Positions 1 to 64,000 of a stretch of DNA of 64,000 nucleotides are shown piece by piece. The position numbers were made by a program, and so were the translations under genes. The notes beneath the pieces are model-generated. The model saw only the letters and a program-made list of their open reading frames with translations. It did no database searches and was not told where the DNA came from. Where the stretch lies: contig CAJPFH010000062.1 in the NCBI GenBank assembly GCA_905339165.1, forward strand, positions 1 to 64,000. Direction: 5' to 3'. Each line of letters starts with the position of its first letter. Within the stretch, counting starts at the first letter, position 1. The stretch is from Flavobacteriales bacterium (GTDB lineage: Bacteria; Bacteroidota; Bacteroidia; Flavobacteriales_E; Vicingaceae).

Positions 1-1
1 C

Positions 2-136
2 GATTATGCTAAAGGATGGGATGGCACCAACAACGGAAAGCCTCTTGGTCCAGAGGCATTTGTTTACAAAATAACCATTACTGATTCTAATACCGATGAC
101 CATGTGTTTACAGGTACTGTTACATTGGTGAAGTAA
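2..136 (+). CDS. C-terminal fragment of a T9SS type B sorted protein (gliding motility-associated C-terminal domain)
   Basis: Only the last 44 codons are in the window; the gene begins to the left. The reading frame starting at base 2 contains the GWDG motif, then a short beta-strand-rich stretch and ends TGTVTLVK before TAA. This is the end of the gliding motility-associated (type B) C-terminal domain, in which the WDG motif is followed by a strand with the pattern YxYxI and a final TGxVTLxx strand. Such domains send proteins across the outer membrane through the type IX secretion system and retain them at the surface with a PorP/SprF partner. A strong terminator follows 24 bases after the stop. 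Nothing can be said of the secreted part. Confidence 0.85.
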   Translation, partial: DYAKGWDGTNNGKPLGPEAFVYKITITDSNTDDHVFTGTVTLVK

Positions 137-154
137 AAAATGATAAATAAAAAT

Positions 155-186
155 AAAAAAGGGCAGTGTATTAACTGCCCTTTTTT
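155..186. terminator. Bidirectional intrinsic terminator between convergent genes
   Basis: A perfect 7-bp stem GGGCAGT (161-167) / ACTGCCC (174-180) with a 6-base loop is flanked by an A6 tract on the left and a T6 tract on the right, so it gives a U-tail in both directions. It sits between the end of the partial rightward gene (stop at 136) and the end of the leftward prolyl oligopeptidase (stop at 205), and can serve both. Confidence 0.85.
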
Positions 187-204
187 GTTTTTAGAACATA
201 CAAT

Positions 205-2334
205 TTAAGGAGTAACCCCCAAGTTGTAAAATGTGAAACCCCATATATCGACCCATTCTTCAATACTTTTAGAGGTCGGTTTTCCTGCACCATGCCCTGC
301 ATTTACATCAATACGAATAAGTACAGGATTATTTCCAGTTTGTTTTTTCTGAAGTTCTGAAATAAACTTAAATGAGTGTGCCGGAACAACACGGTCGTCA
401 TGGTCGGCAGTAATGACCATTGTGGCAGGGTATTCCGTTCCTTGTTTTATATTATGAAGAGGAGAGTAACTGAGTAAGTTTCGGAAATGAATCGAATCTT
501 CGCTGCTTCCATATTCTACAGCCCAAGCCCAACCAATGGTAAATTTATGATACCTTAACATATCTAAAACCCCAACGGTAGGAAGGGCTACTTTTGCAAT
601 ATCAGGGCGCTGTGTCATAACGGCACCAATAAGTAATCCCCCGTTGGAACGACCATAAAGGGCAAGTTTTTCGGTAGAGGTGTATTTTTCTTTTTTTAAA
701 TATTCTGCAGCTTCAATAAAATCGTCAAAAACATTTTGTTTGTTTAGCAGCATTCCGGCTTTATGCCAGTCTTCTCCATATTCGCTACCTCCTCTAATGT
801 TTGCTACAGCTACAATTCCTCCATTAAGCATAAACGCAGCAAAAGGCAAACTAAATCCAGGGGTTACTGGAATATTAAATCCTCCGTAACCGTATAGCAG
901 GCATGGAGTAGAACCGTCTTTTTTTATTCCTTTTTTATAACTTATAAACATAGGTATTTTAGTGCCATCTTTACTAGTATAAAAGACCTGTTCACTAACG
1001 TATTCATTGGTATTAAAACTTGATTTTGGGGCAAAATACAAATCGGGTTTTAATTCAGCAACAGTGAACTTATAAATAGAAGGTGCCTGAATGTAGGACG
1101 AATAAGAAAAAAAAGCAACATATCCATGTCTTTCACCGGAAAGACCGGTAATTAAGCCATTTCCGGGATTAGGCAATTCGGATACGAACTTTCCATCGAG
1201 TTCGTATACCATGATTTTACTTTTTACATCTTTAAGGTACTGAACAAAAATTTTATTGCCAATGATAGATGCAGCATTTATGGGCATGTCCGCTTCGGGA
1301 ATAATTTCAGTCCAACTGTCATGTTTAGGTTGGCCCGGTAGAACGGCAACAATTTTTTTATTAGGGGCACCATCGTTTGTAAGTAGAATCAGTTTACCCT
1401 TTACGTGGTCTAAAATAGTGTTATCGTTTTTAAAATTACCCAACAATGGAGTAATTTTCGATTGGGTGTTGGTAAGGTCTTTTATCAATAACATATTACC
1501 ACTAGTGCCTTCCGAACAGGAGAGTATAAGGTATTTTTCATCGAAAGTAACGTATGCATAAAAATTGCGCAGCGGCTTGGTTTTGTCTTCATAAATAAGT
1601 ACATCCTCTTCCTGCTTAGTCCCCATTTTATGATAATACACTTTGTGGTATTCGTTTTTCATTGAAAATTCTTTCCCTTTTTCCGGTATTCCGTAGCTGC
1701 TGTAAAAAAAACCGTTTTGATAAAAACTAATACCCGAAAACTTTACCCATTTTATATGGTCATTTAATGGTTTTTCATTTTCAATATCGTAAAAGAAAAG
1801 TTCGGTCCAATCAGATCCGGCCTTGGAAATGCCATAACCTACTAACTTTCCGTCTTCGGTAATAGCCGTGGTAGAAATGGAGGTTGTGCCATCTTCTGAA
1901 AGGGTGTTGGGATCCAGTAAAATTTTTTCTTCACCTTTTTCTCCTTTTTTAAAATACCAAACGCTTTGGTTTTGAAGCCCATCATTTTTAAAATAGAAGA
2001 AGAAATTTCCCTTAATAGTGGGGGCTGATTGTTTTTCGAAATTCCACAATTGAGTGTATTGTTCCTTTAGTTTATTGCGAAAGGGTATTTTTTCCAAGTA
2101 CGAAAACGTAACTTGGTTTTGAGCCTCTACCCATTTTGCAGTTTCTTCCGAATTATCATCTTCCAGCCAACGGTACGGGTCTGGTATAACGGTATTAAAA
2201 AGAGTATCGAAAACCGAGTCTTTTCGTGTCTCAGGGTATTTTAATTTCAGTTCTGCTGATTTTTTTGTTTCAGTTTGATTAGTGCAGGAAGTGAATATAG
2301 AAATGACACAGATGAATACACATATTTTTTTCAT
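205..2334 (-). CDS. Prolyl oligopeptidase (S9A), predicted lipoprotein
   Basis: Serine peptidase of the prolyl oligopeptidase family, cleaving short proline-containing peptides after Pro. The 709-residue length fits the family (about 700). The N-terminal third to two thirds is the beta-propeller and the C-terminal part the alpha/beta hydrolase domain. The catalytic triad is visible: Ser563 in GRSNGG, Asp646/647 in ADHDDRV and His681 in AGHGAG, at nearly the spacing of the pig enzyme. I chose the ATG at 2334, nine codons inside the longest frame, because it begins MKKICVFICV and leads to a lipobox ending in FTSC; the enzyme is therefore probably a periplasmic or outer-membrane lipoprotein. It is divergent from the DUF885 gene and has a -7 promoter match at 2350-2357. 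With the DUF885, C1 and S46 peptidases of this window it points to peptide use. Confidence 0.95.
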   Translation of the reverse strand: MKKICVFICVISIFTSCTNQTETKKSAELKLKYPETRKDSVFDTLFNTVIPDPYRWLEDDNSEETAKWVEAQNQVTFSYLEKIPFRNKLKEQYTQLWNFEKQSAPTIKGNFFFYFKNDGLQNQSVWYFKKGEKGEEKILLDPNTLSEDGTTSISTTAITEDGKLVGYGISKAGSDWTELFFYDIENEKPLNDHIKWVKFSGISFYQNGFFYSSYGIPEKGKEFSMKNEYHKVYYHKMGTKQEEDVLIYEDKTKPLRNFYAYVTFDEKYLILSCSEGTSGNMLLIKDLTNTQSKITPLLGNFKNDNTILDHVKGKLILLTNDGAPNKKIVAVLPGQPKHDSWTEIIPEADMPINAASIIGNKIFVQYLKDVKSKIMVYELDGKFVSELPNPGNGLITGLSGERHGYVAFFSYSSYIQAPSIYKFTVAELKPDLYFAPKSSFNTNEYVSEQVFYTSKDGTKIPMFISYKKGIKKDGSTPCLLYGYGGFNIPVTPGFSLPFAAFMLNGGIVAVANIRGGSEYGEDWHKAGMLLNKQNVFDDFIEAAEYLKKEKYTSTEKLALYGRSNGGLLIGAVMTQRPDIAKVALPTVGVLDMLRYHKFTIGWAWAVEYGSSEDSIHFRNLLSYSPLHNIKQGTEYPATMVITADHDDRVVPAHSFKFISELQKKQTGNNPVLIRIDVNAGHGAGKPTSKSIEEWVDIWGFTFYNLGVTP

Positions 2335-2349
2335 AAGAATAATTTTATT

Positions 2350-2357
2350 CAAACATA
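2350..2357 (-). promoter_or_regulatory. Candidate -7 promoter element for the prolyl oligopeptidase
   Basis: Read on the minus strand this is TATGTTTG, a full match to the Bacteroidota -7 consensus TAnnTTTG, ending 15 bases before the ATG at 2334. No clear -33 TTG was seen at normal spacing. Confidence 0.5.
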
Positions 2358-2488
2358 ACAAATTGTTTTTGAGTATAAAAACATTTTACTGCCATTGCTT
2401 TGTGTATAGGTTTATTTAAAAAGGCTGGATATAATTTATTGCATTAGAAAATAAAAAATAGTTACATTGCACAAAAAATAACACAAGG

Positions 2489-4273
2489 ATGTATAAAAGA
2501 TGTTTATTAGCGGTTTTACTTTTTTTAGCCTTATCAGAAACTAATGCACAGTTGCCTTCTCAACTGGCAGAAACGGATAAAAAATTTAATGTGTTTAAAC
2601 AGGATTTTGTAGATTCGTTATGGGTATATTATCCGGCATGGGCTACCTATTCAGGTTATCATGTGTACGATGATGTTCTTCAAATCCCTAACGAGAATAC
2701 AAGAAAAAAACAGGAGCAATACATTCACCGAACTTTAAAAAAGATGGAAGTGTTTGATATGACCCTGCTTTCCAATCAAAACAGAATTGATTTTTATATG
2801 ATTCGCGATGAGTGTAATGCTATTTTATGGAGCAACTCAGAACTAAAAGAGCATACATGGAATGCCGCTTCGTATAATTTGGGAGGATTGATTAACGAAA
2901 TATTATCATACAAAGATTACTCATTAACGAAAAGGATAGAAAATATATCGAGGTGGTTAAAAAACGTGCCCGCTTATTACGAAGCCGCAAAAATAAATTT
3001 GAAAGACCCCGTTTATGAATACGCCAAGTTAGCTACAGAACAATCGGGGGGAGTGTTGGCTATGTTTGATGCCATCACGGATTCGGTTAAGTTTTCGTCC
3101 GTTTCTGCCCAACATTCCAACGCAATTCATAAAGAAATAGCTTCAGCAAAAAAGGCTGCCGAAGCATTTTATAAGTGGGTAGAAAGTGAATTAATTCCAC
3201 TATCTAGCGGGGTTGATTCAAGAACTTTTCGCTTAGGTAAAAACTTATACGAAAAAAAGTTTGCTCATTCCATCCATTCTGAATATTCTGCATCGGAAAT
3301 TTATCAGAAAGCCTTGATGCGTAAAGACGAGTTACATTACAAAATGTCGAAAATAGCAATAGAATTATGGCCCAAATATTTTGGAGAACAGTTAAAACCT
3401 TTGGACGAAATGGTAATTGTTCGCAAGGTTCTTGAAGCTATTTCAAAGAATCATGTGCACCGCGATTCATTTATTGTTTCCATAAAAAAGCAAATACCTG
3501 AATTAGAGACCTTTGTAAAAGAGAAAAATTTACTGTTTTTAGACCCTAATAAACCATTAATAGTAAGAGAAACTCCTGAATATATGCGAGGAGTAGCCGG
3601 AGCTTCCATCTCTGCCCCCGGGCCTTATAATCCCAATGCAGAAACTTATTATAATGTTACTCCGCTTACTCATTACACCGAAACACAGGCCGAAAGCTAT
3701 TTAAGGGAGTACAATCATTATGTGCTTCAGATTTTAAATATTCATGAAGCGATACCAGGACATTATACCCAGTTGGTGTATAGCAACAAGGCGCCCAGTA
3801 TCATTAAAAGCTTATTTGGAAATGGAGCTATGGTAGAAGGCTGGGCTGTTTATACCGAACTAATGATGCTTGAAAACGGTTACGGAAACAACGAACCAGA
3901 AATGTGGCTAATGTATTACAAATGGCATTTGCGAAGTGTTTGCAATACCATTCTCGATTACCATGTTCATGTGCTGAATATGCCCGAAAAAGATGGAATT
4001 TATTTTCTTACTTCACAAGCCTTTCAGGAAGAAACGGAAGCTAAGGGAAAATGGAAAAGGGCAACTCTCAGTTCTGTTCAGCTTTGCAGCTATTACACAG
4101 GTTATTACGAAATTTACGCACTCAGAGAAGAACTAAAGAAAAAGATGGGAAATCAATTTAACTTAAAACAATTTCACGAAGATTTTTTAAGCTACGGCAG
4201 TGCTCCGGTTAAATACATTAAAGAAATGATGTTTTTTAAGGTGGAAGAAAGCAACCAAAAAAAGAAAAAATAA
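2489..4273 (+). CDS. DUF885 family protein, predicted secreted metallopeptidase-like
   Basis: 594 residues with a cleavable signal peptide (about residues 1-20, ending SETNAQ). It belongs to the DUF885 family, recognisable from HEAIPGH at residues 419-425 followed by GWAVYTE with Glu457. The HExxxGH plus downstream Glu arrangement resembles a zinc site, and the family is usually regarded as putative metallopeptidases, but activity is not shown by sequence alone. Predicted periplasmic. It is divergent from the prolyl oligopeptidase gene across a 154-base gap. Upstream lies a near match to the Bacteroidota promoter, TTG at 2439-2441 and TACATTG at 2463-2469 separated by 21 bases. The next gene starts 32 bases after the stop and may be co-transcribed. 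Confidence 0.85.
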   Translation: MYKRCLLAVLLFLALSETNAQLPSQLAETDKKFNVFKQDFVDSLWVYYPAWATYSGYHVYDDVLQIPNENTRKKQEQYIHRTLKKMEVFDMTLLSNQNRIDFYMIRDECNAILWSNSELKEHTWNAASYNLGGLINEILSYKDYSLTKRIENISRWLKNVPAYYEAAKINLKDPVYEYAKLATEQSGGVLAMFDAITDSVKFSSVSAQHSNAIHKEIASAKKAAEAFYKWVESELIPLSSGVDSRTFRLGKNLYEKKFAHSIHSEYSASEIYQKALMRKDELHYKMSKIAIELWPKYFGEQLKPLDEMVIVRKVLEAISKNHVHRDSFIVSIKKQIPELETFVKEKNLLFLDPNKPLIVRETPEYMRGVAGASISAPGPYNPNAETYYNVTPLTHYTETQAESYLREYNHYVLQILNIHEAIPGHYTQLVYSNKAPSIIKSLFGNGAMVEGWAVYTELMMLENGYGNNEPEMWLMYYKWHLRSVCNTILDYHVHVLNMPEKDGIYFLTSQAFQEETEAKGKWKRATLSSVQLCSYYTGYYEIYALREELKKKMGNQFNLKQFHEDFLSYGSAPVKYIKEMMFFKVEESNQKKKK

Positions 4274-4305
4274 GTCATTAGTTAAACAATAATAGATTCC
4301 AACCG

Positions 4306-7300
4306 ATGAGATTAATTGCCCTATTTATTTCATGCATATTTACTTTTAGTCTCTTTGCCCAAAGAGGTAAAAACGGAAACAAAACGGTAAGTATTACCGA
4401 AAGCGTTAATGCCTACACTACGTTAACTATAAATGCAAGTATTGGAGCAACTTCTCTTTCGGTTACCAATTCCAACCTATCTGCCAATTTTGGGAATAAT
4501 TTGAGTGCAGGCGACTTGTTATTAATTATTCAAATGCAGGGAGCCAGCATGAATGCCACTTGTGCAAACCCTCCTTTTTGCACATTCGGATTACCCGTAG
4601 ATACCTCTTGGGGCAGTATTCTCAACTACAATAACTGCGGAAATTACGAATTTTTAGAAGTGGCATCGGTACCTAACAATACCACAATCAACCTTAACTG
4701 TGCGTTAACAAAGAACTATACCGCAAGTGGCAAAGTACAAGTAATACGGGTACCCCGCTTTAATACATTAACCGTAAACAACGGAGGTACAATAAATAGC
4801 CCTGCATGGAATGGGAGTACAGGAGGAGTTGTAGCCATAGAAGTATTAGGCAATACAGTAATAAATAATGGAGGCAGTATCAATGTTTCGGCATTAGGCT
4901 TTAGAGGAGGAACAACCGAATCTCAATCTACCTTTGGTGCCGGGCAGTTTGCCAGAGGCGATGCAAGCGAAGGTGCTGAGAAAGGTGAAGGCATTGCGGG
5001 CGATACATCGGTTTATTCCGCATTAGGCGGAAAATATTGCAGAGGCGCTGCCGCAAATGGCGGAGGTGGAGGCAATGCTCACAATGCAGGAGGAGGCGGT
5101 GGAGCCAATGCGGGATTAGGACCATGGTCTGGATTAGGAAACCCCGATAATAATACCAATAACTACATTACAGCATGGAATTTGGAGGGTGCAAACTTTG
5201 CCAATCACGTTTCTTCGGGAGGAGGAAGAGGAGGTTATACTTTCTCAAATACCAATGCAAACGAACTAACGTTAGCTCCGGGAAGCGGAGGTTGGGGGGG
5301 CGATAGCCGAAGAAATGTAGGAGGAATGGGAGGAAGGCCACTAGATTACAATACCGGTAGAATTTTTATGGGAGGAGGTGGAGGAGCCGGTGATGCAAAT
5401 GATCCTTATCCAGGGGCAGGTGGAAATGGAGCCGGAATTGTGTATATGCTTACCTATGCCAATATTTCGGGTGCAGGGCAAATATTGGCAAATGGGGCAA
5501 ACGGATTAAATTCTTTCGGGAATAACTTTACAGGGGGTAACGATGGAGCAGGAGGAGGAGGAGCAGGAGGTACCATTATTTTAAGTTCTACAGGAACCGT
5601 ATCAGGCATAACCATAAATGCAAACGGAGGAAATGGAGGAAATCAGGTACTTGGAATAAATTCAAACAATCAGGCCGAAGGTCCTGGAGGAGGAGGTGGT
5701 GGTGGATACACCGCTGTTTCTAATGGTTCACCCACACAAACAGTAAATGGAGGGAATAACGGTACTTCTAATTCTAATCATATTACAAACTTTCCTCCTA
5801 ACGGTGCTACGCGTGGTGGGATTGGTTTAGCCTCTCAACCTTTTACAGCTTTCAATTTAGTAAAAAGCAATGATACCACTATCTGTGAAGGTACAAGTGC
5901 CACACTTACAGCTTCTTTAATAGGGAACCCTCCTGGAGGTTTAACCATAACATGGTTTGATGCACAATTTGGTGGCAATGTGTTAGGTATCGGTAATACC
6001 TATACAACTCCCATATTAAATAATAATACAACATATTATGTTGGTGTTTGCCCGGGTACTTTTCGTTTGCCTATTGTTATTACGGTAGTTCAGTGTTTAA
6101 GCCCTATTGCCGATTTTTCATCGAGTGATAGCTCATTTTGTGAAGGCTCTTGCATTGATTTTACCAACTTGAGTGTAAATTCCAATTCGTGGCAATGGTA
6201 TTTTCCGGGAGGAAACCCTTCTACTTCAATAGCTCAACACCCTACTAATATTTGTTATAATACACCAGGAACTTATACTGTTTCGTTAGTGGCATACGAT
6301 GGTAATGGAGCTTCTGATTCCATTGCCAAAGTAATGTTTATTACAGTATTCGAAAATCCGATGGTTGACGCAGGAAATAATCAAACCTCATGTAACGGAG
6401 ATTCGGTGTCTATACAGGCAACGGCTTCAGGGGGAACCTTGCCTTATTCCTTTTTTTGGAATAATGGCTTAGGGAGTGGATCATCTCATCTAGTAGCTCC
6501 GGCTACTACTACCACTTATACGGTTACCCTTACCGATGCAAATGGCTGCACATCAACAGACTCAGTGATTGTAACAGTAGGTGAATATCCCACTGTTTTG
6601 TTTGAATTTGATACTTTATACAATGCGTGTTTACCATCGTGCGTAACATTTACAAACCAATCTTCCATTTCATCAGGAAGTATAACACAATATTTGTGGA
6701 ATTTTGGCGATGGAAACACCTCCTCTCAAACGAATCCTGTTTATTGTTACCTAAATGCAGGTAATTATTCGGTTTCTCTTACAGCAGTTAGCAACTTAGG
6801 TTGTTCAGCATCATATATTCATCCATTGTTTATAAATATTGCTGCACAAGTAAATGCTGCATTTATTACAGACGGAAACAATCCGTTTAAACCAAACATA
6901 CCTATCAATGTTACAGATCAGTCTTCGGGTGGCGATATAATTTATTATCTTTTATCTACAGGCGATACATTAACCCAAACAAATCCGGTTTTAAATTTTA
7001 CAGAAGATGGAGTTTATACCATTTGTCAAATAGTACGAAACAGCTTAAAAGGTTGCGAAGATTCGGCATGTACGCTTATAGAAGTGATAGGCGAATTAAT
7101 TATTCCGAATGTATTTACTCCCAATGGAGATGGAAACAATGATATTTTTTACATCAGAGGGTTGTATGGAAAAAACAACAAAATGGAAATTTTTACTCGC
7201 TGGGGGCAAATGGTATATTATAACGAAACGTACGGAAATGATTGGGACGGAAGAACCTCTTCGGGGCTGGAAGTATCGGCTGGTACGTATTATTTTATAC

Positions 7301-7353
7301 TGAAAACGACAGACGGGAAAGAATATACCGGAAGTTTTACCTTGCTCAGATGA
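4306..7353 (+). CDS. Large T9SS type B surface protein with glycine-rich region, Ig-like and PKD domains
   Basis: 1015 residues. A signal peptide (1-19, ending LFAQ) is followed by a beta-rich N-terminal region. A low-complexity glycine-rich stretch at about 200-505 has many GGGG runs. Then come an Ig-like module (about 520-595), a PKD module (about 596-682, with a WQWYFPGG core and paired cysteines), a second Ig/SprB-like module (about 687-760), another PKD module (about 765-845), and the type B gliding-associated C-terminal domain (about 929-1015) with FTPNGDGNND, a WGQ strand and WDG. It should be exported by Sec and T9SS and displayed on the cell surface. The glycine-rich block resembles those in other large Bacteroidota adhesin-like proteins, but no ligand can be named. 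The PKD module at 596-682 is strikingly like those of the protein at 46430-48712. Confidence 0.9.
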   Translation: MRLIALFISCIFTFSLFAQRGKNGNKTVSITESVNAYTTLTINASIGATSLSVTNSNLSANFGNNLSAGDLLLIIQMQGASMNATCANPPFCTFGLPVDTSWGSILNYNNCGNYEFLEVASVPNNTTINLNCALTKNYTASGKVQVIRVPRFNTLTVNNGGTINSPAWNGSTGGVVAIEVLGNTVINNGGSINVSALGFRGGTTESQSTFGAGQFARGDASEGAEKGEGIAGDTSVYSALGGKYCRGAAANGGGGGNAHNAGGGGGANAGLGPWSGLGNPDNNTNNYITAWNLEGANFANHVSSGGGRGGYTFSNTNANELTLAPGSGGWGGDSRRNVGGMGGRPLDYNTGRIFMGGGGGAGDANDPYPGAGGNGAGIVYMLTYANISGAGQILANGANGLNSFGNNFTGGNDGAGGGGAGGTIILSSTGTVSGITINANGGNGGNQVLGINSNNQAEGPGGGGGGGYTAVSNGSPTQTVNGGNNGTSNSNHITNFPPNGATRGGIGLASQPFTAFNLVKSNDTTICEGTSATLTASLIGNPPGGLTITWFDAQFGGNVLGIGNTYTTPILNNNTTYYVGVCPGTFRLPIVITVVQCLSPIADFSSSDSSFCEGSCIDFTNLSVNSNSWQWYFPGGNPSTSIAQHPTNICYNTPGTYTVSLVAYDGNGASDSIAKVMFITVFENPMVDAGNNQTSCNGDSVSIQATASGGTLPYSFFWNNGLGSGSSHLVAPATTTTYTVTLTDANGCTSTDSVIVTVGEYPTVLFEFDTLYNACLPSCVTFTNQSSISSGSITQYLWNFGDGNTSSQTNPVYCYLNAGNYSVSLTAVSNLGCSASYIHPLFINIAAQVNAAFITDGNNPFKPNIPINVTDQSSGGDIIYYLLSTGDTLTQTNPVLNFTEDGVYTICQIVRNSLKGCEDSACTLIEVIGELIIPNVFTPNGDGNNDIFYIRGLYGKNNKMEIFTRWGQMVYYNETYGNDWDGRTSSGLEVSAGTYYFILKTTDGKEYTGSFTLLR
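4905..5820 (+). repeat. Glycine-rich low-complexity coding region
   Basis: About 300 codons dominated by GGA/GGT glycine codons, with repeated GGAGGAGGAGG-type tracts and one run of seven G at 5294-5300. It encodes the glycine-rich passenger segment of the surface protein at 4306-7353. The purine-rich bias creates spurious antisense frames and could make the locus prone to slippage or recombination. Confidence 0.7.
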
Positions 7354-7356
7354 AAT

Positions 7357-7773
7357 TTATTTTAGAATTTTTTCTGCTGAGTATGAGGTAAAAGTACCAG
7401 TGGCTTTTGCAATTAATTCTCCACCGGAATTGAAAATTTCACCGCTTGATATGATGATAGATTTTCCTTTAAAATCAACTTTTCCCACTCCTTTTAGTTG
7501 ATTGCCTAGTTTAGCTGGTCTAAGAAAAGTAATTTTATATTCTACCGTGTTGGCAAGTTTACCTTCGTGGGCAATAGCACTAAGGGCAGCTACGCCAATT
7601 ACACCGTCCATAAAAGCAGCAATCATTCCCCCATGTGCATTGTGGTAGGTGGCTAAATGCTTCTCTTCGATTGTTAAAAAGTATTCGATATGCCCCGGGT
7701 TTATTACGTTAAAGTGCATATTATTAGCTTTTCCAAAGAGATTCATTTGATTATATATATCCATTAAATCCAT
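7357..7773 (-). CDS. PaaI-type hotdog-fold thioesterase
   Basis: 138 residues, the usual size of a single hotdog domain. The segment HNAHGGMIAAFMDGVIGVAA matches the PaaI/4HBT core (HGGxxxxxxDxxxG), where the Asp is the catalytic residue and the glycine-rich turn binds the acyl-CoA. It likely hydrolyses an acyl-CoA thioester in the cytoplasm; the substrate is unknown. Its ATG at 7773 overlaps by one base the stop codon of the upstream M23 gene (TAATG), which suggests translational coupling. A second in-frame ATG lies three codons in, at 7764. The gene converges on the surface-protein gene with only three bases between the stops. Confidence 0.85.
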   Translation of the reverse strand: MDLMDIYNQMNLFGKANNMHFNVINPGHIEYFLTIEEKHLATYHNAHGGMIAAFMDGVIGVAALSAIAHEGKLANTVEYKITFLRPAKLGNQLKGVGKVDFKGKSIIISSGEIFNSGGELIAKATGTFTSYSAEKILK

Positions 7774-8624
7774 TACTGCACTTTTAGTTTTTGTCCGATT
7801 TGGAGAAGTGAAGATTCTTTTATTTTATTGTAATAACATAATTTCGATACGCTGGTTCCATATTTTCTGGCAATATGAGAAAGTGTCTCTCCTTGCCTTA
7901 CGTAGTGGTATTTCGCGGCTTTTAAATCAATGGTTTCTTGAAATATAGTTTTAGAAAGTTTCAGATTTTTTGTTTTTAATTCGCAGTTTTCAAAATCAAT
8001 AAGATATATAGGATTTATGGCTTCGCCTTTGAAACGTACTTCAAAATGTAAATGACTACCGTATGAACGCCCTGTGTTTCCACCTAAACCAATAAGGTCT
8101 CCTGCCTGAACATAATCATTTACTTTTACCTTTAGTTCAGAGAAATGCGCATACAATGTTTCTAACCCGTTAGGATGCCTAATGACTACTACATTTCCGT
8201 ATGTTTTACTTTTTTTTGCTATTCTTACCATTCCTTCAAAGGCTGCGAGAACGGGTTCTCCCTTTTCTAATTTTATGTCTATGCCGTAATGAAAGCGGTA
8301 TTTTCTATGTCCAAATTCTGAACTGATGTGTCCAAAATGCGGATGTGCGTAGTCGCATTCATCGTAAATAAGATGCAGGTGTGCTGTATCAATAGAAAAT
8401 TTAAACGAACCGTTGTATAAATGGATTTCGTTGGTATCCCAATGGCAATATACATCGTAAGTGGGTATCCGATAAAGAGAGTCGTTTATGTTCCATTTAA
8501 TAAGTTCCGGTGCATTAATAGTGTGTTCCTTTAATTCAAACAAAGAGTGTTCGTTATTTTGACCAAATAACTCAAGGGTCGTAATAAGGCCTGCTATGAT
8601 AATCCAATTTTTCACCGGCCACAA
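7773..8624 (-). CDS. M23 family peptidoglycan endopeptidase with C-terminal LysM
   Basis: 283 residues from the TTG at 8624. A hydrophobic signal segment is followed by an M23/LytM domain (about 85-205) with the zinc ligands His112 and Asp116 (HYGID), His160 (YAH) and His191/His193 (HLH). A LysM peptidoglycan-binding domain (about 239-282) starts YVRQGETLSHIARKYG. It should cut peptide crosslinks in the periplasm and has a complete active site. No ATG is available near the N-terminus: the choices are TTG at 8624 or GTG at 8615, the latter giving an ordinary signal peptide start (V/M-KNWIII). It is translationally coupled to the thioesterase downstream. Location of LysM after, not before, the catalytic domain is less common but well within family variation. 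Confidence 0.9.
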   Translation of the reverse strand: MWPVKNWIIIAGLITTLELFGQNNEHSLFELKEHTINAPELIKWNINDSLYRIPTYDVYCHWDTNEIHLYNGSFKFSIDTAHLHLIYDECDYAHPHFGHISSEFGHRKYRFHYGIDIKLEKGEPVLAAFEGMVRIAKKSKTYGNVVVIRHPNGLETLYAHFSELKVKVNDYVQAGDLIGLGGNTGRSYGSHLHFEVRFKGEAINPIYLIDFENCELKTKNLKLSKTIFQETIDLKAAKYHYVRQGETLSHIARKYGTSVSKLCYYNKIKESSLLQIGQKLKVQ

Positions 8625-8725
8625 TGATATAGAATATTATTTTTTTTTACAAGCAGTATTAGACCGATTAAGAATTAGGGTATGTAAAATGCTAAATAAA
8701 TGTTTTTAGCCAAATTATAGCAGAG

Positions 8726-9118
8726 TCATTGTCGGTAAAAAAAATTAGTAGGAATTCTTGGTTTATTTATGCGTATATAAAATTTGGCAATAATTTTTTG
8801 TGCTAAGGATTTTAAAATGTAGGCATCGGCACAAGAAATTTCTTCTCTATGCTTACTGGCCAAATACTCTCTTGCCTCGTTATTGGGTATTACGTAGGGT
8901 TTTTCGGTAGTAATTAAGTGAGGTACTCTTTCGCCTTTCAAAATATTTTTTGTAAAATCTACCGTTTCCTTTACCTGCTCGGCTGTAACTTCTTGCTCTG
9001 TAATTACATTTACATGCAGAATCCCGTCTGCTCTAAAGTGCAACGCCATGGCAGAAGTTCGAAAGTTTTTATTTGAAGGGTAGTTTTTAATGTCGAATAT
9101 TGTTAAAATGTCGACCAA
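8726..9118 (-). CDS. Conserved small protein of the STAS/SpoIIAA-like type (DUF7793-like)
   Basis: 130 residues. The pattern F-R-T-S-A-x-x-x-x-R-x-DGILHV near the start, EAREYLAS in the middle and KPRIPTNFF near the end matches a widespread Bacteroidota family of about 120 residues that resembles SpoIIAA/STAS folds and usually ends in an acidic helix that is shorter here. Function unknown. The only in-frame starts are TTG at 9118 or ATG at 9049; family alignment from memory favours the upstream TTG, because residues before the internal Met are conserved in the family. A stop lies upstream at 9155-9157, so the frame cannot extend further. It stands alone on the minus strand, divergent from the lipoprotein gene to its right. 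Confidence 0.6.
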   Translation of the reverse strand: MVDILTIFDIKNYPSNKNFRTSAMALHFRADGILHVNVITEQEVTAEQVKETVDFTKNILKGERVPHLITTEKPYVIPNNEAREYLASKHREEISCADAYILKSLAQKIIAKFYIRINKPRIPTNFFYRQ

Positions 9119-9227
9119 TATACAAAAAATGTAGATATAAAATAAAAAATACTTTTAAATTTAACATTCCGAAGTAAATATTTTTAAAACAGAAAGAAAA
9201 ATAAAAAAGGAATTTAACTTAGGATTG

Positions 9228-9235
9228 TACATTTG
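9228..9235 (+). promoter_or_regulatory. Candidate -7 promoter element for the coiled-coil lipoprotein
   Basis: TACATTTG, a full match to TAnnTTTG, ends 27 bases before the ATG at 9263. It also shows that the longer TTG-initiated frame from 9233 starts inside the promoter and is not the real start. Confidence 0.55.
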
Positions 9236-9262
9236 CTGATAATTATTAAAAAAATAAATACA

Positions 9263-10111
9263 ATGAAAAAAATTACTTGGTTGCTTATTCCCTTTATTAT
9301 GGCTTGTAATGAGGGTGTAGGAGACGAAACATTATTACAAGAAATAGAAAAACTAAAAGTAGAAAACAAAACCATTCAGGAGTCTGCCAATTCAAAAGAT
9401 GCGGCTATTGACGAATTTTTTAGAGGATACAACGAAATAGAAGAGAATTTAAGACAGATAAAAGAAAAGGAAAAAATTCTTTCTGATTACAGTAAAGGAA
9501 CTTCTGAAATGGGCAAAGTAAACCAAGAACAAATTGTGGCCGATATACAAGCTATACAGGAGTTACTGCAAAAAAATAAGAATCGCCTTTCTTCAGTATC
9601 GCAAAAATTAAAGGAAGCGAATTTGAAAATTTTTGAAATGGAAAAAACTATAGAACGTCTTGCCGACCAAATTCAAACGAAAGATGCTCAGATAGCTAGT
9701 TTACAAGAACAACTTATAAAACTAAACGGAGAGTTGGAGTATTTGTTTAATGAATACAATGAGAGAGTGGCTGAAGCAGGAGCGAAAGACGATGAGTTAA
9801 ACACTGCATGGTACGCTTTTGGTACAGCAAAAGAACTAAAAGAAAATGGTGTAATTACTAAAGAGGGAGGAGTGATTGGCATAGGAAAAACAAAAAAATT
9901 AAAAGAGGATTTTAATAAAAATTACTTTACTAAAATAGATATACGAGAAGTTACTTCTATTCCTTTACAAGCTAAAAGCGCCAGTATACTTACAACCCAC
10001 TCTCCTAAATCGTACAAGATAGAGGGCAATGGCAGAGCAGATAAACTTGTAATAACCGATATAAAAGAGTTTTGGAATTCTTCGAAATATTTGGTTGTTG
10101 TTGTGGAATAA
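9263..10111 (+). CDS. Coiled-coil lipoprotein, similar to Cbp1-type adhesin family
   Basis: 282 residues from the ATG at 9263 (MKKITWLLIPFIMAC), giving a lipoprotein signal with Cys15. Residues about 25-190 are a long heptad-rich coiled coil rich in Glu, Lys and Gln. The C-terminal 90 residues (KELKENGVITKEGGVIGIG, then a beta-rich end with FWNSSKYLVVVVE) match a family common in Bacteroidota that databases often name Cbp1 collagen-binding adhesin. That name is inherited and I would not infer collagen binding. It is probably anchored in the outer membrane or periplasm with the coiled coil as a spacer. A strong terminator follows. Confidence 0.7.
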   Translation: MKKITWLLIPFIMACNEGVGDETLLQEIEKLKVENKTIQESANSKDAAIDEFFRGYNEIEENLRQIKEKEKILSDYSKGTSEMGKVNQEQIVADIQAIQELLQKNKNRLSSVSQKLKEANLKIFEMEKTIERLADQIQTKDAQIASLQEQLIKLNGELEYLFNEYNERVAEAGAKDDELNTAWYAFGTAKELKENGVITKEGGVIGIGKTKKLKEDFNKNYFTKIDIREVTSIPLQAKSASILTTHSPKSYKIEGNGRADKLVITDIKEFWNSSKYLVVVVE

Positions 10112-10131
10112 AATGCATCATGATTTTTCAT

Positions 10132-10160
10132 AAAAAAAGCGGTTACAAACCGCTTTTTTT
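10132..10160 (+). terminator. Intrinsic terminator after the coiled-coil lipoprotein gene
   Basis: Stem GCGGTT (10139-10144) / AACCGC (10148-10153) with a 3-base loop, extended by an A7 tract upstream pairing with a T7 tract downstream. It lies 20 bases after the stop at 10111. Confidence 0.85.
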
Positions 10161-10276
10161 ATGCCGGAGTATAAGAAATTATTTCAATATAAAAAAATAA
10201 TTTTTCAGCAACTTTTTTCTAAAAAATAAGTTAAACGAGGAAGAATTACCTATTAACTGATTAAATATTGGTTGCT

Positions 10277-10468
10277 ATGAAAAAATCAAGATTGGAATAT
10301 GCTAAGTTTATTTTGGCCAAAGTAAGTTTCGATATAAATTTATTTAGAAAGGAGTTAACCAAAGCACTCAAAAATCTTATTGAAGAAGAGAAAAAAGAGT
10401 TAGTAGAGTGGGTAAAACAGAATTATGCACAGCAGTACAAATTTGTACTTAACTACTCAGAAGTTTAG
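10277..10468 (+). CDS. Small conserved Bacteroidota protein, unknown function
   Basis: 63 residues from the ATG at 10277 (MKKSRLEYAKFIL); an in-frame TTG three codons earlier is less likely. Highly charged and helical, it fits a small protein widely found in Bacteroidota with the pattern LEYAKxILxKVSFDxxLFxKELxKAxKxL followed by an aromatic tail. No known function, no signal peptide, no membrane segment. It converges on ridA, two bases apart. Real by conservation as I remember it; a database search would settle it. Confidence 0.7.
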   Translation: MKKSRLEYAKFILAKVSFDINLFRKELTKALKNLIEEEKKELVEWVKQNYAQQYKFVLNYSEV

Positions 10469-10470
10469 TT

Positions 10471-10947
10471 TTATTTTACTGCTATAGCAGAAATCTCTAC
10501 ATTCACATCTTTGGGTAGTTTGGCTACTTGTACCGTTTCTCTTGCCGGAAATTCTTTCTCAAAATAGCTTCCATACACTTCGTTTATTTTTCCAAAATGG
10601 TTCATGTCAGATATAAAAATGCTGCATTTTACTACATGGTTAAAATCCATTCCGGCCTCGTTAAGTACGGCTTTTAGGTTTTCCATTACTTGTTTGGTTT
10701 CAGCCTCAATGGTTTGTGTTATCAGTTCTCCGCTTAGTGGGTTTATCGCAATTTGACCAGAAATGTACAATGTATTACTCGCTAACACAGCCTGACTATA
10801 AGGCCCGATAGGAGCGGGAGCATTTGGGGTTTCAATTATTTTTTTCATGTTGCCGGAATCTAAGTTTTTCTTGTTATTACTATTACAAGCTGCAATGTTA
10901 AGTATAAGCAGCAAAAAAAAACCGAAGTAAATATTTTTTATTCTCAT
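10471..10947 (-). CDS. RidA-family protein with a lipoprotein signal peptide
   Basis: 158 residues. Residues 34-158 are a complete RidA/YjgF domain starting MKKIIETPNAPAPIGPYSQA, with the conserved Arg136 (FPARETV) and Glu151 (VEISA) needed for imine/enamine deamination. Uniquely, it is preceded by 33 residues that form a textbook lipoprotein signal: MRIK, a hydrophobic core, and the lipobox IAAC with Cys21. Ordinary RidA would start at Met34 (ATG at 10848). The upstream ATG at 10947 lies only 5 bases after the lptD stop, which favours the long form. After Cys21 there is no acidic export signal of the Bacteroidota surface type, so a periplasm-facing location is more likely than the cell surface. 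Co-transcribed with lptD. Confidence 0.9.
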   Translation of the reverse strand: MRIKNIYFGFFLLLILNIAACNSNNKKNLDSGNMKKIIETPNAPAPIGPYSQAVLASNTLYISGQIAINPLSGELITQTIEAETKQVMENLKAVLNEAGMDFNHVVKCSIFISDMNHFGKINEVYGSYFEKEFPARETVQVAKLPKDVNVEISAIAVK

Positions 10948-10952
10948 TATTT

Positions 10953-13598
10953 CTATTGATTTAAAGACGAAGAATCGAAGTCGTAATACTCTCTTTTTCG
11001 GGTTATTTTTAAATCTTGAAGAGTAGATGCTTTTACATTTATTTTAACCATATAGCTTTTTCGTTGCCCGAAAGGAACCCAACTTATGCTCATTTCCCAG
11101 CAATGTAAATCGCGGTAAATATCAAACGAAGTATAGCTAAATTTCCCCTCTTCAATATCATAATTCGTTTGGTAACCTACTTTCCATTTGGGGGTTATGT
11201 TTAAGTCTCCGTTTAATCCTATGGTATTTGTAATAGTGGCTTTTTGGAAAGAATTTGGTTTGTTGTATGCCAAATTATAGTTTACATTTATTGACCAGGG
11301 TACGTTAAAATCAATATAAGCTTGTGGATTTTGTTTAATATCGCGAGTAACTGCGTTGTCTGTTTCCCTACTCTTTGCTTTATCTAATCCCGATTTTTTA
11401 GAGTCTTTACTTCTTAAACTGAAACTAGTAGTTACATTGGCACTATTTAGACGACCTATACTATTTTCAAAATCCCAGTAGGTTTCATTTATTTTTTGTC
11501 CCAGAATATTATTTCTGTAAGGGGTTATATTTCCATTGAAATTGAGGTTTAAGTTCTTAAATAGGTAAGTTCTGCCATTTATTTTTATATCCTGCCAGTT
11601 TAGCGAATCTGCTATAGCATCATACGCTGTAGAAATTCCCAAGTTTTCGAAAAGAACTATTTTCTTTTCTTGTTTAATACTATCTTTTTTGGAGCGAACT
11701 TTCATTTCCAAATTGTTGATTAAATTCAGATTCAGGAGGCCTGCTTCTTTAGTATGTGCAGTGCCAAATATACCTCCTTCAAAAACCGAATATTCAACTT
11801 CTTTTTGTAAGGAGTGGTTGTAATACTTTTTTAAACCTGCGTTATTTTCAGGGGTATAAGAGAAACCAACAGAAGGGGTAAACACATGTCTGATGGCTTT
11901 TATAGTATTCCCTTTAAATAAATACATTCCGTAAAGTTTAAAGGTAAGGTTACTACTTGCATTGGCTGTGCTTCCTCTGGCAAAGCCGTAAACGGTATCC
12001 GTTGTAATGAGGTTAAGAGTAGAATCGTAAGTTTTGGAAACTGTTTTAGCATACCATTTTTCCTGCAGGTTTATAGCGGGATTCATCGTAAAGAATTTAA
12101 AAACTTTAAATGATGTGGTAAGAGGGATAGTGTGTTGTACTCCATTTTTCATGTCGTTGGTAAGCCGGTCTAATCGGTCTAATTTAATAAGGGTGTCGTA
12201 TGTAGAAATATCATTACGCATATTTGCAGAATAGCTTATTCCTGCGTTTTTATACCATTGCCCTTTAGAAGAAGTGTTATTTCCTCTAAAAGGAAACAAT
12301 CGCTGCACATTAAAGGCGGCATCCGGAAGACTAACATTTACTTGCCGTGTTTGAGTGTTTTGGTTGTGTCTTGCACTAAGCGTTAAACTGAAGGGTTTAT
12401 TAGGAAAACTTTTGGTATATGAAATATTAGAACTAAAGGTATTGGTTAAATAGTCATCGGTAATACTGTTCAGATTGTTTTTAAAGTTGGTAGTAGTACC
12501 CGCGTTAACATCGGCACTAAATCGGCTGTTGGGTCTTGCTTTGGCATCTTGTGCATGGTTCCATCGTACAAAAAATTCATTCTGTTTAGAAAAATCAGAA
12601 AATTCTTTATAGCTGTTTCGAATTTGCGAATAACTAAAACTAAAATTCCCACTGTATTTATATCTAGTGTAGTATTGAGTGTTTGCCTTTAATCCGTAGC
12701 TGCCTTTCGAGTAGATATCACCTGTTAAAGCCAAATCCATTCTATCGCTTATTGTCCAGTAATACCCCCCATTCATTAGGTAAAAACCAAGAGAGGGAGA
12801 TTCTCCGTATGTAGGAATTAAAATTCCAGATGATCTTTCTTTTTTATTTGGAAATAAACCAAAGGGTACAGCTAGTGGAGTGGGTACGTCTTCTATCACC
12901 ATATATGCCGGTCCGGTTACAATTTTATCATCGGGTATTACTTTTAACTTAGAGGCATAAATGTAAAAGTGAGGATGCTCTAAATTACAGGTCGTATATT
13001 TTCCGTTTTTTATATACAACTCTTCGGTATCCATTCTTTTTACGTGCTGTCCGTGAATGTAGCTTTCGCCTTCTTGAGTAATTACATCTACTATTTTTCC
13101 TTTTTTAGTTTTAAAATTATAGCGTATAGAGTAGGCACTAAAGTTTTGTTCGCCCTGCGAAAAAAGAGGTCGGTCTGTATATTTTCCGGTACTATCGTAA
13201 ATGCCATACGCAAAAACCTGACTGGAATCAATACGAATTTCTATGGCTGCGGCTGTTAACACTAAATCTTCGTAGGTTACTTCGGCTTTTCCAAACAGGT
13301 ACACTTTTTGATTAGCAAGGTCAAACCGTATAGAATCGTTTGCTTTATACGAAACTTTTGATTCCAACGCATCAGGAGAGATGAGAGTATCAACCAGTAT
13401 ACTATCATTACTTAATGAATCGTTTGAAAGAGAGATAGAGTCTAGGTTTGGTGTTACTTTTATGGTGCTATAAAAAGAGTAAGATTTCAGATGGTTTTCA
13501 GAAAAAATATAGGATTGTTGAAAAACCAGTGAATATATTACAAGCAGAATGCGTAAACAAGCTTTAAAATGCGAGCTATTAATAGTAATTTTGTACAC
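10953..13598 (-). CDS. lptD: LptD-like outer-membrane LPS assembly protein
   Basis: 881 residues. After a signal segment, residues about 90-260 form the LptA/OstA-like jelly-roll (repeats of the type FGKAEVTYEDLVLTA), followed by the conserved region with PFGLFPNKKERSSGILIPTYG and a large C-terminal beta-barrel. This is the Bacteroidota form of LptD, which inserts LPS into the outer leaflet. No ATG is available: the frame opens with GTG at 13598, followed by a weakly typical signal sequence. It is divergent from the amidase gene; its -7 element (13624-13631) lies inside the start of the amidase coding region. ridA follows 5 bases after the stop. Confidence 0.9.
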   Translation of the reverse strand: MYKITINSSHFKACLRILLVIYSLVFQQSYIFSENHLKSYSFYSTIKVTPNLDSISLSNDSLSNDSILVDTLISPDALESKVSYKANDSIRFDLANQKVYLFGKAEVTYEDLVLTAAAIEIRIDSSQVFAYGIYDSTGKYTDRPLFSQGEQNFSAYSIRYNFKTKKGKIVDVITQEGESYIHGQHVKRMDTEELYIKNGKYTTCNLEHPHFYIYASKLKVIPDDKIVTGPAYMVIEDVPTPLAVPFGLFPNKKERSSGILIPTYGESPSLGFYLMNGGYYWTISDRMDLALTGDIYSKGSYGLKANTQYYTRYKYSGNFSFSYSQIRNSYKEFSDFSKQNEFFVRWNHAQDAKARPNSRFSADVNAGTTTNFKNNLNSITDDYLTNTFSSNISYTKSFPNKPFSLTLSARHNQNTQTRQVNVSLPDAAFNVQRLFPFRGNNTSSKGQWYKNAGISYSANMRNDISTYDTLIKLDRLDRLTNDMKNGVQHTIPLTTSFKVFKFFTMNPAINLQEKWYAKTVSKTYDSTLNLITTDTVYGFARGSTANASSNLTFKLYGMYLFKGNTIKAIRHVFTPSVGFSYTPENNAGLKKYYNHSLQKEVEYSVFEGGIFGTAHTKEAGLLNLNLINNLEMKVRSKKDSIKQEKKIVLFENLGISTAYDAIADSLNWQDIKINGRTYLFKNLNLNFNGNITPYRNNILGQKINETYWDFENSIGRLNSANVTTSFSLRSKDSKKSGLDKAKSRETDNAVTRDIKQNPQAYIDFNVPWSINVNYNLAYNKPNSFQKATITNTIGLNGDLNITPKWKVGYQTNYDIEEGKFSYTSFDIYRDLHCWEMSISWVPFGQRKSYMVKINVKASTLQDLKITRKREYYDFDSSSLNQ
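13586..13593 (+). promoter_or_regulatory. Candidate -7 promoter element for the amidase-MCE operon
   Basis: TAATTTTG, a full TAnnTTTG match, ends 20 bases before the ATG at 13614. Transcription would begin near 13600, so the longer frame from the ATG at 13569 could not be translated from it. The element lies within the lptD 5' coding end. Confidence 0.5.
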
Positions 13599-13613
13599 TC
13601 TGTTTTAAAAAGA

Positions 13614-14849
13614 ATGATGGCTTCAAAACTAAGTAAAAAACTTCACTTTGTCTTAAAAGGTACTTTGGGCAAACGTGCTGCTTTATTGTTTATTTCGGTA
13701 TGCAGTATCTCTTTTGTTTTATTAACATCTTTTAACGATAGTGCGTTTAATGTAAAAACTGTAGTAATCGATGCAGGGCACGGAGGTAAAGACGGAGGTT
13801 GTGCGGGTTCTTTTTCAAACGAAAAAGACATTTGTTTGGCATTATCGCTGAAATTAGGAAAGTATATTGAAGAAAATTTTCAAGACGTAAAAGTAATATA
13901 CACACGCAAAGAAGATAAATTTATAGAACTGCATGAACGTGCAAACATTGCAAACAATGCCAAAGCCGATTTATTTATTTGCATTCATGTAAATAGTGGG
14001 CCTGCCACAGCATATGGTACCGAAACCTATGTAATGGGTTTGCATAAAAATCAGGCAAATTTACAAGTAGCAATGCGAGAAAATGCATCTATTTTAATGG
14101 AAGACAATTATCAGTCTAAGTACGAAGATTTTGATCCCAACTCTCCTGAATCGTACATAGCCATTTCATTAAGACAAAGCACTTTTATGGAACACAGTTT
14201 AAAGTTGGCCGCAAAAATACAAGAGCAATTTCGCGAAAGAGTGGGCCGTTTTGACCGAGGCGTTAAACAAGCCGGTTTTTTAGTTTTATACAAAACCACT
14301 ATGCCCAGTGTTTTAATTGAGACCGGTTTTTTAACTCATAAAGATGAAGAGAAATTTTTAAACTCAGAAATTGGACAGGAATACATGGCATCGGCCATAT
14401 TCAGGGCTTTTAAAGAATACAAGCTAGAAATAGAAAGCAAATCGGGAAATAACGGTAAATCGAATGCATTAACTAAAGAAACCGAAACAAAAAATGAAAC
14501 AGAAGAATCGCAGACCAATCAACAAAAAAATAAAAGAGGAAAAGAAAAAAATCAAAAAGAATTAGCATCTTCGCAGCAACAAGAAGGTATTGTGTTTAAA
14601 GTGCAAATAGCTACATCAGCCAATAAATTGGAATTGAAACCTGAAAATTTCAACGGATTAACAGATATAAATGTGTACGAGGCCGGAGGTTTATTCAGAT
14701 ATACTTTTGGTAACGAAAAAAGTGTATCAGAAGCTAACAAACTACAAGAAGAAGCCAAACAAAAAGGATATAAAGACGCCTTTGTAGTGGCATTTAATAA
14801 CGGAGAACGAATTTCAGTTAGCGAAGCCGTTAAGTTGCTTAATAAGTAA
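13614..14849 (+). CDS. N-acetylmuramoyl-L-alanine amidase (Amidase_3) with C-terminal SPOR-like domain
   Basis: 411 residues from the ATG at 13614; a longer in-frame ATG at 13569 overlaps lptD and precedes the likely promoter. A membrane/signal segment (about 20-38) leads to the zinc amidase domain (about 48-275). Its ligands are visible: His56 (DAGHGG), Glu70 (SNEKDI) and His125 (IHVNSG), with catalytic Glu236 (LIETGFLTH). It removes stem peptides from muramic acid in the periplasm. A charged linker (about 290-325) precedes a SPOR-like region (about 330-411) that may bind denuded glycan at the septum. First gene of an operon: the MCE gene starts 2 bases after its stop. Pairing of this amidase with lptD and an MCE gene is, to my knowledge, recurrent in Bacteroidota. 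Confidence 0.92.
   Translation: MMASKLSKKLHFVLKGTLGKRAALLFISVCSISFVLLTSFNDSAFNVKTVVIDAGHGGKDGGCAGSFSNEKDICLALSLKLGKYIEENFQDVKVIYTRKEDKFIELHERANIANNAKADLFICIHVNSGPATAYGTETYVMGLHKNQANLQVAMRENASILMEDNYQSKYEDFDPNSPESYIAISLRQSTFMEHSLKLAAKIQEQFRERVGRFDRGVKQAGFLVLYKTTMPSVLIETGFLTHKDEEKFLNSEIGQEYMASAIFRAFKEYKLEIESKSGNNGKSNALTKETETKNETEESQTNQQKNKRGKEKNQKELASSQQQEGIVFKVQIATSANKLELKPENFNGLTDINVYEAGGLFRYTFGNEKSVSEANKLQEEAKQKGYKDAFVVAFNNGERISVSEAVKLLNK
13624..13631 (-). promoter_or_regulatory. Candidate -7 promoter element for lptD-ridA
   Basis: On the minus strand this reads TAGTTTTG, a full TAnnTTTG match, ending 25 bases before the lptD GTG at 13598. It lies inside the first codons of the divergent amidase gene, so the two promoters face each other with overlapping transcripts. 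Confidence 0.45.
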
Positions 14850-14851
14850 GT

Positions 14852-15865
14852 ATGAAATTTAAAAAAGAAATTATCGTTGGTTTTACCGTTTTATTGGCAA
14901 TCGGATTGTTAGCTTGGGGTGCCAATTATTTAAAAGGAACCAATCTTTTTGCGGTCGGAAAATCTTACTATGTGGTATACCCAAAGGTGGACGGATTGGC
15001 CGAAGCCGGACCGGTTATGTACAACGGATACAAAGTGGGTACTATCAATGAAATCTATTTTCACCCTAGCTACAATGGTACTATTGTGGTGCGATTTTCG
15101 GTAAATGAAAAAGGATTGAAGTTAAAAAAAGATGCGATAGCCACCATAAAAAGCGCAGATATACTAGGAACTAAAGCGATTGATTTGCATCCCGGCATTT
15201 CACAAACAGTTCTTCAGCCTGGAGATACGCTTGCTGCTTCAATAGATAAAACCCTTACCGAAGAAGTGAATGCTCAAATTTTACCACTGAAAGTAAAGGT
15301 AGAAAGTTTAATCGGTTCTCTTGATACAGCAATCACAAAAATTACCTCGGTTTTTAACGAAGGAGGAGACCTTGACGAAAGTTTTGCCAGTATTAAACGT
15401 TCTATGCAAACTTTTGAAAAAACAGCCAAACGCATCGATACCTTATTTAAAAACGAATCGGGAAATATTGCCGGAATCATTCAGCATGTAAGAGGAATAA
15501 GTGCCAACCTAGATAAGAATGGAGATAAACTAACAAACGTAATTAAGAATTTTTCTTCGCTTTCCGACTCGCTCGCTGCCGCTGATATTGCGGGTACTAT
15601 CAATAACACCAAAAAAGCCATGGAACAATTAACAGGAATTATGGAAAAAATAAACCGAGGAGAAGGCTCTATGGGAATGTTGATGCACAACGATACTCTC
15701 TATCGAAATCTGGCTGCAGCATCACGAGATTTAGATTTATTAATGGAAGATATGCGATTACATCCCGGTCGTTATGTACGGTTTTCTGTATTTGGTAAAA
15801 AAGATAAGAATTATAAAGGCGATGCCAAAATAAAGTACGATCCGCAACAAGGAAAAACAAATTAA
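14852..15865 (+). CDS. MCE/MlaD-family lipid transport protein
   Basis: 337 residues with one N-terminal transmembrane helix (about 7-25) and a single MCE domain (about 37-115, containing VDGLAEAGPVMYNGYKVGTI), then a long helical region to about 285. MCE proteins form hexameric channels or tunnels that move phospholipids between the two membranes; the helical tail is the part that extends through the periplasm in family members. The usual MlaE permease and MlaF ATPase are not adjacent here and are presumably elsewhere. It is directly followed by the Fe-S membrane protein, whose ATG abuts the TAA with no gap. Confidence 0.9.
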   Translation: MKFKKEIIVGFTVLLAIGLLAWGANYLKGTNLFAVGKSYYVVYPKVDGLAEAGPVMYNGYKVGTINEIYFHPSYNGTIVVRFSVNEKGLKLKKDAIATIKSADILGTKAIDLHPGISQTVLQPGDTLAASIDKTLTEEVNAQILPLKVKVESLIGSLDTAITKITSVFNEGGDLDESFASIKRSMQTFEKTAKRIDTLFKNESGNIAGIIQHVRGISANLDKNGDKLTNVIKNFSSLSDSLAAADIAGTINNTKKAMEQLTGIMEKINRGEGSMGMLMHNDTLYRNLAAASRDLDLLMEDMRLHPGRYVRFSVFGKKDKNYKGDAKIKYDPQQGKTN

Positions 15866-17188
15866 ATGGGAACTGAAAATATTATTTTTTTACTACTTTT
15901 TTTGATTGCGTTTACTCTTTTTTTTAGAAATGCAACGAAAATAAAACGCAACATTTTTCTCGGAAAAAAAGTAATTCCGGAAGGGAGCAAATCGGCTCGC
16001 CTTAAAACAATGCTTAAAGTAGCCTTAGGGCAAAGCAAAATGACAGTAAAGCCCGTAGCCGGCATTTTACACATTTTAGTTTATGCCGGTTTTGTAATCA
16101 TCAATTTAGAAATGCTCGAAATTGTTATTGATGGCATTTTTGGAACGCATCGTATTTTTTCCTTTGCAGGCAGTTTTTATAATTCACTCATTGCCTCTTT
16201 TGAGGTATTGGCCTTAATGGTATTAGTTTCATGTCTTATATTTTTTATTAGAAGAAATTTGCTGAAACTAAGTCGCTTTAGAAAACCCGAATTAAATGGT
16301 TGGCCTCGTAATGATGCCAATCTCATCTTAATTACAGAAGTATTTTTAATGTCGGCTTTTCTAATCATGAATGCAGCCGATGCCACACTTCAACAACAGC
16401 AAGTACAGCATTACGTCCAATCGGGATGCTTCCCGGTAAGTTCATTATTCGCCTCTTCATTTATAGGATTAGACACGAGCACTCTCATTTTTATTGAACG
16501 TTTTTGCTGGTGGTTTCACATTGTCGGAATCCTTGTTTTTCTGAATTATTTACCCTATTCTAAACATCTGCACATTATCTTATCTTTTCCCAATACCTAC
16601 TTTTCAAAGTTAAAACCCAAGGGCGAATTAAATAACATGGAATCGGTTACTCGTGAGGTAAAATTAATGCTCGACCCTGAGGCTAATCCATACGCATCTC
16701 AACCCGATTCAGCTTCTCAAACGCCCGAACGATTTGGAGCAAAAGATGTTTTTGACTTAAATCGTATTCAGCTTCTCAACGCCTATTCCTGCACAGAATG
16801 TGGCCGTTGTACATCGGAGTGCCCGGCAAATAATACAGGAAAAAAACTTTCTCCACGCAAAATAATGATGGATGTTCGCGATAGGTTAGAAGAAGTAGGA
16901 AAAGGAATAGATAAGCACGGAAGCGATTACAGAGACGAAAAAACACTTTCAGGAAATTATATTTCAGAAGAAGAAATTTTAGCCTGCACTACTTGTAATG
17001 CCTGTACTCAAGCCTGTCCTATTAATATAGATCCCCTTTCTATTATTATTGAATTACGCAGAAACTTATTAATGGAAGAATCTAAAGCACCGGCAGAATG
17101 GGCAGGAATGCTTACCAATATAGAAAATAACGGAGCTCCATGGCAGTTTTCACAAGCTGACCGATTAAAATGGAGCGAAGAAAATTAG
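15866..17188 (+). CDS. Membrane Fe-S protein fusing HdrE/NarI-like and HdrC-like parts
   Basis: 440 residues. The N-terminal half has about five transmembrane helices (near 5-20, 66-90, 108-128, 152-170, 215-230) with histidines at 69, 218, 234 and 236 that could ligate heme b as in NarI/HdrE proteins. The C-terminal half has two classical [4Fe-4S] motifs: Cys309-312-315-319 and Cys374-377-380-384. This is the architecture of HdrCE-type quinone-linked oxidoreductases that work with an HdrB-like partner, encoded next door (7 bases after the stop). A role in passing electrons between a cytoplasmic donor, such as an electron-transfer flavoprotein, and menaquinone is plausible by analogy but the donor is not in the window. 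Confidence 0.85.
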   Translation: MGTENIIFLLLFLIAFTLFFRNATKIKRNIFLGKKVIPEGSKSARLKTMLKVALGQSKMTVKPVAGILHILVYAGFVIINLEMLEIVIDGIFGTHRIFSFAGSFYNSLIASFEVLALMVLVSCLIFFIRRNLLKLSRFRKPELNGWPRNDANLILITEVFLMSAFLIMNAADATLQQQQVQHYVQSGCFPVSSLFASSFIGLDTSTLIFIERFCWWFHIVGILVFLNYLPYSKHLHIILSFPNTYFSKLKPKGELNNMESVTREVKLMLDPEANPYASQPDSASQTPERFGAKDVFDLNRIQLLNAYSCTECGRCTSECPANNTGKKLSPRKIMMDVRDRLEEVGKGIDKHGSDYRDEKTLSGNYISEEEILACTTCNACTQACPINIDPLSIIIELRRNLLMEESKAPAEWAGMLTNIENNGAPWQFSQADRLKWSEEN

Positions 17189-17195
17189 AAAAAAC

Positions 17196-17981
17196 ATGAG
17201 CTTGAAAGTAAAAACGATGGCCGAAATGATGGCCTCAGGGCAAACACCGGAAGTGCTGTTTTGGGTAGGTTGTGCCGGAAGTTTTGATGACCGTGCAAAG
17301 AAAATTACTATAGCCTTTGCAAAAATTCTTCAACAGGCACAAGTAAGTTTTGCCGTGTTAGGTAGCGAAGAATCATGTACCGGAGACCCTGCTAAACGAT
17401 CTGGTAACGAGTTTCTTTTTCAAATGCAAGCCATGCAAAATATTACGGTATTAAATGGTTACGAAATAAAGAAAATTGTAACCGCTTGCCCGCATTGTTT
17501 TAATACACTAAAGAATGAATATCCCGCTTTGGGCGGAAACTATTTGGTTTTACACCATACCGAATTTTTGCAGCAATTAATAAATGAAGGTAGATTAACC
17601 ATAAAAGGAGGGACTTTTAACGGGAAACGCATTACCTTTCATGACCCTTGTTATCTCGGACGAGGAAATGGAATTTATGAGGCCCCAAGAGAGTTGATTC
17701 ATAAGTTAGATTCGGAATTAGTAGAAATGACCAATTGTAAATCACGTGGGTTTTGCTGTGGTGCAGGTGGAGCTCAAATGTTTAAAGAAGCAGAAAAAGG
17801 AAACAAAGAAGTAAATATAGAAAGAACCGAACAAGCCATAGAAGTAAATCCGGATATCATTTCTACGGGTTGCCCTTTTTGTATGACGATGATGACGGAC
17901 GGTATAAAAATGAAAAATAAAGAAACACAAATTAAAGTGTACGATATTGCAGAACTTATAGCACAAGCAAACGATTTATAA
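17196..17981 (+). CDS. HdrB-like (Fe-S)-binding protein with CCG domains
   Basis: 261 residues, soluble. Two cysteine-rich halves: the first has Cys26, Cys61 and a CPHC at 98-101 but lacks the CC pair; the second has Cys152 (HDPCYLGR), a CCG at 187-189 and CPFC at 226-229. This is the HdrB / GlpC / LutA-type domain that holds a noncubane or cubane cluster and forms the catalytic or electron-entry subunit with an HdrC partner. The gene follows its presumed partner by 7 bases in the same operon. The degenerate first motif suggests only one CCG-type cluster. The natural substrate is unknown. Confidence 0.85.
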   Translation: MSLKVKTMAEMMASGQTPEVLFWVGCAGSFDDRAKKITIAFAKILQQAQVSFAVLGSEESCTGDPAKRSGNEFLFQMQAMQNITVLNGYEIKKIVTACPHCFNTLKNEYPALGGNYLVLHHTEFLQQLINEGRLTIKGGTFNGKRITFHDPCYLGRGNGIYEAPRELIHKLDSELVEMTNCKSRGFCCGAGGAQMFKEAEKGNKEVNIERTEQAIEVNPDIISTGCPFCMTMMTDGIKMKNKETQIKVYDIAELIAQANDL

Positions 17982-17993
17982 AAAATAAAAATT

Positions 17994-18479
17994 ATGTTTT
18001 TCGAAAAATTTCCAATTACCTCTCGCGTTTGGGTTTATCAATGCAACACAGAATTAACGCCAGAACAAACTCACGAAATAAACGAAGCCTTTAATATTTT
18101 CCTTTCCGGTTGGGAATCACATGGCCAACATATACGAGGAGAAGGAAAAGTATTTTACAACCGCTTTATTGTTATTATAGCCGATGATTCTGACGACCGC
18201 TTATGTGGAAGTGCAATGGATAGTTCCGTTCGGTTTATTAAATCTATAGAAGAAGCTTTTAATATTTCGCTGATGGACAGAATGAAAACCGCATACAGAA
18301 CCAGTGAAGGCATTAGGGTGGTACACATGAATGACATACCTGCTCTCTTTAGTAATGGAGAGATAACTGAAAATACCATTGTATTTAATAACACTATTAC
18401 CAGCAAAAAAGAATTTTTAGAAAAATGGGAAATTCCCATCAAACAAAGTTGGCATGCTAACTTATTGCAGTTGGCCTAG
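17994..18479 (+). CDS. Conserved Bacteroidota protein often misnamed 'ABC transporter ATPase'
   Basis: 161 residues, no signal peptide, no Walker A or B, no ABC signature. It contains FPITSRVWVYQCNTELTPEQ, a WESHGQ segment and a DDRLCG segment. This matches a small family conserved in Bacteroidota that carries the database name 'ABC transporter ATPase', which its sequence does not support. It begins 12 bases after the HdrB-like gene and is the last gene of the operon that starts with the amidase. Its fixed position after the Fe-S pair makes a supporting role for that complex possible, but function is unknown. Confidence 0.75.
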   Translation: MFFEKFPITSRVWVYQCNTELTPEQTHEINEAFNIFLSGWESHGQHIRGEGKVFYNRFIVIIADDSDDRLCGSAMDSSVRFIKSIEEAFNISLMDRMKTAYRTSEGIRVVHMNDIPALFSNGEITENTIVFNNTITSKKEFLEKWEIPIKQSWHANLLQLA

Positions 18480-18484
18480 TTGTG

Positions 18485-19201
18485 CTATTTTTCTTTTTTA
18501 GGAAAGATTCCTCGGTATAAATCTCCCAAAAATATTTTTAACTTAAATACAAAGAGAGGGGCATCAAAAGCTTTTTTCACTTGTTTGTCTTTTGTAAGCA
18601 TAGAACGGTAACCTATGCCTGTTCCAATGCCCAACCAAGGAAAAAATTTATAATGCCCTGCCACCGATATTTCGGTAACTAAAAAACCGAAGCGAACCAC
18701 TTCTACCCGCTTAGAGGTAACTGGGTTTGTATAATCAATAGTTGCTGTTCCTGCACCAAGTTGCAAAGGCATGCTTATTTCCCATTTTTTTTTTGAAATA
18801 AAAATATGATCAAGAAATAAGGTAGTATAACTATAATGAGTAAGGTAATTTAGTGTATCTAGTACAGGTACTAAAACTGTGTCAAATCCGTTAAATACCG
18901 GGGTAGAATCTACAATGGTAGGTACATCTTTAATAATAATAGGATTTTTTACACTATAAATTCCAAGTCCTACTCGGTCTTTACCTCTATATTCAATCCC
19001 TATTTTAATACCATTAAAACGGGTGCGGGTATCTAAAACCCAAGAAATTCTTGAATCGAATCCGAAGATAAATTTATACTCTTTAATTTTAGGTTCCTCT
19101 TTTTTGGCAGAATCGGCAGGGTTCTGAGACTTTATTTCGGAGAAAAAAAAACAACATAAAATAAATAAAAGGGATAGAGGGTATTTTCTATTTAAACACA
19201 T
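18485..19201 (-). CDS. Predicted secreted/outer-membrane protein, unknown
   Basis: 238 residues with a signal peptide (about 1-25, ending EIKSQ). The body alternates hydrophobic and polar residues, with short aromatic-ended strands (FGFDSRISWVL, WEISMPLQLGAGTA, FFPWLGIGTGIGYRS), as in small outer-membrane beta-barrels. No conserved motif recognised. It lies 7 bases after prmC in the same direction and is probably co-transcribed with it, converging on the operon to the left. Confidence 0.65.
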   Translation of the reverse strand: MCLNRKYPLSLLFILCCFFFSEIKSQNPADSAKKEEPKIKEYKFIFGFDSRISWVLDTRTRFNGIKIGIEYRGKDRVGLGIYSVKNPIIIKDVPTIVDSTPVFNGFDTVLVPVLDTLNYLTHYSYTTLFLDHIFISKKKWEISMPLQLGAGTATIDYTNPVTSKRVEVVRFGFLVTEISVAGHYKFFPWLGIGTGIGYRSMLTKDKQVKKAFDAPLFVFKLKIFLGDLYRGIFPKKEK

Positions 19202-19208
19202 TTCTACG

Positions 19209-20069
19209 TTAGAATTTGGTAGCTTTTATCATTCTCGATTTTCCGCTCATATCCTTTTTTATTTCTATTTCTTTAAAGTTGTTTTTATTCAGCAAATCTT
19301 CCACCTCTTTAATAAAAATTGTGTTACATTCAAAAAAAATAAATCCGTTAGAATGTAAACATTTAAGGGCAAAACGAATGATGGCTTTATAAAATTGAAG
19401 GGGGTCATTATTGTTTACAAATAATGCTAAATGCGGCTCATAAAGCAACACCTGCTCGTCCATTACGTTTTCTTCTTCATGTGTAATATAGGGTGGATTA
19501 CTTACAATAATATCAAACGTTTCTTCAAGAGTTTCGGATAATACATCTTTTTTTAAAAAAGCAATGTCGCACTGATTTAGTAGTGCATTTTGTTTAGCAA
19601 GAGAAAGAGCATCTTCAGAAATATCTATTCCTGTAATCCAAGTATTGGATAGTGCCTTTTTTAATGCAATAGCAATACATCCGCTTCCTGTACCAATATC
19701 GAGTATTGAATGAAGTTTATTTTTATTGCAAGAATGAATAAGCCATTCGCAAAGTTCTTCCGTTTCCGGACGTGGAATTAAAACCGATTTATTTACCAGA
19801 AAGGGTAGTCCGTAGAATTCGGTTTTTCCAAATATGTAGGCGAGAGGCGTTTTCCTTTTAAGATGTTTTATTACCTCTATTAGTCGCAACAATTCCGATT
19901 CACTGAAACGTTTATCATATTCGGTTACCAGTTGTGCGGAATTTAATTGAAACAATTCCATAAAAATCCATCGTTTCATCGCTTCCACTTCTTGCTTAGA
20001 ATAGAGTGGCCATAACTGCTCATTGCAATAACTGAGCATGGAAACTAAACGATTCGAGGCAATTTTCAT
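19209..20069 (-). CDS. prmC: Peptide chain release factor N5-glutamine methyltransferase
   Basis: 286 residues, normal length. It methylates the glutamine of the GGQ motif in release factors RF1 and RF2. The N-terminal helical domain (1-95) ends in RPETEEL (100-106). The SAM-binding motif DIGTGSG is at 124-130 and the catalytic NPPY at 191-194. It is divergent from ribD across a 64-base gap, a neighbourhood seen in other Bacteroidota. A near promoter match with one extra base (minus-strand TACGTTTTG) lies just upstream of its ATG. Confidence 0.95.
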   Translation of the reverse strand: MKIASNRLVSMLSYCNEQLWPLYSKQEVEAMKRWIFMELFQLNSAQLVTEYDKRFSESELLRLIEVIKHLKRKTPLAYIFGKTEFYGLPFLVNKSVLIPRPETEELCEWLIHSCNKNKLHSILDIGTGSGCIAIALKKALSNTWITGIDISEDALSLAKQNALLNQCDIAFLKKDVLSETLEETFDIIVSNPPYITHEEENVMDEQVLLYEPHLALFVNNNDPLQFYKAIIRFALKCLHSNGFIFFECNTIFIKEVEDLLNKNNFKEIEIKKDMSGKSRMIKATKF

Positions 20070-20101
20070 ATAAACTTAGCAAAACGTAAAGCTAACCATA
20101 C

Positions 20102-20129
20102 TTGGTTAATTTGAAAAAAATTACTTTTG
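20102..20129 (+). promoter_or_regulatory. Promoter of ribD, suggesting a leaderless transcript
   Basis: TTG (20102-20104), 17 bases, then TACTTTTG (20122-20129): both boxes of the Bacteroidota promoter at normal spacing. Only four bases separate the -7 box from the ribD ATG at 20134, so transcription should begin at or next to the start codon. Confidence 0.65.
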
Positions 20130-20133
20130 GAAA

Positions 20134-21171
20134 ATGCAGCACGAAATTTATATGAGGAGGTGCCTTCAGTTGGCTGCCAATGGTTTTGGCAATGTAGCTC
20201 CCAACCCTATGGTGGGTTGTGTTATAGTTTACGAAGGTAAAATTATTGGCGAAGGATATCATCAAATTTTTGGAGGTCCCCATGCCGAAGTGAATGCCAT
20301 TGCTTCGGTAAAAGATAAAAACATTTTAAACCATGCGGTATTGTATGTAAATCTTGAACCTTGTAATCATTTCGGCAAAACTCCTCCTTGTACCGATTTA
20401 ATCATTCAGCATAAAATAAAGCGTGTGGTAATAGGCTGTTTAGATCCTTTTAAAGAAGTGTGCGGGGCTGGGATTGAAAAATTAAAAATGTCCGGAGTTG
20501 AAGTAATAGTAGGAATTTTAGAAGAAAAGTGCAAAGAATTAAACAAACGTTTTTTTACCCAACATTTAAAGAACAGACCCTACATTATTTTAAAGTGGGC
20601 TCAAACTCTTGATGGTTTTATAGATAGAGACAGAAGAGGAAAGGAATTAAAAGATCATTGGATTAGTAATAAAACAGCCACACAATTGGTTCATAAATGG
20701 CGAAGCGAAGAGCAGGCAATTTTAGTGGGCACCAACACGGTTTTTAATGACAATCCTTTATTAACAACCCGAGAGTGGCCCGGAAAATCGCCCTTGCGAA
20801 TAATAATAGACAAGGAAAATAAATTGCCTTATTCATTGCGTGTTTTTAATTCTGAAGCCTCAACCATTATTCTTAATGAGCATACAAATAACAAAAAAGA
20901 AAATGTAGAGTTTGTTGCCATAGATTTTAAAAACTTTTTTTCATCTTTCGCAAGCGAAATGCTTAAAAGAGCTATTCAATCAGTAATTGTAGAGGGAGGC
21001 AAAAATACCCTCAGTAAATTTTTAGCTAATTATTACTGGGACGAGGCGAGAGTGATTATAGGAAACAAAACATTTGGCAAAGGTTTATCAGCTCCTATTA
21101 TTGAAAACGAACCAATAAGTAAAGAAGCTATTTTAGATAATATACTCCTTATTTACAAAAATAAATCATAG
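20134..21171 (+). CDS. ribD: Bifunctional riboflavin deaminase/reductase
   Basis: 345 residues. The N-terminal zinc deaminase domain (1-145) has His50-Ala-Glu52 and the ligands Cys77 and Cys86 (PCNHFGKTPPC). The C-terminal reductase domain (about 147-345) contains LKWAQTLDGFI and the NADPH region with VEGGKNTL. It carries out the second and third steps of riboflavin synthesis from GTP. Its promoter places the -7 box only four bases before the ATG. The next gene begins one base after its stop. No FMN riboswitch is seen, and there is no room for one. Confidence 0.95.
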   Translation: MQHEIYMRRCLQLAANGFGNVAPNPMVGCVIVYEGKIIGEGYHQIFGGPHAEVNAIASVKDKNILNHAVLYVNLEPCNHFGKTPPCTDLIIQHKIKRVVIGCLDPFKEVCGAGIEKLKMSGVEVIVGILEEKCKELNKRFFTQHLKNRPYIILKWAQTLDGFIDRDRRGKELKDHWISNKTATQLVHKWRSEEQAILVGTNTVFNDNPLLTTREWPGKSPLRIIIDKENKLPYSLRVFNSEASTIILNEHTNNKKENVEFVAIDFKNFFSSFASEMLKRAIQSVIVEGGKNTLSKFLANYYWDEARVIIGNKTFGKGLSAPIIENEPISKEAILDNILLIYKNKS

Positions 21172-21172
21172 C

Positions 21173-22051
21173 ATGATTTACATTTTGCTTAGTATTATCT
21201 GTTCTTCCAGCTTGTTTCTACTTTTTAAATTTTTTGAAACACAAAAAATAGATATCTTTCAGGCTATAGTGGCTAATTATTTAGTGGCTTCCGTTTTTGG
21301 TTTTTTGAGGGCAGAAAGCATTTCAGAAAATATCATGTATCAAAATTGGTTTACCCACGCTTTAATTACAGGCGTATTGTTTATTTTCATGTTTTATGCC
21401 ATTGCATTCACATCGCAAAAGATAGGGCCATCGGTAGCATCGGTAGCAAATAAACTAAGTGTGGTTATACCGGTGTTTTTTGCGGTAGTTTTGTATAACG
21501 ATTCTGTTTCTTTTTTTAAAATGGCAGGTATTGCATTGGCATTGTTAGGAGTATATCTTGCTACTCAGAAAACCAGCAATCAAATTCAAATAAAAAAATG
21601 GCAGGGAATAGCTTTGGTTGTTTTTCTTTTTATTGGAAACGGCTTATTAGACTCGTATTTGAACTTTATTGAAAAAAACTACTTGAGCGAAATCAATGTA
21701 CTTTTCTTTACCCCAGTAATTTTTAGTGCTGCTTTTTGTATTGGAATTACCGTGTTATTTTATAAAATTGTTTTTCTAAAAAATAATTTATCAGCAAAGT
21801 CAATAATATATGGGTTTTTCCTTGGAATAGTAAATTATGGCTCCATTGTTTTCCTCATAAAATCCCTACAACTTACTAATGTAGAGAGCTCTGTTGTATT
21901 TCCCCTAAATAATATAGGAATAGTTGTGGCCACCTCTGTTTCTTCTTTTTTTATCTTCAAAGAAAAGATGAGTAAAAAAAATGTATTTGGTATTTTCTTA
22001 TCGGCTGTAGCCATATTTCTAATAGCTTTTTCTGAAGTATACAATGACTAA
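21173..22051 (+). CDS. EamA/DMT-family membrane transporter
   Basis: 292 residues with about ten hydrophobic helices in two homologous halves, the layout of drug/metabolite transporters of the EamA family. The repeat is visible from similar GI(A/F)LxxxGVxLA endings near 115-125 and 272-288. It starts one base after the ribD stop, so it is in the ribD operon; a role in exporting a metabolite is possible but the substrate is unknown. Riboflavin or flavin export is tempting only because of the position. Confidence 0.85.
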   Translation: MIYILLSIICSSSLFLLFKFFETQKIDIFQAIVANYLVASVFGFLRAESISENIMYQNWFTHALITGVLFIFMFYAIAFTSQKIGPSVASVANKLSVVIPVFFAVVLYNDSVSFFKMAGIALALLGVYLATQKTSNQIQIKKWQGIALVVFLFIGNGLLDSYLNFIEKNYLSEINVLFFTPVIFSAAFCIGITVLFYKIVFLKNNLSAKSIIYGFFLGIVNYGSIVFLIKSLQLTNVESSVVFPLNNIGIVVATSVSSFFIFKEKMSKKNVFGIFLSAVAIFLIAFSEVYND

Positions 22052-22130
22052 GCAATTGTTGATAAAATAAGTTATAATTCGAGTTGCGTGTGATAATTAA
22101 ATTTTAGTTTGTACTAATTTAGAACTTGTA

Positions 22131-24236
22131 ATGAGTAACCATTTCTTAGACACACCCATAGAGTTCTTAAAGGGCGTAGGGCCTAACCGAAGCGAAGTGT
22201 TAAAAAAAGAACTAAAAATTTTTACTTTCCGCGATTTACTTTTTCATTTTCCGTTTCGCTACGAAGACCGCACAAAAATTTATAAAATCAAAGAAATAGG
22301 TTCAGAGCAATATCACATACAATTAATCGGAAAAATAGAAAAGTTAGAAACCGTAGGAATTGGAAAAGCAAAACGCATTACAGCAGTTTTTAGCGATGAA
22401 ACCGGTAAAATAGAATTGGTTTGGTTTAAGGGATTAAAGTGGATAAAGAATTCAATAAAAACAGGAGTACCTTATATCATTTATGGAAAACCCTCTTTAT
22501 TTCAAAAATATTTTAACATAGTGCACCCAGAAATGGAAGAGCTGAAGGAAGATACGTTAAAGAATTTATCGGGTTTTCAATCAGTATATTCTACTACCGA
22601 AAAATTGAGTGCAAAAGGATTTACTTCCCGAGGGATATTTAAACTCCAGAGAATACTTTGTTTGCAGCTTCAAGGAAAGGTACAGGAATACTTACCGTAT
22701 CCGGTCTTAAAAAGTTATCAACTGATATCGTTAGAGCAAGCCCTCATCAATATTCACCTACCCCATTCGAATGACGAATTGGCGAAAGCTCGCCTAAGAC
22801 TAAAATTTGACGAATTGTTTTTACTTCAGTTAAAAATTCTTAAAGAAAAAGGGTTGAAAAATGAATTTGTAAAAGGTTTTATATTTACAAGAATAGGAGA
22901 ATATTTTAATGCATTTTACAATCAGTTTTTACCGTTCGAACTTACAAATGCCCAAAAACGAGTATTAAAAGAAATACGAAAGGATACAGCCACCGGAAAG
23001 CAAATGAATCGGTTGCTACAAGGTGATGTTGGAAGCGGGAAAACGATGGTAGCATTTATGAGCATACTCATGGCACTAGACAATGGTTTTCAGGCATGCT
23101 TTATGGCACCCACCGAAATATTGGCATCACAACACTTCGAAACCATTAAACAATTGGCAGCCCCACTCAGCATTTCTGTAGCCTTGCTTACAGGATCTAC
23201 TAAAAAAGCAGAAAGAAATAACTTGCTCAAAGATTTAGCGGAAGGAAATTTGCAAATAATAATAGGAACACATGCCCTTATTGAAGATACTGTGGTATTT
23301 AAAAATTTAGGTTTAGTAATTGTAGATGAGCAGCACCGTTTTGGGGTGGAACAGCGAGCTCGACTTTGGAAAAAAAATACTTCAGCCCCTCATGTATTAG
23401 TAATGACGGCAACACCTATTCCTCGTACACTGGCGATGACATTTTATGGCGATTTAGATACTTCTATAATTGATGAATTGCCCCCTGGTAGAAAAGAAAT
23501 TAAAACACAACATTTTTACGAATCAGCTCGCCTTAAGGTGTTTGGTTTTATAGAGCAACAGGTAAAATTAGGTAGGCAAATTTATATTGTATATCCACTA
23601 ATAGACGAGTCGGAAAAAATGGATTTACAGCATTTAATGAAAGGATACGACACCATATTGGTGCGTTTCCCTCCGCCAAATTTTATCATTAGCATTGTAC
23701 ACGGAAAACTAAAACCCATTGATAAGGAATATCAGATGCAGCTTTTTGTAACAGGTAAGGCACAAATAATGGTGGCTACCACAGTAATCGAAGTAGGAGT
23801 AAATGTACCCAATGCCAGTGTAATGATTATTGAAAATGCCGAACGTTTCGGGCTTTCACAACTGCATCAGCTACGCGGTAGAGTAGGGCGTGGAGCAGAG
23901 CAATCCTATTGCATTTTACTTACTGGAAACAAGCTAACCTCAGAAGCTAAACAAAGAATAGAAACAATGACAAGAACAAACGATGGCTTTGAGATTGCTG
24001 AAGTAGATTTAAAACTAAGAGGACCCGGAGATATTCAGGGTACACAACAAAGCGGATTAATAAATTTTAGAATAGCCGACCTAAGGAAAGATTCCTCTAT
24101 CTTAAATATGGCTAGAAATGCGGCACAAGATTTGTTAAAATGCGATAGCGATTTAAACCAAACAGAACATTTGGAATTAAAGAAACAACTGTTTAGAATA
24201 TATAAAGAAACAAACGATTGGTCTAGAATATCATAA
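22131..24236 (+). CDS. recG: ATP-dependent DNA helicase RecG
   Basis: 701 residues, normal for RecG. An N-terminal wedge/OB domain (about 55-150) that recognises branched DNA is followed by a superfamily 2 helicase core. Visible motifs are Walker A GDVGSGKT (about 299-306), DEQH (about 398-401), TATPIPRT, and in the C-terminal lobe the QLRGRVGRG motif VI. It regresses stalled replication forks and processes Holliday junctions. Standalone with a 79-base gap upstream. Confidence 0.97.
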   Translation: MSNHFLDTPIEFLKGVGPNRSEVLKKELKIFTFRDLLFHFPFRYEDRTKIYKIKEIGSEQYHIQLIGKIEKLETVGIGKAKRITAVFSDETGKIELVWFKGLKWIKNSIKTGVPYIIYGKPSLFQKYFNIVHPEMEELKEDTLKNLSGFQSVYSTTEKLSAKGFTSRGIFKLQRILCLQLQGKVQEYLPYPVLKSYQLISLEQALINIHLPHSNDELAKARLRLKFDELFLLQLKILKEKGLKNEFVKGFIFTRIGEYFNAFYNQFLPFELTNAQKRVLKEIRKDTATGKQMNRLLQGDVGSGKTMVAFMSILMALDNGFQACFMAPTEILASQHFETIKQLAAPLSISVALLTGSTKKAERNNLLKDLAEGNLQIIIGTHALIEDTVVFKNLGLVIVDEQHRFGVEQRARLWKKNTSAPHVLVMTATPIPRTLAMTFYGDLDTSIIDELPPGRKEIKTQHFYESARLKVFGFIEQQVKLGRQIYIVYPLIDESEKMDLQHLMKGYDTILVRFPPPNFIISIVHGKLKPIDKEYQMQLFVTGKAQIMVATTVIEVGVNVPNASVMIIENAERFGLSQLHQLRGRVGRGAEQSYCILLTGNKLTSEAKQRIETMTRTNDGFEIAEVDLKLRGPGDIQGTQQSGLINFRIADLRKDSSILNMARNAAQDLLKCDSDLNQTEHLELKKQLFRIYKETNDWSRIS

Positions 24237-24265
24237 ATGTATAATTTTACAAAAAAATAAATATC

Positions 24266-24829
24266 ATGAAACAAGTACTTTTGCCCCTATTGATTTTGTT
24301 GACTACAACTAGTTTTTCTTTTGCACAAGAAAACTCAGAAAAACAAGAGAAAAAAGTAGTGAAGGGCAATATCCCTATTACTCAAGCAAAAAATAACGAA
24401 ACTTACATTTCTAATCTGGCAGAGGATATTGGTTCATTGAAATTTGACTCGTACAACAAAAACTCCGGCACTTATTTTTACAATGGTACGCTGCCCGTTC
24501 ATTATTACGATAAAAAAGGAGTAGGAGGAACCGGTTTCAAGTTAGGAAAAGACGGAACCATTAATAATAAAGAGGAGTCAGAGGTTTCTGCCGGATATGT
24601 AATGTATTCACTTAAACTAAATACATCTAAAGGAAACATTGTGTATACCTTCTCAAATTTTATACATCATGGAAACGGACTAATTGGAAACGGAGGCCCG
24701 TTAGAGGGTTATCCGGAATGCGGAAGTGAAAAGATTGGAGGTATTCCCAACTGGGATTTGTATAAAAAACAAACCGATGATGAAGTGCAAAAACTAATAC
24801 AACGTATGGAGAGGTATTTCGGAGAATAG
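24266..24829 (+). CDS. Secreted protein resembling DUF4468/TBP-like fold proteins
   Basis: 187 residues with a signal peptide (1-20, ending FSFAQ). The middle part, with EVSAGYVMYSLKLNTSKGNI followed by YTFSNFIHHG, resembles the pattern of DUF4468 proteins of Bacteroidota (a strand, then a lysine/glycine turn, then YxFxxFxH). The C-terminus is a charged helix. Function unknown; the family call is a guess from pattern. It starts 29 bases after recG and converges on the sensor-phosphatase gene one base apart. Confidence 0.55.
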   Translation: MKQVLLPLLILLTTTSFSFAQENSEKQEKKVVKGNIPITQAKNNETYISNLAEDIGSLKFDSYNKNSGTYFYNGTLPVHYYDKKGVGGTGFKLGKDGTINNKEESEVSAGYVMYSLKLNTSKGNIVYTFSNFIHHGNGLIGNGGPLEGYPECGSEKIGGIPNWDLYKKQTDDEVQKLIQRMERYFGE

Positions 24830-24830
24830 G

Positions 24831-27800
24831 CTAAATTTTTACTCCCATAATACAAATATCATCAACCTGATTGTGAGAGGTATTTTTCCATGTTTCCAGT
24901 ACTTTAATAAGTTCTTTCTCCTGCTCTTTCATATTCATAAGTTGAATAGATAAGATTAACTTTTTAAATTGTATGTACATAAATTTTTTACCTTTTGGTC
25001 CACCAAACTGATCGGCATATCCATCTGTAAAAAGATAAAAGGAGTCATTTTTTTGAACTTTTATAGAATGGGTAACAAACTTTTGTTTTCGTTCTGTTCC
25101 GCCAATAGGTTGTTTATTAGCTTTAATCTCGTAAAAGGAAAACGATTCGTTTTGTAGCAAAGGAGAAGCAACCTTATCATTAATGATTAAAGGGTTTTCA
25201 TTTTTTCGTACAACATAGAGCGGGTTATTGGCTCCGGCATATTCTACCTGTTTTTTATTTTTATAGTAGGTACATACGGAAATATCCATACCGTCTTGGG
25301 CTTTTGTTTCACTGTAAGCCTTGTGCAGAGCCATATTTAATTTTTCATCCATGCGATCTAGTGCATAACCCGGATTTGCAATGTTTTCATCGCGAATTAC
25401 TTGATTTAATATACTAGTTCCTAGCATACTCATAAAAGCTCCCGGAACGCCATGTCCTGTACAATCTGCAACCACAATAATTGATTTCTCTTCATCTTCT
25501 GTAAACCAGTAAAAATCGCCACTCACAATATCTCTTGGTTTAAAGAGAATAAATGAATCTGAAAAGTATGATTTCAGCGATTTATTCATGGGTAAAATAG
25601 CTTCCTGAATTCTTTTCGCATAAATGATGCTATCGGTAATGTCTTGATTTTTTTCTTCAATGATTTCTTTTTGTTTTGTAATCTGCCTGTTTGCTGCTCT
25701 TATTTTAATGTATGAAAAAATTCCGGCTAAAACAATTCCGCTGCAAATGGTGTAGAACCACCAGGTTTGCCAAAATGGAGGTTTAATAGTAAACTTAAAT
25801 GATACGGGTTTTTTATTCCAAATATCATCTCCATTGCTTGCCAATAATAAAAATTCATAATGGCCGGGTGGTAGATTAGAGTAAGCTATTTCTGTTTTAT
25901 TTATGGCCATTTGCCAGTCTTTATCTAAACCTACTAATTTGTATTTATAAGCAACTTGTTCCGGTTTAGTGTGGCTAACAGCAATGAATTCTATGGTAAT
26001 ATAATTTTTATCGTAGGTTAAATTGGGATTAAAAGGTATATTATTATGGCTGATAGAATCGGTATAATGGCTCCAATTTATATCCTGAGAGAAAACTTTT
26101 ACTTTGGTAATTCTCGTTAAAGGTTCTTTTGTATTTGGTTTATCAAGTGATGGATTATAGATCACCAAACCTTTTAAAGTACCTATGTAGATATTATCAT
26201 TTTGGTCAATGCAAATAGAGTTTGGTAAACATTGTTGGCCGGCAAAGCCGTCATCATTTTTGTAATTTTTTATAATGAAAGAGTTTTTATTAAAACTGAT
26301 TACATCTATACCGTATTGATGTCCTGCCCAAATATTTCCTTTGCTATCAGCAATTAATGAATAAATTACGTTAGAAGCTAATCCCTCTTTTTCTGAAATA
26401 TTTGTAAATTTTCCATTTGAGAATTTGTACACTCCATAGTTAGAACTTAACCAGATGGTACTGTCTTTGGTTTGAACAATAGAACGAACCCTACCTTTTT
26501 TGATTCCTTCTTTCTCTGAGAATTGGTAAATGGAAGAACCATCGTACAGATATACCCCGTTGTCGGTAGCTAGCCAATAACGGTTGTTCAAGTCCTGATA
26601 AATTTGAAAAATATCCGTTTGAGGAATAATCTGAGGTTGAAAAGGTATTACATTGCCATTTTCTAGTTTAGACAATCCGTTTTTGCTACATATCCAAATA
26701 ACCCCATCTCTATCTTTATAAATATGATAAATCATTTGATAAGATTTTCCTCCCATTGTTGGAATTTGTGAAAATGTTTTTTTTTCTAAATTAAAATAAA
26801 ACAAACCCTCGGCATCTGTACCAACAATATAATGATTGCTGTCTATTTCATACGCATAATTTACATCTTGAACTTTATTTTCTGATTGCTTACTTTTTTC
26901 ATTAAAGATATCAATTCTATTTTCTGATTTTATGATTAATCCGATGGCTGAACTTATCATTAATTTACCGGTAGATGTCTTATATACGCTTGTTATCTCG
27001 TCAACATTTAATTGCTTTTTATTTAGTGAAACAAATCTTTCTGAACTTAATTTTGAAACTCCATTGTTTTTTGATGCAAACCAAATATTCCCTTCTCTGT
27101 CTTCTAAAATTTTAAAGATGTCATTATCAATGAGCCCATTTTGGGTGGTAATATTAGTAAAAGTTTCTCCTTTGTATTTAAATATACCGGAGTAAGTGCC
27201 AAGCCAATAGGTATTCTCATCTTTTATGGCGCAGTAAACCGGAAAGTTCATTTTACTTTTATCAATAGTTTTGAATACAAATTCATTTTTTTCGTTCAAC
27301 TCAAATACTCCTTTATTAGTAAAAGCCCATATTTTCCCATCTATTTCTCCTATAGAGAATACCAAATCTGATATTGTAGAAGTGTTTGAATTGTATTGAA
27401 TAATTTCCTTTTTTGTAATTTTTGTAAGTCCGGTACCCATTGTACAAACCCATATATTTTTATTTCCATCCTCGTAAAAATTAAAAACTCCTTTGTTTTC
27501 AAAAAGCATATTTTTTTCAAAAGGTTTAATGCTTATTCCTTCTAAAAAATATATTCCATTTCCGGCTCCAATCCAGCATTTGTTATTTGAATCGAAAAAT
27601 ATTTTAAAAACCCGATGATGCCCCAATCCGTTTGTGGTATCTAGTTTTATAATAGTATCGGGTTTAATGATACTGATGCCATTATTGGTTCCTATATATA
27701 TATTGCCATCGGGTCCCTTCTCAATACAGTACACAATATTGTCGGACAAACCATTTTTAGTTGTTAGATAATGAAATGTTTTTCCGTTGAAGATAGAGAT

Positions 27801-27977
27801 TCCGCCATTGTTGGTTCCTAGCCAAATTTCTCCATCAGAGTGTTGGTAAATACTTAGTATCTGAGATTGAGATAGGCCGTTATCGACAGAAAAATTTTGA
27901 AAATTATAATTTTGAGATAGCAGACATAGGTGAATAGAAAAGAAAAGCAGTGAGTATATAATTTTCGCTGGATACAT
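24831..27977 (-). CDS. Sensor with Reg_prop beta-propellers, Y_Y_Y domain and SpoIIE-type PP2C phosphatase
   Basis: 1048 residues. A signal peptide (1-22) is followed by two seven-bladed propellers built from Reg_prop repeats (about 25-640; repeated motifs such as DGEIWLGTNNGG and GNIWAGHQYGI), a Y_Y_Y domain (about 675-735), one transmembrane helix (about 740-760), a short coiled coil, and a cytoplasmic SpoIIE/PP2C phosphatase (about 788-1048). The latter keeps the metal-binding acidic residues (DIVSGDFYW, ADCTGHGVPGA, TDGYADQFGG, DDICIMG). It should sense a periplasmic ligand and dephosphorylate a Ser/Thr-phosphorylated regulator, for example an anti-sigma antagonist. The periplasmic part is that of hybrid two-component sensors for polysaccharides, but no kinase or glycan genes are nearby. 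A -7 element lies at 27995-28002. Confidence 0.92.
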   Translation of the reverse strand: MYPAKIIYSLLFFSIHLCLLSQNYNFQNFSVDNGLSQSQILSIYQHSDGEIWLGTNNGGISIFNGKTFHYLTTKNGLSDNIVYCIEKGPDGNIYIGTNNGISIIKPDTIIKLDTTNGLGHHRVFKIFFDSNNKCWIGAGNGIYFLEGISIKPFEKNMLFENKGVFNFYEDGNKNIWVCTMGTGLTKITKKEIIQYNSNTSTISDLVFSIGEIDGKIWAFTNKGVFELNEKNEFVFKTIDKSKMNFPVYCAIKDENTYWLGTYSGIFKYKGETFTNITTQNGLIDNDIFKILEDREGNIWFASKNNGVSKLSSERFVSLNKKQLNVDEITSVYKTSTGKLMISSAIGLIIKSENRIDIFNEKSKQSENKVQDVNYAYEIDSNHYIVGTDAEGLFYFNLEKKTFSQIPTMGGKSYQMIYHIYKDRDGVIWICSKNGLSKLENGNVIPFQPQIIPQTDIFQIYQDLNNRYWLATDNGVYLYDGSSIYQFSEKEGIKKGRVRSIVQTKDSTIWLSSNYGVYKFSNGKFTNISEKEGLASNVIYSLIADSKGNIWAGHQYGIDVISFNKNSFIIKNYKNDDGFAGQQCLPNSICIDQNDNIYIGTLKGLVIYNPSLDKPNTKEPLTRITKVKVFSQDINWSHYTDSISHNNIPFNPNLTYDKNYITIEFIAVSHTKPEQVAYKYKLVGLDKDWQMAINKTEIAYSNLPPGHYEFLLLASNGDDIWNKKPVSFKFTIKPPFWQTWWFYTICSGIVLAGIFSYIKIRAANRQITKQKEIIEEKNQDITDSIIYAKRIQEAILPMNKSLKSYFSDSFILFKPRDIVSGDFYWFTEDEEKSIIVVADCTGHGVPGAFMSMLGTSILNQVIRDENIANPGYALDRMDEKLNMALHKAYSETKAQDGMDISVCTYYKNKKQVEYAGANNPLYVVRKNENPLIINDKVASPLLQNESFSFYEIKANKQPIGGTERKQKFVTHSIKVQKNDSFYLFTDGYADQFGGPKGKKFMYIQFKKLILSIQLMNMKEQEKELIKVLETWKNTSHNQVDDICIMGVKI

Positions 27978-27994
27978 TGTCTGTAATTACAATC

Positions 27995-28002
27995 CAAAAA
28001 TA
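27995..28002 (-). promoter_or_regulatory. Candidate -7 promoter element for the sensor-phosphatase
   Basis: Minus strand TATTTTTG, a full TAnnTTTG match, ends 17 bases before the ATG at 27977. It overlaps the U-tail region of the terminator of the gene upstream. Confidence 0.45.
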
Positions 28003-28034
28003 GAAAAAAAAAGGGCTGATATTCATCAGCCCTT
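28003..28034 (-). terminator. Intrinsic terminator of the type A sorted protein gene
   Basis: Perfect 10-bp stem AAGGGCTGAT (28011-28020) / ATCAGCCCTT (28025-28034) with a 4-base loop. Read leftward it is followed by a T-rich tract. It lies 19 bases downstream of the stop of the gene at 28054-29802 and just upstream of the sensor promoter. Confidence 0.9.
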
Positions 28035-28053
28035 CTGTAAGCACAAAATTAAA

Positions 28054-29802
28054 CTACTTTAATATAGAGAATTTTTTAGTTTTTGACATTGAACCGATAT
28101 TCATTTGTAATAAGTATGTTCCTGAATTCAGTTTTAATTCATTTGAATCAATCACATAATTGTAACTTCCAATTAGTTTATTACCTAAATTAACTTCACG
28201 TATGGTTTCGCCAAGAATGTTCACTATTTTAAAAGAAACATTTTGAGCATGGTCTAATGTATATGCGATGTTTACCTTAGTGTCCGAAGGATTCGGAAAG
28301 ACAGAAAATCCATTTTCTTTAATATCTTGTTTTACCACATAGGTAGCATTAAATGGATGAATGCTGTCTTTTCCAACAGTAAAATCAAGTTCGGAAACAG
28401 TGGTGGAACCAGACAAAGTGAAGGTGTAAGAGCCACTCATGTTTAAGCCGGGCATATCTACCCAAAGGGTGTAAGTCCCGTTTTCTAAATTGGAAATGGT
28501 AAAATCTCCGCTATTATTCGATTGAATAGAGGATTTAACAGGCCCGGAAGGCTTTTTTTCAACAATGATATCAATTCCGGGAATTGGGTCATTTTTCATC
28601 AATTTACCAAACTGACCTATTCTGTTGTAATTGTAGTTTAGTAATAATTTACCCGAAATGGTGTTGTTTCCAATGTTGGGGTCGTGGTAATCAAGAGTAA
28701 TATTGATGCCGTTTACATTGTTGGTAGTAATAATGCTTTGGGCATTTTTCCAGTCAGTAGTATCTCCGTAATAAGTGGTAAAGGAGTTAGGGTATAAAAG
28801 TAAATCAGGCCTTGCTGCTATTCTATATTCTCCATAAGGGATAGAATCGAATTTATAAGAGCCATTCGTATTGATGGGTGTTATAGCAAGAATATCATTT
28901 TTTGTAAAGTTCGAATATTCTCGATACAAATAAACCTCGCCATTGGTAACAGGCAAACCGGTAGTATCATAAACAAATCCTTCAATGCTGCCAAAATCCA
29001 CAGGAAGAGTGTACCACCCATACCACACAAAATTGTTAAATGGAGAACACTTCAGTAGCATTAGGTGAGTGGTAGCAAAGGTGTTATTGCGAAGAAAATG
29101 GTAATAAATTGCATCATAATTGTATTTTTGGTAGAAGGAGTAATTGCCATTTCCTCCAAAATCAACAAATACGCTATCCGTACGGTAGTTTATTTCTTTC
29201 ATTAATACTACATCGGAAAAACTCCCTAATGGTGTAATTAATGTGCCATAGCCCGCACCCACCATTTGTTTATTTCTTAATTGTACCGATTTCACTTTAT
29301 AGTTGCCCGATTTTCCGTATCCAACAGTTCTGCTGTAATTAAAGATAGTATCCATATTGTATTTTACTCGAGCCGGCATGAATAATTCGGAGGGTTCAAT
29401 AAACACCGAGTCTAATGTGCTCATGATACTAAATCCGCCAATTCGGTGAAAACCTGAGGTATCTACAATAAAGTAGGAAAATAAAGAATCTTGGTCTTTT
29501 AATGGTACATTCCAAAAAGAGGCATGAGTAGCGTCAGGAAATAAATGGTAATAAGGCAGGCCAGATTTATCTAAGGTTTTTGTATGAAAAGTGTCCTGCA
29601 TTTGAATAAACTTGTTGGAATAATTCCAAACCTGATTAGCTCCCGTAGTGGGTATAGTTAAAAGTGTTGCTGTTGTATCCCAAATCTGTTTAAAAGTAGT
29701 GTTTTTTACAGGTAAATAAGTACCTTCGATGGTTGGTCCTTGTGCAATAGCAGAAAGGGTAAACAACAAAACAGCCTGAAAAATGAATATTTTTTTAATC
29801 AT
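28054..29802 (-). CDS. T9SS type A sorted protein with carboxypeptidase-regulatory-like domains
   Basis: 582 residues with a signal peptide (1-20, ending AIAQ). Residues about 270-375 and 385-485 form beta-sandwich modules of the carboxypeptidase-regulatory/SdrD B-like type (SIEGFVYDTTGLPVTNGEVY; GDFTISNLENGTYTL). The last 80 residues are a Por secretion (type A) sorting domain: FSVFPNPSDTKVNIAYTL, a GETIREV strand, and LNSGTYLLQM. It should be exported by T9SS and attached to surface polysaccharide. The first 250 residues, rich in aromatic strands, are not recognised. Own promoter and terminator; monocistronic. Confidence 0.88.
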   Translation of the reverse strand: MIKKIFIFQAVLLFTLSAIAQGPTIEGTYLPVKNTTFKQIWDTTATLLTIPTTGANQVWNYSNKFIQMQDTFHTKTLDKSGLPYYHLFPDATHASFWNVPLKDQDSLFSYFIVDTSGFHRIGGFSIMSTLDSVFIEPSELFMPARVKYNMDTIFNYSRTVGYGKSGNYKVKSVQLRNKQMVGAGYGTLITPLGSFSDVVLMKEINYRTDSVFVDFGGNGNYSFYQKYNYDAIYYHFLRNNTFATTHLMLLKCSPFNNFVWYGWYTLPVDFGSIEGFVYDTTGLPVTNGEVYLYREYSNFTKNDILAITPINTNGSYKFDSIPYGEYRIAARPDLLLYPNSFTTYYGDTTDWKNAQSIITTNNVNGINITLDYHDPNIGNNTISGKLLLNYNYNRIGQFGKLMKNDPIPGIDIIVEKKPSGPVKSSIQSNNSGDFTISNLENGTYTLWVDMPGLNMSGSYTFTLSGSTTVSELDFTVGKDSIHPFNATYVVKQDIKENGFSVFPNPSDTKVNIAYTLDHAQNVSFKIVNILGETIREVNLGNKLIGSYNYVIDSNELKLNSGTYLLQMNIGSMSKTKKFSILK

Positions 29803-29822
29803 AATCTTAAAATTTTCTTGCT

Positions 29823-29830
29823 CAAAGATA
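29823..29830 (-). promoter_or_regulatory. Candidate -7 promoter element for the type A sorted protein
   Basis: Minus strand TATCTTTG, a full TAnnTTTG match, ending 20 bases before the ATG at 29802. Confidence 0.5.
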
Positions 29831-29944
29831 TACCATTTTTTATGTATATTCTCAGATTATATTTTATTTTTTTGTTAACCGTTATACAATTCCATCATTA
29901 TTTAAACAATACGCTAATTAACCTCATATTTAAGTCTAAAATTC

Positions 29945-29952
29945 TATTTTTG
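29945..29952 (+). promoter_or_regulatory. Candidate -7 promoter element for pheT
   Basis: TATTTTTG, a full TAnnTTTG match, ends 17 bases before the pheT ATG at 29970. No clear -33 TTG. The whole 29803-29969 gap is AT-rich and holds only the two divergent promoters; I see no T-box or attenuator hairpin. Confidence 0.45.
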
Positions 29953-29969
29953 TTGTTTATTTAAGCAGC

Positions 29970-32390
29970 ATGAAGATTTCATATAATTGGTTGTGTTCTT
30001 ATCTCTCGGCAAGCCCAGATGTTAAGGAGCTAGAAAAAATATTAACCGACTGTGGATTAGAAGTAGAAAAATACGAAAAAGTGTTTTCAATAGAAGGCGG
30101 ACTGAACGGACTTTTGGTTGGTAAGGTTACCTCTTGCATAAAACACCCCGATACCGATAAACTATCGCTTACTAAGGTTGATATAGGCAATGAATCCGAA
30201 TTGCAAATAGTTTGCGGAGCTCCTAATGTAGAAAAAGGACAAAAAGTAGTAGTGGCAACTGTGGGCACTACTCTTTTTCCAAGAAATGGAGAACCATTTG
30301 AGATTAAAAAAACTAAAATAAGGGGCGAAGTTTCTGAAGGCATGATTTGTGCCGAGGATGAAATTGGTATTGGACTTTCGCACGAAGGTATTATTGTACT
30401 GCCCGATACGGTTAATGTGGGAGAACCGGCAGCCAATTATTTTGGAGTAGAAGAAGATTATATTTTCGAAATAGGTTTAACTCCCAACCGGGTAGATGCG
30501 GCCTCACATATTGGCGTAGCCCGCGATGTAGTAGCAGTTTTAGCTCTAAAACAAAATATTCAGTTATTAAAACCAGCAGTAGAGGCGTTTAAAACAGGTA
30601 ACGAAAAATCGCGAATAGATGTAATAGTGCAAAATACCGAAGCCTGCCCAAGGTATTCGGGAATTTATATTTCAGGTGTTACGGTTAACGAATCACCACA
30701 ATGGCTTAAAAACAAACTTAAATTTATAGGACTAAAACCCATTAATAACATCGTAGACGTTACCAATTTTGTTTTACATGAATTAGGACAGCCCCTTCAT
30801 GCTTTTGATGCAGACAAAATTGAAGGAAACAAAGTAATGGTTGATACTCTTACCGAGGGAACCGTTTTTGAAACCTTAGATGGTGTATCTCGAATTCTTT
30901 CGGCTAATGATTTAATGATACGTAACGAAAAAGAGGGGATGTGTATAGCCGGGGTTTTTGGCGGAAGTAAGTCGGGAATTACTCCACAAACAAAAAATAT
31001 ATTTATAGAAAGCGCCTATTTTAATCCAGCTTTTATTCGCAGAACCTCCAAAAAACACGCCCTTTATACAGATGCCTCCTTCCGGTACGAAAGAGGGGCC
31101 GATCCCAATATCACTATTTACGCATTAAAACGTGCTTGTCTGCTCATTCAAGAAGTAGGAGGAGGCGAAATCCCTTTTCCTATAATTGATGTGTATCCCA
31201 ATCCTATTAACGATTGTAAAATAAATTTCAATTTTGAGTATCTGAATAAAATTGCAGGAACCGAAATACCTGTTCAAGTTCAAAAATCAATTATTAAAAA
31301 TTTAGAAATAAAAATAGATTCCGAAACAGAAACAGAATTACAACTTTCTGTTCCTCCTTTTAAAGTAGATGTTACCAGAAAGGTTGATATAGCAGAGGAA
31401 ATACTCAGAATTTATGGATATGACAAAATAGAAATTCCCTCCCAATTACATACAACCATCTCAACCATTCAAAAACCCGATAAGCAAAAAATTTTGCGTT
31501 CTATTTCCACTTATCTTACCTCAATGGGGTTTTCAGAAATATTAACCAATTCACTTTCTAATTCTGCATATTATTCAAACCAATCAGATACCGTAAAAGT
31601 TTTAAATGCTCTTAGTTCAGAATTAGACACACTCAGAGCCTCAATGTTGTACGGAGGTTTAGAAAGCATCGCATACAATATGAACAGACGGAATACAAAC
31701 CTTAAATTCTTTGAGTTAGGGAAAGTATATACCCGAAATGAAAATAAATACGAAGAAAAAGAAAAGCTAGCTCTCTTTATTACCGGAGAAAGATTTAAAG
31801 AAAGTTGGAATAATCCCAAAATGCATTCCGATATTTTTGAACTCAAAGGGACTGTTGCAAACTTGTTTGCCATTCTTTCCGTTTGTGAAAAAGAAGTTAC
31901 TACACAATACAACCTGGCGTTGCAAGGGCTACAAGATGCTATAACATATTCTTTAAAAGGAAGCCCTATTGCTATAATAGGAAATGTAAACAAAGGACTA
32001 TTAAAACAATTTGATATTGATAAACCCGTGTTTTTTGCCGAAATAAATATTGAAAATCTTATGAAAGGTTTACGTACAACTGGTGCAAGGTATAAAGAAG
32101 TTTCTAAATTTATAGGTGTACGCAGAGATTTGGCCATTCTCTTTAATAAAGAAATCCTTTTTTCGGAAGTAAAAGAGTTGGCTTTTAAAACAGAAAAAAA
32201 ATTACTTAAAGAGGTTCAGGTATTTGATGTGTACGAAGGAAAAAATATTGAAAGCGGAAAAAAATCGTATGCCATTGCTTTTTATCTGCAAAATGAAGCA
32301 GCAACTCTTACCGATAAAGAAATAGAAAACAGTATGCAAAAAATTCAGCGTGCAATTGAGCAACAGTTGGGCGGAAAAATAAGAGCATAA
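29970..32390 (+). CDS. pheT: Phenylalanyl-tRNA synthetase beta subunit
   Basis: 806 residues, the full bacterial length. Domains in order: EMAP-type tRNA-binding domain (about 40-150, with KVTSCIKHPDTDKLSLTKVD), B3/B4 editing domain (about 215-390), B5 domain (about 410-485), the catalytic-like core, and the C-terminal anticodon-binding FDX-ACB domain (about 710-805, SKFIGVRRDLAIL). With PheS, encoded elsewhere, it charges tRNA-Phe. The unlinked pheS is common in Bacteroidota. Followed by a CoA-binding protein gene 2 bases after the stop. Confidence 0.97.
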   Translation: MKISYNWLCSYLSASPDVKELEKILTDCGLEVEKYEKVFSIEGGLNGLLVGKVTSCIKHPDTDKLSLTKVDIGNESELQIVCGAPNVEKGQKVVVATVGTTLFPRNGEPFEIKKTKIRGEVSEGMICAEDEIGIGLSHEGIIVLPDTVNVGEPAANYFGVEEDYIFEIGLTPNRVDAASHIGVARDVVAVLALKQNIQLLKPAVEAFKTGNEKSRIDVIVQNTEACPRYSGIYISGVTVNESPQWLKNKLKFIGLKPINNIVDVTNFVLHELGQPLHAFDADKIEGNKVMVDTLTEGTVFETLDGVSRILSANDLMIRNEKEGMCIAGVFGGSKSGITPQTKNIFIESAYFNPAFIRRTSKKHALYTDASFRYERGADPNITIYALKRACLLIQEVGGGEIPFPIIDVYPNPINDCKINFNFEYLNKIAGTEIPVQVQKSIIKNLEIKIDSETETELQLSVPPFKVDVTRKVDIAEEILRIYGYDKIEIPSQLHTTISTIQKPDKQKILRSISTYLTSMGFSEILTNSLSNSAYYSNQSDTVKVLNALSSELDTLRASMLYGGLESIAYNMNRRNTNLKFFELGKVYTRNENKYEEKEKLALFITGERFKESWNNPKMHSDIFELKGTVANLFAILSVCEKEVTTQYNLALQGLQDAITYSLKGSPIAIIGNVNKGLLKQFDIDKPVFFAEINIENLMKGLRTTGARYKEVSKFIGVRRDLAILFNKEILFSEVKELAFKTEKKLLKEVQVFDVYEGKNIESGKKSYAIAFYLQNEAATLTDKEIENSMQKIQRAIEQQLGGKIRA

Positions 32391-32392
32391 AG

Positions 32393-32755
32393 ATGAGTAA
32401 AGATACATTGGTAATTGGGGCAAGCCTTAAGCCGGATAAATACTCGCATAAAGCTGTATTACAGCTTTTGGCTCATGGCCATTTTGTAAAGGCCATAGGA
32501 ATTAAAGCGGGCAATATATCAACTGTAACAGTGCAAACAGATACTCCTTTATTTAGCGACATTAATACCATTACACTTTATGTGAACCCCACGAATCAGA
32601 AACCTTATTATAAGTATATAATTGAAACAAATCCACAAAGAGTGATTTTTAATCCGGGAACAGAAAATGCCGAACTTCAACAATTACTAAACGAAAACAA
32701 TATCAAATGGGAAGAAGCATGCACTTTGGTGTTACTTTCTCTAAATAAATTTTAA
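32393..32755 (+). CDS. CoA-binding domain protein (YccU-like)
   Basis: 120 residues, a single Rossmann-like CoA_binding domain: VIGASLKPDKYSHKA at the nucleotide-binding loop, then a VNPTNQ-type turn and RVIFNPGTEN, matching small stand-alone CoA-binding proteins. Cytoplasmic, function undefined. It begins 2 bases after the pheT stop and is in the same operon. Confidence 0.85.
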   Translation: MSKDTLVIGASLKPDKYSHKAVLQLLAHGHFVKAIGIKAGNISTVTVQTDTPLFSDINTITLYVNPTNQKPYYKYIIETNPQRVIFNPGTENAELQQLLNENNIKWEEACTLVLLSLNKF

Positions 32756-32829
32756 TTTTTTTTATTACCCGATTAAACCTTTCAAATTATTTGCGGTCAT
32801 ACAGTGCAAAACACACAAAAAACAATACT

Positions 32830-33693
32830 ATGAAAACTAAAACATTAATTTTAAGTGTCCTGTTTCTTGCATCACTTGCTTTTGTAACAAGTTCTTGCAA
32901 AAAAAGAAAATTAAACCGCGATACAACTTCAGAACAAGACGATGCAATGGCTCGCTCTATGTTTGAAGATATGCATAAAACTGTTGACGATGAAGCAGGA
33001 CAGCAATCTAAACTTAAAGAGGGTAGAATGGTTGAAGCCTTTAAAGTGGCAGGAAACTGCGCAACTGTTACGCTTACTCCATTTGATTCTATTACCTTTC
33101 CTAAAACACTAACAATAGATTTTGGGCACACTAATTGCAAAGGAAATGACGGTAAAGAACGCAGAGGAATAATTGTTGTTACAATTACCGGAAAATATAG
33201 AGATCCGGGCACTGTTATTACTATTAAGCCAGATAATTATTACATCAATGATAACAAAGTAGAGGGAACGAAAGTGGTAACAAATAATGGCAGAAATAAT
33301 GCAGGAAATTTAACCTACTCTATAGAAGTGGATGGGAAAATTACCACCCCCGATAATAAAGTAATAGAGTGGAAATCTTCTCGTACCCGCGAATGGATAG
33401 AAGGGGAAAGTACTACTTTTTGGACCAATGGAATATCAGGTATTACCGATGATGCCTATTTAATTACAGGTACTGGTAATGGAGTAAACAGAGATGGACG
33501 GAAATTTACCGTAACCATTACCACTCCACTAAGAGTTCAGTTTTGTGGTTACAAAATAGAAATTACAAAAGGAGTATTAGAACTTCAACCCGAAGATTTG
33601 AAAAAACGTGTAGTAGATTTTGGAAACGGAGACTGCGACAATCAGGCTACTGCAACTATTGGCAAAAAAACATATACATTTAATTTAAAATAG
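32830..33693 (+). CDS. Predicted lipoprotein, unknown function
   Basis: 287 residues from the ATG at 32830 (MKTKTLILSVLFLASLAFVT); the longer TTG-initiated frame from 32791 lacks a signal structure at its start. The lipobox ends SSC (Cys22). The remainder is beta-rich with a conserved segment TLTPFDSITFPKTLTIDFGH and four cysteines spread through the domain (near GNCATV, HTNCKGN, QFCGYK, GDCDNQ), which may form disulphides. Similar lipoproteins are common in Bacteroidota but their role is unknown to me. Followed by a hairpin terminator. Confidence 0.7.
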   Translation: MKTKTLILSVLFLASLAFVTSSCKKRKLNRDTTSEQDDAMARSMFEDMHKTVDDEAGQQSKLKEGRMVEAFKVAGNCATVTLTPFDSITFPKTLTIDFGHTNCKGNDGKERRGIIVVTITGKYRDPGTVITIKPDNYYINDNKVEGTKVVTNNGRNNAGNLTYSIEVDGKITTPDNKVIEWKSSRTREWIEGESTTFWTNGISGITDDAYLITGTGNGVNRDGRKFTVTITTPLRVQFCGYKIEITKGVLELQPEDLKKRVVDFGNGDCDNQATATIGKKTYTFNLK

Positions 33694-33715
33694 GAAGGTT
33701 TAATGGTTTAGGTTT

Positions 33716-33754
33716 AACCGGGCGGGCTTTCCCATAAGGCTCGTCCGGTTTTTA
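33716..33754 (+). terminator. Intrinsic terminator after the lipoprotein gene
   Basis: The arms AACCGGGCGGGC (33716-33727) and GCTCGTCCGGTT (33739-33750) pair with two G-U wobbles around an 11-base loop, followed by a T-rich tail. It lies only 15 bases before the next start codon, so it may double as a 5' structure for that gene. Confidence 0.7.
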
Positions 33755-33764
33755 TCTTTTGTAT

Positions 33765-34814
33765 ATGAAAAGAGTAAACAAAATTTTTATAATCCTTTTT
33801 TTGTGTTTACAAAGTTCTTTGCTGGTTAAGGCCCAGCGAAGTAATTTATTTGATTTACAGATGCCTCCCAGCATCTACACCTCGAATACTTTCATGCCCG
33901 TAGGCACTACCGAAGATAGCTTGTATTCTTTTGCCTCTAACCGATATCTCTTAGGTTGCTGGATTCCGCTCAAAAACAATCTTTCGTATTACGAACAAGA
34001 TAAGTGGGATACAGCATCTTCCATATTTGCCATACATTCTTCGGCACGTTTCAACGATTTGTATTTTTCGCGTTTAGCAAATAATCACGATATACTTAAT
34101 GCAAGCATCGGGTTTACGTATATTTTTAAAGACAGAAAAAAAACTTCGTGGCTTTTCGATGGTGGCCTTATTTTGAATAATGATATTACCAACAAAGTGA
34201 AAACAAACGAAGTGTTATATCTTATGGGTTTGTATTCAATTAAATCAAATAAAAAAGTAACATGGAATTTAGGTTTGCTTAATATAAAAACTCGCAATGC
34301 ATTTCTACCTATTCCTATTATTGGACTGCGTTATCAGTTTACTGATGATGATGTTTTGCAGTTTTATTTACCCTTTAATTTTTCATTGGCTCATAATGTA
34401 AACAAAAATACGTTGGTTCGCTTTTTACTGCAACCCAATGGTAACGTGTCTCTATTATCAAACGAAGAGGCTTTTAATACAAGTGCTGTATCCGTGAGTA
34501 GATTAGCTTTTGTTTACAGCGAAATGCAGTTAGGAATGCAACTGGAAGCCGGAAAAGAAAAAAAACTTGGCTACACCATAGGAGGAGGTATATTGGGTGG
34601 GCGTAATATTTATATGGTAGCCGATAAGGTAAATAACCATTACCCGCTTAATCCCTCACTGTATTTACGAGTAGGAGTACGTGTATCATTGGCCGGAAAA
34701 AAGGAGGGCACCCAACAAAAACAAATGTTTTTTAACGACCCCTTAGATCCCGGTCAATTTGAAATAGACGATTTGGAAAAAATAATTCTGGAAGAAAATA
34801 TAAAAATCGAATAA
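33765..34814 (+). CDS. Outer-membrane beta-barrel-like protein (DUF6268-like)
   Basis: 349 residues from the ATG at 33765 (MKRVNKIFIILFLCLQSSLL), with a signal peptide ending LVKAQ. The body is a series of alternating strands with aromatic ends (LNASIGFTYIF, WNLGLLNIK, LGYTIGGGILGGRN), as in outer-membrane barrels of about 12-14 strands. The pattern resembles DUF6268. The acidic C-terminal tail after the last strand is unusual for a barrel, which normally ends in an aromatic residue. Converges on the aminotransferase gene two bases apart. Confidence 0.6.
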   Translation: MKRVNKIFIILFLCLQSSLLVKAQRSNLFDLQMPPSIYTSNTFMPVGTTEDSLYSFASNRYLLGCWIPLKNNLSYYEQDKWDTASSIFAIHSSARFNDLYFSRLANNHDILNASIGFTYIFKDRKKTSWLFDGGLILNNDITNKVKTNEVLYLMGLYSIKSNKKVTWNLGLLNIKTRNAFLPIPIIGLRYQFTDDDVLQFYLPFNFSLAHNVNKNTLVRFLLQPNGNVSLLSNEEAFNTSAVSVSRLAFVYSEMQLGMQLEAGKEKKLGYTIGGGILGGRNIYMVADKVNNHYPLNPSLYLRVGVRVSLAGKKEGTQQKQMFFNDPLDPGQFEIDDLEKIILEENIKIE

Positions 34815-34816
34815 AC

Positions 34817-36001
34817 TTACTGATTTATTGCTTCGTTTATTTTTTTGCAACATTCTTCTATTTGTTCGTGTGTAATAATAAGAGGAGGAGCAATACGCAT
34901 ACTCTGAGAATTAAATAAAAACCAATCGGTAATCACTCCGTTCTCTACACAAGCATCAATAATAGCTTTGTTGGTTTCAAAATTTTCAAATTCTATAGCC
35001 AGCATTAATCCTGCTGATCGGATGTTTTTAATTTTTTTCCCTTTTAGTAATTTCAAAAATAAATTCTCTTTTGAGGGTATTTGATTTATTAGCGATTGGT
35101 TGTAAAGCAGTTCTTCGAGTGTGGCCAAACTAGCGGCACAACTAAGTGCATTTCCGCCAAAGGTGGTAATGTGCCCTAATATGGGATTGTTGGTAAAGCA
35201 GTGCATTATTTCTTTAGATGAGATGAACGCCCCCAATGGCAAGCCACCTCCAAAACCTTTGGCTAATACCAAAATATCTGGAATTACTTTGTGTTTTTCA
35301 AATCCGAAAAGTGAGCCTGTACGCCCGAACCCAGTTTGTATTTCATCGAAAATAAGCAGAACGTTATTCTCGGTGCATTTTTTCCGTATTTCCATCAAAA
35401 AATCTTCTTCTGGAAGAATGATTCCCGCTTCGGCTTGTATAGGCTCAATTACCACGCAGGCCGTGTTATAGTCTATTTCTTTTAATTCAGAAAAGGAGTT
35501 GTACGGTAAATGGAAAACATTGGGCAAGAGCGGATAAAAGGCTCGTTTAAAATCTTCATTTCCGCAAATGCTCAGTGCTCCATGCGAACTTCCATGGTAC
35601 GCATTGGTGAATGAGATTATTTTGTTTCTTCCGGTATACCGTTTGGCTAATTTTAGGGCACCTTCTATGGCCTCGCTTCCGGAATTTACAAAGTAGGTAC
35701 ACGAAAGCGAAGATGGAAGCACATCTGCCAGTTTCTTAGCTAATTTTACTTGCGGAGTTTGTATGTATTCTCCGTACACCATGAGGTGCATAAACTCATC
35801 GGTTTGTTTTTTTACTGCTTCGGATACTTTCGGGTGCTTGTGCCCTAAATTACTAACAGCAATTCCGGAGATTAAATCAAAATATTTTTTTCCGTTAGTA
35901 TCGTACAAAAACACCCCTTCGGCTTTTTCAATTTCCAGTGCCATGGGCAAATCAGAGGTTTGTGCAAGATGTTGTAAAAATAACTGACGGTTACTGGGCA
36001 T
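34817..36001 (-). CDS. Class III PLP-dependent aminotransferase (acetylornithine/aspartate aminotransferase family)
   Basis: 394 residues. Catalytic Lys248 lies in VLAKGFGGGLPLGAF; the PLP-phosphate and ring contacts are NSGSEAIEGALKLAK (106-120) and FDEIQTGFGRTG (218-229). The length and motifs fit the acetylornithine/succinylornithine/GABA group. Substrate cannot be told from sequence; no arginine or lysine genes adjoin, although dapF is about 1.6 kb away. The -7 promoter box ends just four bases before the ATG, as for ribD. Confidence 0.88.
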   Translation of the reverse strand: MPSNRQLFLQHLAQTSDLPMALEIEKAEGVFLYDTNGKKYFDLISGIAVSNLGHKHPKVSEAVKKQTDEFMHLMVYGEYIQTPQVKLAKKLADVLPSSLSCTYFVNSGSEAIEGALKLAKRYTGRNKIISFTNAYHGSSHGALSICGNEDFKRAFYPLLPNVFHLPYNSFSELKEIDYNTACVVIEPIQAEAGIILPEEDFLMEIRKKCTENNVLLIFDEIQTGFGRTGSLFGFEKHKVIPDILVLAKGFGGGLPLGAFISSKEIMHCFTNNPILGHITTFGGNALSCAASLATLEELLYNQSLINQIPSKENLFLKLLKGKKIKNIRSAGLMLAIEFENFETNKAIIDACVENGVITDWFLFNSQSMRIAPPLIITHEQIEECCKKINEAINQ

Positions 36002-36005
36002 CTGC

Positions 36006-36013
36006 CAAAAGTA
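36006..36013 (-). promoter_or_regulatory. -7 element of the aminotransferase gene, suggesting a leaderless transcript
   Basis: Minus strand TACTTTTG then GCAG then ATG. A full TAnnTTTG match with the same four-base spacing to the start codon as at ribD. No clear -33 TTG was found. Confidence 0.5.
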
Positions 36014-36037
36014 AGCACATTTTAGTATGTATTTATT

Positions 36038-36478
36038 TTACTTCGAGGGCTGTTCCCGAATTTTTTGCAACAGGTGTTTTTTAAACTCTTCTCTTGATAA
36101 ATAGAGTTTGGCTACCTTTTTTACAGGCAACACACTCAGAAATTTTGAATTGTATTCGTTAAAAAGTTCAATTTCTTTTTGCTTGATGGTACCGTGATTG
36201 TCTATTAATTTTTGTAATTCAGAATCCGATAATTTATTAATTTCCTCTATCGAAATAACAGAAAAATCTCGGTAGGTGGTTTTTAGCGTTTTTTGTTTGC
36301 TTTCGTATTCGTTAAAAATGGGCCAAAATTTTTCCGATTCCTGAGGGGTAAGCCCTACGTATTTCGTTATAAAGGCCACCTTCATAGCTTCAATTTCTTC
36401 TTTGGTAGTGCTTTTTTGGGCAAATGAAAATGCCGATAATAGCAACATGGCAGGCAATATAAATTTATATGCTTTCAT
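36038..36478 (-). CDS. Spy/CpxP-like periplasmic protein of an ECF sigma operon
   Basis: 146 residues with a signal peptide (1-20, ending FSFAQ). The mature part is all helical and charged. The segment KYVGLTPQESEKFWPIFNEYE resembles the LTxxQxxKFWPxYNEY pattern of Bacteroidota proteins often labelled 'sensor of ECF-type sigma factor' and related to Spy/CpxP chaperones. Its ATG overlaps the stop of the membrane protein upstream by one base (TAATG), which implies coupling. It probably works in the periplasm as the stress-sensing or chaperone arm of the sigma/anti-sigma pair. Confidence 0.75.
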   Translation of the reverse strand: MKAYKFILPAMLLLSAFSFAQKSTTKEEIEAMKVAFITKYVGLTPQESEKFWPIFNEYESKQKTLKTTYRDFSVISIEEINKLSDSELQKLIDNHGTIKQKEIELFNEYNSKFLSVLPVKKVAKLYLSREEFKKHLLQKIREQPSK

Positions 36479-36921
36479 TATTTCAACTCCTCCATAATTA
36501 AATTTATATCGGTATCGTTATGGAGCAGGTAATCCATTAAGTAATCGTTATCCGATGCTTTGTTTTCTTCATTTTCGGTTAAAAATGAAACCAGCATATC
36601 TTCATCGAAGGAGCTGTATTTTTCTTCAATTACATAATCCGAAACAGAGAGTTTCGAATCGTTGTAATGAGTTGAAATGATGGGGAAGAATATTACAAAA
36701 AAGGCAATAATGCAACCTAAAGAAACGGTATAAATGGTTTCTTTTTTTAGGAAGAAATGAATCCATGGGGAGGTTTCTCTCTTTTCTGTAATTTTGTTGG
36801 CAATGCTTATGGGTAGTGTATCGAAATAGTTCTCAGGAACTCTAAATGGATTCTCCTTACCGACAGAATAAAGCATTTGAGGCGTGGAATCAATATTTTC
36901 TATGGCATTCGTTTTTTTCAT
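36478..36921 (-). CDS. Single-span membrane protein, probable anti-sigma factor
   Basis: 147 residues with one transmembrane helix at about 62-82 and an N-terminal cytoplasmic part containing PFRVPENYFDTLPISIANKI, a motif seen in Bacteroidota membrane proteins encoded after ECF sigma genes. The C-terminal periplasmic part is acidic. No zinc-finger anti-sigma motif is present. The anti-sigma role is inferred from position, 39 bases downstream of the sigma gene, and topology. Confidence 0.65.
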   Translation of the reverse strand: MKKTNAIENIDSTPQMLYSVGKENPFRVPENYFDTLPISIANKITEKRETSPWIHFFLKKETIYTVSLGCIIAFFVIFFPIISTHYNDSKLSVSDYVIEEKYSSFDEDMLVSFLTENEENKASDNDYLMDYLLHNDTDINLIMEELK

Positions 36922-36960
36922 AACACTCGTTTTGGTTCGACATTTATTTATTGAAATGGT

Positions 36961-37509
36961 TTAATGGGTTTTTAAATATTCTTCTATTTTTTTTACAGCA
37001 ATATGGTACGATGCTTTAAGAGCTCCTACAGAAGTATTTAAAATAGTACTCATGTCTTCGTATTTCATTTCTTCAAAGTATTTGAGATTAAAAACAATTC
37101 GTTGCTTTTCGGGTAGTTGTAACAAGGCCTTTTGTAATTTTTTTTGTATGACGTTACCCGAAAAGTAGGCATCGGCTTCTAATTTGTTGCTTAATTCGCG
37201 TTCTACATCAATTAAAGGAAGCAATAAAACTTTTCTTTTTTTATTTAGAAAATTAATGCTTTCATTGGTGGCAATACGGTAAAGCCAAGTGTACAATTGT
37301 GCTTCTTGTTTAAATGTTTCTAGCCCCTTCCATGCTTTAATAAAGGTGTTTTGGGTTACATCATTGGCATCATCGTGGTCTATTACCATTCTTCGTATGT
37401 GCCAATATATTTTTTGCTGGTATTTTTTTACAATCAGATTGAAGGCATAGTTTTGCGAGTTTTCATCGCTAAACATTGAGAGTAGTTCGGAGTCTTCCAA
37501 ATGCAGCAT
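36961..37509 (-). CDS. ECF-type RNA polymerase sigma factor
   Basis: 182 residues. Region 2 (about 20-90) has DVTQNTFIKAWKGLETF and WLYRIATNESINFLNKKR; region 4 (about 125-180) has LPEKQRIVFNLKYFEEMKYEDM and the helix-turn-helix. This is a standard group 4 sigma factor, first gene of a three-gene operon with a membrane protein and a CpxP-like protein, so it most likely answers an envelope signal. The 102 bases upstream carry no certain promoter. Confidence 0.93.
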   Translation of the reverse strand: MLHLEDSELLSMFSDENSQNYAFNLIVKKYQQKIYWHIRRMVIDHDDANDVTQNTFIKAWKGLETFKQEAQLYTWLYRIATNESINFLNKKRKVLLLPLIDVERELSNKLEADAYFSGNVIQKKLQKALLQLPEKQRIVFNLKYFEEMKYEDMSTILNTSVGALKASYHIAVKKIEEYLKTH

Positions 37510-37611
37510 CAGGCTATAAATCTATGCATTTTTGTGTCAACTAAATGCACGTGTTTTAAAATTTAAACAAGTTAGACTTCTGCTGCTACAGATAGTTTAA
37601 TGTAGTGTGCA

Positions 37612-38388
37612 CTAAATTTCTACACTTCCCTTAAAAACACATTGAGCCGGACCTATTAACCAAATATCAGAAAAATCTTGTTGGCTTTTTTGGGTAAACT
37701 TAACACGAAGTTTTCCGCCTAAAGTTTCAATAGCTGTCGATTTATTTTTTAAAGAAAAGTGTATAGAGGCTGCAATAGCGGTGGCTGTTACGCCCGTACC
37801 ACATGATAGAGTTTCGTTCTCTACGCCTCTTTCGTAGGTTCTTACAAAAAGAGTACGGTTTTTAAGTGTTGCAAAATTTACGTTAGTGCCGTTTTTTTTA
37901 AATCTTTTATTGTAGCGAATTTTTTGGCCTTCTTCCGGCACATTTATTTTTTTTACATCGTTGGCAAATACGATGTAGTGAGGAGAACCGGTATTTAAAA
38001 AGTAAAAATTATTGCCATTTTCCACATAGTTTACATTTTTCATTTTAAGGGCAATGGTGTTGTTGCGAATGGTGGCTTCGTGTTCACCATCGGTAGATAA
38101 AAAGTGAGTTTTGTTCTTAATAATTCCTAAAAATCTGGCAAAATGAACGGCACAGCGGCTTCCATTTCCGCAAAAACTTTTACTGCCATCGGCATTAAAA
38201 TATACCATATGGAAATCATATTCTTTACTATTTTCTATAAGGATAAGCCCATCGGCTCCTATACCAAACCTGCGGTTACAAAGTTTTTTAATGGTTGCTG
38301 CATTTTTTTTTTGAAAAATATTTTTGCGATTGTCAATCACTATAAAATCATTTCCGGTACCTTGGTATTTATAAAATTCGAGTTGCAT
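37612..38388 (-). CDS. dapF: Diaminopimelate epimerase
   Basis: 258 residues. The two catalytic cysteines are Cys73 (CGNGSRC) and Cys196 (LSCGTGVTA), each in its conserved motif. Converts LL- to meso-diaminopimelate for lysine and peptidoglycan. The gene starts 8 bases after the DEAD-box helicase stop, so it is in that operon. Confidence 0.96.
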   Translation of the reverse strand: MQLEFYKYQGTGNDFIVIDNRKNIFQKKNAATIKKLCNRRFGIGADGLILIENSKEYDFHMVYFNADGSKSFCGNGSRCAVHFARFLGIIKNKTHFLSTDGEHEATIRNNTIALKMKNVNYVENGNNFYFLNTGSPHYIVFANDVKKINVPEEGQKIRYNKRFKKNGTNVNFATLKNRTLFVRTYERGVENETLSCGTGVTATAIAASIHFSLKNKSTAIETLGGKLRVKFTQKSQQDFSDIWLIGPAQCVFKGSVEI

Positions 38389-38396
38389 GAATGCTG

Positions 38397-39605
38397 TTAT
38401 TTTTTTCTGAATTTTTTCTTGAATTTATCGTTTCTAAAATTTGTTTTTCTCTTTAACTCGGGTTGATAAAGAGGGCTGCTTCCTAGGTATTCAGGGGTTG
38501 GAACTTTTGAAATTTCTTTACCTATTAAGTTCTCTATTCGGAAAAATTTGGGTTGGTCGGCCTCGTTTACAAAAGTAATGGCTGTTCCTGTGCTCTCTGC
38601 CCTAGCTGTTCTGCCAATGCGGTGTATGTAATCCTCGGGGTCGGGCGGCACATCAAAATTTATCACTAAATCTATTCCTACCACATCAATGCCTCTTGAA
38701 ATTACATCGGTTGCAACCAAAGTGCTTATTTTTTTGTTTTTAAATTGCCTCATCAGTTCTTCGCGTTCCGGTTGTTCTAAGTCGGAATGAAAGGCGTAAC
38801 AGGGAATTCCTTCTCGCTTAAGGGTTCTGTCTAATTCTTTTACTTTTTCTTTGGTTGAGGCAAAAATAATAATGCTGTTGTATTGCTTGTTTTTAAGGAG
38901 GTGTGTTGCTAAAGCCACTTTTTGTGAATCATAAACCAAATAGGCTTGTTGCAAAATTCCTTCGGCCGGTTTGGAAATAGCAATATTTATTTCAAACGGG
39001 TTTTTTAATATGGTTTTAGCAAGCGTTCTTATTTTAGGAGGCATGGTGGCCGAAAAGAGGAGGGTTTGCCTATTTTCAGGTAAATAGGAAACAATGCGCA
39101 TTATATCATCATTAAATCCCATGTCTAACATTCGGTCGGCTTCATCTAGTACCAGATGTTTTATATTTTTAAGATTTATTTGGGCCGAGGTAAGCAGTGC
39201 TATTAATCTGCCGGGTGTGGCAATAATAATTTCTACCCCTTGTTGTATGGCTTTTTTTTGTTGATCCCATGCAGCTCCATCGCCTCCTCCGTATAGTGCA
39301 ATAGAACTTACCCCTGTAAAATATGCCAAGGCCTCTACCTGTTGGTCTATTTGCTGAGCTAATTCTCTGGTAGGAGCTATTACAAGCATATTGGTTCCGC
39401 TAATATTATGTTCTAAAATTTTATGAATTACCGGAAGAAGATAAGCTGCGGTTTTTCCTGTGCCGGTTTGAGCACAAGCAATTAAATCTTTTCCTTCTAT
39501 AATTATAGGAATGGCTTTTTCTTGAATGGGGGTAGCTTGTTCAAAATGCATGGCACTAATACCTTCAAATAAACTAGGGTGGAAAGAAAAATCGGAAAAA
39601 TTCAT
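38397..39605 (-). CDS. DEAD-box RNA helicase (RhlE-like)
   Basis: 402 residues from the ATG at 39605 (MNFSDFSFHP); the longer frame to 39659 is unlikely because typical helicases start with this Q-motif lead-in. Motifs: GFxx-type Q motif region with ATPIQEKAIP, Walker A AQTGTGKT (about 44-51), DEAD (about 152-155), SAT, and HRIGRTAR in the C-terminal lobe. A short basic tail (FRNDKFKKKFRKK) follows, as in RhlE proteins that bind RNA. Acts in ribosome assembly or mRNA turnover, especially in the cold. Co-transcribed with dapF. Confidence 0.93.
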   Translation of the reverse strand: MNFSDFSFHPSLFEGISAMHFEQATPIQEKAIPIIIEGKDLIACAQTGTGKTAAYLLPVIHKILEHNISGTNMLVIAPTRELAQQIDQQVEALAYFTGVSSIALYGGGDGAAWDQQKKAIQQGVEIIIATPGRLIALLTSAQINLKNIKHLVLDEADRMLDMGFNDDIMRIVSYLPENRQTLLFSATMPPKIRTLAKTILKNPFEINIAISKPAEGILQQAYLVYDSQKVALATHLLKNKQYNSIIIFASTKEKVKELDRTLKREGIPCYAFHSDLEQPEREELMRQFKNKKISTLVATDVISRGIDVVGIDLVINFDVPPDPEDYIHRIGRTARAESTGTAITFVNEADQPKFFRIENLIGKEISKVPTPEYLGSSPLYQPELKRKTNFRNDKFKKKFRKK

Positions 39606-39676
39606 AGTGTATATACTTGGGAATAGGGCTAAATTACTTATAAAGGTAGAGCCATACAAGTTAGGAAAATAAATAA

Positions 39677-39711
39677 GCGAAACTAAAACACTTTAGGTGT
39701 TTTAGTTTCGC
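39677..39711 (-). terminator. Long perfect hairpin terminator after the C1 peptidase gene
   Basis: A 15-bp perfect stem, GCGAAACTAAAACAC (39677-39691) with its complement (39697-39711), and a 5-base loop. It lies 14 bases past the stop of the leftward C1 peptidase gene, and read leftward is followed by a moderately T-rich stretch. The stem is longer than other terminators of the window. Confidence 0.75.
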
Positions 39712-39725
39712 AGAAAAATTTAGAG

Positions 39726-40919
39726 TTATTTTATTCCAAGTTTCTTCTTGATGTCTGCAGGAAGTGCGTTTTTATGAAGATAAATGTTGATTGTTTTATA
39801 TCTTACATAGGCTTCTGAAGCAAAGAAATATCCTTTATTGTCGTTGGCTTCCCCCCATGAATTTTTAATCATGTAATATTTTTTACCGTTTTGGTCTTTT
39901 ACTATGCCGGTTGCGTGCATCCCGTGGTCATCGGTAGTAGATAAATTGTCAAAAGCTTCTTGGCGAAGGGCTTGTGTAATTTCTTTTTCCTCAACAGGTG
40001 CGTCAAAGGCCGAACTTTTTTTCTCGGCTCCGGCATCGCTGTAATGAGAGTTATCTCTACCTCTCACATCGATGGTACTTTCGTCTTTTGGCACAATGGC
40101 TAAACCTTGTTTAAAGGCAAAACCTTTTTCCGAAACATCGGCTGCCCAAGCAAAGGTAAAACCGTTGTTTATGGCGTATTCCATTACCTGCATCATCTCA
40201 TCGAGAGGGAGGTTGTACGAGGTTTCCATTACCCAATTATCGGGTACTTCAATGGCAAACGATTTGTAAAAAGGGTGATGTGTGAAAGAGGTAATGGAAA
40301 CATAATCATCCATATTTAAGCCAAGATTTTGAGTAAAGGATTGTGGTGTATATTTTTTATTTTGGTAGGTAAATTCAGCGGGCATTTTACCTAAATAAGC
40401 ATCGAGGGTTCCTTTGTAGGCTTCTTTCCATGAAGGAGAAAGTTTTCCGGCCGGTTTTTTTACGGCTACATCTGCCATTGCTTTTAAAATAGCGTCTAAT
40501 TCTGAATGTTGATGTTTTTCTTCACCATAGTTTAAACCCTTATAAGCTTCTTCGGGAACTATCCCATATTTTCTAATTACGTACGGAATATCATGAAAAG
40601 CCCCGCCAGGTCCAAAGTTATAATTTCCGTACATGCGTACGTATTTTTCTGCTTTATCGTTATAGGCATGGTAAACTACAAACATTTCCGATAAATCGTG
40701 TTTTCCTTTTCCTGTTCGAATCAGTTCTGACTCAAAAAATGATAGGGCAGAGAAACTCCAGCATGTACCACTCTTGCATTGGTCTTTTACATCGGTAGAT
40801 TCTAGTTTCTTTATAACCTTAAAATGGTATCCACCATCTTTTTTGTTTCGTAAGGTGTCTTGTGCATTCAGATGAATGATACATAAAATTCCAACGGCTA
40901 ATCCAATAATCTTTCTCAT
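39726..40919 (-). CDS. Papain-like C1 peptidase (bleomycin hydrolase/PepC type), secreted
   Basis: 397 residues from the ATG at 40919; a frame open to 41033 would add 38 residues and run over the divergent promoter. Signal peptide 1-20 (ending LNAQ). Catalytic Cys53 in QCKSGTCWSFSA, histidine in DDHGMHATGIV and asparagine in IKNSWGE are all present. The large insert between Cys and His is typical of the PepC/bleomycin hydrolase branch. It should act as a periplasmic or exported aminopeptidase. -7 element at 40941-40948. Confidence 0.92.
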   Translation of the reverse strand: MRKIIGLAVGILCIIHLNAQDTLRNKKDGGYHFKVIKKLESTDVKDQCKSGTCWSFSALSFFESELIRTGKGKHDLSEMFVVYHAYNDKAEKYVRMYGNYNFGPGGAFHDIPYVIRKYGIVPEEAYKGLNYGEEKHQHSELDAILKAMADVAVKKPAGKLSPSWKEAYKGTLDAYLGKMPAEFTYQNKKYTPQSFTQNLGLNMDDYVSITSFTHHPFYKSFAIEVPDNWVMETSYNLPLDEMMQVMEYAINNGFTFAWAADVSEKGFAFKQGLAIVPKDESTIDVRGRDNSHYSDAGAEKKSSAFDAPVEEKEITQALRQEAFDNLSTTDDHGMHATGIVKDQNGKKYYMIKNSWGEANDNKGYFFASEAYVRYKTINIYLHKNALPADIKKKLGIK

Positions 40920-40940
40920 ATTTAAAAGTTTTATAAGGGT

Positions 40941-40948
40941 CAAAAGTA
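40941..40948 (-). promoter_or_regulatory. Candidate -7 promoter element for the C1 peptidase
   Basis: Minus strand TACTTTTG, a full TAnnTTTG match, ending 21 bases before the ATG at 40919, which supports this start. Confidence 0.5.
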
Positions 40949-40987
40949 TCGTTTTTATTGGTAATCGAAAAATTATATGCAATATTG

Positions 40988-41016
40988 TTGCAAATAATTT
41001 TTTTTGTATAGATTTG
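40988..41016 (+). promoter_or_regulatory. Promoter of the TonB receptor/DUF4625 operon
   Basis: TTG (40988-40990), 18 bases, then TAGATTTG (41009-41016): both boxes at normal spacing, the clearest promoter of the window. It fits either the ATG at 41028 or the TTG at 41070. Confidence 0.65.
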
Positions 41017-41069
41017 TTCAATAAAAGATGCAAGAAATTTTTACAGTTTTTTTTGGTTATGAGGGGAGT

Positions 41070-43454
41070 TTGAAAAAACTCCTCCTTGTTTTTCTCTACC
41101 TATTAATGCTGGAATCGGGGGTAATTATAGCACAAACTTATAATATTAGTGGAGTTGTAGTAGATACAGCAGATAATCCAATAAACGGAGTGAGTATTTA
41201 TTTACACGAAACAAAATCGGGAGCAATAACCAATAATGAAGGAAAGTTTGAAATTAAAAATGTGAAAAGTGGTGCCTATCATTTGCATATTAAGCATTTA
41301 GGGTATGAAAGTCTTTCTAAAAACATAAAAGTGGCAAATGCCGATGTAGAAATTGATTTTCATTTGAAATCTGCCACTTTTGAATTTGAGCAGGTGTTGG
41401 TAGAATCGGATATGATGAGAACAGGAAAAGCGGAGCAAACTCAAACCATAGATGTTGTAAACGATGATTATTTGTTAAAATCTTTGGGAGTTAATTTAAT
41501 GCAATCATTAGAAAAAATATCTGGTGTTACATTCATTTCGGCAGGTACCGGAGTGGCAAAACCAATGATTCGGGGTATGGGATTTAATAGAATGGTTACG
41601 GTAGATAATGGCATAGTTCAAGATGGGCAGCAGTGGGGGAGTGACCATGGATTGGAAATAGATCAGTTTGGTATTGGCCGAGTGGAAATACTAAAAGGCC
41701 CAGCTTCGTTGGTGTATGGTTCGGATGCTATGGGAGGTTTGCTAAATCTAAAGCCTATGCCTATTCCCACACAAGGTAAAATGGCCGGATCGCTTGTTAC
41801 TTCAGGGCAGAATAATACGAATCTTTTCGCAACCTCTCTTATGCTGGAGGCAAATAAAAACGGGTTGTTTTTTAGAACCAGAGCTTCTTTTAGAGAGTAT
41901 GCCGATTATAAAGTTCCTGCCGACTCTTTTTCTTACAATCGTTATGTATTGCCACTATACAATAACCGATTAAAAAATACTGCCGGAAAAGAAGAGGCAT
42001 TTTCTTTTACAGGTGGCATAAATAAAAGCTGGGGAGTAACACAGCTAACAGTTTCTGCCTTTAGACAGTGGGTGGGCTTTTTTCCTGGAGCACATGGTAG
42101 GCCAAACATTAATCAGCTGCAGAACGATGGAAATAATAGAAATATAGAATACCCATATCAATATGTAGAACATTTTAAAATTAGTTCGAACACTAGCGTG
42201 CTTTTTAAAAAAAATTGGTTAGAAATTGATTTGGGGGTGCAGCAAAATGTAAGAAAAGAAAAAGAAGAATTACATTCCGGAGTTTATTTGCCAAGTTATA
42301 AAACAATCGATGAAGTTTTAAAACTGGTTTTACAAGTAGCTTCGGCAACTTTTAAATATCATTTAAACAGGAATGAAAAATGGCAACATGTTTTTGGGTT
42401 ATCGCTAAAAAGAAAAGAAAATAAAATAGGAGGGTATAATTTCTTAATCCCGGCATTTTCTGTAAACGAAGGAGGCCTTTTTATTTTTAGCGAATACAGG
42501 AAAAGCGAAAAATTAACCTTTAGTGGAGGTGTTCGTGCCGATGGTGGAGTAACCAATGTTTCCGGGTACATAGATACCATATATAACCAAGAGTTGTTAC
42601 CTATTTTATTTAGAATGCGTTCAACACCATTTAATCGTAGTTATTCTACTCTATCAGGTTCCTTCGGATTTTCTTGGGTTCTTAATTCCAAGTTAAATAT
42701 TAAGTATAATGTGGGTACTAGTTTCCGTTACCCAACGGTGGCAGAACTTGCTTCTAACGGTTTGCACCATGGTGCTTTTAGGTACGAAAAAGGAAATGCG
42801 AATCTTAAGGCTGAAAGAGGCTACCAAACAGACTTGAATGTTACCTTTCAGAAAAAACAGGTAATGTTTAGAATAACCCCTTTTTTTAATTATTTTACCC
42901 ATTACATTTATTTAACACCAAGTGGAAAGTATACAACCTCAGCCGAGGGGGGAGGGCAAATTTATAACTACAAGCAAAGTAACGTGTTTTTTACAGGTTA
43001 TGAAACCGATGTAGATGTGCATATTCATCATCGGTGGCACTTAGGGTTTATACACGACTTCGTATATAATTATAATTTTTCTACAACACTACCCTTGCCT
43101 TTTTCCGTACCTTCTTCTGTTACATTCGAAAAGGAATATACTGTAGTAAAAGAACATAAAAGATTTTCTAATGTGTATGTAGGCATAGATTCTCGTTATG
43201 TTTTTGCACAACATAGAGTAGAACGTAATGAAAAAAACACACCACAATATCTTTTATTTAATTTTTCTATGGGCTCTACTTTATTAATAGGTAAACAAGA
43301 AGTAATTTTTGTTTTTCAGGTAAGAAATTTATTGAATCAAAAATATTTTAATCATTTAAGTGTTTATCGTCCGTTAAATTTGCCTGAGCCAGGACGAAAC
43401 ATTACCGTTTCACTTAAGATACCATTTACTATTATTAATTCTAAACCTCAATAA
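41070..43454 (+). CDS. TonB-dependent receptor with CarboxypepD_reg domain
   Basis: 794 residues from the TTG at 41070, which gives a clean signal peptide (M-KKLLLVFLYLLMLESGVIIAQ); the ATG at 41028 would add 14 residues (808 total). Domains: signal peptide, CarboxypepD_reg-like beta-sandwich (about 25-110), plug (about 115-225), and a 22-stranded barrel with a C-terminal TonB-receptor end (VRNLLNQKYFNHLSVYRPLNLPEPGRN). Outer-membrane importer energised by TonB. There is no SusD partner, so it is a metal, cofactor or siderophore type rather than a glycan type. The DUF4625 lipoprotein begins 11 bases after the stop. Confidence 0.92.
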   Translation: MKKLLLVFLYLLMLESGVIIAQTYNISGVVVDTADNPINGVSIYLHETKSGAITNNEGKFEIKNVKSGAYHLHIKHLGYESLSKNIKVANADVEIDFHLKSATFEFEQVLVESDMMRTGKAEQTQTIDVVNDDYLLKSLGVNLMQSLEKISGVTFISAGTGVAKPMIRGMGFNRMVTVDNGIVQDGQQWGSDHGLEIDQFGIGRVEILKGPASLVYGSDAMGGLLNLKPMPIPTQGKMAGSLVTSGQNNTNLFATSLMLEANKNGLFFRTRASFREYADYKVPADSFSYNRYVLPLYNNRLKNTAGKEEAFSFTGGINKSWGVTQLTVSAFRQWVGFFPGAHGRPNINQLQNDGNNRNIEYPYQYVEHFKISSNTSVLFKKNWLEIDLGVQQNVRKEKEELHSGVYLPSYKTIDEVLKLVLQVASATFKYHLNRNEKWQHVFGLSLKRKENKIGGYNFLIPAFSVNEGGLFIFSEYRKSEKLTFSGGVRADGGVTNVSGYIDTIYNQELLPILFRMRSTPFNRSYSTLSGSFGFSWVLNSKLNIKYNVGTSFRYPTVAELASNGLHHGAFRYEKGNANLKAERGYQTDLNVTFQKKQVMFRITPFFNYFTHYIYLTPSGKYTTSAEGGGQIYNYKQSNVFFTGYETDVDVHIHHRWHLGFIHDFVYNYNFSTTLPLPFSVPSSVTFEKEYTVVKEHKRFSNVYVGIDSRYVFAQHRVERNEKNTPQYLLFNFSMGSTLLIGKQEVIFVFQVRNLLNQKYFNHLSVYRPLNLPEPGRNITVSLKIPFTIINSKPQ

Positions 43455-43465
43455 AAACAATAACC

Positions 43466-43885
43466 ATGAAGAGAAAAACAATGGCTTCTATTTTTTTTAT
43501 GACTTTGCCTATTCTGATTTTATCTTGCAAAAAAGAAAAAGCCGACACTGAAAAGCCAGCCATTAAAATGAACTCACCTACAGAAGATGCGGAATACAAG
43601 GCAGGCGAAACCATTGTATTCAATGCTACTTTTACAGATAATATTGCATTGAGCGAGTACGACATAGATATACACAATGGGGCAGGGCACGGACATGGTA
43701 GAATGATGGGAGTGTGGGCAATCGAAATTTCCGGAGAGCTTTCGGGTATTATGCACATTATCAAAAAGGAAATTAACATTCCAAATGATGCCGATACTGG
43801 AACCTATCATATGATTGTAAATGCATTAGATAAAGCAGGAAATGAAGCGGAGTTTGAGGAAATAGACTTTAAGATAATTTTATAG
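43466..43885 (+). CDS. DUF4625 lipoprotein with His-rich loop
   Basis: 139 residues. Lipoprotein signal with lipobox ending LSC (Cys21), then an Ig-like beta-sandwich of the DUF4625 type (KPAIKMNSPTEDAEYKAGETIVF). Between strands lies IDIHNGAGHGHGRMMG, with three histidines and two methionines, a plausible metal-binding loop. Lies directly after the TonB receptor gene and presumably captures the same cargo, at the surface or in the periplasm. A metal such as zinc or copper is the simplest guess; it is not proven. Confidence 0.85.
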   Translation: MKRKTMASIFFMTLPILILSCKKEKADTEKPAIKMNSPTEDAEYKAGETIVFNATFTDNIALSEYDIDIHNGAGHGHGRMMGVWAIEISGELSGIMHIIKKEINIPNDADTGTYHMIVNALDKAGNEAEFEEIDFKIIL

Positions 43886-43895
43886 AGGATTAAAA

Positions 43896-44786
43896 TTATT
43901 TGTTGGGTTGTGGTGTTTTTTCGAGTTTGTAAAACTTATCTTTTATATTTTTTTCAAGTCGGGCATCATAATCCGAAATAAAAATCCATTTTCCTTTTTC
44001 CAGTTTAAATGCATCGAACGAACCATCTGGTACATGATAGGCTTTTACATCTTTTAAGCCACTGCTAATGGGTGAGAGATGATCGAAAATAATGCATCTT
44101 TCTTTTTCGTTGTAATTTAACGTAAAGTTGGCCTCGTCTGCATACTCAAAGAGATAGCGTTTTTGAGGTTTCTGTTTCGATTTAAAAATGGAGGCACCTA
44201 GTAATAACTCATTATTGTTGTTAAAATACAACACTTCAATAACTTTTCGGTTGGTAAGCAGGTTATTTCCGTCCCAACCTAACAGAGTATAGTAGGTTTG
44301 CTTGCCGTTTTTAACTTCAATCAGGTTATAATAATGAGCCCCAAACCATTGCGTGTTTTTTAAAGTTGAATTTTCTATATTTTTCAAGTTCGTTTTGTTA
44401 TCGGTAAGTTCAAAAACTTCTACTTTATTTTCCGTATTATTTTTTTTTACTACAAAAGCGTGGTAAGAAAAAGTGCCATCGGAATAAGGTATATGCCAGT
44501 TAAAAATACGAACTTGTTTATCGGTCGATGTAAAGCGGGCAATGGTTTTTAATTCGTCAAACGGGTAACTAAAAAATTTAGCATTGGTAAGTATAGATTG
44601 AATGTTGTTTTTAAACACCACATTTAATGAATCTTTTTCAGGGTCGGTTCCTTCTTTCAGAATTTGATGAGAGAGCTGTTGAAGTTCTATTAAAGACTGG
44701 GTATTTGGCGTTTCCTGCGAGAATAAAACAAAAGGGCAAAAAACACAAAAAAAGAGCACCCGATATGTTACGATTATTTTTTTCAT
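43896..44786 (-). CDS. Secreted protein of unknown function
   Basis: 296 residues with a signal peptide (about 1-24, ending LFSQ). The mature part is a beta-rich, Asn/Lys-rich domain with conserved-looking segments FNWHIPYSDGTFSYHAFVV, YYTLLGWDGN and RYLFEYADEANF. I recognise it only as a type often annotated hypothetical in Bacteroidota. Standalone; converges on the DUF4625 gene and lies downstream of the ferredoxin gene with a 48-base gap. Confidence 0.65.
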   Translation of the reverse strand: MKKIIVTYRVLFFCVFCPFVLFSQETPNTQSLIELQQLSHQILKEGTDPEKDSLNVVFKNNIQSILTNAKFFSYPFDELKTIARFTSTDKQVRIFNWHIPYSDGTFSYHAFVVKKNNTENKVEVFELTDNKTNLKNIENSTLKNTQWFGAHYYNLIEVKNGKQTYYTLLGWDGNNLLTNRKVIEVLYFNNNNELLLGASIFKSKQKPQKRYLFEYADEANFTLNYNEKERCIIFDHLSPISSGLKDVKAYHVPDGSFDAFKLEKGKWIFISDYDARLEKNIKDKFYKLEKTPQPNK

Positions 44787-44834
44787 AAGAGAAACATATC
44801 AATAAACGTGCAGAAAAGAAGGATATTGAATGTG

Positions 44835-45182
44835 CTAAGCGTGCAGCTTCGCTTTTTTCGCTTCTAATTCTTCTTTACTTTCTCTAAAGTTAGGGTCGTC
44901 AACACAACAATCAACCGGGCAAACGGCTGCACACTGAGGTTCATCATGAAAGCCAACACACTCGGTGCATTTATCGGGAACGATAAAATAAAAGTCATCG
45001 CTGAGGGGAGTTTGCTCTGCATCCGCATCAACAGAATCTCCGGACAAACGGGTAAAAGAACCACTTAAAGTCGTTCCTTCAGAGAAACGCCAGCTTGCTC
45101 CCCCTTCGTAAATTGCGTTGTTCGGACATTCGGGCTCACAAGCCCCACAGTTAATACATTCATCTGTTATTACGATAGCCAT
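44835..45182 (-). CDS. Dicluster 2[4Fe-4S] ferredoxin
   Basis: 115 residues. First cluster motif Cys9, 12, 15, 19 ([11 protein letters not shown]); second Cys72, 75, 84, 88 ([17 protein letters not shown]) with the eight-residue insertion typical of Chromatium/Allochromatium-type ferredoxins, plus a further CC at 92-93. Between them is a roughly 50-residue insert. A low-potential electron carrier in the cytoplasm. It is divergent from the acyl-CoA reductase; -7 element at 45225-45232. Confidence 0.93.
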
Positions 45183-45224
45183 ACTATAAAATAATTAGGT
45201 TAATGTTTTTGTTAATTTCGCCTG

Positions 45225-45232
45225 CAAATATA
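45225..45232 (-). promoter_or_regulatory. Candidate -7 promoter element for the ferredoxin gene
   Basis: Minus strand TATATTTG, a full TAnnTTTG match, ending 42 bases before the ATG at 45182. A near match TAATTTCG (45213-45220) faces the other way, toward the acyl-CoA reductase gene. Confidence 0.4.
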
Positions 45233-45259
45233 GCACTAACTTGTTGTTTTTCTAAAAAA

Positions 45260-46324
45260 ATGAATTTATCTGATAGAATAGAAGCGTTTGCTTTATTGGG
45301 AGAATTTTTACAATCGTTTACTCAAGAAGAGAAAAAAAATGATGCGTTAGGGTGCTTTGAAGAAGCACTATGCAAAGAGTTCTCAGAAATAATTGAAAAT
45401 TACCATCATTACAACGGGTGGTTTGATAAAGCGAATATAAAGAGGGCAATAGAAGGAATAAGCAAGTGGTTGGAAAGGGATACCTTAGTTCGGTTTACTG
45501 AAAAATATAACTTTAATCAAAATACTTCTTCCAAAAACGTGGGCTTAATTCTAGCCGGAAATATTCCTTTGGTAGGGTTTCATGATTTTTTATGTGTATT
45601 ACTTTCTGGGCATAAAGCAATCATAAAACAGTCGTCAAATGATTTGTATTTAATGCCTTTTATCGCAAAACTTCTAATAAAACAGAATCCATTCTTTTCA
45701 AATCATATTGATTTTTCCGATAGGTTGAATAACATAGATGCGGTAATAGCTACAGGCAGCAACAATTCATCTCGGTACTTTAAATCTTATTTTGGGCACA
45801 TTCCTCATATTATTCGCACCAACCGAAAATCAATGGCCGTATTAACCGGAAACGAAAGCAAAGAAGAATTAATTGGATTAACCAATGATATACTTCTTTA
45901 TTATGGGCTAGGATGTAGAAATATATCCTTGGTTTTTATTCCACCCAATTATAACTTAAACTTGTTATTCGAACCTGTTTTTAATTTTTTTTCCTATTTG
46001 CAGCATCACAAAAAATACATGAATAATCTTGATTATAACCGAGCTGTATATTCATTAAATAAAATACCATTTACCGAAAATGGTGTACTCATGCTAAGAA
46101 ATCAAAAAGAATTATTTGCACCGGTAGCTGTATTGAATTATGCAGAATACCAACACTTAGAAGAGGTGAAAGAATTTATTGAACTAAACAAAAACAATAT
46201 ACAGTGTGTGGTAGGAAAAATAGAAAAGATATGCAACACTTCTCTGGGAGATGCCCAATTTCCAAAAATTAGCAACTTTTCTGATGATATAGATACCTTA
46301 CAGTTTTTAAAAAACGTAGAATAA
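45260..46324 (+). CDS. LuxC-type acyl-CoA reductase
   Basis: 354 residues from the ATG at 45260 (MNLSDRIEAFALLG); the longer TTG frame from 45203 adds an unlikely hydrophobic tail. It resembles LuxC-type acyl-CoA reductases: glycine-rich NVGLILAGNIPLVGFHDF, VIATGSNNSSRYF, and catalytic Cys219 in YGLGCRNISL. It reduces a fatty acyl-CoA or acyl-ACP to an aldehyde with NADPH. No luxAB or luxDE is present, so light production is not implied. It is divergent from the ferredoxin gene, a pairing that I recall in other Bacteroidota. Confidence 0.9.
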   Translation: MNLSDRIEAFALLGEFLQSFTQEEKKNDALGCFEEALCKEFSEIIENYHHYNGWFDKANIKRAIEGISKWLERDTLVRFTEKYNFNQNTSSKNVGLILAGNIPLVGFHDFLCVLLSGHKAIIKQSSNDLYLMPFIAKLLIKQNPFFSNHIDFSDRLNNIDAVIATGSNNSSRYFKSYFGHIPHIIRTNRKSMAVLTGNESKEELIGLTNDILLYYGLGCRNISLVFIPPNYNLNLLFEPVFNFFSYLQHHKKYMNNLDYNRAVYSLNKIPFTENGVLMLRNQKELFAPVAVLNYAEYQHLEEVKEFIELNKNNIQCVVGKIEKICNTSLGDAQFPKISNFSDDIDTLQFLKNVE

Positions 46325-46429
46325 GTTTGTAAGTGAAGCATCTTTTTTACATCTATTTCCGTCTTCTAGAGTATAATTCATTTCAATTTTTTAAAATTTT
46401 ACTAACTTGCACCCGTAACAATTTTTAGC

Positions 46430-48712
46430 ATGAAAAAAATTATATTGTTTTTAGTGTGTTCTGTGATAGCAGTGCCACTTTTTTCTCAAATTTTTTGGAC
46501 AGAAACATTTGGTACAGGCTGTAATCAAGGCCAAAATGCCAATGGTTTTGTTTCGGCAAATGGAGTTTGGACAGTAACGAACACCGGAGTAAATGCCGCT
46601 GAAGCAAACAAATGGTTTGTAAGTGCCACCGAAGCCGGAATGGGCAGCGGAAATTGTGGTGACGGCTGCCTTAATAACGGAGGTTTAACTGACAGAACAT
46701 TACACATTGGCTCCGATGATGGTTTTTTTCCTACCGATTTGGGTGCAGCTTACAATGCCGGTGGAGTGTGTGGGGTATTATATTGCGTAGAAACCGACAA
46801 AAGAGCCGAATCGCCAGCAATAAACTGCACCGGCCAAAATAATATTCAACTTTCTTTTCATTACATAGAGTTTGGCGATGGAACAAATGATGATGGCTCC
46901 CTTTGGTATTTCGATGGTGCCATTTGGTCGCAATTGGTAAACTTGCCAAAAACTATGTGTTGCGATGGATTTGGTAACCCCATTCCATGCACAGGAACCG
47001 AACAAGCTAAGTGGACCACCTATTCTATAGCCCTTCCACCTTCAGCCAACAATAATCCGGGAGTTAAAATTGGTTTCAGGTGGGTTAATAATGACGATGG
47101 AGTAGGAACCGATCCCTCTTTTGCCGTAGATAGTATTTCTCTTTCTGCACAAGCCGGAACGCCTCCTACGGCTGCTTTTTCTGCCAGCTCTACCAATATT
47201 TGCGAAAACGACTGCATTACGTTTACCGATAATAGCACAGGAAGCCCTACTTCATGGATGTGGTATTTTCCGGGGGGAGTGCCTGCCACATTTAACGGGC
47301 AAAACCCTCCTGCGGTTTGCTACCCCAATGCCGGAACATACCCGGTTTCTTTGGTAGTTACCAATATCAATGGTCAGGATTCTCTCGGAATAAATTCATA
47401 CATTACGGTTAGCTCCTGTATTCAACCTACGGCCGATTTTACAGCCAATAATACAACCATTTGTTCTGGTGATTGTGTAAACTTTACCGATTTAAGTACC
47501 AATGCAACTAGTTGGAAATGGTATTTCCCCGGAGGAACACCTGCCACATCTACCCAACAAAACCCTACCATTTGTTATAATACTCCAGGCATTTACACTG
47601 TTTCACTTGTAGCATACAACGGGCCGGTACAAGATTCCATTGCAAAAGTGAATTATATTACGGTTCAGTCTTGCACTATGCCCGTGGTTCAGTTTGTGGC
47701 TAGCCAAACCGAAATATGCGACAGCATGTGCATTAGTTTTACCGACCAAAGTACAAATAACCCAACTTCATGGCAATGGTTTTTCCCGGGAGCAGTACCG
47801 GGTGGTTCAAATTTGCAAAACCCTACCAATATTTGCTATTACGATACCGGAACTTTTACGGTAACGCTTATTGCTACCAACCAGTTTGGAAGTACCACAC
47901 TTACTAAAACAAACTACATTACAGTAAAAGCCTGTAACAAACCTGTTGCACTGTTTGATATGCCTATTATCTGTTACAACAGTTGTGTAAACTTTAAAAG
48001 TTTAACTTTAAACCAGCCCGATAGTGTTATGTGGGTTTTTGAAGGAGCCAATCAGGATACGGTTAAAGCCTTTAATCCCCAAAGTATTTGTTGGTTCGAT
48101 ACAACCGGCTGTTTCTCTGTTAAGTTGTATGCATGGAATGCCTATGGCGTAGATTCTATTTTTAAAACCATTTGTATTGATACCTTGCCAACTGTAGATG
48201 CAGGAAAAGATACCACCATTTTTTGGGGAGGTTTAGATGGAGCTACCCTTTTTGCAGTGGGAAGCAATGATAGTTTAAATAAAGCAACTTATATTTGGAG
48301 TCCGTCCAATTTAGTAGATTGTTATTATTGCCAAAAAACCAATACGAACCCCGATGATTCTACTTTGTTTATTGTCAAATACACCGACCATCACGGGTGT
48401 GTGGCATACGATACGGTTTGGGTATTTGTAAAATGGGAGGCCAATATTGGTGTTCCCAATGCATTTTCGCCCAACTTCGATGGAAACAACGATGTTTTAT
48501 ATGTACGGGGTAAGGGTATAAAATCTTTACAGTTTACTATTTACAACCGGTACGGACAGCAAGTTTTTGAAAGCACCGACCAAAGTTTTGGATGGGACGG
48601 TACACACAAAGGAAAAGAAGTAAACCCAGGTGTTTATGTATATTTTGTGGATGCAATAATGAAAGATGATACAAGGCGTGCCCTTAAGGGAAATGTTACT
48701 TTAATCAGATAA
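46430..48712 (+). CDS. T9SS type B surface protein with tandem PKD domains
   Basis: 760 residues with a signal peptide (1-20, ending LFSQ). Residues about 25-240 form an N-terminal beta-sandwich (a galactose-binding-like or MAM-like fold; segment SPAINCTGQNNIQLSFHYIE). Then three PKD modules (about 245-327, 332-414, 417-500), each with a paired-cysteine N-cap and a WYFPGG-type core, a fourth divergent module (about 504-584), and the type B C-terminal domain (about 672-760: FSPNFDGNND, WDG). Exported through T9SS. The PorP/SprF gene follows 10 bases after the stop and is very probably its retention partner. Confidence 0.92.
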   Translation: MKKIILFLVCSVIAVPLFSQIFWTETFGTGCNQGQNANGFVSANGVWTVTNTGVNAAEANKWFVSATEAGMGSGNCGDGCLNNGGLTDRTLHIGSDDGFFPTDLGAAYNAGGVCGVLYCVETDKRAESPAINCTGQNNIQLSFHYIEFGDGTNDDGSLWYFDGAIWSQLVNLPKTMCCDGFGNPIPCTGTEQAKWTTYSIALPPSANNNPGVKIGFRWVNNDDGVGTDPSFAVDSISLSAQAGTPPTAAFSASSTNICENDCITFTDNSTGSPTSWMWYFPGGVPATFNGQNPPAVCYPNAGTYPVSLVVTNINGQDSLGINSYITVSSCIQPTADFTANNTTICSGDCVNFTDLSTNATSWKWYFPGGTPATSTQQNPTICYNTPGIYTVSLVAYNGPVQDSIAKVNYITVQSCTMPVVQFVASQTEICDSMCISFTDQSTNNPTSWQWFFPGAVPGGSNLQNPTNICYYDTGTFTVTLIATNQFGSTTLTKTNYITVKACNKPVALFDMPIICYNSCVNFKSLTLNQPDSVMWVFEGANQDTVKAFNPQSICWFDTTGCFSVKLYAWNAYGVDSIFKTICIDTLPTVDAGKDTTIFWGGLDGATLFAVGSNDSLNKATYIWSPSNLVDCYYCQKTNTNPDDSTLFIVKYTDHHGCVAYDTVWVFVKWEANIGVPNAFSPNFDGNNDVLYVRGKGIKSLQFTIYNRYGQQVFESTDQSFGWDGTHKGKEVNPGVYVYFVDAIMKDDTRRALKGNVTLIR
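47163..47930 (+). repeat. Three tandem PKD-encoding repeats
   Basis: Three copies of about 250 bases, each encoding a PKD module starting near C-x-D/E-C and containing W-x-W-(Y/F)-FPG, then NP and a YxxGxYxVSLVA strand. The amino acids are clearly related; the module in the 4306-7353 gene belongs to the same set. Confidence 0.8.
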
Positions 48713-48722
48713 AAAGAGAAAT

Positions 48723-49757
48723 ATGAAAAGAATAATATATATTGGTTTGTTGTTGGTGGTAACACTCAGCGAACTAAAGGCTCAGCAAGATGTGCATTTT
48801 TCTCAATTTTATTCATCTCCTTTAACTGTTAATCCTGCTCAGGCAGGTTTGTTTAATGGGGGGGTAAGGGCTATGGTTAATTACCGTTCACAATGGGCGG
48901 CTGTAAACAATCCGTTTACCACAATTTCTGGTTCAGTTGACGGAGGATTGTTTAGAGAAAAGATAAGCAATGGCTTTTTTGGAGTGGGCGGAAATGTGAT
49001 AAAGGATGATGCCGGAGATGCCCAGTTTTCTACATTAAACGGGAATCTTTCACTTTCCTACCATTTCGATTTATCGGGCGGTGAAGAAATGTCGTATTTC
49101 TCAGTAGGTTTTCAGGGTGGTTACCTGCAACGCAGTATTTCATTAGGGTCGTTGTATTGGGACCAACAGTGGGACGGATCTGCCTTTAACACCTCGTTGC
49201 CTCATAATGAAGCGTATCAAGATTTATCTTATTCCAGATGGGTATTTGCCTCGGGTGTAAATTGGTATATCAATTCGTACGATAATTCCAAACAGTTTTA
49301 TATTGGTTTATCTGCATTTAATTTAAATGCACCCAATGTTGGTTTTAAATCTACCAGCGAAGATTATTTAAGACGTTATCAGTTACATGGCGGAGCTGAA
49401 ATTTTATTCCCCAACTCAACCGTATCAGTAGTTCCTAATGCGATTTATATGATGCAGGGTCCGAATCGCTACCTAAATTTGGGTACCGATGTAAAATTTT
49501 TACTCAGTGAACGTACTGCAATTACAAATTACCATAATGAAAGTTCTCTTCATTTTGGAGTGTATCACCGCTTTAAAGATGCTTTATATGCTACCTTTAT
49601 GATTAACTGGGTGGGTTTATCGTTAGGAGCAAGCTACGACTTTAATATATCAGGATTAAAGGCGGTAACCAACAGCAACGGAGGTATGGAAATATTTCTT
49701 CGGTACCGTTCGGGTTTTGGCGGAGGAAAACGCCCTCACAAAGTGCGGTTTATTTAA
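48723..49757 (+). CDS. PorP/SprF-family T9SS outer-membrane protein
   Basis: 344 residues with a signal peptide (about 1-20, ending LKAQ). It begins QQDVHFSQFYSSPLTVNPAQAG, the signature of the PorP/SprF family, followed by beta-barrel strands (MVNYRSQWAAV, NGFFGVGGN). Such proteins hold type B sorted proteins at the cell surface and, for SprF, help secrete the SprB adhesin. It directly follows its presumed client. The stop codon overlaps the stop of the convergent lipoprotein gene within a shared TTAA at 49754-49757. Confidence 0.95.
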   Translation: MKRIIYIGLLLVVTLSELKAQQDVHFSQFYSSPLTVNPAQAGLFNGGVRAMVNYRSQWAAVNNPFTTISGSVDGGLFREKISNGFFGVGGNVIKDDAGDAQFSTLNGNLSLSYHFDLSGGEEMSYFSVGFQGGYLQRSISLGSLYWDQQWDGSAFNTSLPHNEAYQDLSYSRWVFASGVNWYINSYDNSKQFYIGLSAFNLNAPNVGFKSTSEDYLRRYQLHGGAEILFPNSTVSVVPNAIYMMQGPNRYLNLGTDVKFLLSERTAITNYHNESSLHFGVYHRFKDALYATFMINWVGLSLGASYDFNISGLKAVTNSNGGMEIFLRYRSGFGGGKRPHKVRFI

Positions 49758-51205
49758 GGCACGTATTCGTAGCAGCCAGCATCGGGATTGCCGGATGATA
49801 ACCTGTTTACATCGTCTAAATCTTTTTCTAACCCTGTAGAAACTTGTGTCGGATCGCCAATGTTAATGGCCGAAGAGTTGCTGCTTAAATGATAATCGAA
49901 CAAGGTGTAATTTTTAAATAAATCTCCACTCGGATTTTTTATAATATTCACAAAACTACTTGTAGAGGTATTTACTGTAGTTTTAATTACGGAATGGTGA
50001 AAAAGGTAGTTTATATTTCCCCCGCTTTTCCATTCGGTGCTAAACTCATTTTCGAGGCTTCCGGTAATAATACAGTTGTAAAAATTACATTTACTGATAT
50101 CTTTTACCACTTCACTCCCTGTAAAAATATTAGTAAAATAATTTTGAAGAAAAATAGCTGGTGTTTGGCGACTACCTTCTTTCCAATAGTTGGCAAAGGT
50201 GCAATGTCTAAAATCATATTCACCTCCCCCTGCTACAATAAAATTATATTCACCGCTACGTTCTATGAGGCAATTAGCCCCTTCTATTTTATAATTTCTT
50301 GCCAAAATTCCGGCTCCTGAGCAATTTTGAATTCGTGTGTTTTTAAGAATGCATTTATTGTTACTGATACTTGCATTGCCAAAGGGAAGTGTTTCTATTT
50401 GTAAGCCGATGTACGCATTTTTTATAATGGCATAATTAAAAACATTATCAGAACTGCCTTCGTTTATCCAAATCCTATCCCACTGTCCGGGCTTTTCGTT
50501 ATAAGTCCATTCTAGGCGGTCGCCTCTAAACTCTACGGGGTTTTCTTTGGTTCCGTTTACAACGATTCTCCCTCCACGGTATACCCAAAGCCCTGCATTG
50601 CGGTGAAAATGAATTTTTGTGCCTTGTTCAATGGTAAGTGTGCAGGCAGAATCTACTACGGCATACCCGTAAACTACATACGGTTTTACATTGTTCCAGG
50701 TAGCATTACATTCTATAATGGAGTAGGGAGGAAGCCCAGGCTGATAGTATTTCGGAGTATAGTAAATAGCGTTTTGACCCCATGCCACTAAATCTACATC
50801 CTGCTTATTGCCATTAGTTATAAATAGAATAGAATCGCTTATTACAAAGGGAGAGTTAGTGTTATTAGGGTCTACAGTAACTTCAATAAAAATATACAAA
50901 CTGTCTTTAGGGCGAATCTTAATTTGTTGGGCATCTCCAGGAAGCCCGTCTACATTTATGCGAAAATTAGAGTTCTTCCCTCCGGCTAATTGAATGCTGC
51001 TTATTAGAATACTTTTATTATGTGTGTTGTAAACCAGTAAGCGTTTGGTGGTAGAACCTATAGTGGTAAAAACAGTATCGAACAAAACGGTATCTAACGA
51101 AAATTTTAGCAGGGCAGAGGGATCTGTAAGTAACTTATCTTTTCTGCACGAAAAAGAAAAGATAACCACGATTGCTAAAAGAAATATGTATCCCGATTTT
51201 TTCAA
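49754..51205 (-). CDS. Beta-helix-type lipoprotein
   Basis: 483 residues from the TTG at 51205 (M-KKSGYIFLLAIVVIFSF), which gives a proper lipoprotein signal with a Cys (FSC) shortly after; a longer frame starts at another TTG, 51217. No ATG is available. An N-terminal beta-sandwich (about 25-155, TVLFDTVFTTIGSTTKRLLVYN) is followed by a right-handed beta-helix-like region with repeated short strands (FNYAIIKNAYIGLQIE, KCILKNTRIQNCSGAGI, FRHCTF). Common in Bacteroidota, ligand unknown; presumably surface or periplasmic. Confidence 0.78.
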   Translation of the reverse strand: MKKSGYIFLLAIVVIFSFSCRKDKLLTDPSALLKFSLDTVLFDTVFTTIGSTTKRLLVYNTHNKSILISSIQLAGGKNSNFRINVDGLPGDAQQIKIRPKDSLYIFIEVTVDPNNTNSPFVISDSILFITNGNKQDVDLVAWGQNAIYYTPKYYQPGLPPYSIIECNATWNNVKPYVVYGYAVVDSACTLTIEQGTKIHFHRNAGLWVYRGGRIVVNGTKENPVEFRGDRLEWTYNEKPGQWDRIWINEGSSDNVFNYAIIKNAYIGLQIETLPFGNASISNNKCILKNTRIQNCSGAGILARNYKIEGANCLIERSGEYNFIVAGGGEYDFRHCTFANYWKEGSRQTPAIFLQNYFTNIFTGSEVVKDISKCNFYNCIITGSLENEFSTEWKSGGNINYLFHHSVIKTTVNTSTSSFVNIIKNPSGDLFKNYTLFDYHLSSNSSAINIGDPTQVSTGLEKDLDDVNRLSSGNPDAGCYEYVP

Positions 51206-51257
51206 GTGATATAACAAAATAACGAACGAATAAAAAGAGAACTTAGTATTTGCTGTT

Positions 51258-51265
51258 TAATTTTG
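51258..51265 (+). promoter_or_regulatory. Candidate -7 promoter element for mnmD
   Basis: TAATTTTG, a full TAnnTTTG match, ends 23 bases before the TTG at 51289. Transcription would begin near 51270, downstream of the alternative TTG at 51250, and so decides the start. Confidence 0.5.
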
Positions 51266-51288
51266 TCAAAAGTACAGAAATAGCCGAA

Positions 51289-51936
51289 TTGAAAAGAGAA
51301 ATTATAAAAACAGCCGATGGTTCTTATACATTGTTTGTACCTGCTTTAAATGAGCATTATCATTCTGTACATGGAGCTGTGGCAGAATCTCTTCATGTAT
51401 ATATTCAGGCAGGATTACGCTTTGCCGAAAAACATTTTCAGGAAATTAAATTATTAGAAATAGGGTTAGGAACCGGGTTAAATCTTTTTTTAACCTTGCA
51501 ACATACTCAAAAGAAGGTGTTTTATACGGCTTTAGAGCCGTACCCTTTAGAAGTAAACCTCATTCAGCATTTATATACAGATGTGGCAGAAAACGAATTA
51601 GCCATTAAAGTAAACATAGCCGAATGTAATAAATGGCATCGTTTAACTCCGATGTTTTCGTACATAAAAAAAACAGAAAGAGTGGAGGTGGCAGAATTGC
51701 CTGTGGAAGAATACCATTTAATTTACTTCGATGCTTTTGCTCCACGGGTTCAGCCCGAAATATGGACAGAACAGGTGTTTTATAAACTTTACCAAAGTAT
51801 GCATCCTCATGCAGTGTTGGTAACCTATTGTTGCAAGGGCGATGTAAGAAGGGCGTTAAAATCAGCGGGCTTTTGCGTAGAAAAATTGTCCGGTCCACCC
51901 GGAAAAAGAGAGATGCTAAGAGCCGTGAAAAAGTAA
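51289..51936 (+). CDS. mnmD: tRNA mnm5s2U34 methyltransferase domain protein (MnmD)
   Basis: 215 residues from the TTG at 51289, which opens M-KREIIKTADGSYTL and matches the N-terminus usual for MnmD; the frame can be read from TTG at 51250 but that lies before the likely transcription start. The SAM-binding motif is LLEIGLGTGLN, and the catalytic-site region is YFDAFAPRVQPEIWT, both typical of the MnmC N-terminal domain without the FAD domain. It methylates the wobble uridine of certain tRNAs. Stand-alone MnmD is usual in this phylum. No ATG is available in this region. Confidence 0.9.
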   Translation: MKREIIKTADGSYTLFVPALNEHYHSVHGAVAESLHVYIQAGLRFAEKHFQEIKLLEIGLGTGLNLFLTLQHTQKKVFYTALEPYPLEVNLIQHLYTDVAENELAIKVNIAECNKWHRLTPMFSYIKKTERVEVAELPVEEYHLIYFDAFAPRVQPEIWTEQVFYKLYQSMHPHAVLVTYCCKGDVRRALKSAGFCVEKLSGPPGKREMLRAVKK

Positions 51937-51942
51937 CTTTAA

Positions 51943-51985
51943 TTTAAGCTCATATTATTTCTTTTGAAAAAAGCATGAGTTTAAA
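51943..51985. terminator. Possible bidirectional terminator between mnmD and the EVE gene
   Basis: Arms TTTAAGCTCAT (51943-51953) and ATGAGTTTAAA (51975-51985) pair over 11 bp with one G-U, around a loop that contains a small CTTTT/AAAAG hairpin. It lies between convergent genes ending at 51936 and 52000. AT-rich arms make it weaker than the others. Confidence 0.4.
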
Positions 51986-51999
51986 ATGCGTTATGGAAT

Positions 52000-52404
52000 T
52001 TAACCGCCTAATTCAAGTATTTTATTAAATTCTAATTTCGAAACGGGCATTACCGACAAACGACTTTGTTTAATTAATTTCATCTTAGCCAATTCTTTCG
52101 TACTCTTTATTTGTTCTAAACTTATCGTCTTTTTTAATGGCTTATCCGGAACTAACTCCACTGCTACCCAACGTTTATCATCGGTGGTGGGATCCGAAAA
52201 AAACTCTTTGTTTACCACTGCAATGCCCACCACACATTTATCGCTAACACTATGATAAATCAATACCTTATCGCCTTTTTTCATAGCCATCATATTATTT
52301 CTCGCCTGATAATTTCGTACCCCGTCCCAAATGGTTCTTTTTTGTTTTACCAAATCCTGCCAACTAAAAGTTTCGGGTTCGGTTTTCATTAACCAGTAAT
52401 TCAT
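52000..52404 (-). CDS. EVE domain protein
   Basis: 134 residues, a single EVE domain. NYWLMKTEPETFSWQDL and the segment GVRNYQARNNMMAMKKGDKV are the hallmark of this PUA-like fold, which binds modified bases such as methylated nucleotides. The C-terminal half keeps the KLIKQSRLSVMPVS segment. Role in bacteria not settled; possible links to modified DNA or tRNA. Stand-alone between convergent and divergent neighbours. Confidence 0.9.
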   Translation of the reverse strand: MNYWLMKTEPETFSWQDLVKQKRTIWDGVRNYQARNNMMAMKKGDKVLIYHSVSDKCVVGIAVVNKEFFSDPTTDDKRWVAVELVPDKPLKKTISLEQIKSTKELAKMKLIKQSRLSVMPVSKLEFNKILELGG

Positions 52405-52504
52405 TTTTTGTTTTTTTATCTAAAGTAAGTGAAATTTGGTTTAGTTCAAATTTTCGTGTAAAATTGAGATATTTACAAGTTCAAACAAAAGAAATATCAA
52501 ATCC

Positions 52505-54625
52505 ATGAATCATTCAGGCAAAATAGGTTTCATTTTTCTCGTTCTTTTTTTACATTCATTTTGTGTTTTTTCAGAAGAAGGGATGTGGCTTCCGCACCTT
52601 CTAAAGCAATTAAACGAAGCCGATATGCAGGCCAAAGGAATGAAGATGACAGCTGAAGATATTTACAGCGTAAACAAAGGAAGTTTAAAAGATGCCGTGA
52701 TTTCTTTCGGTGGTTTTTGTACAGGAGAAATCATTTCAAACCAGGGCTTAATTCTTACGAATCATCATTGTGGTTTTAGGCAAATTCAGTATCACAGCAG
52801 CGTAGAAAAAGACTATATTACCCACGGCTTTTGGGCAATGACCCCAAACGAAGAACTACCATGTCCAGGCCTTACAGCTACATTTATTGTGCGAATAGAA
52901 AATGTTACCGATAAAATTTTAGAGGGCATTTTGGGTACTACCAGCGAAGAAGTTCGCCAAGCCAACATACAGAAAAAAATAGCAGAAGTGGGAGCAGAGG
53001 CTATTAAAAATACTCACTACGATTATGTGATTCGCCCTTTCTTTTACGGAAACGAATACTATATGTTTATTACCGAAACGTTTAAAGACGTACGAATGGT
53101 GGGAGCTCCTCCATCGTCTATCGGAAACTTTGGAAAAGACAGCGACAACTGGATGTGGCCAAGGCATACCGGAGATTTTTCTTTATTCAGAATATACGCC
53201 AATGCAGAAAATAAACCGGCAGAGTATGCCACCACCAATGTGCCGTTTACTCCCCGGCATTTTTTTCCGATAAATATGGAAACTCTTAAAGAGGGCGATT
53301 TTACGATGGTGTTCGGGTTCCCCGGAAGAACACAACAATACCTAACCTCTTATGCCGTAAAACAGCTCAAAGAAAATATAAATCCTACTCGCATAGAAAT
53401 AAGAAAAATCATTTTAGATAAATGGAGCGAGAATATGCGTTTAAGCGATGAAGTAAGAATTAAGTATGCGGCCAAATATGCCGGTAAAAGCAACTACTAT
53501 AAAAAATGGCAAGGCGAAAACAATGGGCTGGTTCGGCTGAATACGCTTGTTAAAAAAATAGAAATGGAAAATGCTTTTGCCAATAAAGTTGCCGGAAATA
53601 AAGAGTTAGAAAAACTTTTGCCCGATTTAAAAGAACATTACCTCGCCATAGAAAAACATACTTTAGCCCGCGAAGTGTACAGCGAAGCTATTTTAAGCGG
53701 AATAGAACTACTTACTTTATCAAATGTTTTTGTTCAATACCTTCAGTTGGGACCAAAAGCCGATATACAAAAATTAAAATCCTACATAGAAAAACATTTT
53801 AAGGATTTTGATTTAAAAACAGACAAGAAAGTAGCCTTGCCTCTGTTAAATCTATACTCCAAATGGAATAAAGATTTTTTACCCACTGCACTAAAACAAA
53901 AAAAAATAGAACTATTGGTAAACGAGCTGTACACCCAATCCGCTTTTACAAGCAAAGAGAAAACGCTTAAACTTCTTTCACACATCGAAAAAGGAAACAC
54001 AAGTAAAATAAAAAAAGATCCGGCCTACATATTAGCCTTTGAAATGGCAAATATTTATCAAAATAACATACAACCTGTGTGTAACCAAAACGAGTACAAA
54101 ATAGAATTACTATCTAGAAAATATATAAAGGCCCTGATTGAAAATCTTCCTGATTACCGCAAATATTACCCCGATGCAAATGGCACACTTCGTGTATCCT
54201 ATGGTATCATAGACGGATACGAGCCACGTGATGCAGTACAGTATTTGCCTTTTACCACCTTTGATGGAATGATGGAAAAATACATTCCAAATAACGAAGA
54301 ATTTGATTTACCCCCCAAAATGTTAGAATTGTACCAACACAAAGATTATGGGCCATATGCCGATAATGGGCAACTCATTATTTGTTTTGCAGCATCGAAC
54401 CATACTACCGGAGGAAATTCTGGAAGCCCCATTATCAATGCAAAGGGGCATTTGATTGGATTAAACTTTGACCGAAGCTGGGAAAGTACCATGAGTGATA
54501 TAGCCTACGATGCCACTATATGTCGAAACATCGGAGTAAACATTAAGTATGTACTCTTTGTAATTGATAAATTTGCAGGAGCCGGTTACCTAATAAATGA
54601 AATGAAACTTGTTAAAGAAAACTAA
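52505..54625 (+). CDS. S46 family dipeptidyl-peptidase, DPP11-like
   Basis: 706 residues, with a signal peptide (about 1-23). S46 peptidases are periplasmic dimeric dipeptidyl-peptidases of asaccharolytic Bacteroidota. Catalytic His is in TNHHC (87/88), Asp in TGDFSLFRIY, and Ser639 in GGNSGSP. The residue 18 positions after the serine, which decides specificity, is Arg657 (NFDRSWE). In Porphyromonas gingivalis Arg at this position marks DPP11, which cleaves after Asp/Glu, and Gly marks DPP7, which takes hydrophobic residues. The MORN-like protein gene follows after 4 bases. Confidence 0.95.
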   Translation: MNHSGKIGFIFLVLFLHSFCVFSEEGMWLPHLLKQLNEADMQAKGMKMTAEDIYSVNKGSLKDAVISFGGFCTGEIISNQGLILTNHHCGFRQIQYHSSVEKDYITHGFWAMTPNEELPCPGLTATFIVRIENVTDKILEGILGTTSEEVRQANIQKKIAEVGAEAIKNTHYDYVIRPFFYGNEYYMFITETFKDVRMVGAPPSSIGNFGKDSDNWMWPRHTGDFSLFRIYANAENKPAEYATTNVPFTPRHFFPINMETLKEGDFTMVFGFPGRTQQYLTSYAVKQLKENINPTRIEIRKIILDKWSENMRLSDEVRIKYAAKYAGKSNYYKKWQGENNGLVRLNTLVKKIEMENAFANKVAGNKELEKLLPDLKEHYLAIEKHTLAREVYSEAILSGIELLTLSNVFVQYLQLGPKADIQKLKSYIEKHFKDFDLKTDKKVALPLLNLYSKWNKDFLPTALKQKKIELLVNELYTQSAFTSKEKTLKLLSHIEKGNTSKIKKDPAYILAFEMANIYQNNIQPVCNQNEYKIELLSRKYIKALIENLPDYRKYYPDANGTLRVSYGIIDGYEPRDAVQYLPFTTFDGMMEKYIPNNEEFDLPPKMLELYQHKDYGPYADNGQLIICFAASNHTTGGNSGSPIINAKGHLIGLNFDRSWESTMSDIAYDATICRNIGVNIKYVLFVIDKFAGAGYLINEMKLVKEN

Positions 54626-54629
54626 AAAT

Positions 54630-55184
54630 ATGAAGGCCGCTCTATTCTCTCTTTTTATTATGTATTCATTAGGAATATTAGCTCAACAAGATGTTGAAAT
54701 AGTTTATAAAGACAAAAAATTTATGGTACAAGACGATATCTTGTATAACAATCATCAACCCATAGAAAACTGGCGATTTAAAGATAGTATATCCGATGGC
54801 AATTATGTGGTATATAGAGATGCTTCTAAAAAAACATTAATGATGAAAGGGCAATTAATTTCATCAAAAAAAGAAGGAATATGGAAATATTATAATAAAC
54901 AAGGTGTATTAGCTCGTGAACTCAATTATAAAAACAACAAACCCCATGGTGAAGAAAAATATTTTAACACAAAAAACAATAGCATTATGTTATTATACAC
55001 ATATTATGGAGGAATATTAGAGGGAAAATATTTTATAAAATACGGAAATGGTCAGCTTTGGGAAGAGGGAACTTATAAAAACGGGGTGCAAGAAGGAGAA
55101 TGGAAAATGTGGGATAGAGATGGAAAACAAATTCGAAGAAGAATTTTTAATAATGGTACTCTGGCTCTTCAGGAAGATTTTTAA
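54630..55184 (+). CDS. MORN-variant (YwqK-like) secreted protein
   Basis: 184 residues from the ATG at 54630 (MKAALFSLFIMYSLGI); the longer frame from the TTG at 54609 overlaps the S46 gene. Signal peptide ends ILAQ. The mature part holds about five MORN-variant repeats of the form G-x-W-x-x-Y-x-x-x-G-x-L (EGIWKYYNKQGV, GQLWEEGTYKNGVQEGEWKMW). The family is often named YwqK antitoxin by homology, but no toxin is present and this is a periplasmic or surface beta-repeat protein. Four bases after the S46 gene, so in its operon. Confidence 0.8.
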   Translation: MKAALFSLFIMYSLGILAQQDVEIVYKDKKFMVQDDILYNNHQPIENWRFKDSISDGNYVVYRDASKKTLMMKGQLISSKKEGIWKYYNKQGVLARELNYKNNKPHGEEKYFNTKNNSIMLLYTYYGGILEGKYFIKYGNGQLWEEGTYKNGVQEGEWKMWDRDGKQIRRRIFNNGTLALQEDF

Positions 55185-55195
55185 AAAATAATTCG

Positions 55196-56635
55196 GTGTT
55201 TACTGTAAAAAAAATAGGTTTACTGCTTGGAATTATTACAGCTAGCAGCATCTTTTATTTAGGAGCAAAAGAGAATTCTATTGCATACAAATCTCTTGCA
55301 GTTGCAAGCCTAATGATTATTTGGTGGGTAACCGAAGCTTTGCCTATTTTCCTTACATCCTTACTTCCAATTATCTTATTTCCTCTTTTAGGAATTAATG
55401 AAATAAAAGAAACGGCCTCGCATTACGCAAACCCAGTCATCTACCTTTTTATGGGCGGATTTATGATTGCTATTGCTATGGAAAAATGGAATTTGCACAA
55501 GCGAATAGCACTTTCTATTATTCGTTATACCGGCACCAATGCCAATAGCATCATTTTTGGATTTATGCTTTCTACCTACTTTTTAAGCATGTGGCTAAGC
55601 AACACCGCTACTGCTGTAATGATGCTTCCCATTGGCGTATCTATTGTTAATCTTTGCATAAACGAATCGAACTGCAATACCAAAAGTGCCCGGAACTTTG
55701 CTATTTGTATGATGTTAGGTATTGCCTACGGAGCTAACATTGGAGGAATTGCCACACTCATTGGAACGCCTCCTAATTTGGTTCTATTGGCGTATATTAG
55801 AGAGATGTATAATTACGAAATTAGTTTTACCGATTGGCTTATTTTTGGTATACCACTCTCGTTTGCTCTTTTATATCTTACGTATCTTCTTAGTATAAAA
55901 ATAATGTTTCCCAATACTTTGGGAATCATAAGCGGATCTTCAGATATCATAGAGAATGAGATGAAGAAACTGGGAGTCTTTTCTGTTCAGGAAAAAAGGG
56001 TATTATCCATTTTTATTTTTACCGCTTTATTGTGGATTTTGCGTGAACAAATAAATAAAATTGAGTTTTTAGAATCGCTGAACGACTCAATGATTGCATT
56101 GATTGGGGCGTTTTTACTTTTTATGATTCCGGCTGATAAAGAAAAAAAGATGCTTCTTATATGGGAAGATATGTCGCGTTTGCCTTGGGGTATTTTATTA
56201 CTCTTTGGGGGGGGGTTATCGTTAGCATCGGGTATGGAAAAAGCCGGAGTGTTAGATCATATCGGAACATGGGTTACCCACTTAAATTTAAGTCACGCAT
56301 TTCTAATGATGATTCTACTTACAGGCATTGCCTTATTTCTAACTGAAGTAATGTCGAATGTAGCACTGGCTACAGTATTTATACCCGTTGTATGCATTAT
56401 TGCGGAAGGTATGGGCAAAAATGTTCTTTATCTTTCGGTTCCGGTTACTATAGCCTCTAGTTGTGCTTTTATGCTGCCCATGTCTACCCCTCCAAATGCT
56501 ATTGTGTTTGGAAGTGGGCACTTGAAAATTGCCGATATGGCCAAAGCCGGACTTGTATTAAATATTCTTTCTATAATACTAATTACTCTTGTAGCTTATT
56601 TTATATTACCCATAGATTTTAGTTTCGAACCTTAA
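55196..56635 (+). CDS. DASS-family (SLC13) sodium/anion symporter
   Basis: 479 residues from the GTG at 55196; the first helix begins shortly after. About 11-12 transmembrane helices. The two SNT-type motifs are present: LSNTATAVMMLPIG (about 140) with LIGTPPNLVLL (about 190), and SNVALATVF (about 388) with MSTPPNAIVFGSGHL (about 428). Such carriers import dicarboxylates, tricarboxylates or sulfate with Na+. It follows the MORN-like gene by 11 bases. It contains a run of nine G (56207-56215) coding Gly338-340. The stop is shared with the convergent gene in a TTAA. Confidence 0.92.
   Translation: MFTVKKIGLLLGIITASSIFYLGAKENSIAYKSLAVASLMIIWWVTEALPIFLTSLLPIILFPLLGINEIKETASHYANPVIYLFMGGFMIAIAMEKWNLHKRIALSIIRYTGTNANSIIFGFMLSTYFLSMWLSNTATAVMMLPIGVSIVNLCINESNCNTKSARNFAICMMLGIAYGANIGGIATLIGTPPNLVLLAYIREMYNYEISFTDWLIFGIPLSFALLYLTYLLSIKIMFPNTLGIISGSSDIIENEMKKLGVFSVQEKRVLSIFIFTALLWILREQINKIEFLESLNDSMIALIGAFLLFMIPADKEKKMLLIWEDMSRLPWGILLLFGGGLSLASGMEKAGVLDHIGTWVTHLNLSHAFLMMILLTGIALFLTEVMSNVALATVFIPVVCIIAEGMGKNVLYLSVPVTIASSCAFMLPMSTPPNAIVFGSGHLKIADMAKAGLVLNILSIILITLVAYFILPIDFSFEP
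56207..56215 (+). repeat. Homopolymeric G9 tract inside the DASS transporter gene
   Basis: Nine consecutive G in an AT-rich gene, in frame as three Gly codons. It is the longest G run noticed in the window; a run of seven occurs in the PorP gene (48858-48864) and another in the glycine-rich protein gene. Such tracts are candidates for slipped-strand frameshifting. Confidence 0.85.
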
Positions 56636-58215
56636 TCGGCTTTGCCATCACTGTATTTTACTTCTTTCAGAATATTGCCGTTTATATCGGCCCATTTACT
56701 TTTACCGTTTCTAAGGCCATTTTTTATTTTAAACTCGAATCGGGTTTTGTTATTTGGCCAAAGTACAATGTAATCTCCTTTAAACGGAACTTTTGATGGT
56801 AATTCACTAAATGTTTCTTTGGTTACAACACCGTTGGAGTAAACCGCTTCCCACAACACCGATGGGTTGTAAAAATATTGCCAAACACCATCTTTAATGT
56901 TTTTGGTATAGTAACCACTTTCTATTATTTTTCCTTTACAGGTTTTTTCGTATGCTCCGGTTAAAGGTAAGGTAGATTTATATTTGGAAAAATGAGTTAA
57001 TAAATCATTAGGCCATTTGCCTGCATAAACATAAACGCTGTTCAATAAGGTGTCGCCAATGGTTTCAGATACGCTAATGGAATAAGGAGAAACCGATTTT
57101 TCTCCACCTGTTAAGGAGTATTCTCCAATTACTTCTGTGCCTAAAGGGTTATATATTTTGTAACTGATTAGCTTATCGTTTTCAAATAAAGAAGCGGTTT
57201 GCATAATTCCGGAGGAATTAAACTGAGTACTTTCTCCGTTTAATTTTCCGTTTACATATTTTTCTTCTTTTATTTTCTTTTGGTTTTTATCGTATTCAAT
57301 CCATATTCCGTCTATTACTCCATTCTTATAACTACCTTCTTGAATAAGTTGGCCGGCCATATTTTTGTACACTACTTTTCCTACTAGTTTGTCATCAAAA
57401 TAATTTGCCTCGCGAATGGCATTCATTTCTTTCACTCTTTCCATCCATTTTCCCATCTTCATTCCTTCGGAATAATCACCTTCGGAAACAACTCCCAAAT
57501 CGTCTTTTGAAATATATTTCCCGTTCAACTTCCCATAGTGGTAAAATGCATCGATTTGCGTAGCAGTTTTTTTTCCCTTTTCGTAAGCAAAATACTGAAT
57601 CCATTTTCCTTCTAGCACACCTTTATCATATCGTATTTCTCGCATTACTTCGGGCTTGTTTACATCGCTAAGCAAATCGTACTCTTTCCAAAGCATGTCC
57701 TTTTTGTCATCGCGGTAGGTGCCTTCCAAATTCAAACGGCCGTTTATATAATGTTTCCATAAACCATTTTTTAGGCCGTTTTGAAATGTCCCTTCTTCTA
57801 CAAGGGTTAATAACGTATCGTTACCGGATGAAGAGGTTTTGAACGTATATTTTTTAAAATCACCCTCGGGTTTATGGTTTAAATAGTTTCCCTTTTCTAG
57901 GGTATCGTTTCTTATTAAATAGTACGAGCCATGATACAATCCAAATGAATAATGATACATTGCATAAACTTCTTTAAAAGGATTGTTTTTATAAAAAAAC
58001 CATAATCCTTCTTTTGCTCCATTGTGGTTGTTACCCGCTGAATGTAAGTTTTTTGTCCCTTCGTAATAAAACCGGGCTTGGCCGTGTAGTGTTCCGTTGC
58101 TATAGGTTTGCTCACTCAGTAAATTTCCTTTATCATCGTATTCCATTACTACGCCATGTTGTGCGTACACTACAAATGCGGATAAAATAAAAAGAAACGT
58201 TAACACATTTTTCAT
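56632..58215 (-). CDS. Long MORN-variant (YwqK-like) secreted protein
   Basis: 527 residues with a signal peptide (1-18, ending VYAQ). Made almost entirely of MORN-variant repeats, with motifs such as GVVMEYDDKGNLLSEQTYSNG, KEGLWFFYKNN, NGLWKHYINGR and GIWIEYDKNQ, interrupted at about 350-420 by a short non-repeat stretch. Exported; likely a periplasmic or surface structural repeat protein of unknown role. Convergent with the DASS transporter with a shared TTAA stop (56632-56635). Same repeat family as the smaller protein at 54630-55184. Confidence 0.8.
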   Translation of the reverse strand: MKNVLTFLFILSAFVVYAQHGVVMEYDDKGNLLSEQTYSNGTLHGQARFYYEGTKNLHSAGNNHNGAKEGLWFFYKNNPFKEVYAMYHYSFGLYHGSYYLIRNDTLEKGNYLNHKPEGDFKKYTFKTSSSGNDTLLTLVEEGTFQNGLKNGLWKHYINGRLNLEGTYRDDKKDMLWKEYDLLSDVNKPEVMREIRYDKGVLEGKWIQYFAYEKGKKTATQIDAFYHYGKLNGKYISKDDLGVVSEGDYSEGMKMGKWMERVKEMNAIREANYFDDKLVGKVVYKNMAGQLIQEGSYKNGVIDGIWIEYDKNQKKIKEEKYVNGKLNGESTQFNSSGIMQTASLFENDKLISYKIYNPLGTEVIGEYSLTGGEKSVSPYSISVSETIGDTLLNSVYVYAGKWPNDLLTHFSKYKSTLPLTGAYEKTCKGKIIESGYYTKNIKDGVWQYFYNPSVLWEAVYSNGVVTKETFSELPSKVPFKGDYIVLWPNNKTRFEFKIKNGLRNGKSKWADINGNILKEVKYSDGKAD

Positions 58216-58335
58216 ACACGGATTTTAAAAATTATCTTCTAAAGGTATACATTTTATCGCAAAATCAGAGAAAACGTAGAAATTAAAAAAATATTTTACA
58301 AGCAATAAGGTGAAATGAAATGGGTTTAAAGAGGT

Positions 58336-59619
58336 ATGAAAAAACTGCTTTTCATATTTCTGCTTGCATTATGCACTTCGGAATATTCGGTTGCCCAGTT
58401 AACGTATCAGCACGATGTATATTTTGAAAATCACTCATCTTTACTTTCTGATAATAATAAAAAAACAATAGAACAGATATATAAAAAAATACCGGGCAAT
58501 GCTACTCAAAAAATAAATCCACTAGGAAAAAACGAATTCAAAGGAAATAAGTTTTTAACCGAAATAAATTATACAAGGGCATGGAATATAATGCAATTTT
58601 TAAAAACAATTATGTCCTCTAATACAAGCCTTTTTGTAGATACCTTCATCAATCAAAATTCGGGTACACCGTTTTATGGTGTACTCATTAAAAAAGCCCC
58701 TATTGAATTAGAACCCAACTATTCTGAATTGAAAAAATTATACAGAAAAAACAAACGAACATTCTATATAAATCCAACTCAAAACGAAACCATAACCGGA
58801 ATAGAAGGCACCGTAATTACTTTTTTTGCCAACACTATGCAATGCAATGATGGAAAGGATGTTAAAGGAACTGTAGAAATTTCTTTAACCGAATATTATA
58901 CTATGGCCGATATGGTAAAAGCACAATTAAATACAGTATCAGGCCCACTGCTGCTGGAATCTGGAGGAATGATTTTGATTAAAGCAACCTGTTCATCGTG
59001 CAGAGAAAAAGAGGTAAAAATAAAAGATGGGGATTTTTATAAAATAGCCTTTCCAACTGAAAAAATAAAGCCAGGCATGGGCTTGTTTACCGGAAATATT
59101 GATGTAAATAAAAACCTAATAGACTGGCAGGCTGCAGAATTCATAGAAGATGAAATAGATTTATTTGAAAGCGAATCTACAAACGAAGAGGACTATATAT
59201 TGTCTGAAGATCCTGAAACGGGTGAGCTAATAGAAGTGATTCGTACAAAGGAAGAAAAGCAATTATACCATACTTTAAACAGCAAAAGTTTTGGATGGAT
59301 AAATTGCGATAGATTTATCGATACTCCTATTCCTAGTGCACTGGCAAGTACCGTCCATTCGCCTGTAAAACAGAATCATGTAGTGTTGGTTTTTAATCAA
59401 CTTAAATCGGTACTGGAATTATACCCCGATGAAAACGGAAATTATTCAGCCCAAAACCTTCCGTATGGCGAAAAAGCAACTCTTTTCTCGTACAGTATAG
59501 CAAATGGCAAAACCTACTTCGGAAAAAAAGAAATTACCATAGGAATACAGCACTCGGTAGAAATTCATTTGGAAGAGAATCCATTTGAATCGTTTCAACA
59601 TTTTCTTTCCACACTATAA
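58336..59619 (+). CDS. Secreted protein with divergent OmpA-like start and ZU5-like domain
   Basis: 427 residues with a signal peptide (1-21). The segment after it (DVYFENHSSLLSDNNKKTIEQI, then NYTRAWNIMQFLK) resembles a degenerate OmpA-type peptidoglycan-binding domain. The middle region (about 155-240: TGIEGTVITFFANTMQC, KGTVEISLTEYYTMADM, LLESGGMILIKATC) matches a ZU5-like beta-sandwich found in Bacteroidota envelope proteins. Then comes an acidic linker (about 270-310, ESTNEEDYILSEDPETGE) and a C-terminal Ig-like part. Function unknown. Standalone, divergent from the long MORN-like protein across a 120-base gap with no obvious promoter match. Confidence 0.65.
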   Translation: MKKLLFIFLLALCTSEYSVAQLTYQHDVYFENHSSLLSDNNKKTIEQIYKKIPGNATQKINPLGKNEFKGNKFLTEINYTRAWNIMQFLKTIMSSNTSLFVDTFINQNSGTPFYGVLIKKAPIELEPNYSELKKLYRKNKRTFYINPTQNETITGIEGTVITFFANTMQCNDGKDVKGTVEISLTEYYTMADMVKAQLNTVSGPLLLESGGMILIKATCSSCREKEVKIKDGDFYKIAFPTEKIKPGMGLFTGNIDVNKNLIDWQAAEFIEDEIDLFESESTNEEDYILSEDPETGELIEVIRTKEEKQLYHTLNSKSFGWINCDRFIDTPIPSALASTVHSPVKQNHVVLVFNQLKSVLELYPDENGNYSAQNLPYGEKATLFSYSIANGKTYFGKKEITIGIQHSVEIHLEENPFESFQHFLSTL

Positions 59620-59694
59620 TTTTGTACTCTTAACAACTCAATGCCCCCTTTTTTATAAACAAAAAAAACTCCCATATAATCCCTTCAATTTTAT

Positions 59695-59702
59695 TACTTT
59701 TG
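59695..59702 (+). promoter_or_regulatory. Candidate -7 promoter element for the TPR-aroE operon
   Basis: TACTTTTG, a full TAnnTTTG match, ends 17 bases before the ATG at 59720. It supports that ATG over the upstream ATG at 59585, which lies in the preceding gene. Confidence 0.5.
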
Positions 59703-59719
59703 CATACCGAGTAAAAAAT

Positions 59720-61144
59720 ATGAGCGAAGATCAAGAATGGTTTGAAAACGAAGAACTTGCTTCTTCTGTAAGCAAATTCGAAGAAATGCTCCGAAATAAT
59801 ACTCATTACTTCTTTGATATAGAAGAGTTTGAGAATTTGGTCGATTTTTATATCGAAACCAATAACACCACCAAAGCACTAAAGGTGGTTAATTATGCAA
59901 AAGAACAACACCCCTTTTCTACCGAAATAACTATTAGGCATGCACAAGTACTAGCTGCGGCACACAAACCACAGCAGGCATTGGAAATATTAACCTCGGT
60001 TGAATCCCTTATAAGTGGAGATACCGATTTTTATTTTACCAAAGCAACTATTTACAGTCAACTCAGAATGTCGCAAAAAGCGATAGATAACTTTAAAAAA
60101 GCGTTAGAATTTGCAGACCATAACGAAGACAAAGAAGACGTATTAATTAGTATCGCCTTTGAATACGAGAATTTATCGGAATTTAACAAGGCGGTAGAAT
60201 ATCTGAAAAAGACCCTAACCATTAACCCAAACAATGAAACAGCCCTTTATGAAATAGTTTTTTGTTACGAAGTATTAGGTCAATTAGAAAGTTGTATAGA
60301 TTATTTCAATCATTTTATTGATGAACACCCATATTCGTACAATGCATGGTATAATCTCGGCATATCGTACAACCACATTGGCTTGTACGAAAAATCACTA
60401 GGAGCATTCGAATATGCCCTTACCATTCAGGAAGAATTTCCTGCAGCCCACTACAGTAAAGCCAGTACATTAGTAAGTTTAGCAAGGTACGAAGAGGCCA
60501 TCGAGTCTTTTAAAGAAACCATGAAATACGAAGAACCCGATGCGTTATGTTTCTATAATATTGGCGAGTGCTACGAAAAACTAGAAGATTACAACAATGC
60601 TTTAGGTTATTACCAGCGAGCCACCAAACTAGATCCCTACTTTGGTGATGCTTGGATGGGAATGGCATACGTTTATAACCAAACAAATCGTTTGTATGCC
60701 GCGGCTCATTACATAGAGAAAGCTGTAGAAATAGAAAATAAAAACGAAGATTATCTTTATTTGTATGCCGATATAAAACGCAATTTAGGTTTTATTGAAG
60801 AAGCCATTGAAGCATACAAAACCGTTATACAACTTGCTCCCGATAACGAATCGGCTTATATAGACTTAACCGAAGCCTATATGCAGCAAAACGAACACGA
60901 TTTAGCATTAGAAACCATAACCGAAGCTGTACAACTTTTTACAGAATCATCAACCATATTATATAAACTTGCATGGGTGCTAATAGAATTACGATTTTTA
61001 AACGAAGCCCTCCTTGCATTTGAAAAAGCCATAGAGATAAGATTTGGCGAACACAAAGAGTTTTTAACGTATTGTCCAAAAGCAGCCTCACACGAAGGAA
61101 TTATAAGTTTAATAGAAAAACACAACCCCTCTAATGATATATAA
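59720..61144 (+). CDS. Tetratricopeptide repeat protein
   Basis: 474 residues from the ATG at 59720 (MSEDQEWFENEELASSVSK); a longer frame starts inside the previous gene. No signal peptide. From about residue 55 it consists of tandem TPRs (for example ALYEIVFCYEVLGQ, NAWYNLGISYNHIGLYEKSLG, CFYNIGECYEKLEDYNNALGY), a cytoplasmic protein-protein scaffold. First gene of an operon with phosphosulfolactate synthase, rhodanese, DUF368 and aroE; its last 11 bases overlap the next gene. A TPR gene in this position recurs in Bacteroidota, as far as I recall. Confidence 0.9.
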   Translation: MSEDQEWFENEELASSVSKFEEMLRNNTHYFFDIEEFENLVDFYIETNNTTKALKVVNYAKEQHPFSTEITIRHAQVLAAAHKPQQALEILTSVESLISGDTDFYFTKATIYSQLRMSQKAIDNFKKALEFADHNEDKEDVLISIAFEYENLSEFNKAVEYLKKTLTINPNNETALYEIVFCYEVLGQLESCIDYFNHFIDEHPYSYNAWYNLGISYNHIGLYEKSLGAFEYALTIQEEFPAAHYSKASTLVSLARYEEAIESFKETMKYEEPDALCFYNIGECYEKLEDYNNALGYYQRATKLDPYFGDAWMGMAYVYNQTNRLYAAAHYIEKAVEIENKNEDYLYLYADIKRNLGFIEEAIEAYKTVIQLAPDNESAYIDLTEAYMQQNEHDLALETITEAVQLFTESSTILYKLAWVLIELRFLNEALLAFEKAIEIRFGEHKEFLTYCPKAASHEGIISLIEKHNPSNDI

Positions 61145-61931
61145 TTTTAATCTCCCTTACATACCTGAAAGGGAACAAAAACCTCGAAAAAAAGGCATTA
61201 CCATGGTAATGGATAAAGGGCTAAGTCTTCGAGAAGCCGAAAATATGATAGAAGCAAGCGGACACTTAATAGATATTGTAAAACTTGGTTTTGGAACCTC
61301 ACACGTAACCAATCATTTGGCACAGAAAATAAAACTTTACCAAAAAGAGAAAATTAAAGTGTACTTCGGAGGCACACTTTTCGAAGCTTTTGTGGTAAGA
61401 AAAAAATTCAGAGAATACCTTAGAGTGATAGAGAAATTTGGAGTAGATGCCGTAGAAGTTTCAGATGGTTCCATCGTTCTAGACCATAAAAAGAAATGTA
61501 AATACATATCGCAGATAGCCAAAAATTACACTGTATTTTCCGAAGTAGGTTCAAAAGAAGCGGGCATACTCATTAGCCCCGGAAAATGGATAAGTATGAT
61601 GCAACAAGAATTAGAAGCCGGCTCGTGGAAAGTAATTGCCGAAGCGAGAGAAAGCGGAAACGTAGGTATTTACAGGCCAAACGGATCGGCTCACAGCACT
61701 TTGGTAAATAAAATTTTAGAAAAAGTGCCTAAAGATTCTATTATGTGGGAAGCTCCTCACAAACCTCAACAAGTTTGGTTTATAAAGTTATTAGGTCCCA
61801 ACGTAAACTTAGGAAATATTGCCCCCAATGAAGTAATTCCACTTGAAACACTACGATTAGGTTTAAGAGGCGATACCTTTTTCTCCTTTTTACCCGAAAA
61901 AATTGTGAAAGAAAGTAAACAGGGCGTTTAA
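61134..61931 (+). CDS. comA: Phosphosulfolactate synthase (ComA-like)
   Basis: 265 residues. Contains the features of the family that adds sulfite to phosphoenolpyruvate: LREAENMIEASGHLIDIVKL and GFGTS near the start, YFGGTLFEAFVV, VEVSDGSIVLD, and SEVGSKE. ComA is the first step of coenzyme M synthesis in methanogens. This phylum has no known coenzyme M pathway, so the product is more likely sulfolactate or a sulfonate precursor; the role is uncertain. It overlaps the TPR gene by 11 bases and is part of the TPR-aroE operon. Confidence 0.85.
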   Translation: MIYNFNLPYIPEREQKPRKKGITMVMDKGLSLREAENMIEASGHLIDIVKLGFGTSHVTNHLAQKIKLYQKEKIKVYFGGTLFEAFVVRKKFREYLRVIEKFGVDAVEVSDGSIVLDHKKKCKYISQIAKNYTVFSEVGSKEAGILISPGKWISMMQQELEAGSWKVIAEARESGNVGIYRPNGSAHSTLVNKILEKVPKDSIMWEAPHKPQQVWFIKLLGPNVNLGNIAPNEVIPLETLRLGLRGDTFFSFLPEKIVKESKQGV

Positions 61932-61941
61932 TTCGAATACC

Positions 61942-62232
61942 ATGCAGAAGTTGAAAAAAGAAGAATTTCAAAAAATTCTCGATACCAAACAAGATGTAGA
62001 AATCATTGATGTGAGGGAAGAATACGAATACGAAGAATTGAATATTGGCGGAAAAAATATTCCACTCAACGAGGTAATGAAAAATCTGGATAAAATAAAC
62101 ACAAACAAACCCATTATATTTTGTTGCAATTCAGGCCGAAAGGCTGCTGCCATTGCACACACTCTTGCCAAAAAAACAGGACTTAAAAATGTTTTTACCG
62201 TAGAGGTTGGTGTTTCAGCATTTATGTCATAA
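61942..62232 (+). CDS. Rhodanese-domain protein
   Basis: 96 residues, a single small rhodanese domain: VEIIDVREEYEYEELNIGG at the N-terminus and the active-site loop CNSGRKAAA with Cys62 (or Cys61). Cytoplasmic sulfur carrier. Follows phosphosulfolactate synthase by 10 bases; another sulfur-linked gene in this operon. Confidence 0.88.
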   Translation: MQKLKKEEFQKILDTKQDVEIIDVREEYEYEELNIGGKNIPLNEVMKNLDKINTNKPIIFCCNSGRKAAAIAHTLAKKTGLKNVFTVEVGVSAFMS

Positions 62233-62241
62233 TTTCTATTG

Positions 62242-63174
62242 ATGAAAAGAACGCTGAAAGACTATTTTGTAGTTGCCTCCAAAGGCATAGCCATGGGAGC
62301 AGCCGATGTTATTCCGGGTGTATCGGGTGGTACCATAGCTTTTATTTCGGGCATCTATGAAGAATTTATAGATGCACTGAAATCTTTTAACTTTTCCCTT
62401 ATAAGAAAACTTAAAAACGAGGGGTTAGCCGAAACATGGAAACATATAAACGGAAATTTTTTACTTGCACTTTTTTCCGGAATACTGATTAGTATTGTTT
62501 CACTGGCAAAATTAATTGGGTATTTACTACTGCATCATGCCGAAATTCTTTGGTCGTTTTTTTTCGGTTTAATTCTCGCCTCCACGTATTTCATTGGAAA
62601 AAAAATTGGTCGCTGGAATGTTTATCCCGTATTTTTTTTACTTGTAGGAATTATTATTGCGTATTATATTACCGTAGCAGCCCCTACCGAAACACCCGAA
62701 TATACGTGGTTTATAATACTTGCCGGAGCCATTGCTATTTGTGCTATGATTTTGCCCGGAATTTCAGGTAGTTTCATTTTGCTCTTGTTGGGAAAATATG
62801 CTTTTATTTTAAATGCTGTTAGCACTCTAAATATAAAAGTGCTTATCTCTTTTGCCATAGGTTGTGTGTTGGGATTAATTTCATTTTCTCATGTTTTATC
62901 TTGGATGTTTAGAAAATACCACGATATAACAATGGCACTGCTTACCGGTTTTATGATTGGCTCTCTAAATAAAGTATGGCCATGGAAAAACACCTTGTTG
63001 TGGGGTACAGACCATCATGGTAAACAAATAGCACTGAAGCAAACGAGTGTTTTACCCGGGTACTACGAAAACGATCCGCACTTACTGTATTGTATTCTGT
63101 TTGCTGTGCTGGGTTTGGTAGTAATTATACTTTTAGAGAAACAATCAAATAATAATATCCCTACTCAGAAATGA
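62242..63174 (+). CDS. DUF368 membrane protein, probable undecaprenyl-phosphate flippase
   Basis: 310 residues from the ATG at 62242 (MKRTLKDYFVVASKGIAMGAADVIPG); a TTG one codon earlier is an alternative. About nine hydrophobic helices. Two pseudo-repeats hold the signature turns DVIPGVSGGT near the N-terminus and MILPGISGSFILLLLGKY in the middle. DUF368 proteins (PopT) have been reported as undecaprenyl-phosphate translocases that recycle the lipid carrier for cell-wall and O-antigen synthesis. The aroE ATG overlaps its TGA by four bases. Confidence 0.9.
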   Translation: MKRTLKDYFVVASKGIAMGAADVIPGVSGGTIAFISGIYEEFIDALKSFNFSLIRKLKNEGLAETWKHINGNFLLALFSGILISIVSLAKLIGYLLLHHAEILWSFFFGLILASTYFIGKKIGRWNVYPVFFLLVGIIIAYYITVAAPTETPEYTWFIILAGAIAICAMILPGISGSFILLLLGKYAFILNAVSTLNIKVLISFAIGCVLGLISFSHVLSWMFRKYHDITMALLTGFMIGSLNKVWPWKNTLLWGTDHHGKQIALKQTSVLPGYYENDPHLLYCILFAVLGLVVIILLEKQSNNNIPTQK

Positions 63175-63908
63175 AAACTTATGGCCTCGTTGGTTTTCCT
63201 CTTTCTCATTCTTTTTCTAAAACCTATTTTACAGAAAAATTTCTGAAAGAAAACATACAAAATTGCGAATACCTGAATTTTGAATTAGAGAAAATATCTT
63301 TCCTTCCCGAATTACTAGAGAGTAACCAAAATATAGTTGGTTTTAATGTTACTGTACCTTATAAACAATCTATTATTCCGTACCTGCACGAACTGGACAA
63401 AACAGCCGAAAAAATTGGGGCAGTAAATACAGTAAAAATAAACAAGGGTAAACTAATCGGCTACAACACCGATGAATATGGTTTTCGCTTTTCCTTAAAA
63501 CCTTTTTTAGAAAAAAAGCACCGGAATGCATTGATATTAGGAAATGGTGGAGCATCTAGGGCTGTTCAGTATGTACTAAAAGACCTTGGAATAGAATATA
63601 CTATAGCACAAAGAAACCCTGAGAAAAAAGAGCATCTTTCATTCACAGAAATTACAGAAAAGGTTATTCAATACCATTTACTTATTATAAATACCACTCC
63701 GGTTGGAATGTATCCAAACGTAAATGCTTGCATAGATTTACCTTATCATTGCATAAGCAAAGAACATTTGCTGTACGACCTTATATATAATCCGGCTAAA
63801 ACCCTCTTTTTAAAAAAAGCAGAACAACAAAACGCAAGCACAATAAATGGGTTAAGTATGCTGCAACTCCAAGCAGAAAAAGCATGGAATATATGGAATA
63901 ACCACTAA
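63171..63908 (+). CDS. aroE: Shikimate dehydrogenase
   Basis: 245 residues. Substrate site SHSFS (12-16), catalytic Lys65 in NVTVPYKQ and Asp101 in NTDEYGF; NADP-binding loop GNGGASRAV (about 124-132). Fourth step of aromatic amino acid synthesis. Start overlaps the DUF368 stop (ATGA), the last gene of the operon. Confidence 0.95.
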   Translation: MKTYGLVGFPLSHSFSKTYFTEKFLKENIQNCEYLNFELEKISFLPELLESNQNIVGFNVTVPYKQSIIPYLHELDKTAEKIGAVNTVKINKGKLIGYNTDEYGFRFSLKPFLEKKHRNALILGNGGASRAVQYVLKDLGIEYTIAQRNPEKKEHLSFTEITEKVIQYHLLIINTTPVGMYPNVNACIDLPYHCISKEHLLYDLIYNPAKTLFLKKAEQQNASTINGLSMLQLQAEKAWNIWNNH

Positions 63909-63914
63909 TTCGTC

Positions 63915-63922
63915 TATTTTTG
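63915..63922 (+). promoter_or_regulatory. Candidate -7 promoter element for the right-edge gene
   Basis: TATTTTTG, a full TAnnTTTG match, 64 bases before the ATG at 63987. The intervening stretch has no clear hairpin. Confidence 0.3.
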
Positions 63923-63986
63923 TTTTTTTTACTCAACCTTTTTTAGTAGTATTACGTCAAATTACAAAAGAGCTAAAGTTAGTAAC

Positions 63987-64000
63987 ATGAAAAAAATAGT
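63987..64000 (+). CDS. Possible start of a gene with a signal peptide, cut by the window edge
   Basis: ATG AAA AAA ATA begins at 63987, the same MKKI opening used by many exported proteins in this window, with a promoter-like element upstream. Only four full codons are in the window, so the product cannot be named. Confidence 0.35.

Follow-up and report, generated by a model that had tools for sequence, protein, structure and literature searches.

The window analysed here is a stretch of 64,000 nucleotides from a Flavobacteriales bacterium, and ORF and Pfam analysis places in it two genes that form a transcription unit on the + strand. The first of them (41028-43454) encodes a ZnuD-like TonB-dependent receptor of 808 amino acids, assigned from its ORF and from Pfam, NCBIfam, PDB and structure matches. 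Its Pfam domains are an N-terminal carboxypeptidase-regulatory-like domain (CarbopepD_reg_2), a plug and a barrel. The second gene (43466-43885) follows after a gap of 11 bp and encodes a lipoprotein of 139 amino acids, which is predicted to fold as an Ig-like beta sandwich. This protein scores 84 bits against the DUF4625 family (PF15418), for which the Pfam gathering cut-off is 27, and it is the one DUF4625 match in the genome. Both ORFs had been proposed in a preliminary description of this DNA and both are confirmed. The unit ends on its downstream side at a convergent gene of 296 amino acids (43896-44786). Upstream of the receptor lies a divergent C1 peptidase, and the other flanking genes include a ferredoxin and a LuxC-like protein. 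Further along the window (46430-49757) are genes for a PKD-repeat protein with a CHU_C type IX secretion signal and then PorP/SprF, a pairing often seen in type IX secretion.

The CarbopepD_reg_2 domain and plug are also found in SusC/RagA proteins. However, the receptor scores 64.4 bits in TIGR04056, where the cut-off is 368.25, and a Pfam scan of the flanking genes showed no SusD gene, as the preliminary description had claimed. A SusC/SusD nutrient system was rejected on both counts.

The same description had called the promoter complete but saw no Zur or Fur box. The first of these statements has held up. A -33 TTG (40988-40990) and a -7 element, TAGATTTG (41009-41016), are separated by an 18-nt spacer, giving a Bacteroidota-type promoter at 40988-41016 on the + strand when compared with what we take to be the consensus for the phylum. 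A sigma-70 scan, the model for which does not cover Bacteroidota promoters, detected no excess of promoters over shuffles. The second statement does not agree with what is present. A near-palindrome of 35 bp occupies 40968-41002, its 15-nt arms being 93% complementary and separated by a 5-nt spacer. Its core, TGCAATATTGTTGCA (40978-40992), recurs in relatives, and the -33 TTG falls inside it. This is the candidate Zur box. On its own the palindrome is only modestly unlikely to arise by chance, because shuffling of the AT-rich promoter produced equally good 11-nt arms in 15 of 2000 cases. Its meaning comes from its conservation in relatives, not from the single sequence. In G300, a genome from the same genus, the box reads TTTATTTGCAACAACATTGCAAATAAA, so that the arms are kept, the spacer is changed and the palindrome is perfect. 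If the divergent peptidase is extended to a TTG start, its ORF formally overlaps the window box, but the box is intergenic if the peptidase begins at its ATG, as it does in G300 (397 amino acids).

One other feature lies close to the promoter. A terminator-like hairpin of nine pairs with a T-rich stretch (41063-41084) lies a short way into the receptor gene as annotated, and its inner pairs are kept in G300. Translation of the receptor may begin at a TTG at 41070 instead of the ATG at 41028, in which case this could be a leader hairpin.

The genome that contains the window has seven sites within one mismatch of TGCAAYANNGTTGCA. These are the window site, a site at C5:170825 and five sites within ORFs, of which four are long and one has 67 amino acids. 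A separate genome scan placed the window site among five within one mismatch. The C5:170825 site is intergenic, is unchanged in G300 and is the only other near-match (one mismatch or fewer) in this genome that is clearly upstream of a gene. It lies 53 bp upstream of a methyltransferase gene and then the gene for a ZIP transporter (Pfam Zip, 4.9e-20), the methyltransferase gene sitting between box and ZIP gene within C5:170825-172370 (L204:2826-4371). A search at two mismatches yielded 131 strand-wise matches but no clean list, and therefore only sites with one mismatch or fewer are interpreted.

Two FUR-family proteins are encoded in this genome, one on contig C5 (138 amino acids) and one on C4. 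The C5 protein matches all 34 FUR ORFs found in a set of 80 loci with related receptors (mean 90 bits) and the C4 protein matches 10 of them (mean 19 bits); the HMM that found the 34 ORFs included the C5 protein, and the bit comparison was made without that HMM. In addition, the best PDB match of the C5 protein is titled 'Zinc uptake regulation protein' (9.7e-5), an entry that we take to be 4mtd, the Zur of E. coli. Therefore, judging from these matches, the C5 protein is likely to be the Zur of this organism. Its gene is located apart from the receptor cassette, and a search around it found no good box.

The 80 loci also provide a test of the box. They are the best 80 of 576 candidate loci with related receptors, and the box pattern was fixed from the G300 site and from zur-merC sites before they were retrieved; at least one of them (L177) is apparently from the same genome as G285. 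Of the 80 loci, 31 have an exact TGCAA-N5-TTGCA in the 1 kb that precedes the receptor. As a control the arms were permuted in 60 ways, and the next best pattern reached 2 of the 80. Position tells the same way, with 33 exact boxes in 81 kb of upstream DNA versus 33 in the other 1.13 Mb. When one mismatch to TGCAAYNNNRTTGCA is allowed, 52 loci have a box and 28 have none in the 1 kb searched. The reversed pattern was found in 0 of 80, although this control contains CG, may be too lenient and was replaced by the arm permutations and the positional control.

The zur-merC sites come from two further genomes in which merC, folE and a gene of the FUR family lie close to the cassette. In both, TGCAAC-N3-GTTGCA lies between the FUR-family regulator gene (zur) and merC. 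A palindromic promoter box common to other zinc genes, as expected of a Zur regulon, is thus found in the window, at the ZIP operon and, elsewhere, at zur-merC. The arrangement can be seen at L050:11732-12782 and L060:6264-7323, where folE (GTP cyclohydrolase I) and MerC genes come after a Zur-like gene that points the other way, with the box in between; those in L060 were named by similarity to L050. This folE-MerC unit is likely to be a zinc-sparing operon. Exact boxes at L060:888, 2472 and 2510 (genome G191) also precede a 380-amino acid oxidoreductase-like ORF and a 125-amino acid ORF, which are candidates for further Zur targets. Zur boxes are described as pseudo-palindromic, 7-1-7 being among the types (PMC6103462). 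The window box is like those of other phyla in this respect, but its pattern differs in sequence. The accessible text of that review contains no term beginning with Bacteroid or Flavobact, and we found no description of TGCAAYNNNRTTGCA in the literature searched, from which subscription journals were largely absent. It is proposed here as a candidate Bacteroidota Zur box.

Co-occurrence of DUF4625 with Zur-regulated genes had been suggested as a check in the preliminary description. Of the 80 loci, 67 have a DUF4625 gene, in 63 cases within 700 bp on the receptor strand, and 33 have a FUR-family gene, in 24 cases no more than 700 bp away and on that strand too. DUF4625 was not seen in 13 loci, nor a FUR gene in 47, with some contigs ending early. 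CobW-type GTPases and MerC each occur in three of the 80. Another small gene recurs upstream of the receptor, at L050:11418-11726, at L060:10973-11332 and in 17 of the 80 loci, whereas the window lacks it. Its product is a His/Cys-bearing protein of 102-135 amino acids, weakly DUF2946-like in one case, which may be another zinc-starvation protein.

The gene pair is shared with many other Bacteroidota, and its wider distribution is uneven. In a sample of the phylum, 17 of 296 genomes have a DUF4625 match at an E value of 0.001 or better, 14 of them above the cut-off. In the order to which the window belongs, matches occur in 18 of 46 genomes, but strong ones only in the genome of the window and in G300; nearly all of the weak ones are in frames of about 420-460 amino acids. 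Related receptors (E up to 1e-60) are found in 33 of these 46 genomes and are 27-35% identical outside the genus. Eight such receptors (L208-L215) have no DUF4625 gene in the flanks available and no box within one mismatch, and therefore they are probably other receptors. Taken with the restriction of strong DUF4625 matches to one genus of the order, this makes the receptor-DUF4625 pair look patchy, and the genus may have acquired it.

What might the lipoprotein do? Its predicted structure (pLDDT 87.6) is an Ig-like sandwich that resembles PKD, FN3 and carbohydrate-binding domains. Structure matches to PKD, FN3 and CBM-like folds (Z up to 11.5) gave no functional hint, and such a common sandwich is uninformative about metal. 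The loop IDIHNGAGHGHGRMMG (residues 67-82; 43664-43711, + strand) contains His70, His75 and His77, and a GTYH strand contributes His115 (43808-43810, + strand). An alignment was made of the window protein and 34 of the 88 DUF4625 ORFs found, chosen for a length of fewer than 205 amino acids and an E value below 1e-20. Among these 35 proteins His70 is kept in 35, His75 in 34, His77 in 33 and His115 in 34, and His115 is, on this pattern of conservation, the likely fourth ligand. The preliminary description had stressed both His and Met in this loop. The His residues are conserved, but the two Met residues of the window loop are not. A motif of the form [DEN]xH-x(2-6)-HxH is found in 60 of the 88 ORFs, and 58 of 67 DUF4625 loci have it in one copy or more. 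The window loop is therefore its version of a family motif that often reads HNNFDxHxH.

The location of the lipoprotein is a separate matter. A lipobox (LILSC, followed by KKEKADTE) marks Cys21 as the lipid-anchor residue (43526-43528, + strand). A lipobox-like Cys is present in 86 of the 88 DUF4625 ORFs, and 85 of these 86 have two or more acids at positions +2 to +8. This resembles the acid-rich signals that follow the Cys of exported surface lipoproteins, described as C-X-K-(D/E)2 in the part of the source available (PMC5080379). The window protein itself is only a loose fit to that signal, since it reads CKKEKADTE. The departure favours a different arrangement in which zinc is imported but the lipoprotein faces the periplasm, as a zinc chaperone, a storage protein or a partner of the barrel. 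We regard this as unlikely, while allowing it more room than any other alternative, given the acid-rich relatives and two known systems that point to the surface. XusA-XusB and BtuB-BtuG of Bacteroides thetaiotaomicron likewise pair a TonB receptor with a surface lipoprotein (PDB titles 9gbc and 8blw), differing in that their substrates are a siderophore and B12 and not the zinc proposed here. By analogy with these systems the DUF4625 lipoprotein is probably on the surface, and from the same analogy we infer that it could hand zinc over to the receptor.

The case for zinc comes largely from the receptor. ZnuD of Neisseria meningitidis (PDB 4rdr, 4rdt and 4rvw) is its best match in both sequence and structure. 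ZnuD is the top PDB sequence match of the single protein (7.5e-20) and ranks first for a profile of 76 receptors (6.2e-42). An AlphaFold2 model of the receptor (pLDDT 88.8) also places ZnuD first in Foldseek (6.9e-40), and VIA-align 2 gives Z 38.6 with an rmsd of 2.1 over 585 residues at 20% identity, ahead of the copper receptor OprC (Z 36.2) and the heme receptor ChuA (Z 35.7). In the broad sense of a protein whose closest solved structure is ZnuD, this is a ZnuD-type receptor. However, it differs from ZnuD in being about 20% identical, in its extra N-terminal carboxypeptidase-regulatory-like domain, in its partner lipoprotein and in its Bacteroidota host. It scores 114.5 bits in the NCBIfam ZnuD exception model (NF038289), for which the curated cut-off is 950, and 120.8 bits in the heme/hemoglobin model TIGR01785, for which it is 316.85. 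Therefore, as far as sequence models can tell, it is a distant ZnuD relative that falls outside the narrow NCBIfam model.

The buried zinc site of ZnuD is formed by Asp99, His100, Glu340 and His499 (PMC4557270, in the part available). Three of these four have aligned counterparts in the profile alignment, in which the ZnuD chain numbering is offset by 14 and the correspondence is our own reading. Asp206-His207 in the apical loop of the plug (41643-41648, + strand) aligns with Asp99-His100, and His580 in loop 6 (42765-42767, + strand) aligns with His499. Among the 76 receptors Asp206 is kept in 73 and His207 in 76, and position 580 is His in 55 and Asn in 21. An equivalent of Glu340 was not located in the printed profile alignment, which lacks that region; candidates for its role are the invariant Glu411 and His382. 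The receptor most likely functions like ZnuD and would bind zinc.

In what form does the zinc arrive? One suggestion is that it enters as a metallophore or as a zinc-protein complex captured by the lipoprotein. This is compatible with ZnuD according to the accessible part of PMC4557270, but the same source has ZnuD holding a bare zinc ion, and among the genes next to the cassette in the window none for biosynthesis was noticed. We consider this suggestion improbable.

A further alternative is that this is a receptor for heme or hemoproteins. Heme receptors have the same pair of His residues in the plug loop and loop 6, with similar motifs, TIGR01785 is the best NCBIfam match by E value and PhuR is second among the PDB sequence matches. 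However, the TIGR01785 score is well below the cut-off, ZnuD outranks PhuR in sequence and structure, and ZnuD itself was formerly misannotated as a heme receptor (PMC4557270, in the part available). The Zur-type box, the Zur-like genes and the MerC, FolE, CobW or ZIP neighbours in some genomes also argue against heme, which leaves this alternative very improbable.

Least probable of all, by a little, is an importer of copper (or of nickel or cobalt) with the His and Met of the lipoprotein as copper ligands, since the closeness of OprC in structure and the two Met in the window loop are outweighed by conservation of the His but not the Met residues, by the absence of Cys from the receptor (OprC uses Cys for copper), by a score of 43.2 bits against a cut-off of 472.45 in the copper receptor model TIGR01778 and by the Zur-type regulation. 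Zinc is preferred over copper because ZnuD is the top match by sequence and structure, three of its four ligands align, the receptor has no Cys and the box is of Zur type.

The earlier idea, of metal import across the outer membrane with the help of a capture lipoprotein, is therefore the best-supported reading, with ZnuD as top match and the aligned ligands in its favour. The gene pair, the ZnuD-like fold and ligands, the conserved box and the co-occurrence are computational observations. Very probably they reflect a Zur-repressed two-gene operon for zinc uptake with a capture lipoprotein, a reading in which we infer that zinc is bound, that the lipoprotein is at the surface and that Zur binds the box.

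How might such an operon work? When the cytoplasm has enough zinc, Zur in its zinc-loaded form (probably the C5 protein) would sit on 40968-41002 and cover the -33 element, a repression step suggested by conservation of the box. When zinc is short Zur would be released and both genes would be made. The Cys21-anchored lipoprotein, probably on the surface, would then hold zinc via His70, His75, His77 and His115, as conservation of these residues and the pairing of the genes suggest. It might pass the zinc to the receptor or cap the receptor. Within the receptor, by homology with ZnuD, zinc would occupy a buried site made of Asp206, His207, His580 and a further acidic residue, and would be moved into the periplasm with TonB energy. 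The box common to the ZIP operon and the window suggests that the ZIP transporter would then take periplasmic zinc to the cytoplasm.

In the literature searched on zinc, ZnuD and Zur in Bacteroidota, we found no paper on a receptor-DUF4625 pair and none that names DUF4625, subscription journals being largely outside the search. The system proposed here is a known type of receptor with an unstudied lipoprotein partner, together with a candidate Zur box that we did not find described there. A broader proposal, to which we give somewhat better than even chances, is that DUF4625 lipoproteins capture zinc at the surface across the whole phylum, each as a four-His Ig-like lid on a ZnuD-type receptor under the Bacteroidota Zur box TGCAAYNNNRTTGCA. 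If this is true, DUF4625 would be for zinc what XusB and BtuG, neither of them to our knowledge a DUF4625 Ig-like protein, are for their own substrates, and would win the metal from competitors, from host proteins or from dilute water. A function could then be assigned to a domain that has none so far, and the outer-membrane zinc route would be named for many Bacteroidota, among them those with the Flavobacterium and Bacteroides loci. With the Zur box, the zinc regulon could be read from sequence across the phylum, and competition for zinc among gut and aquatic Bacteroidota would become testable through a single gene pair.
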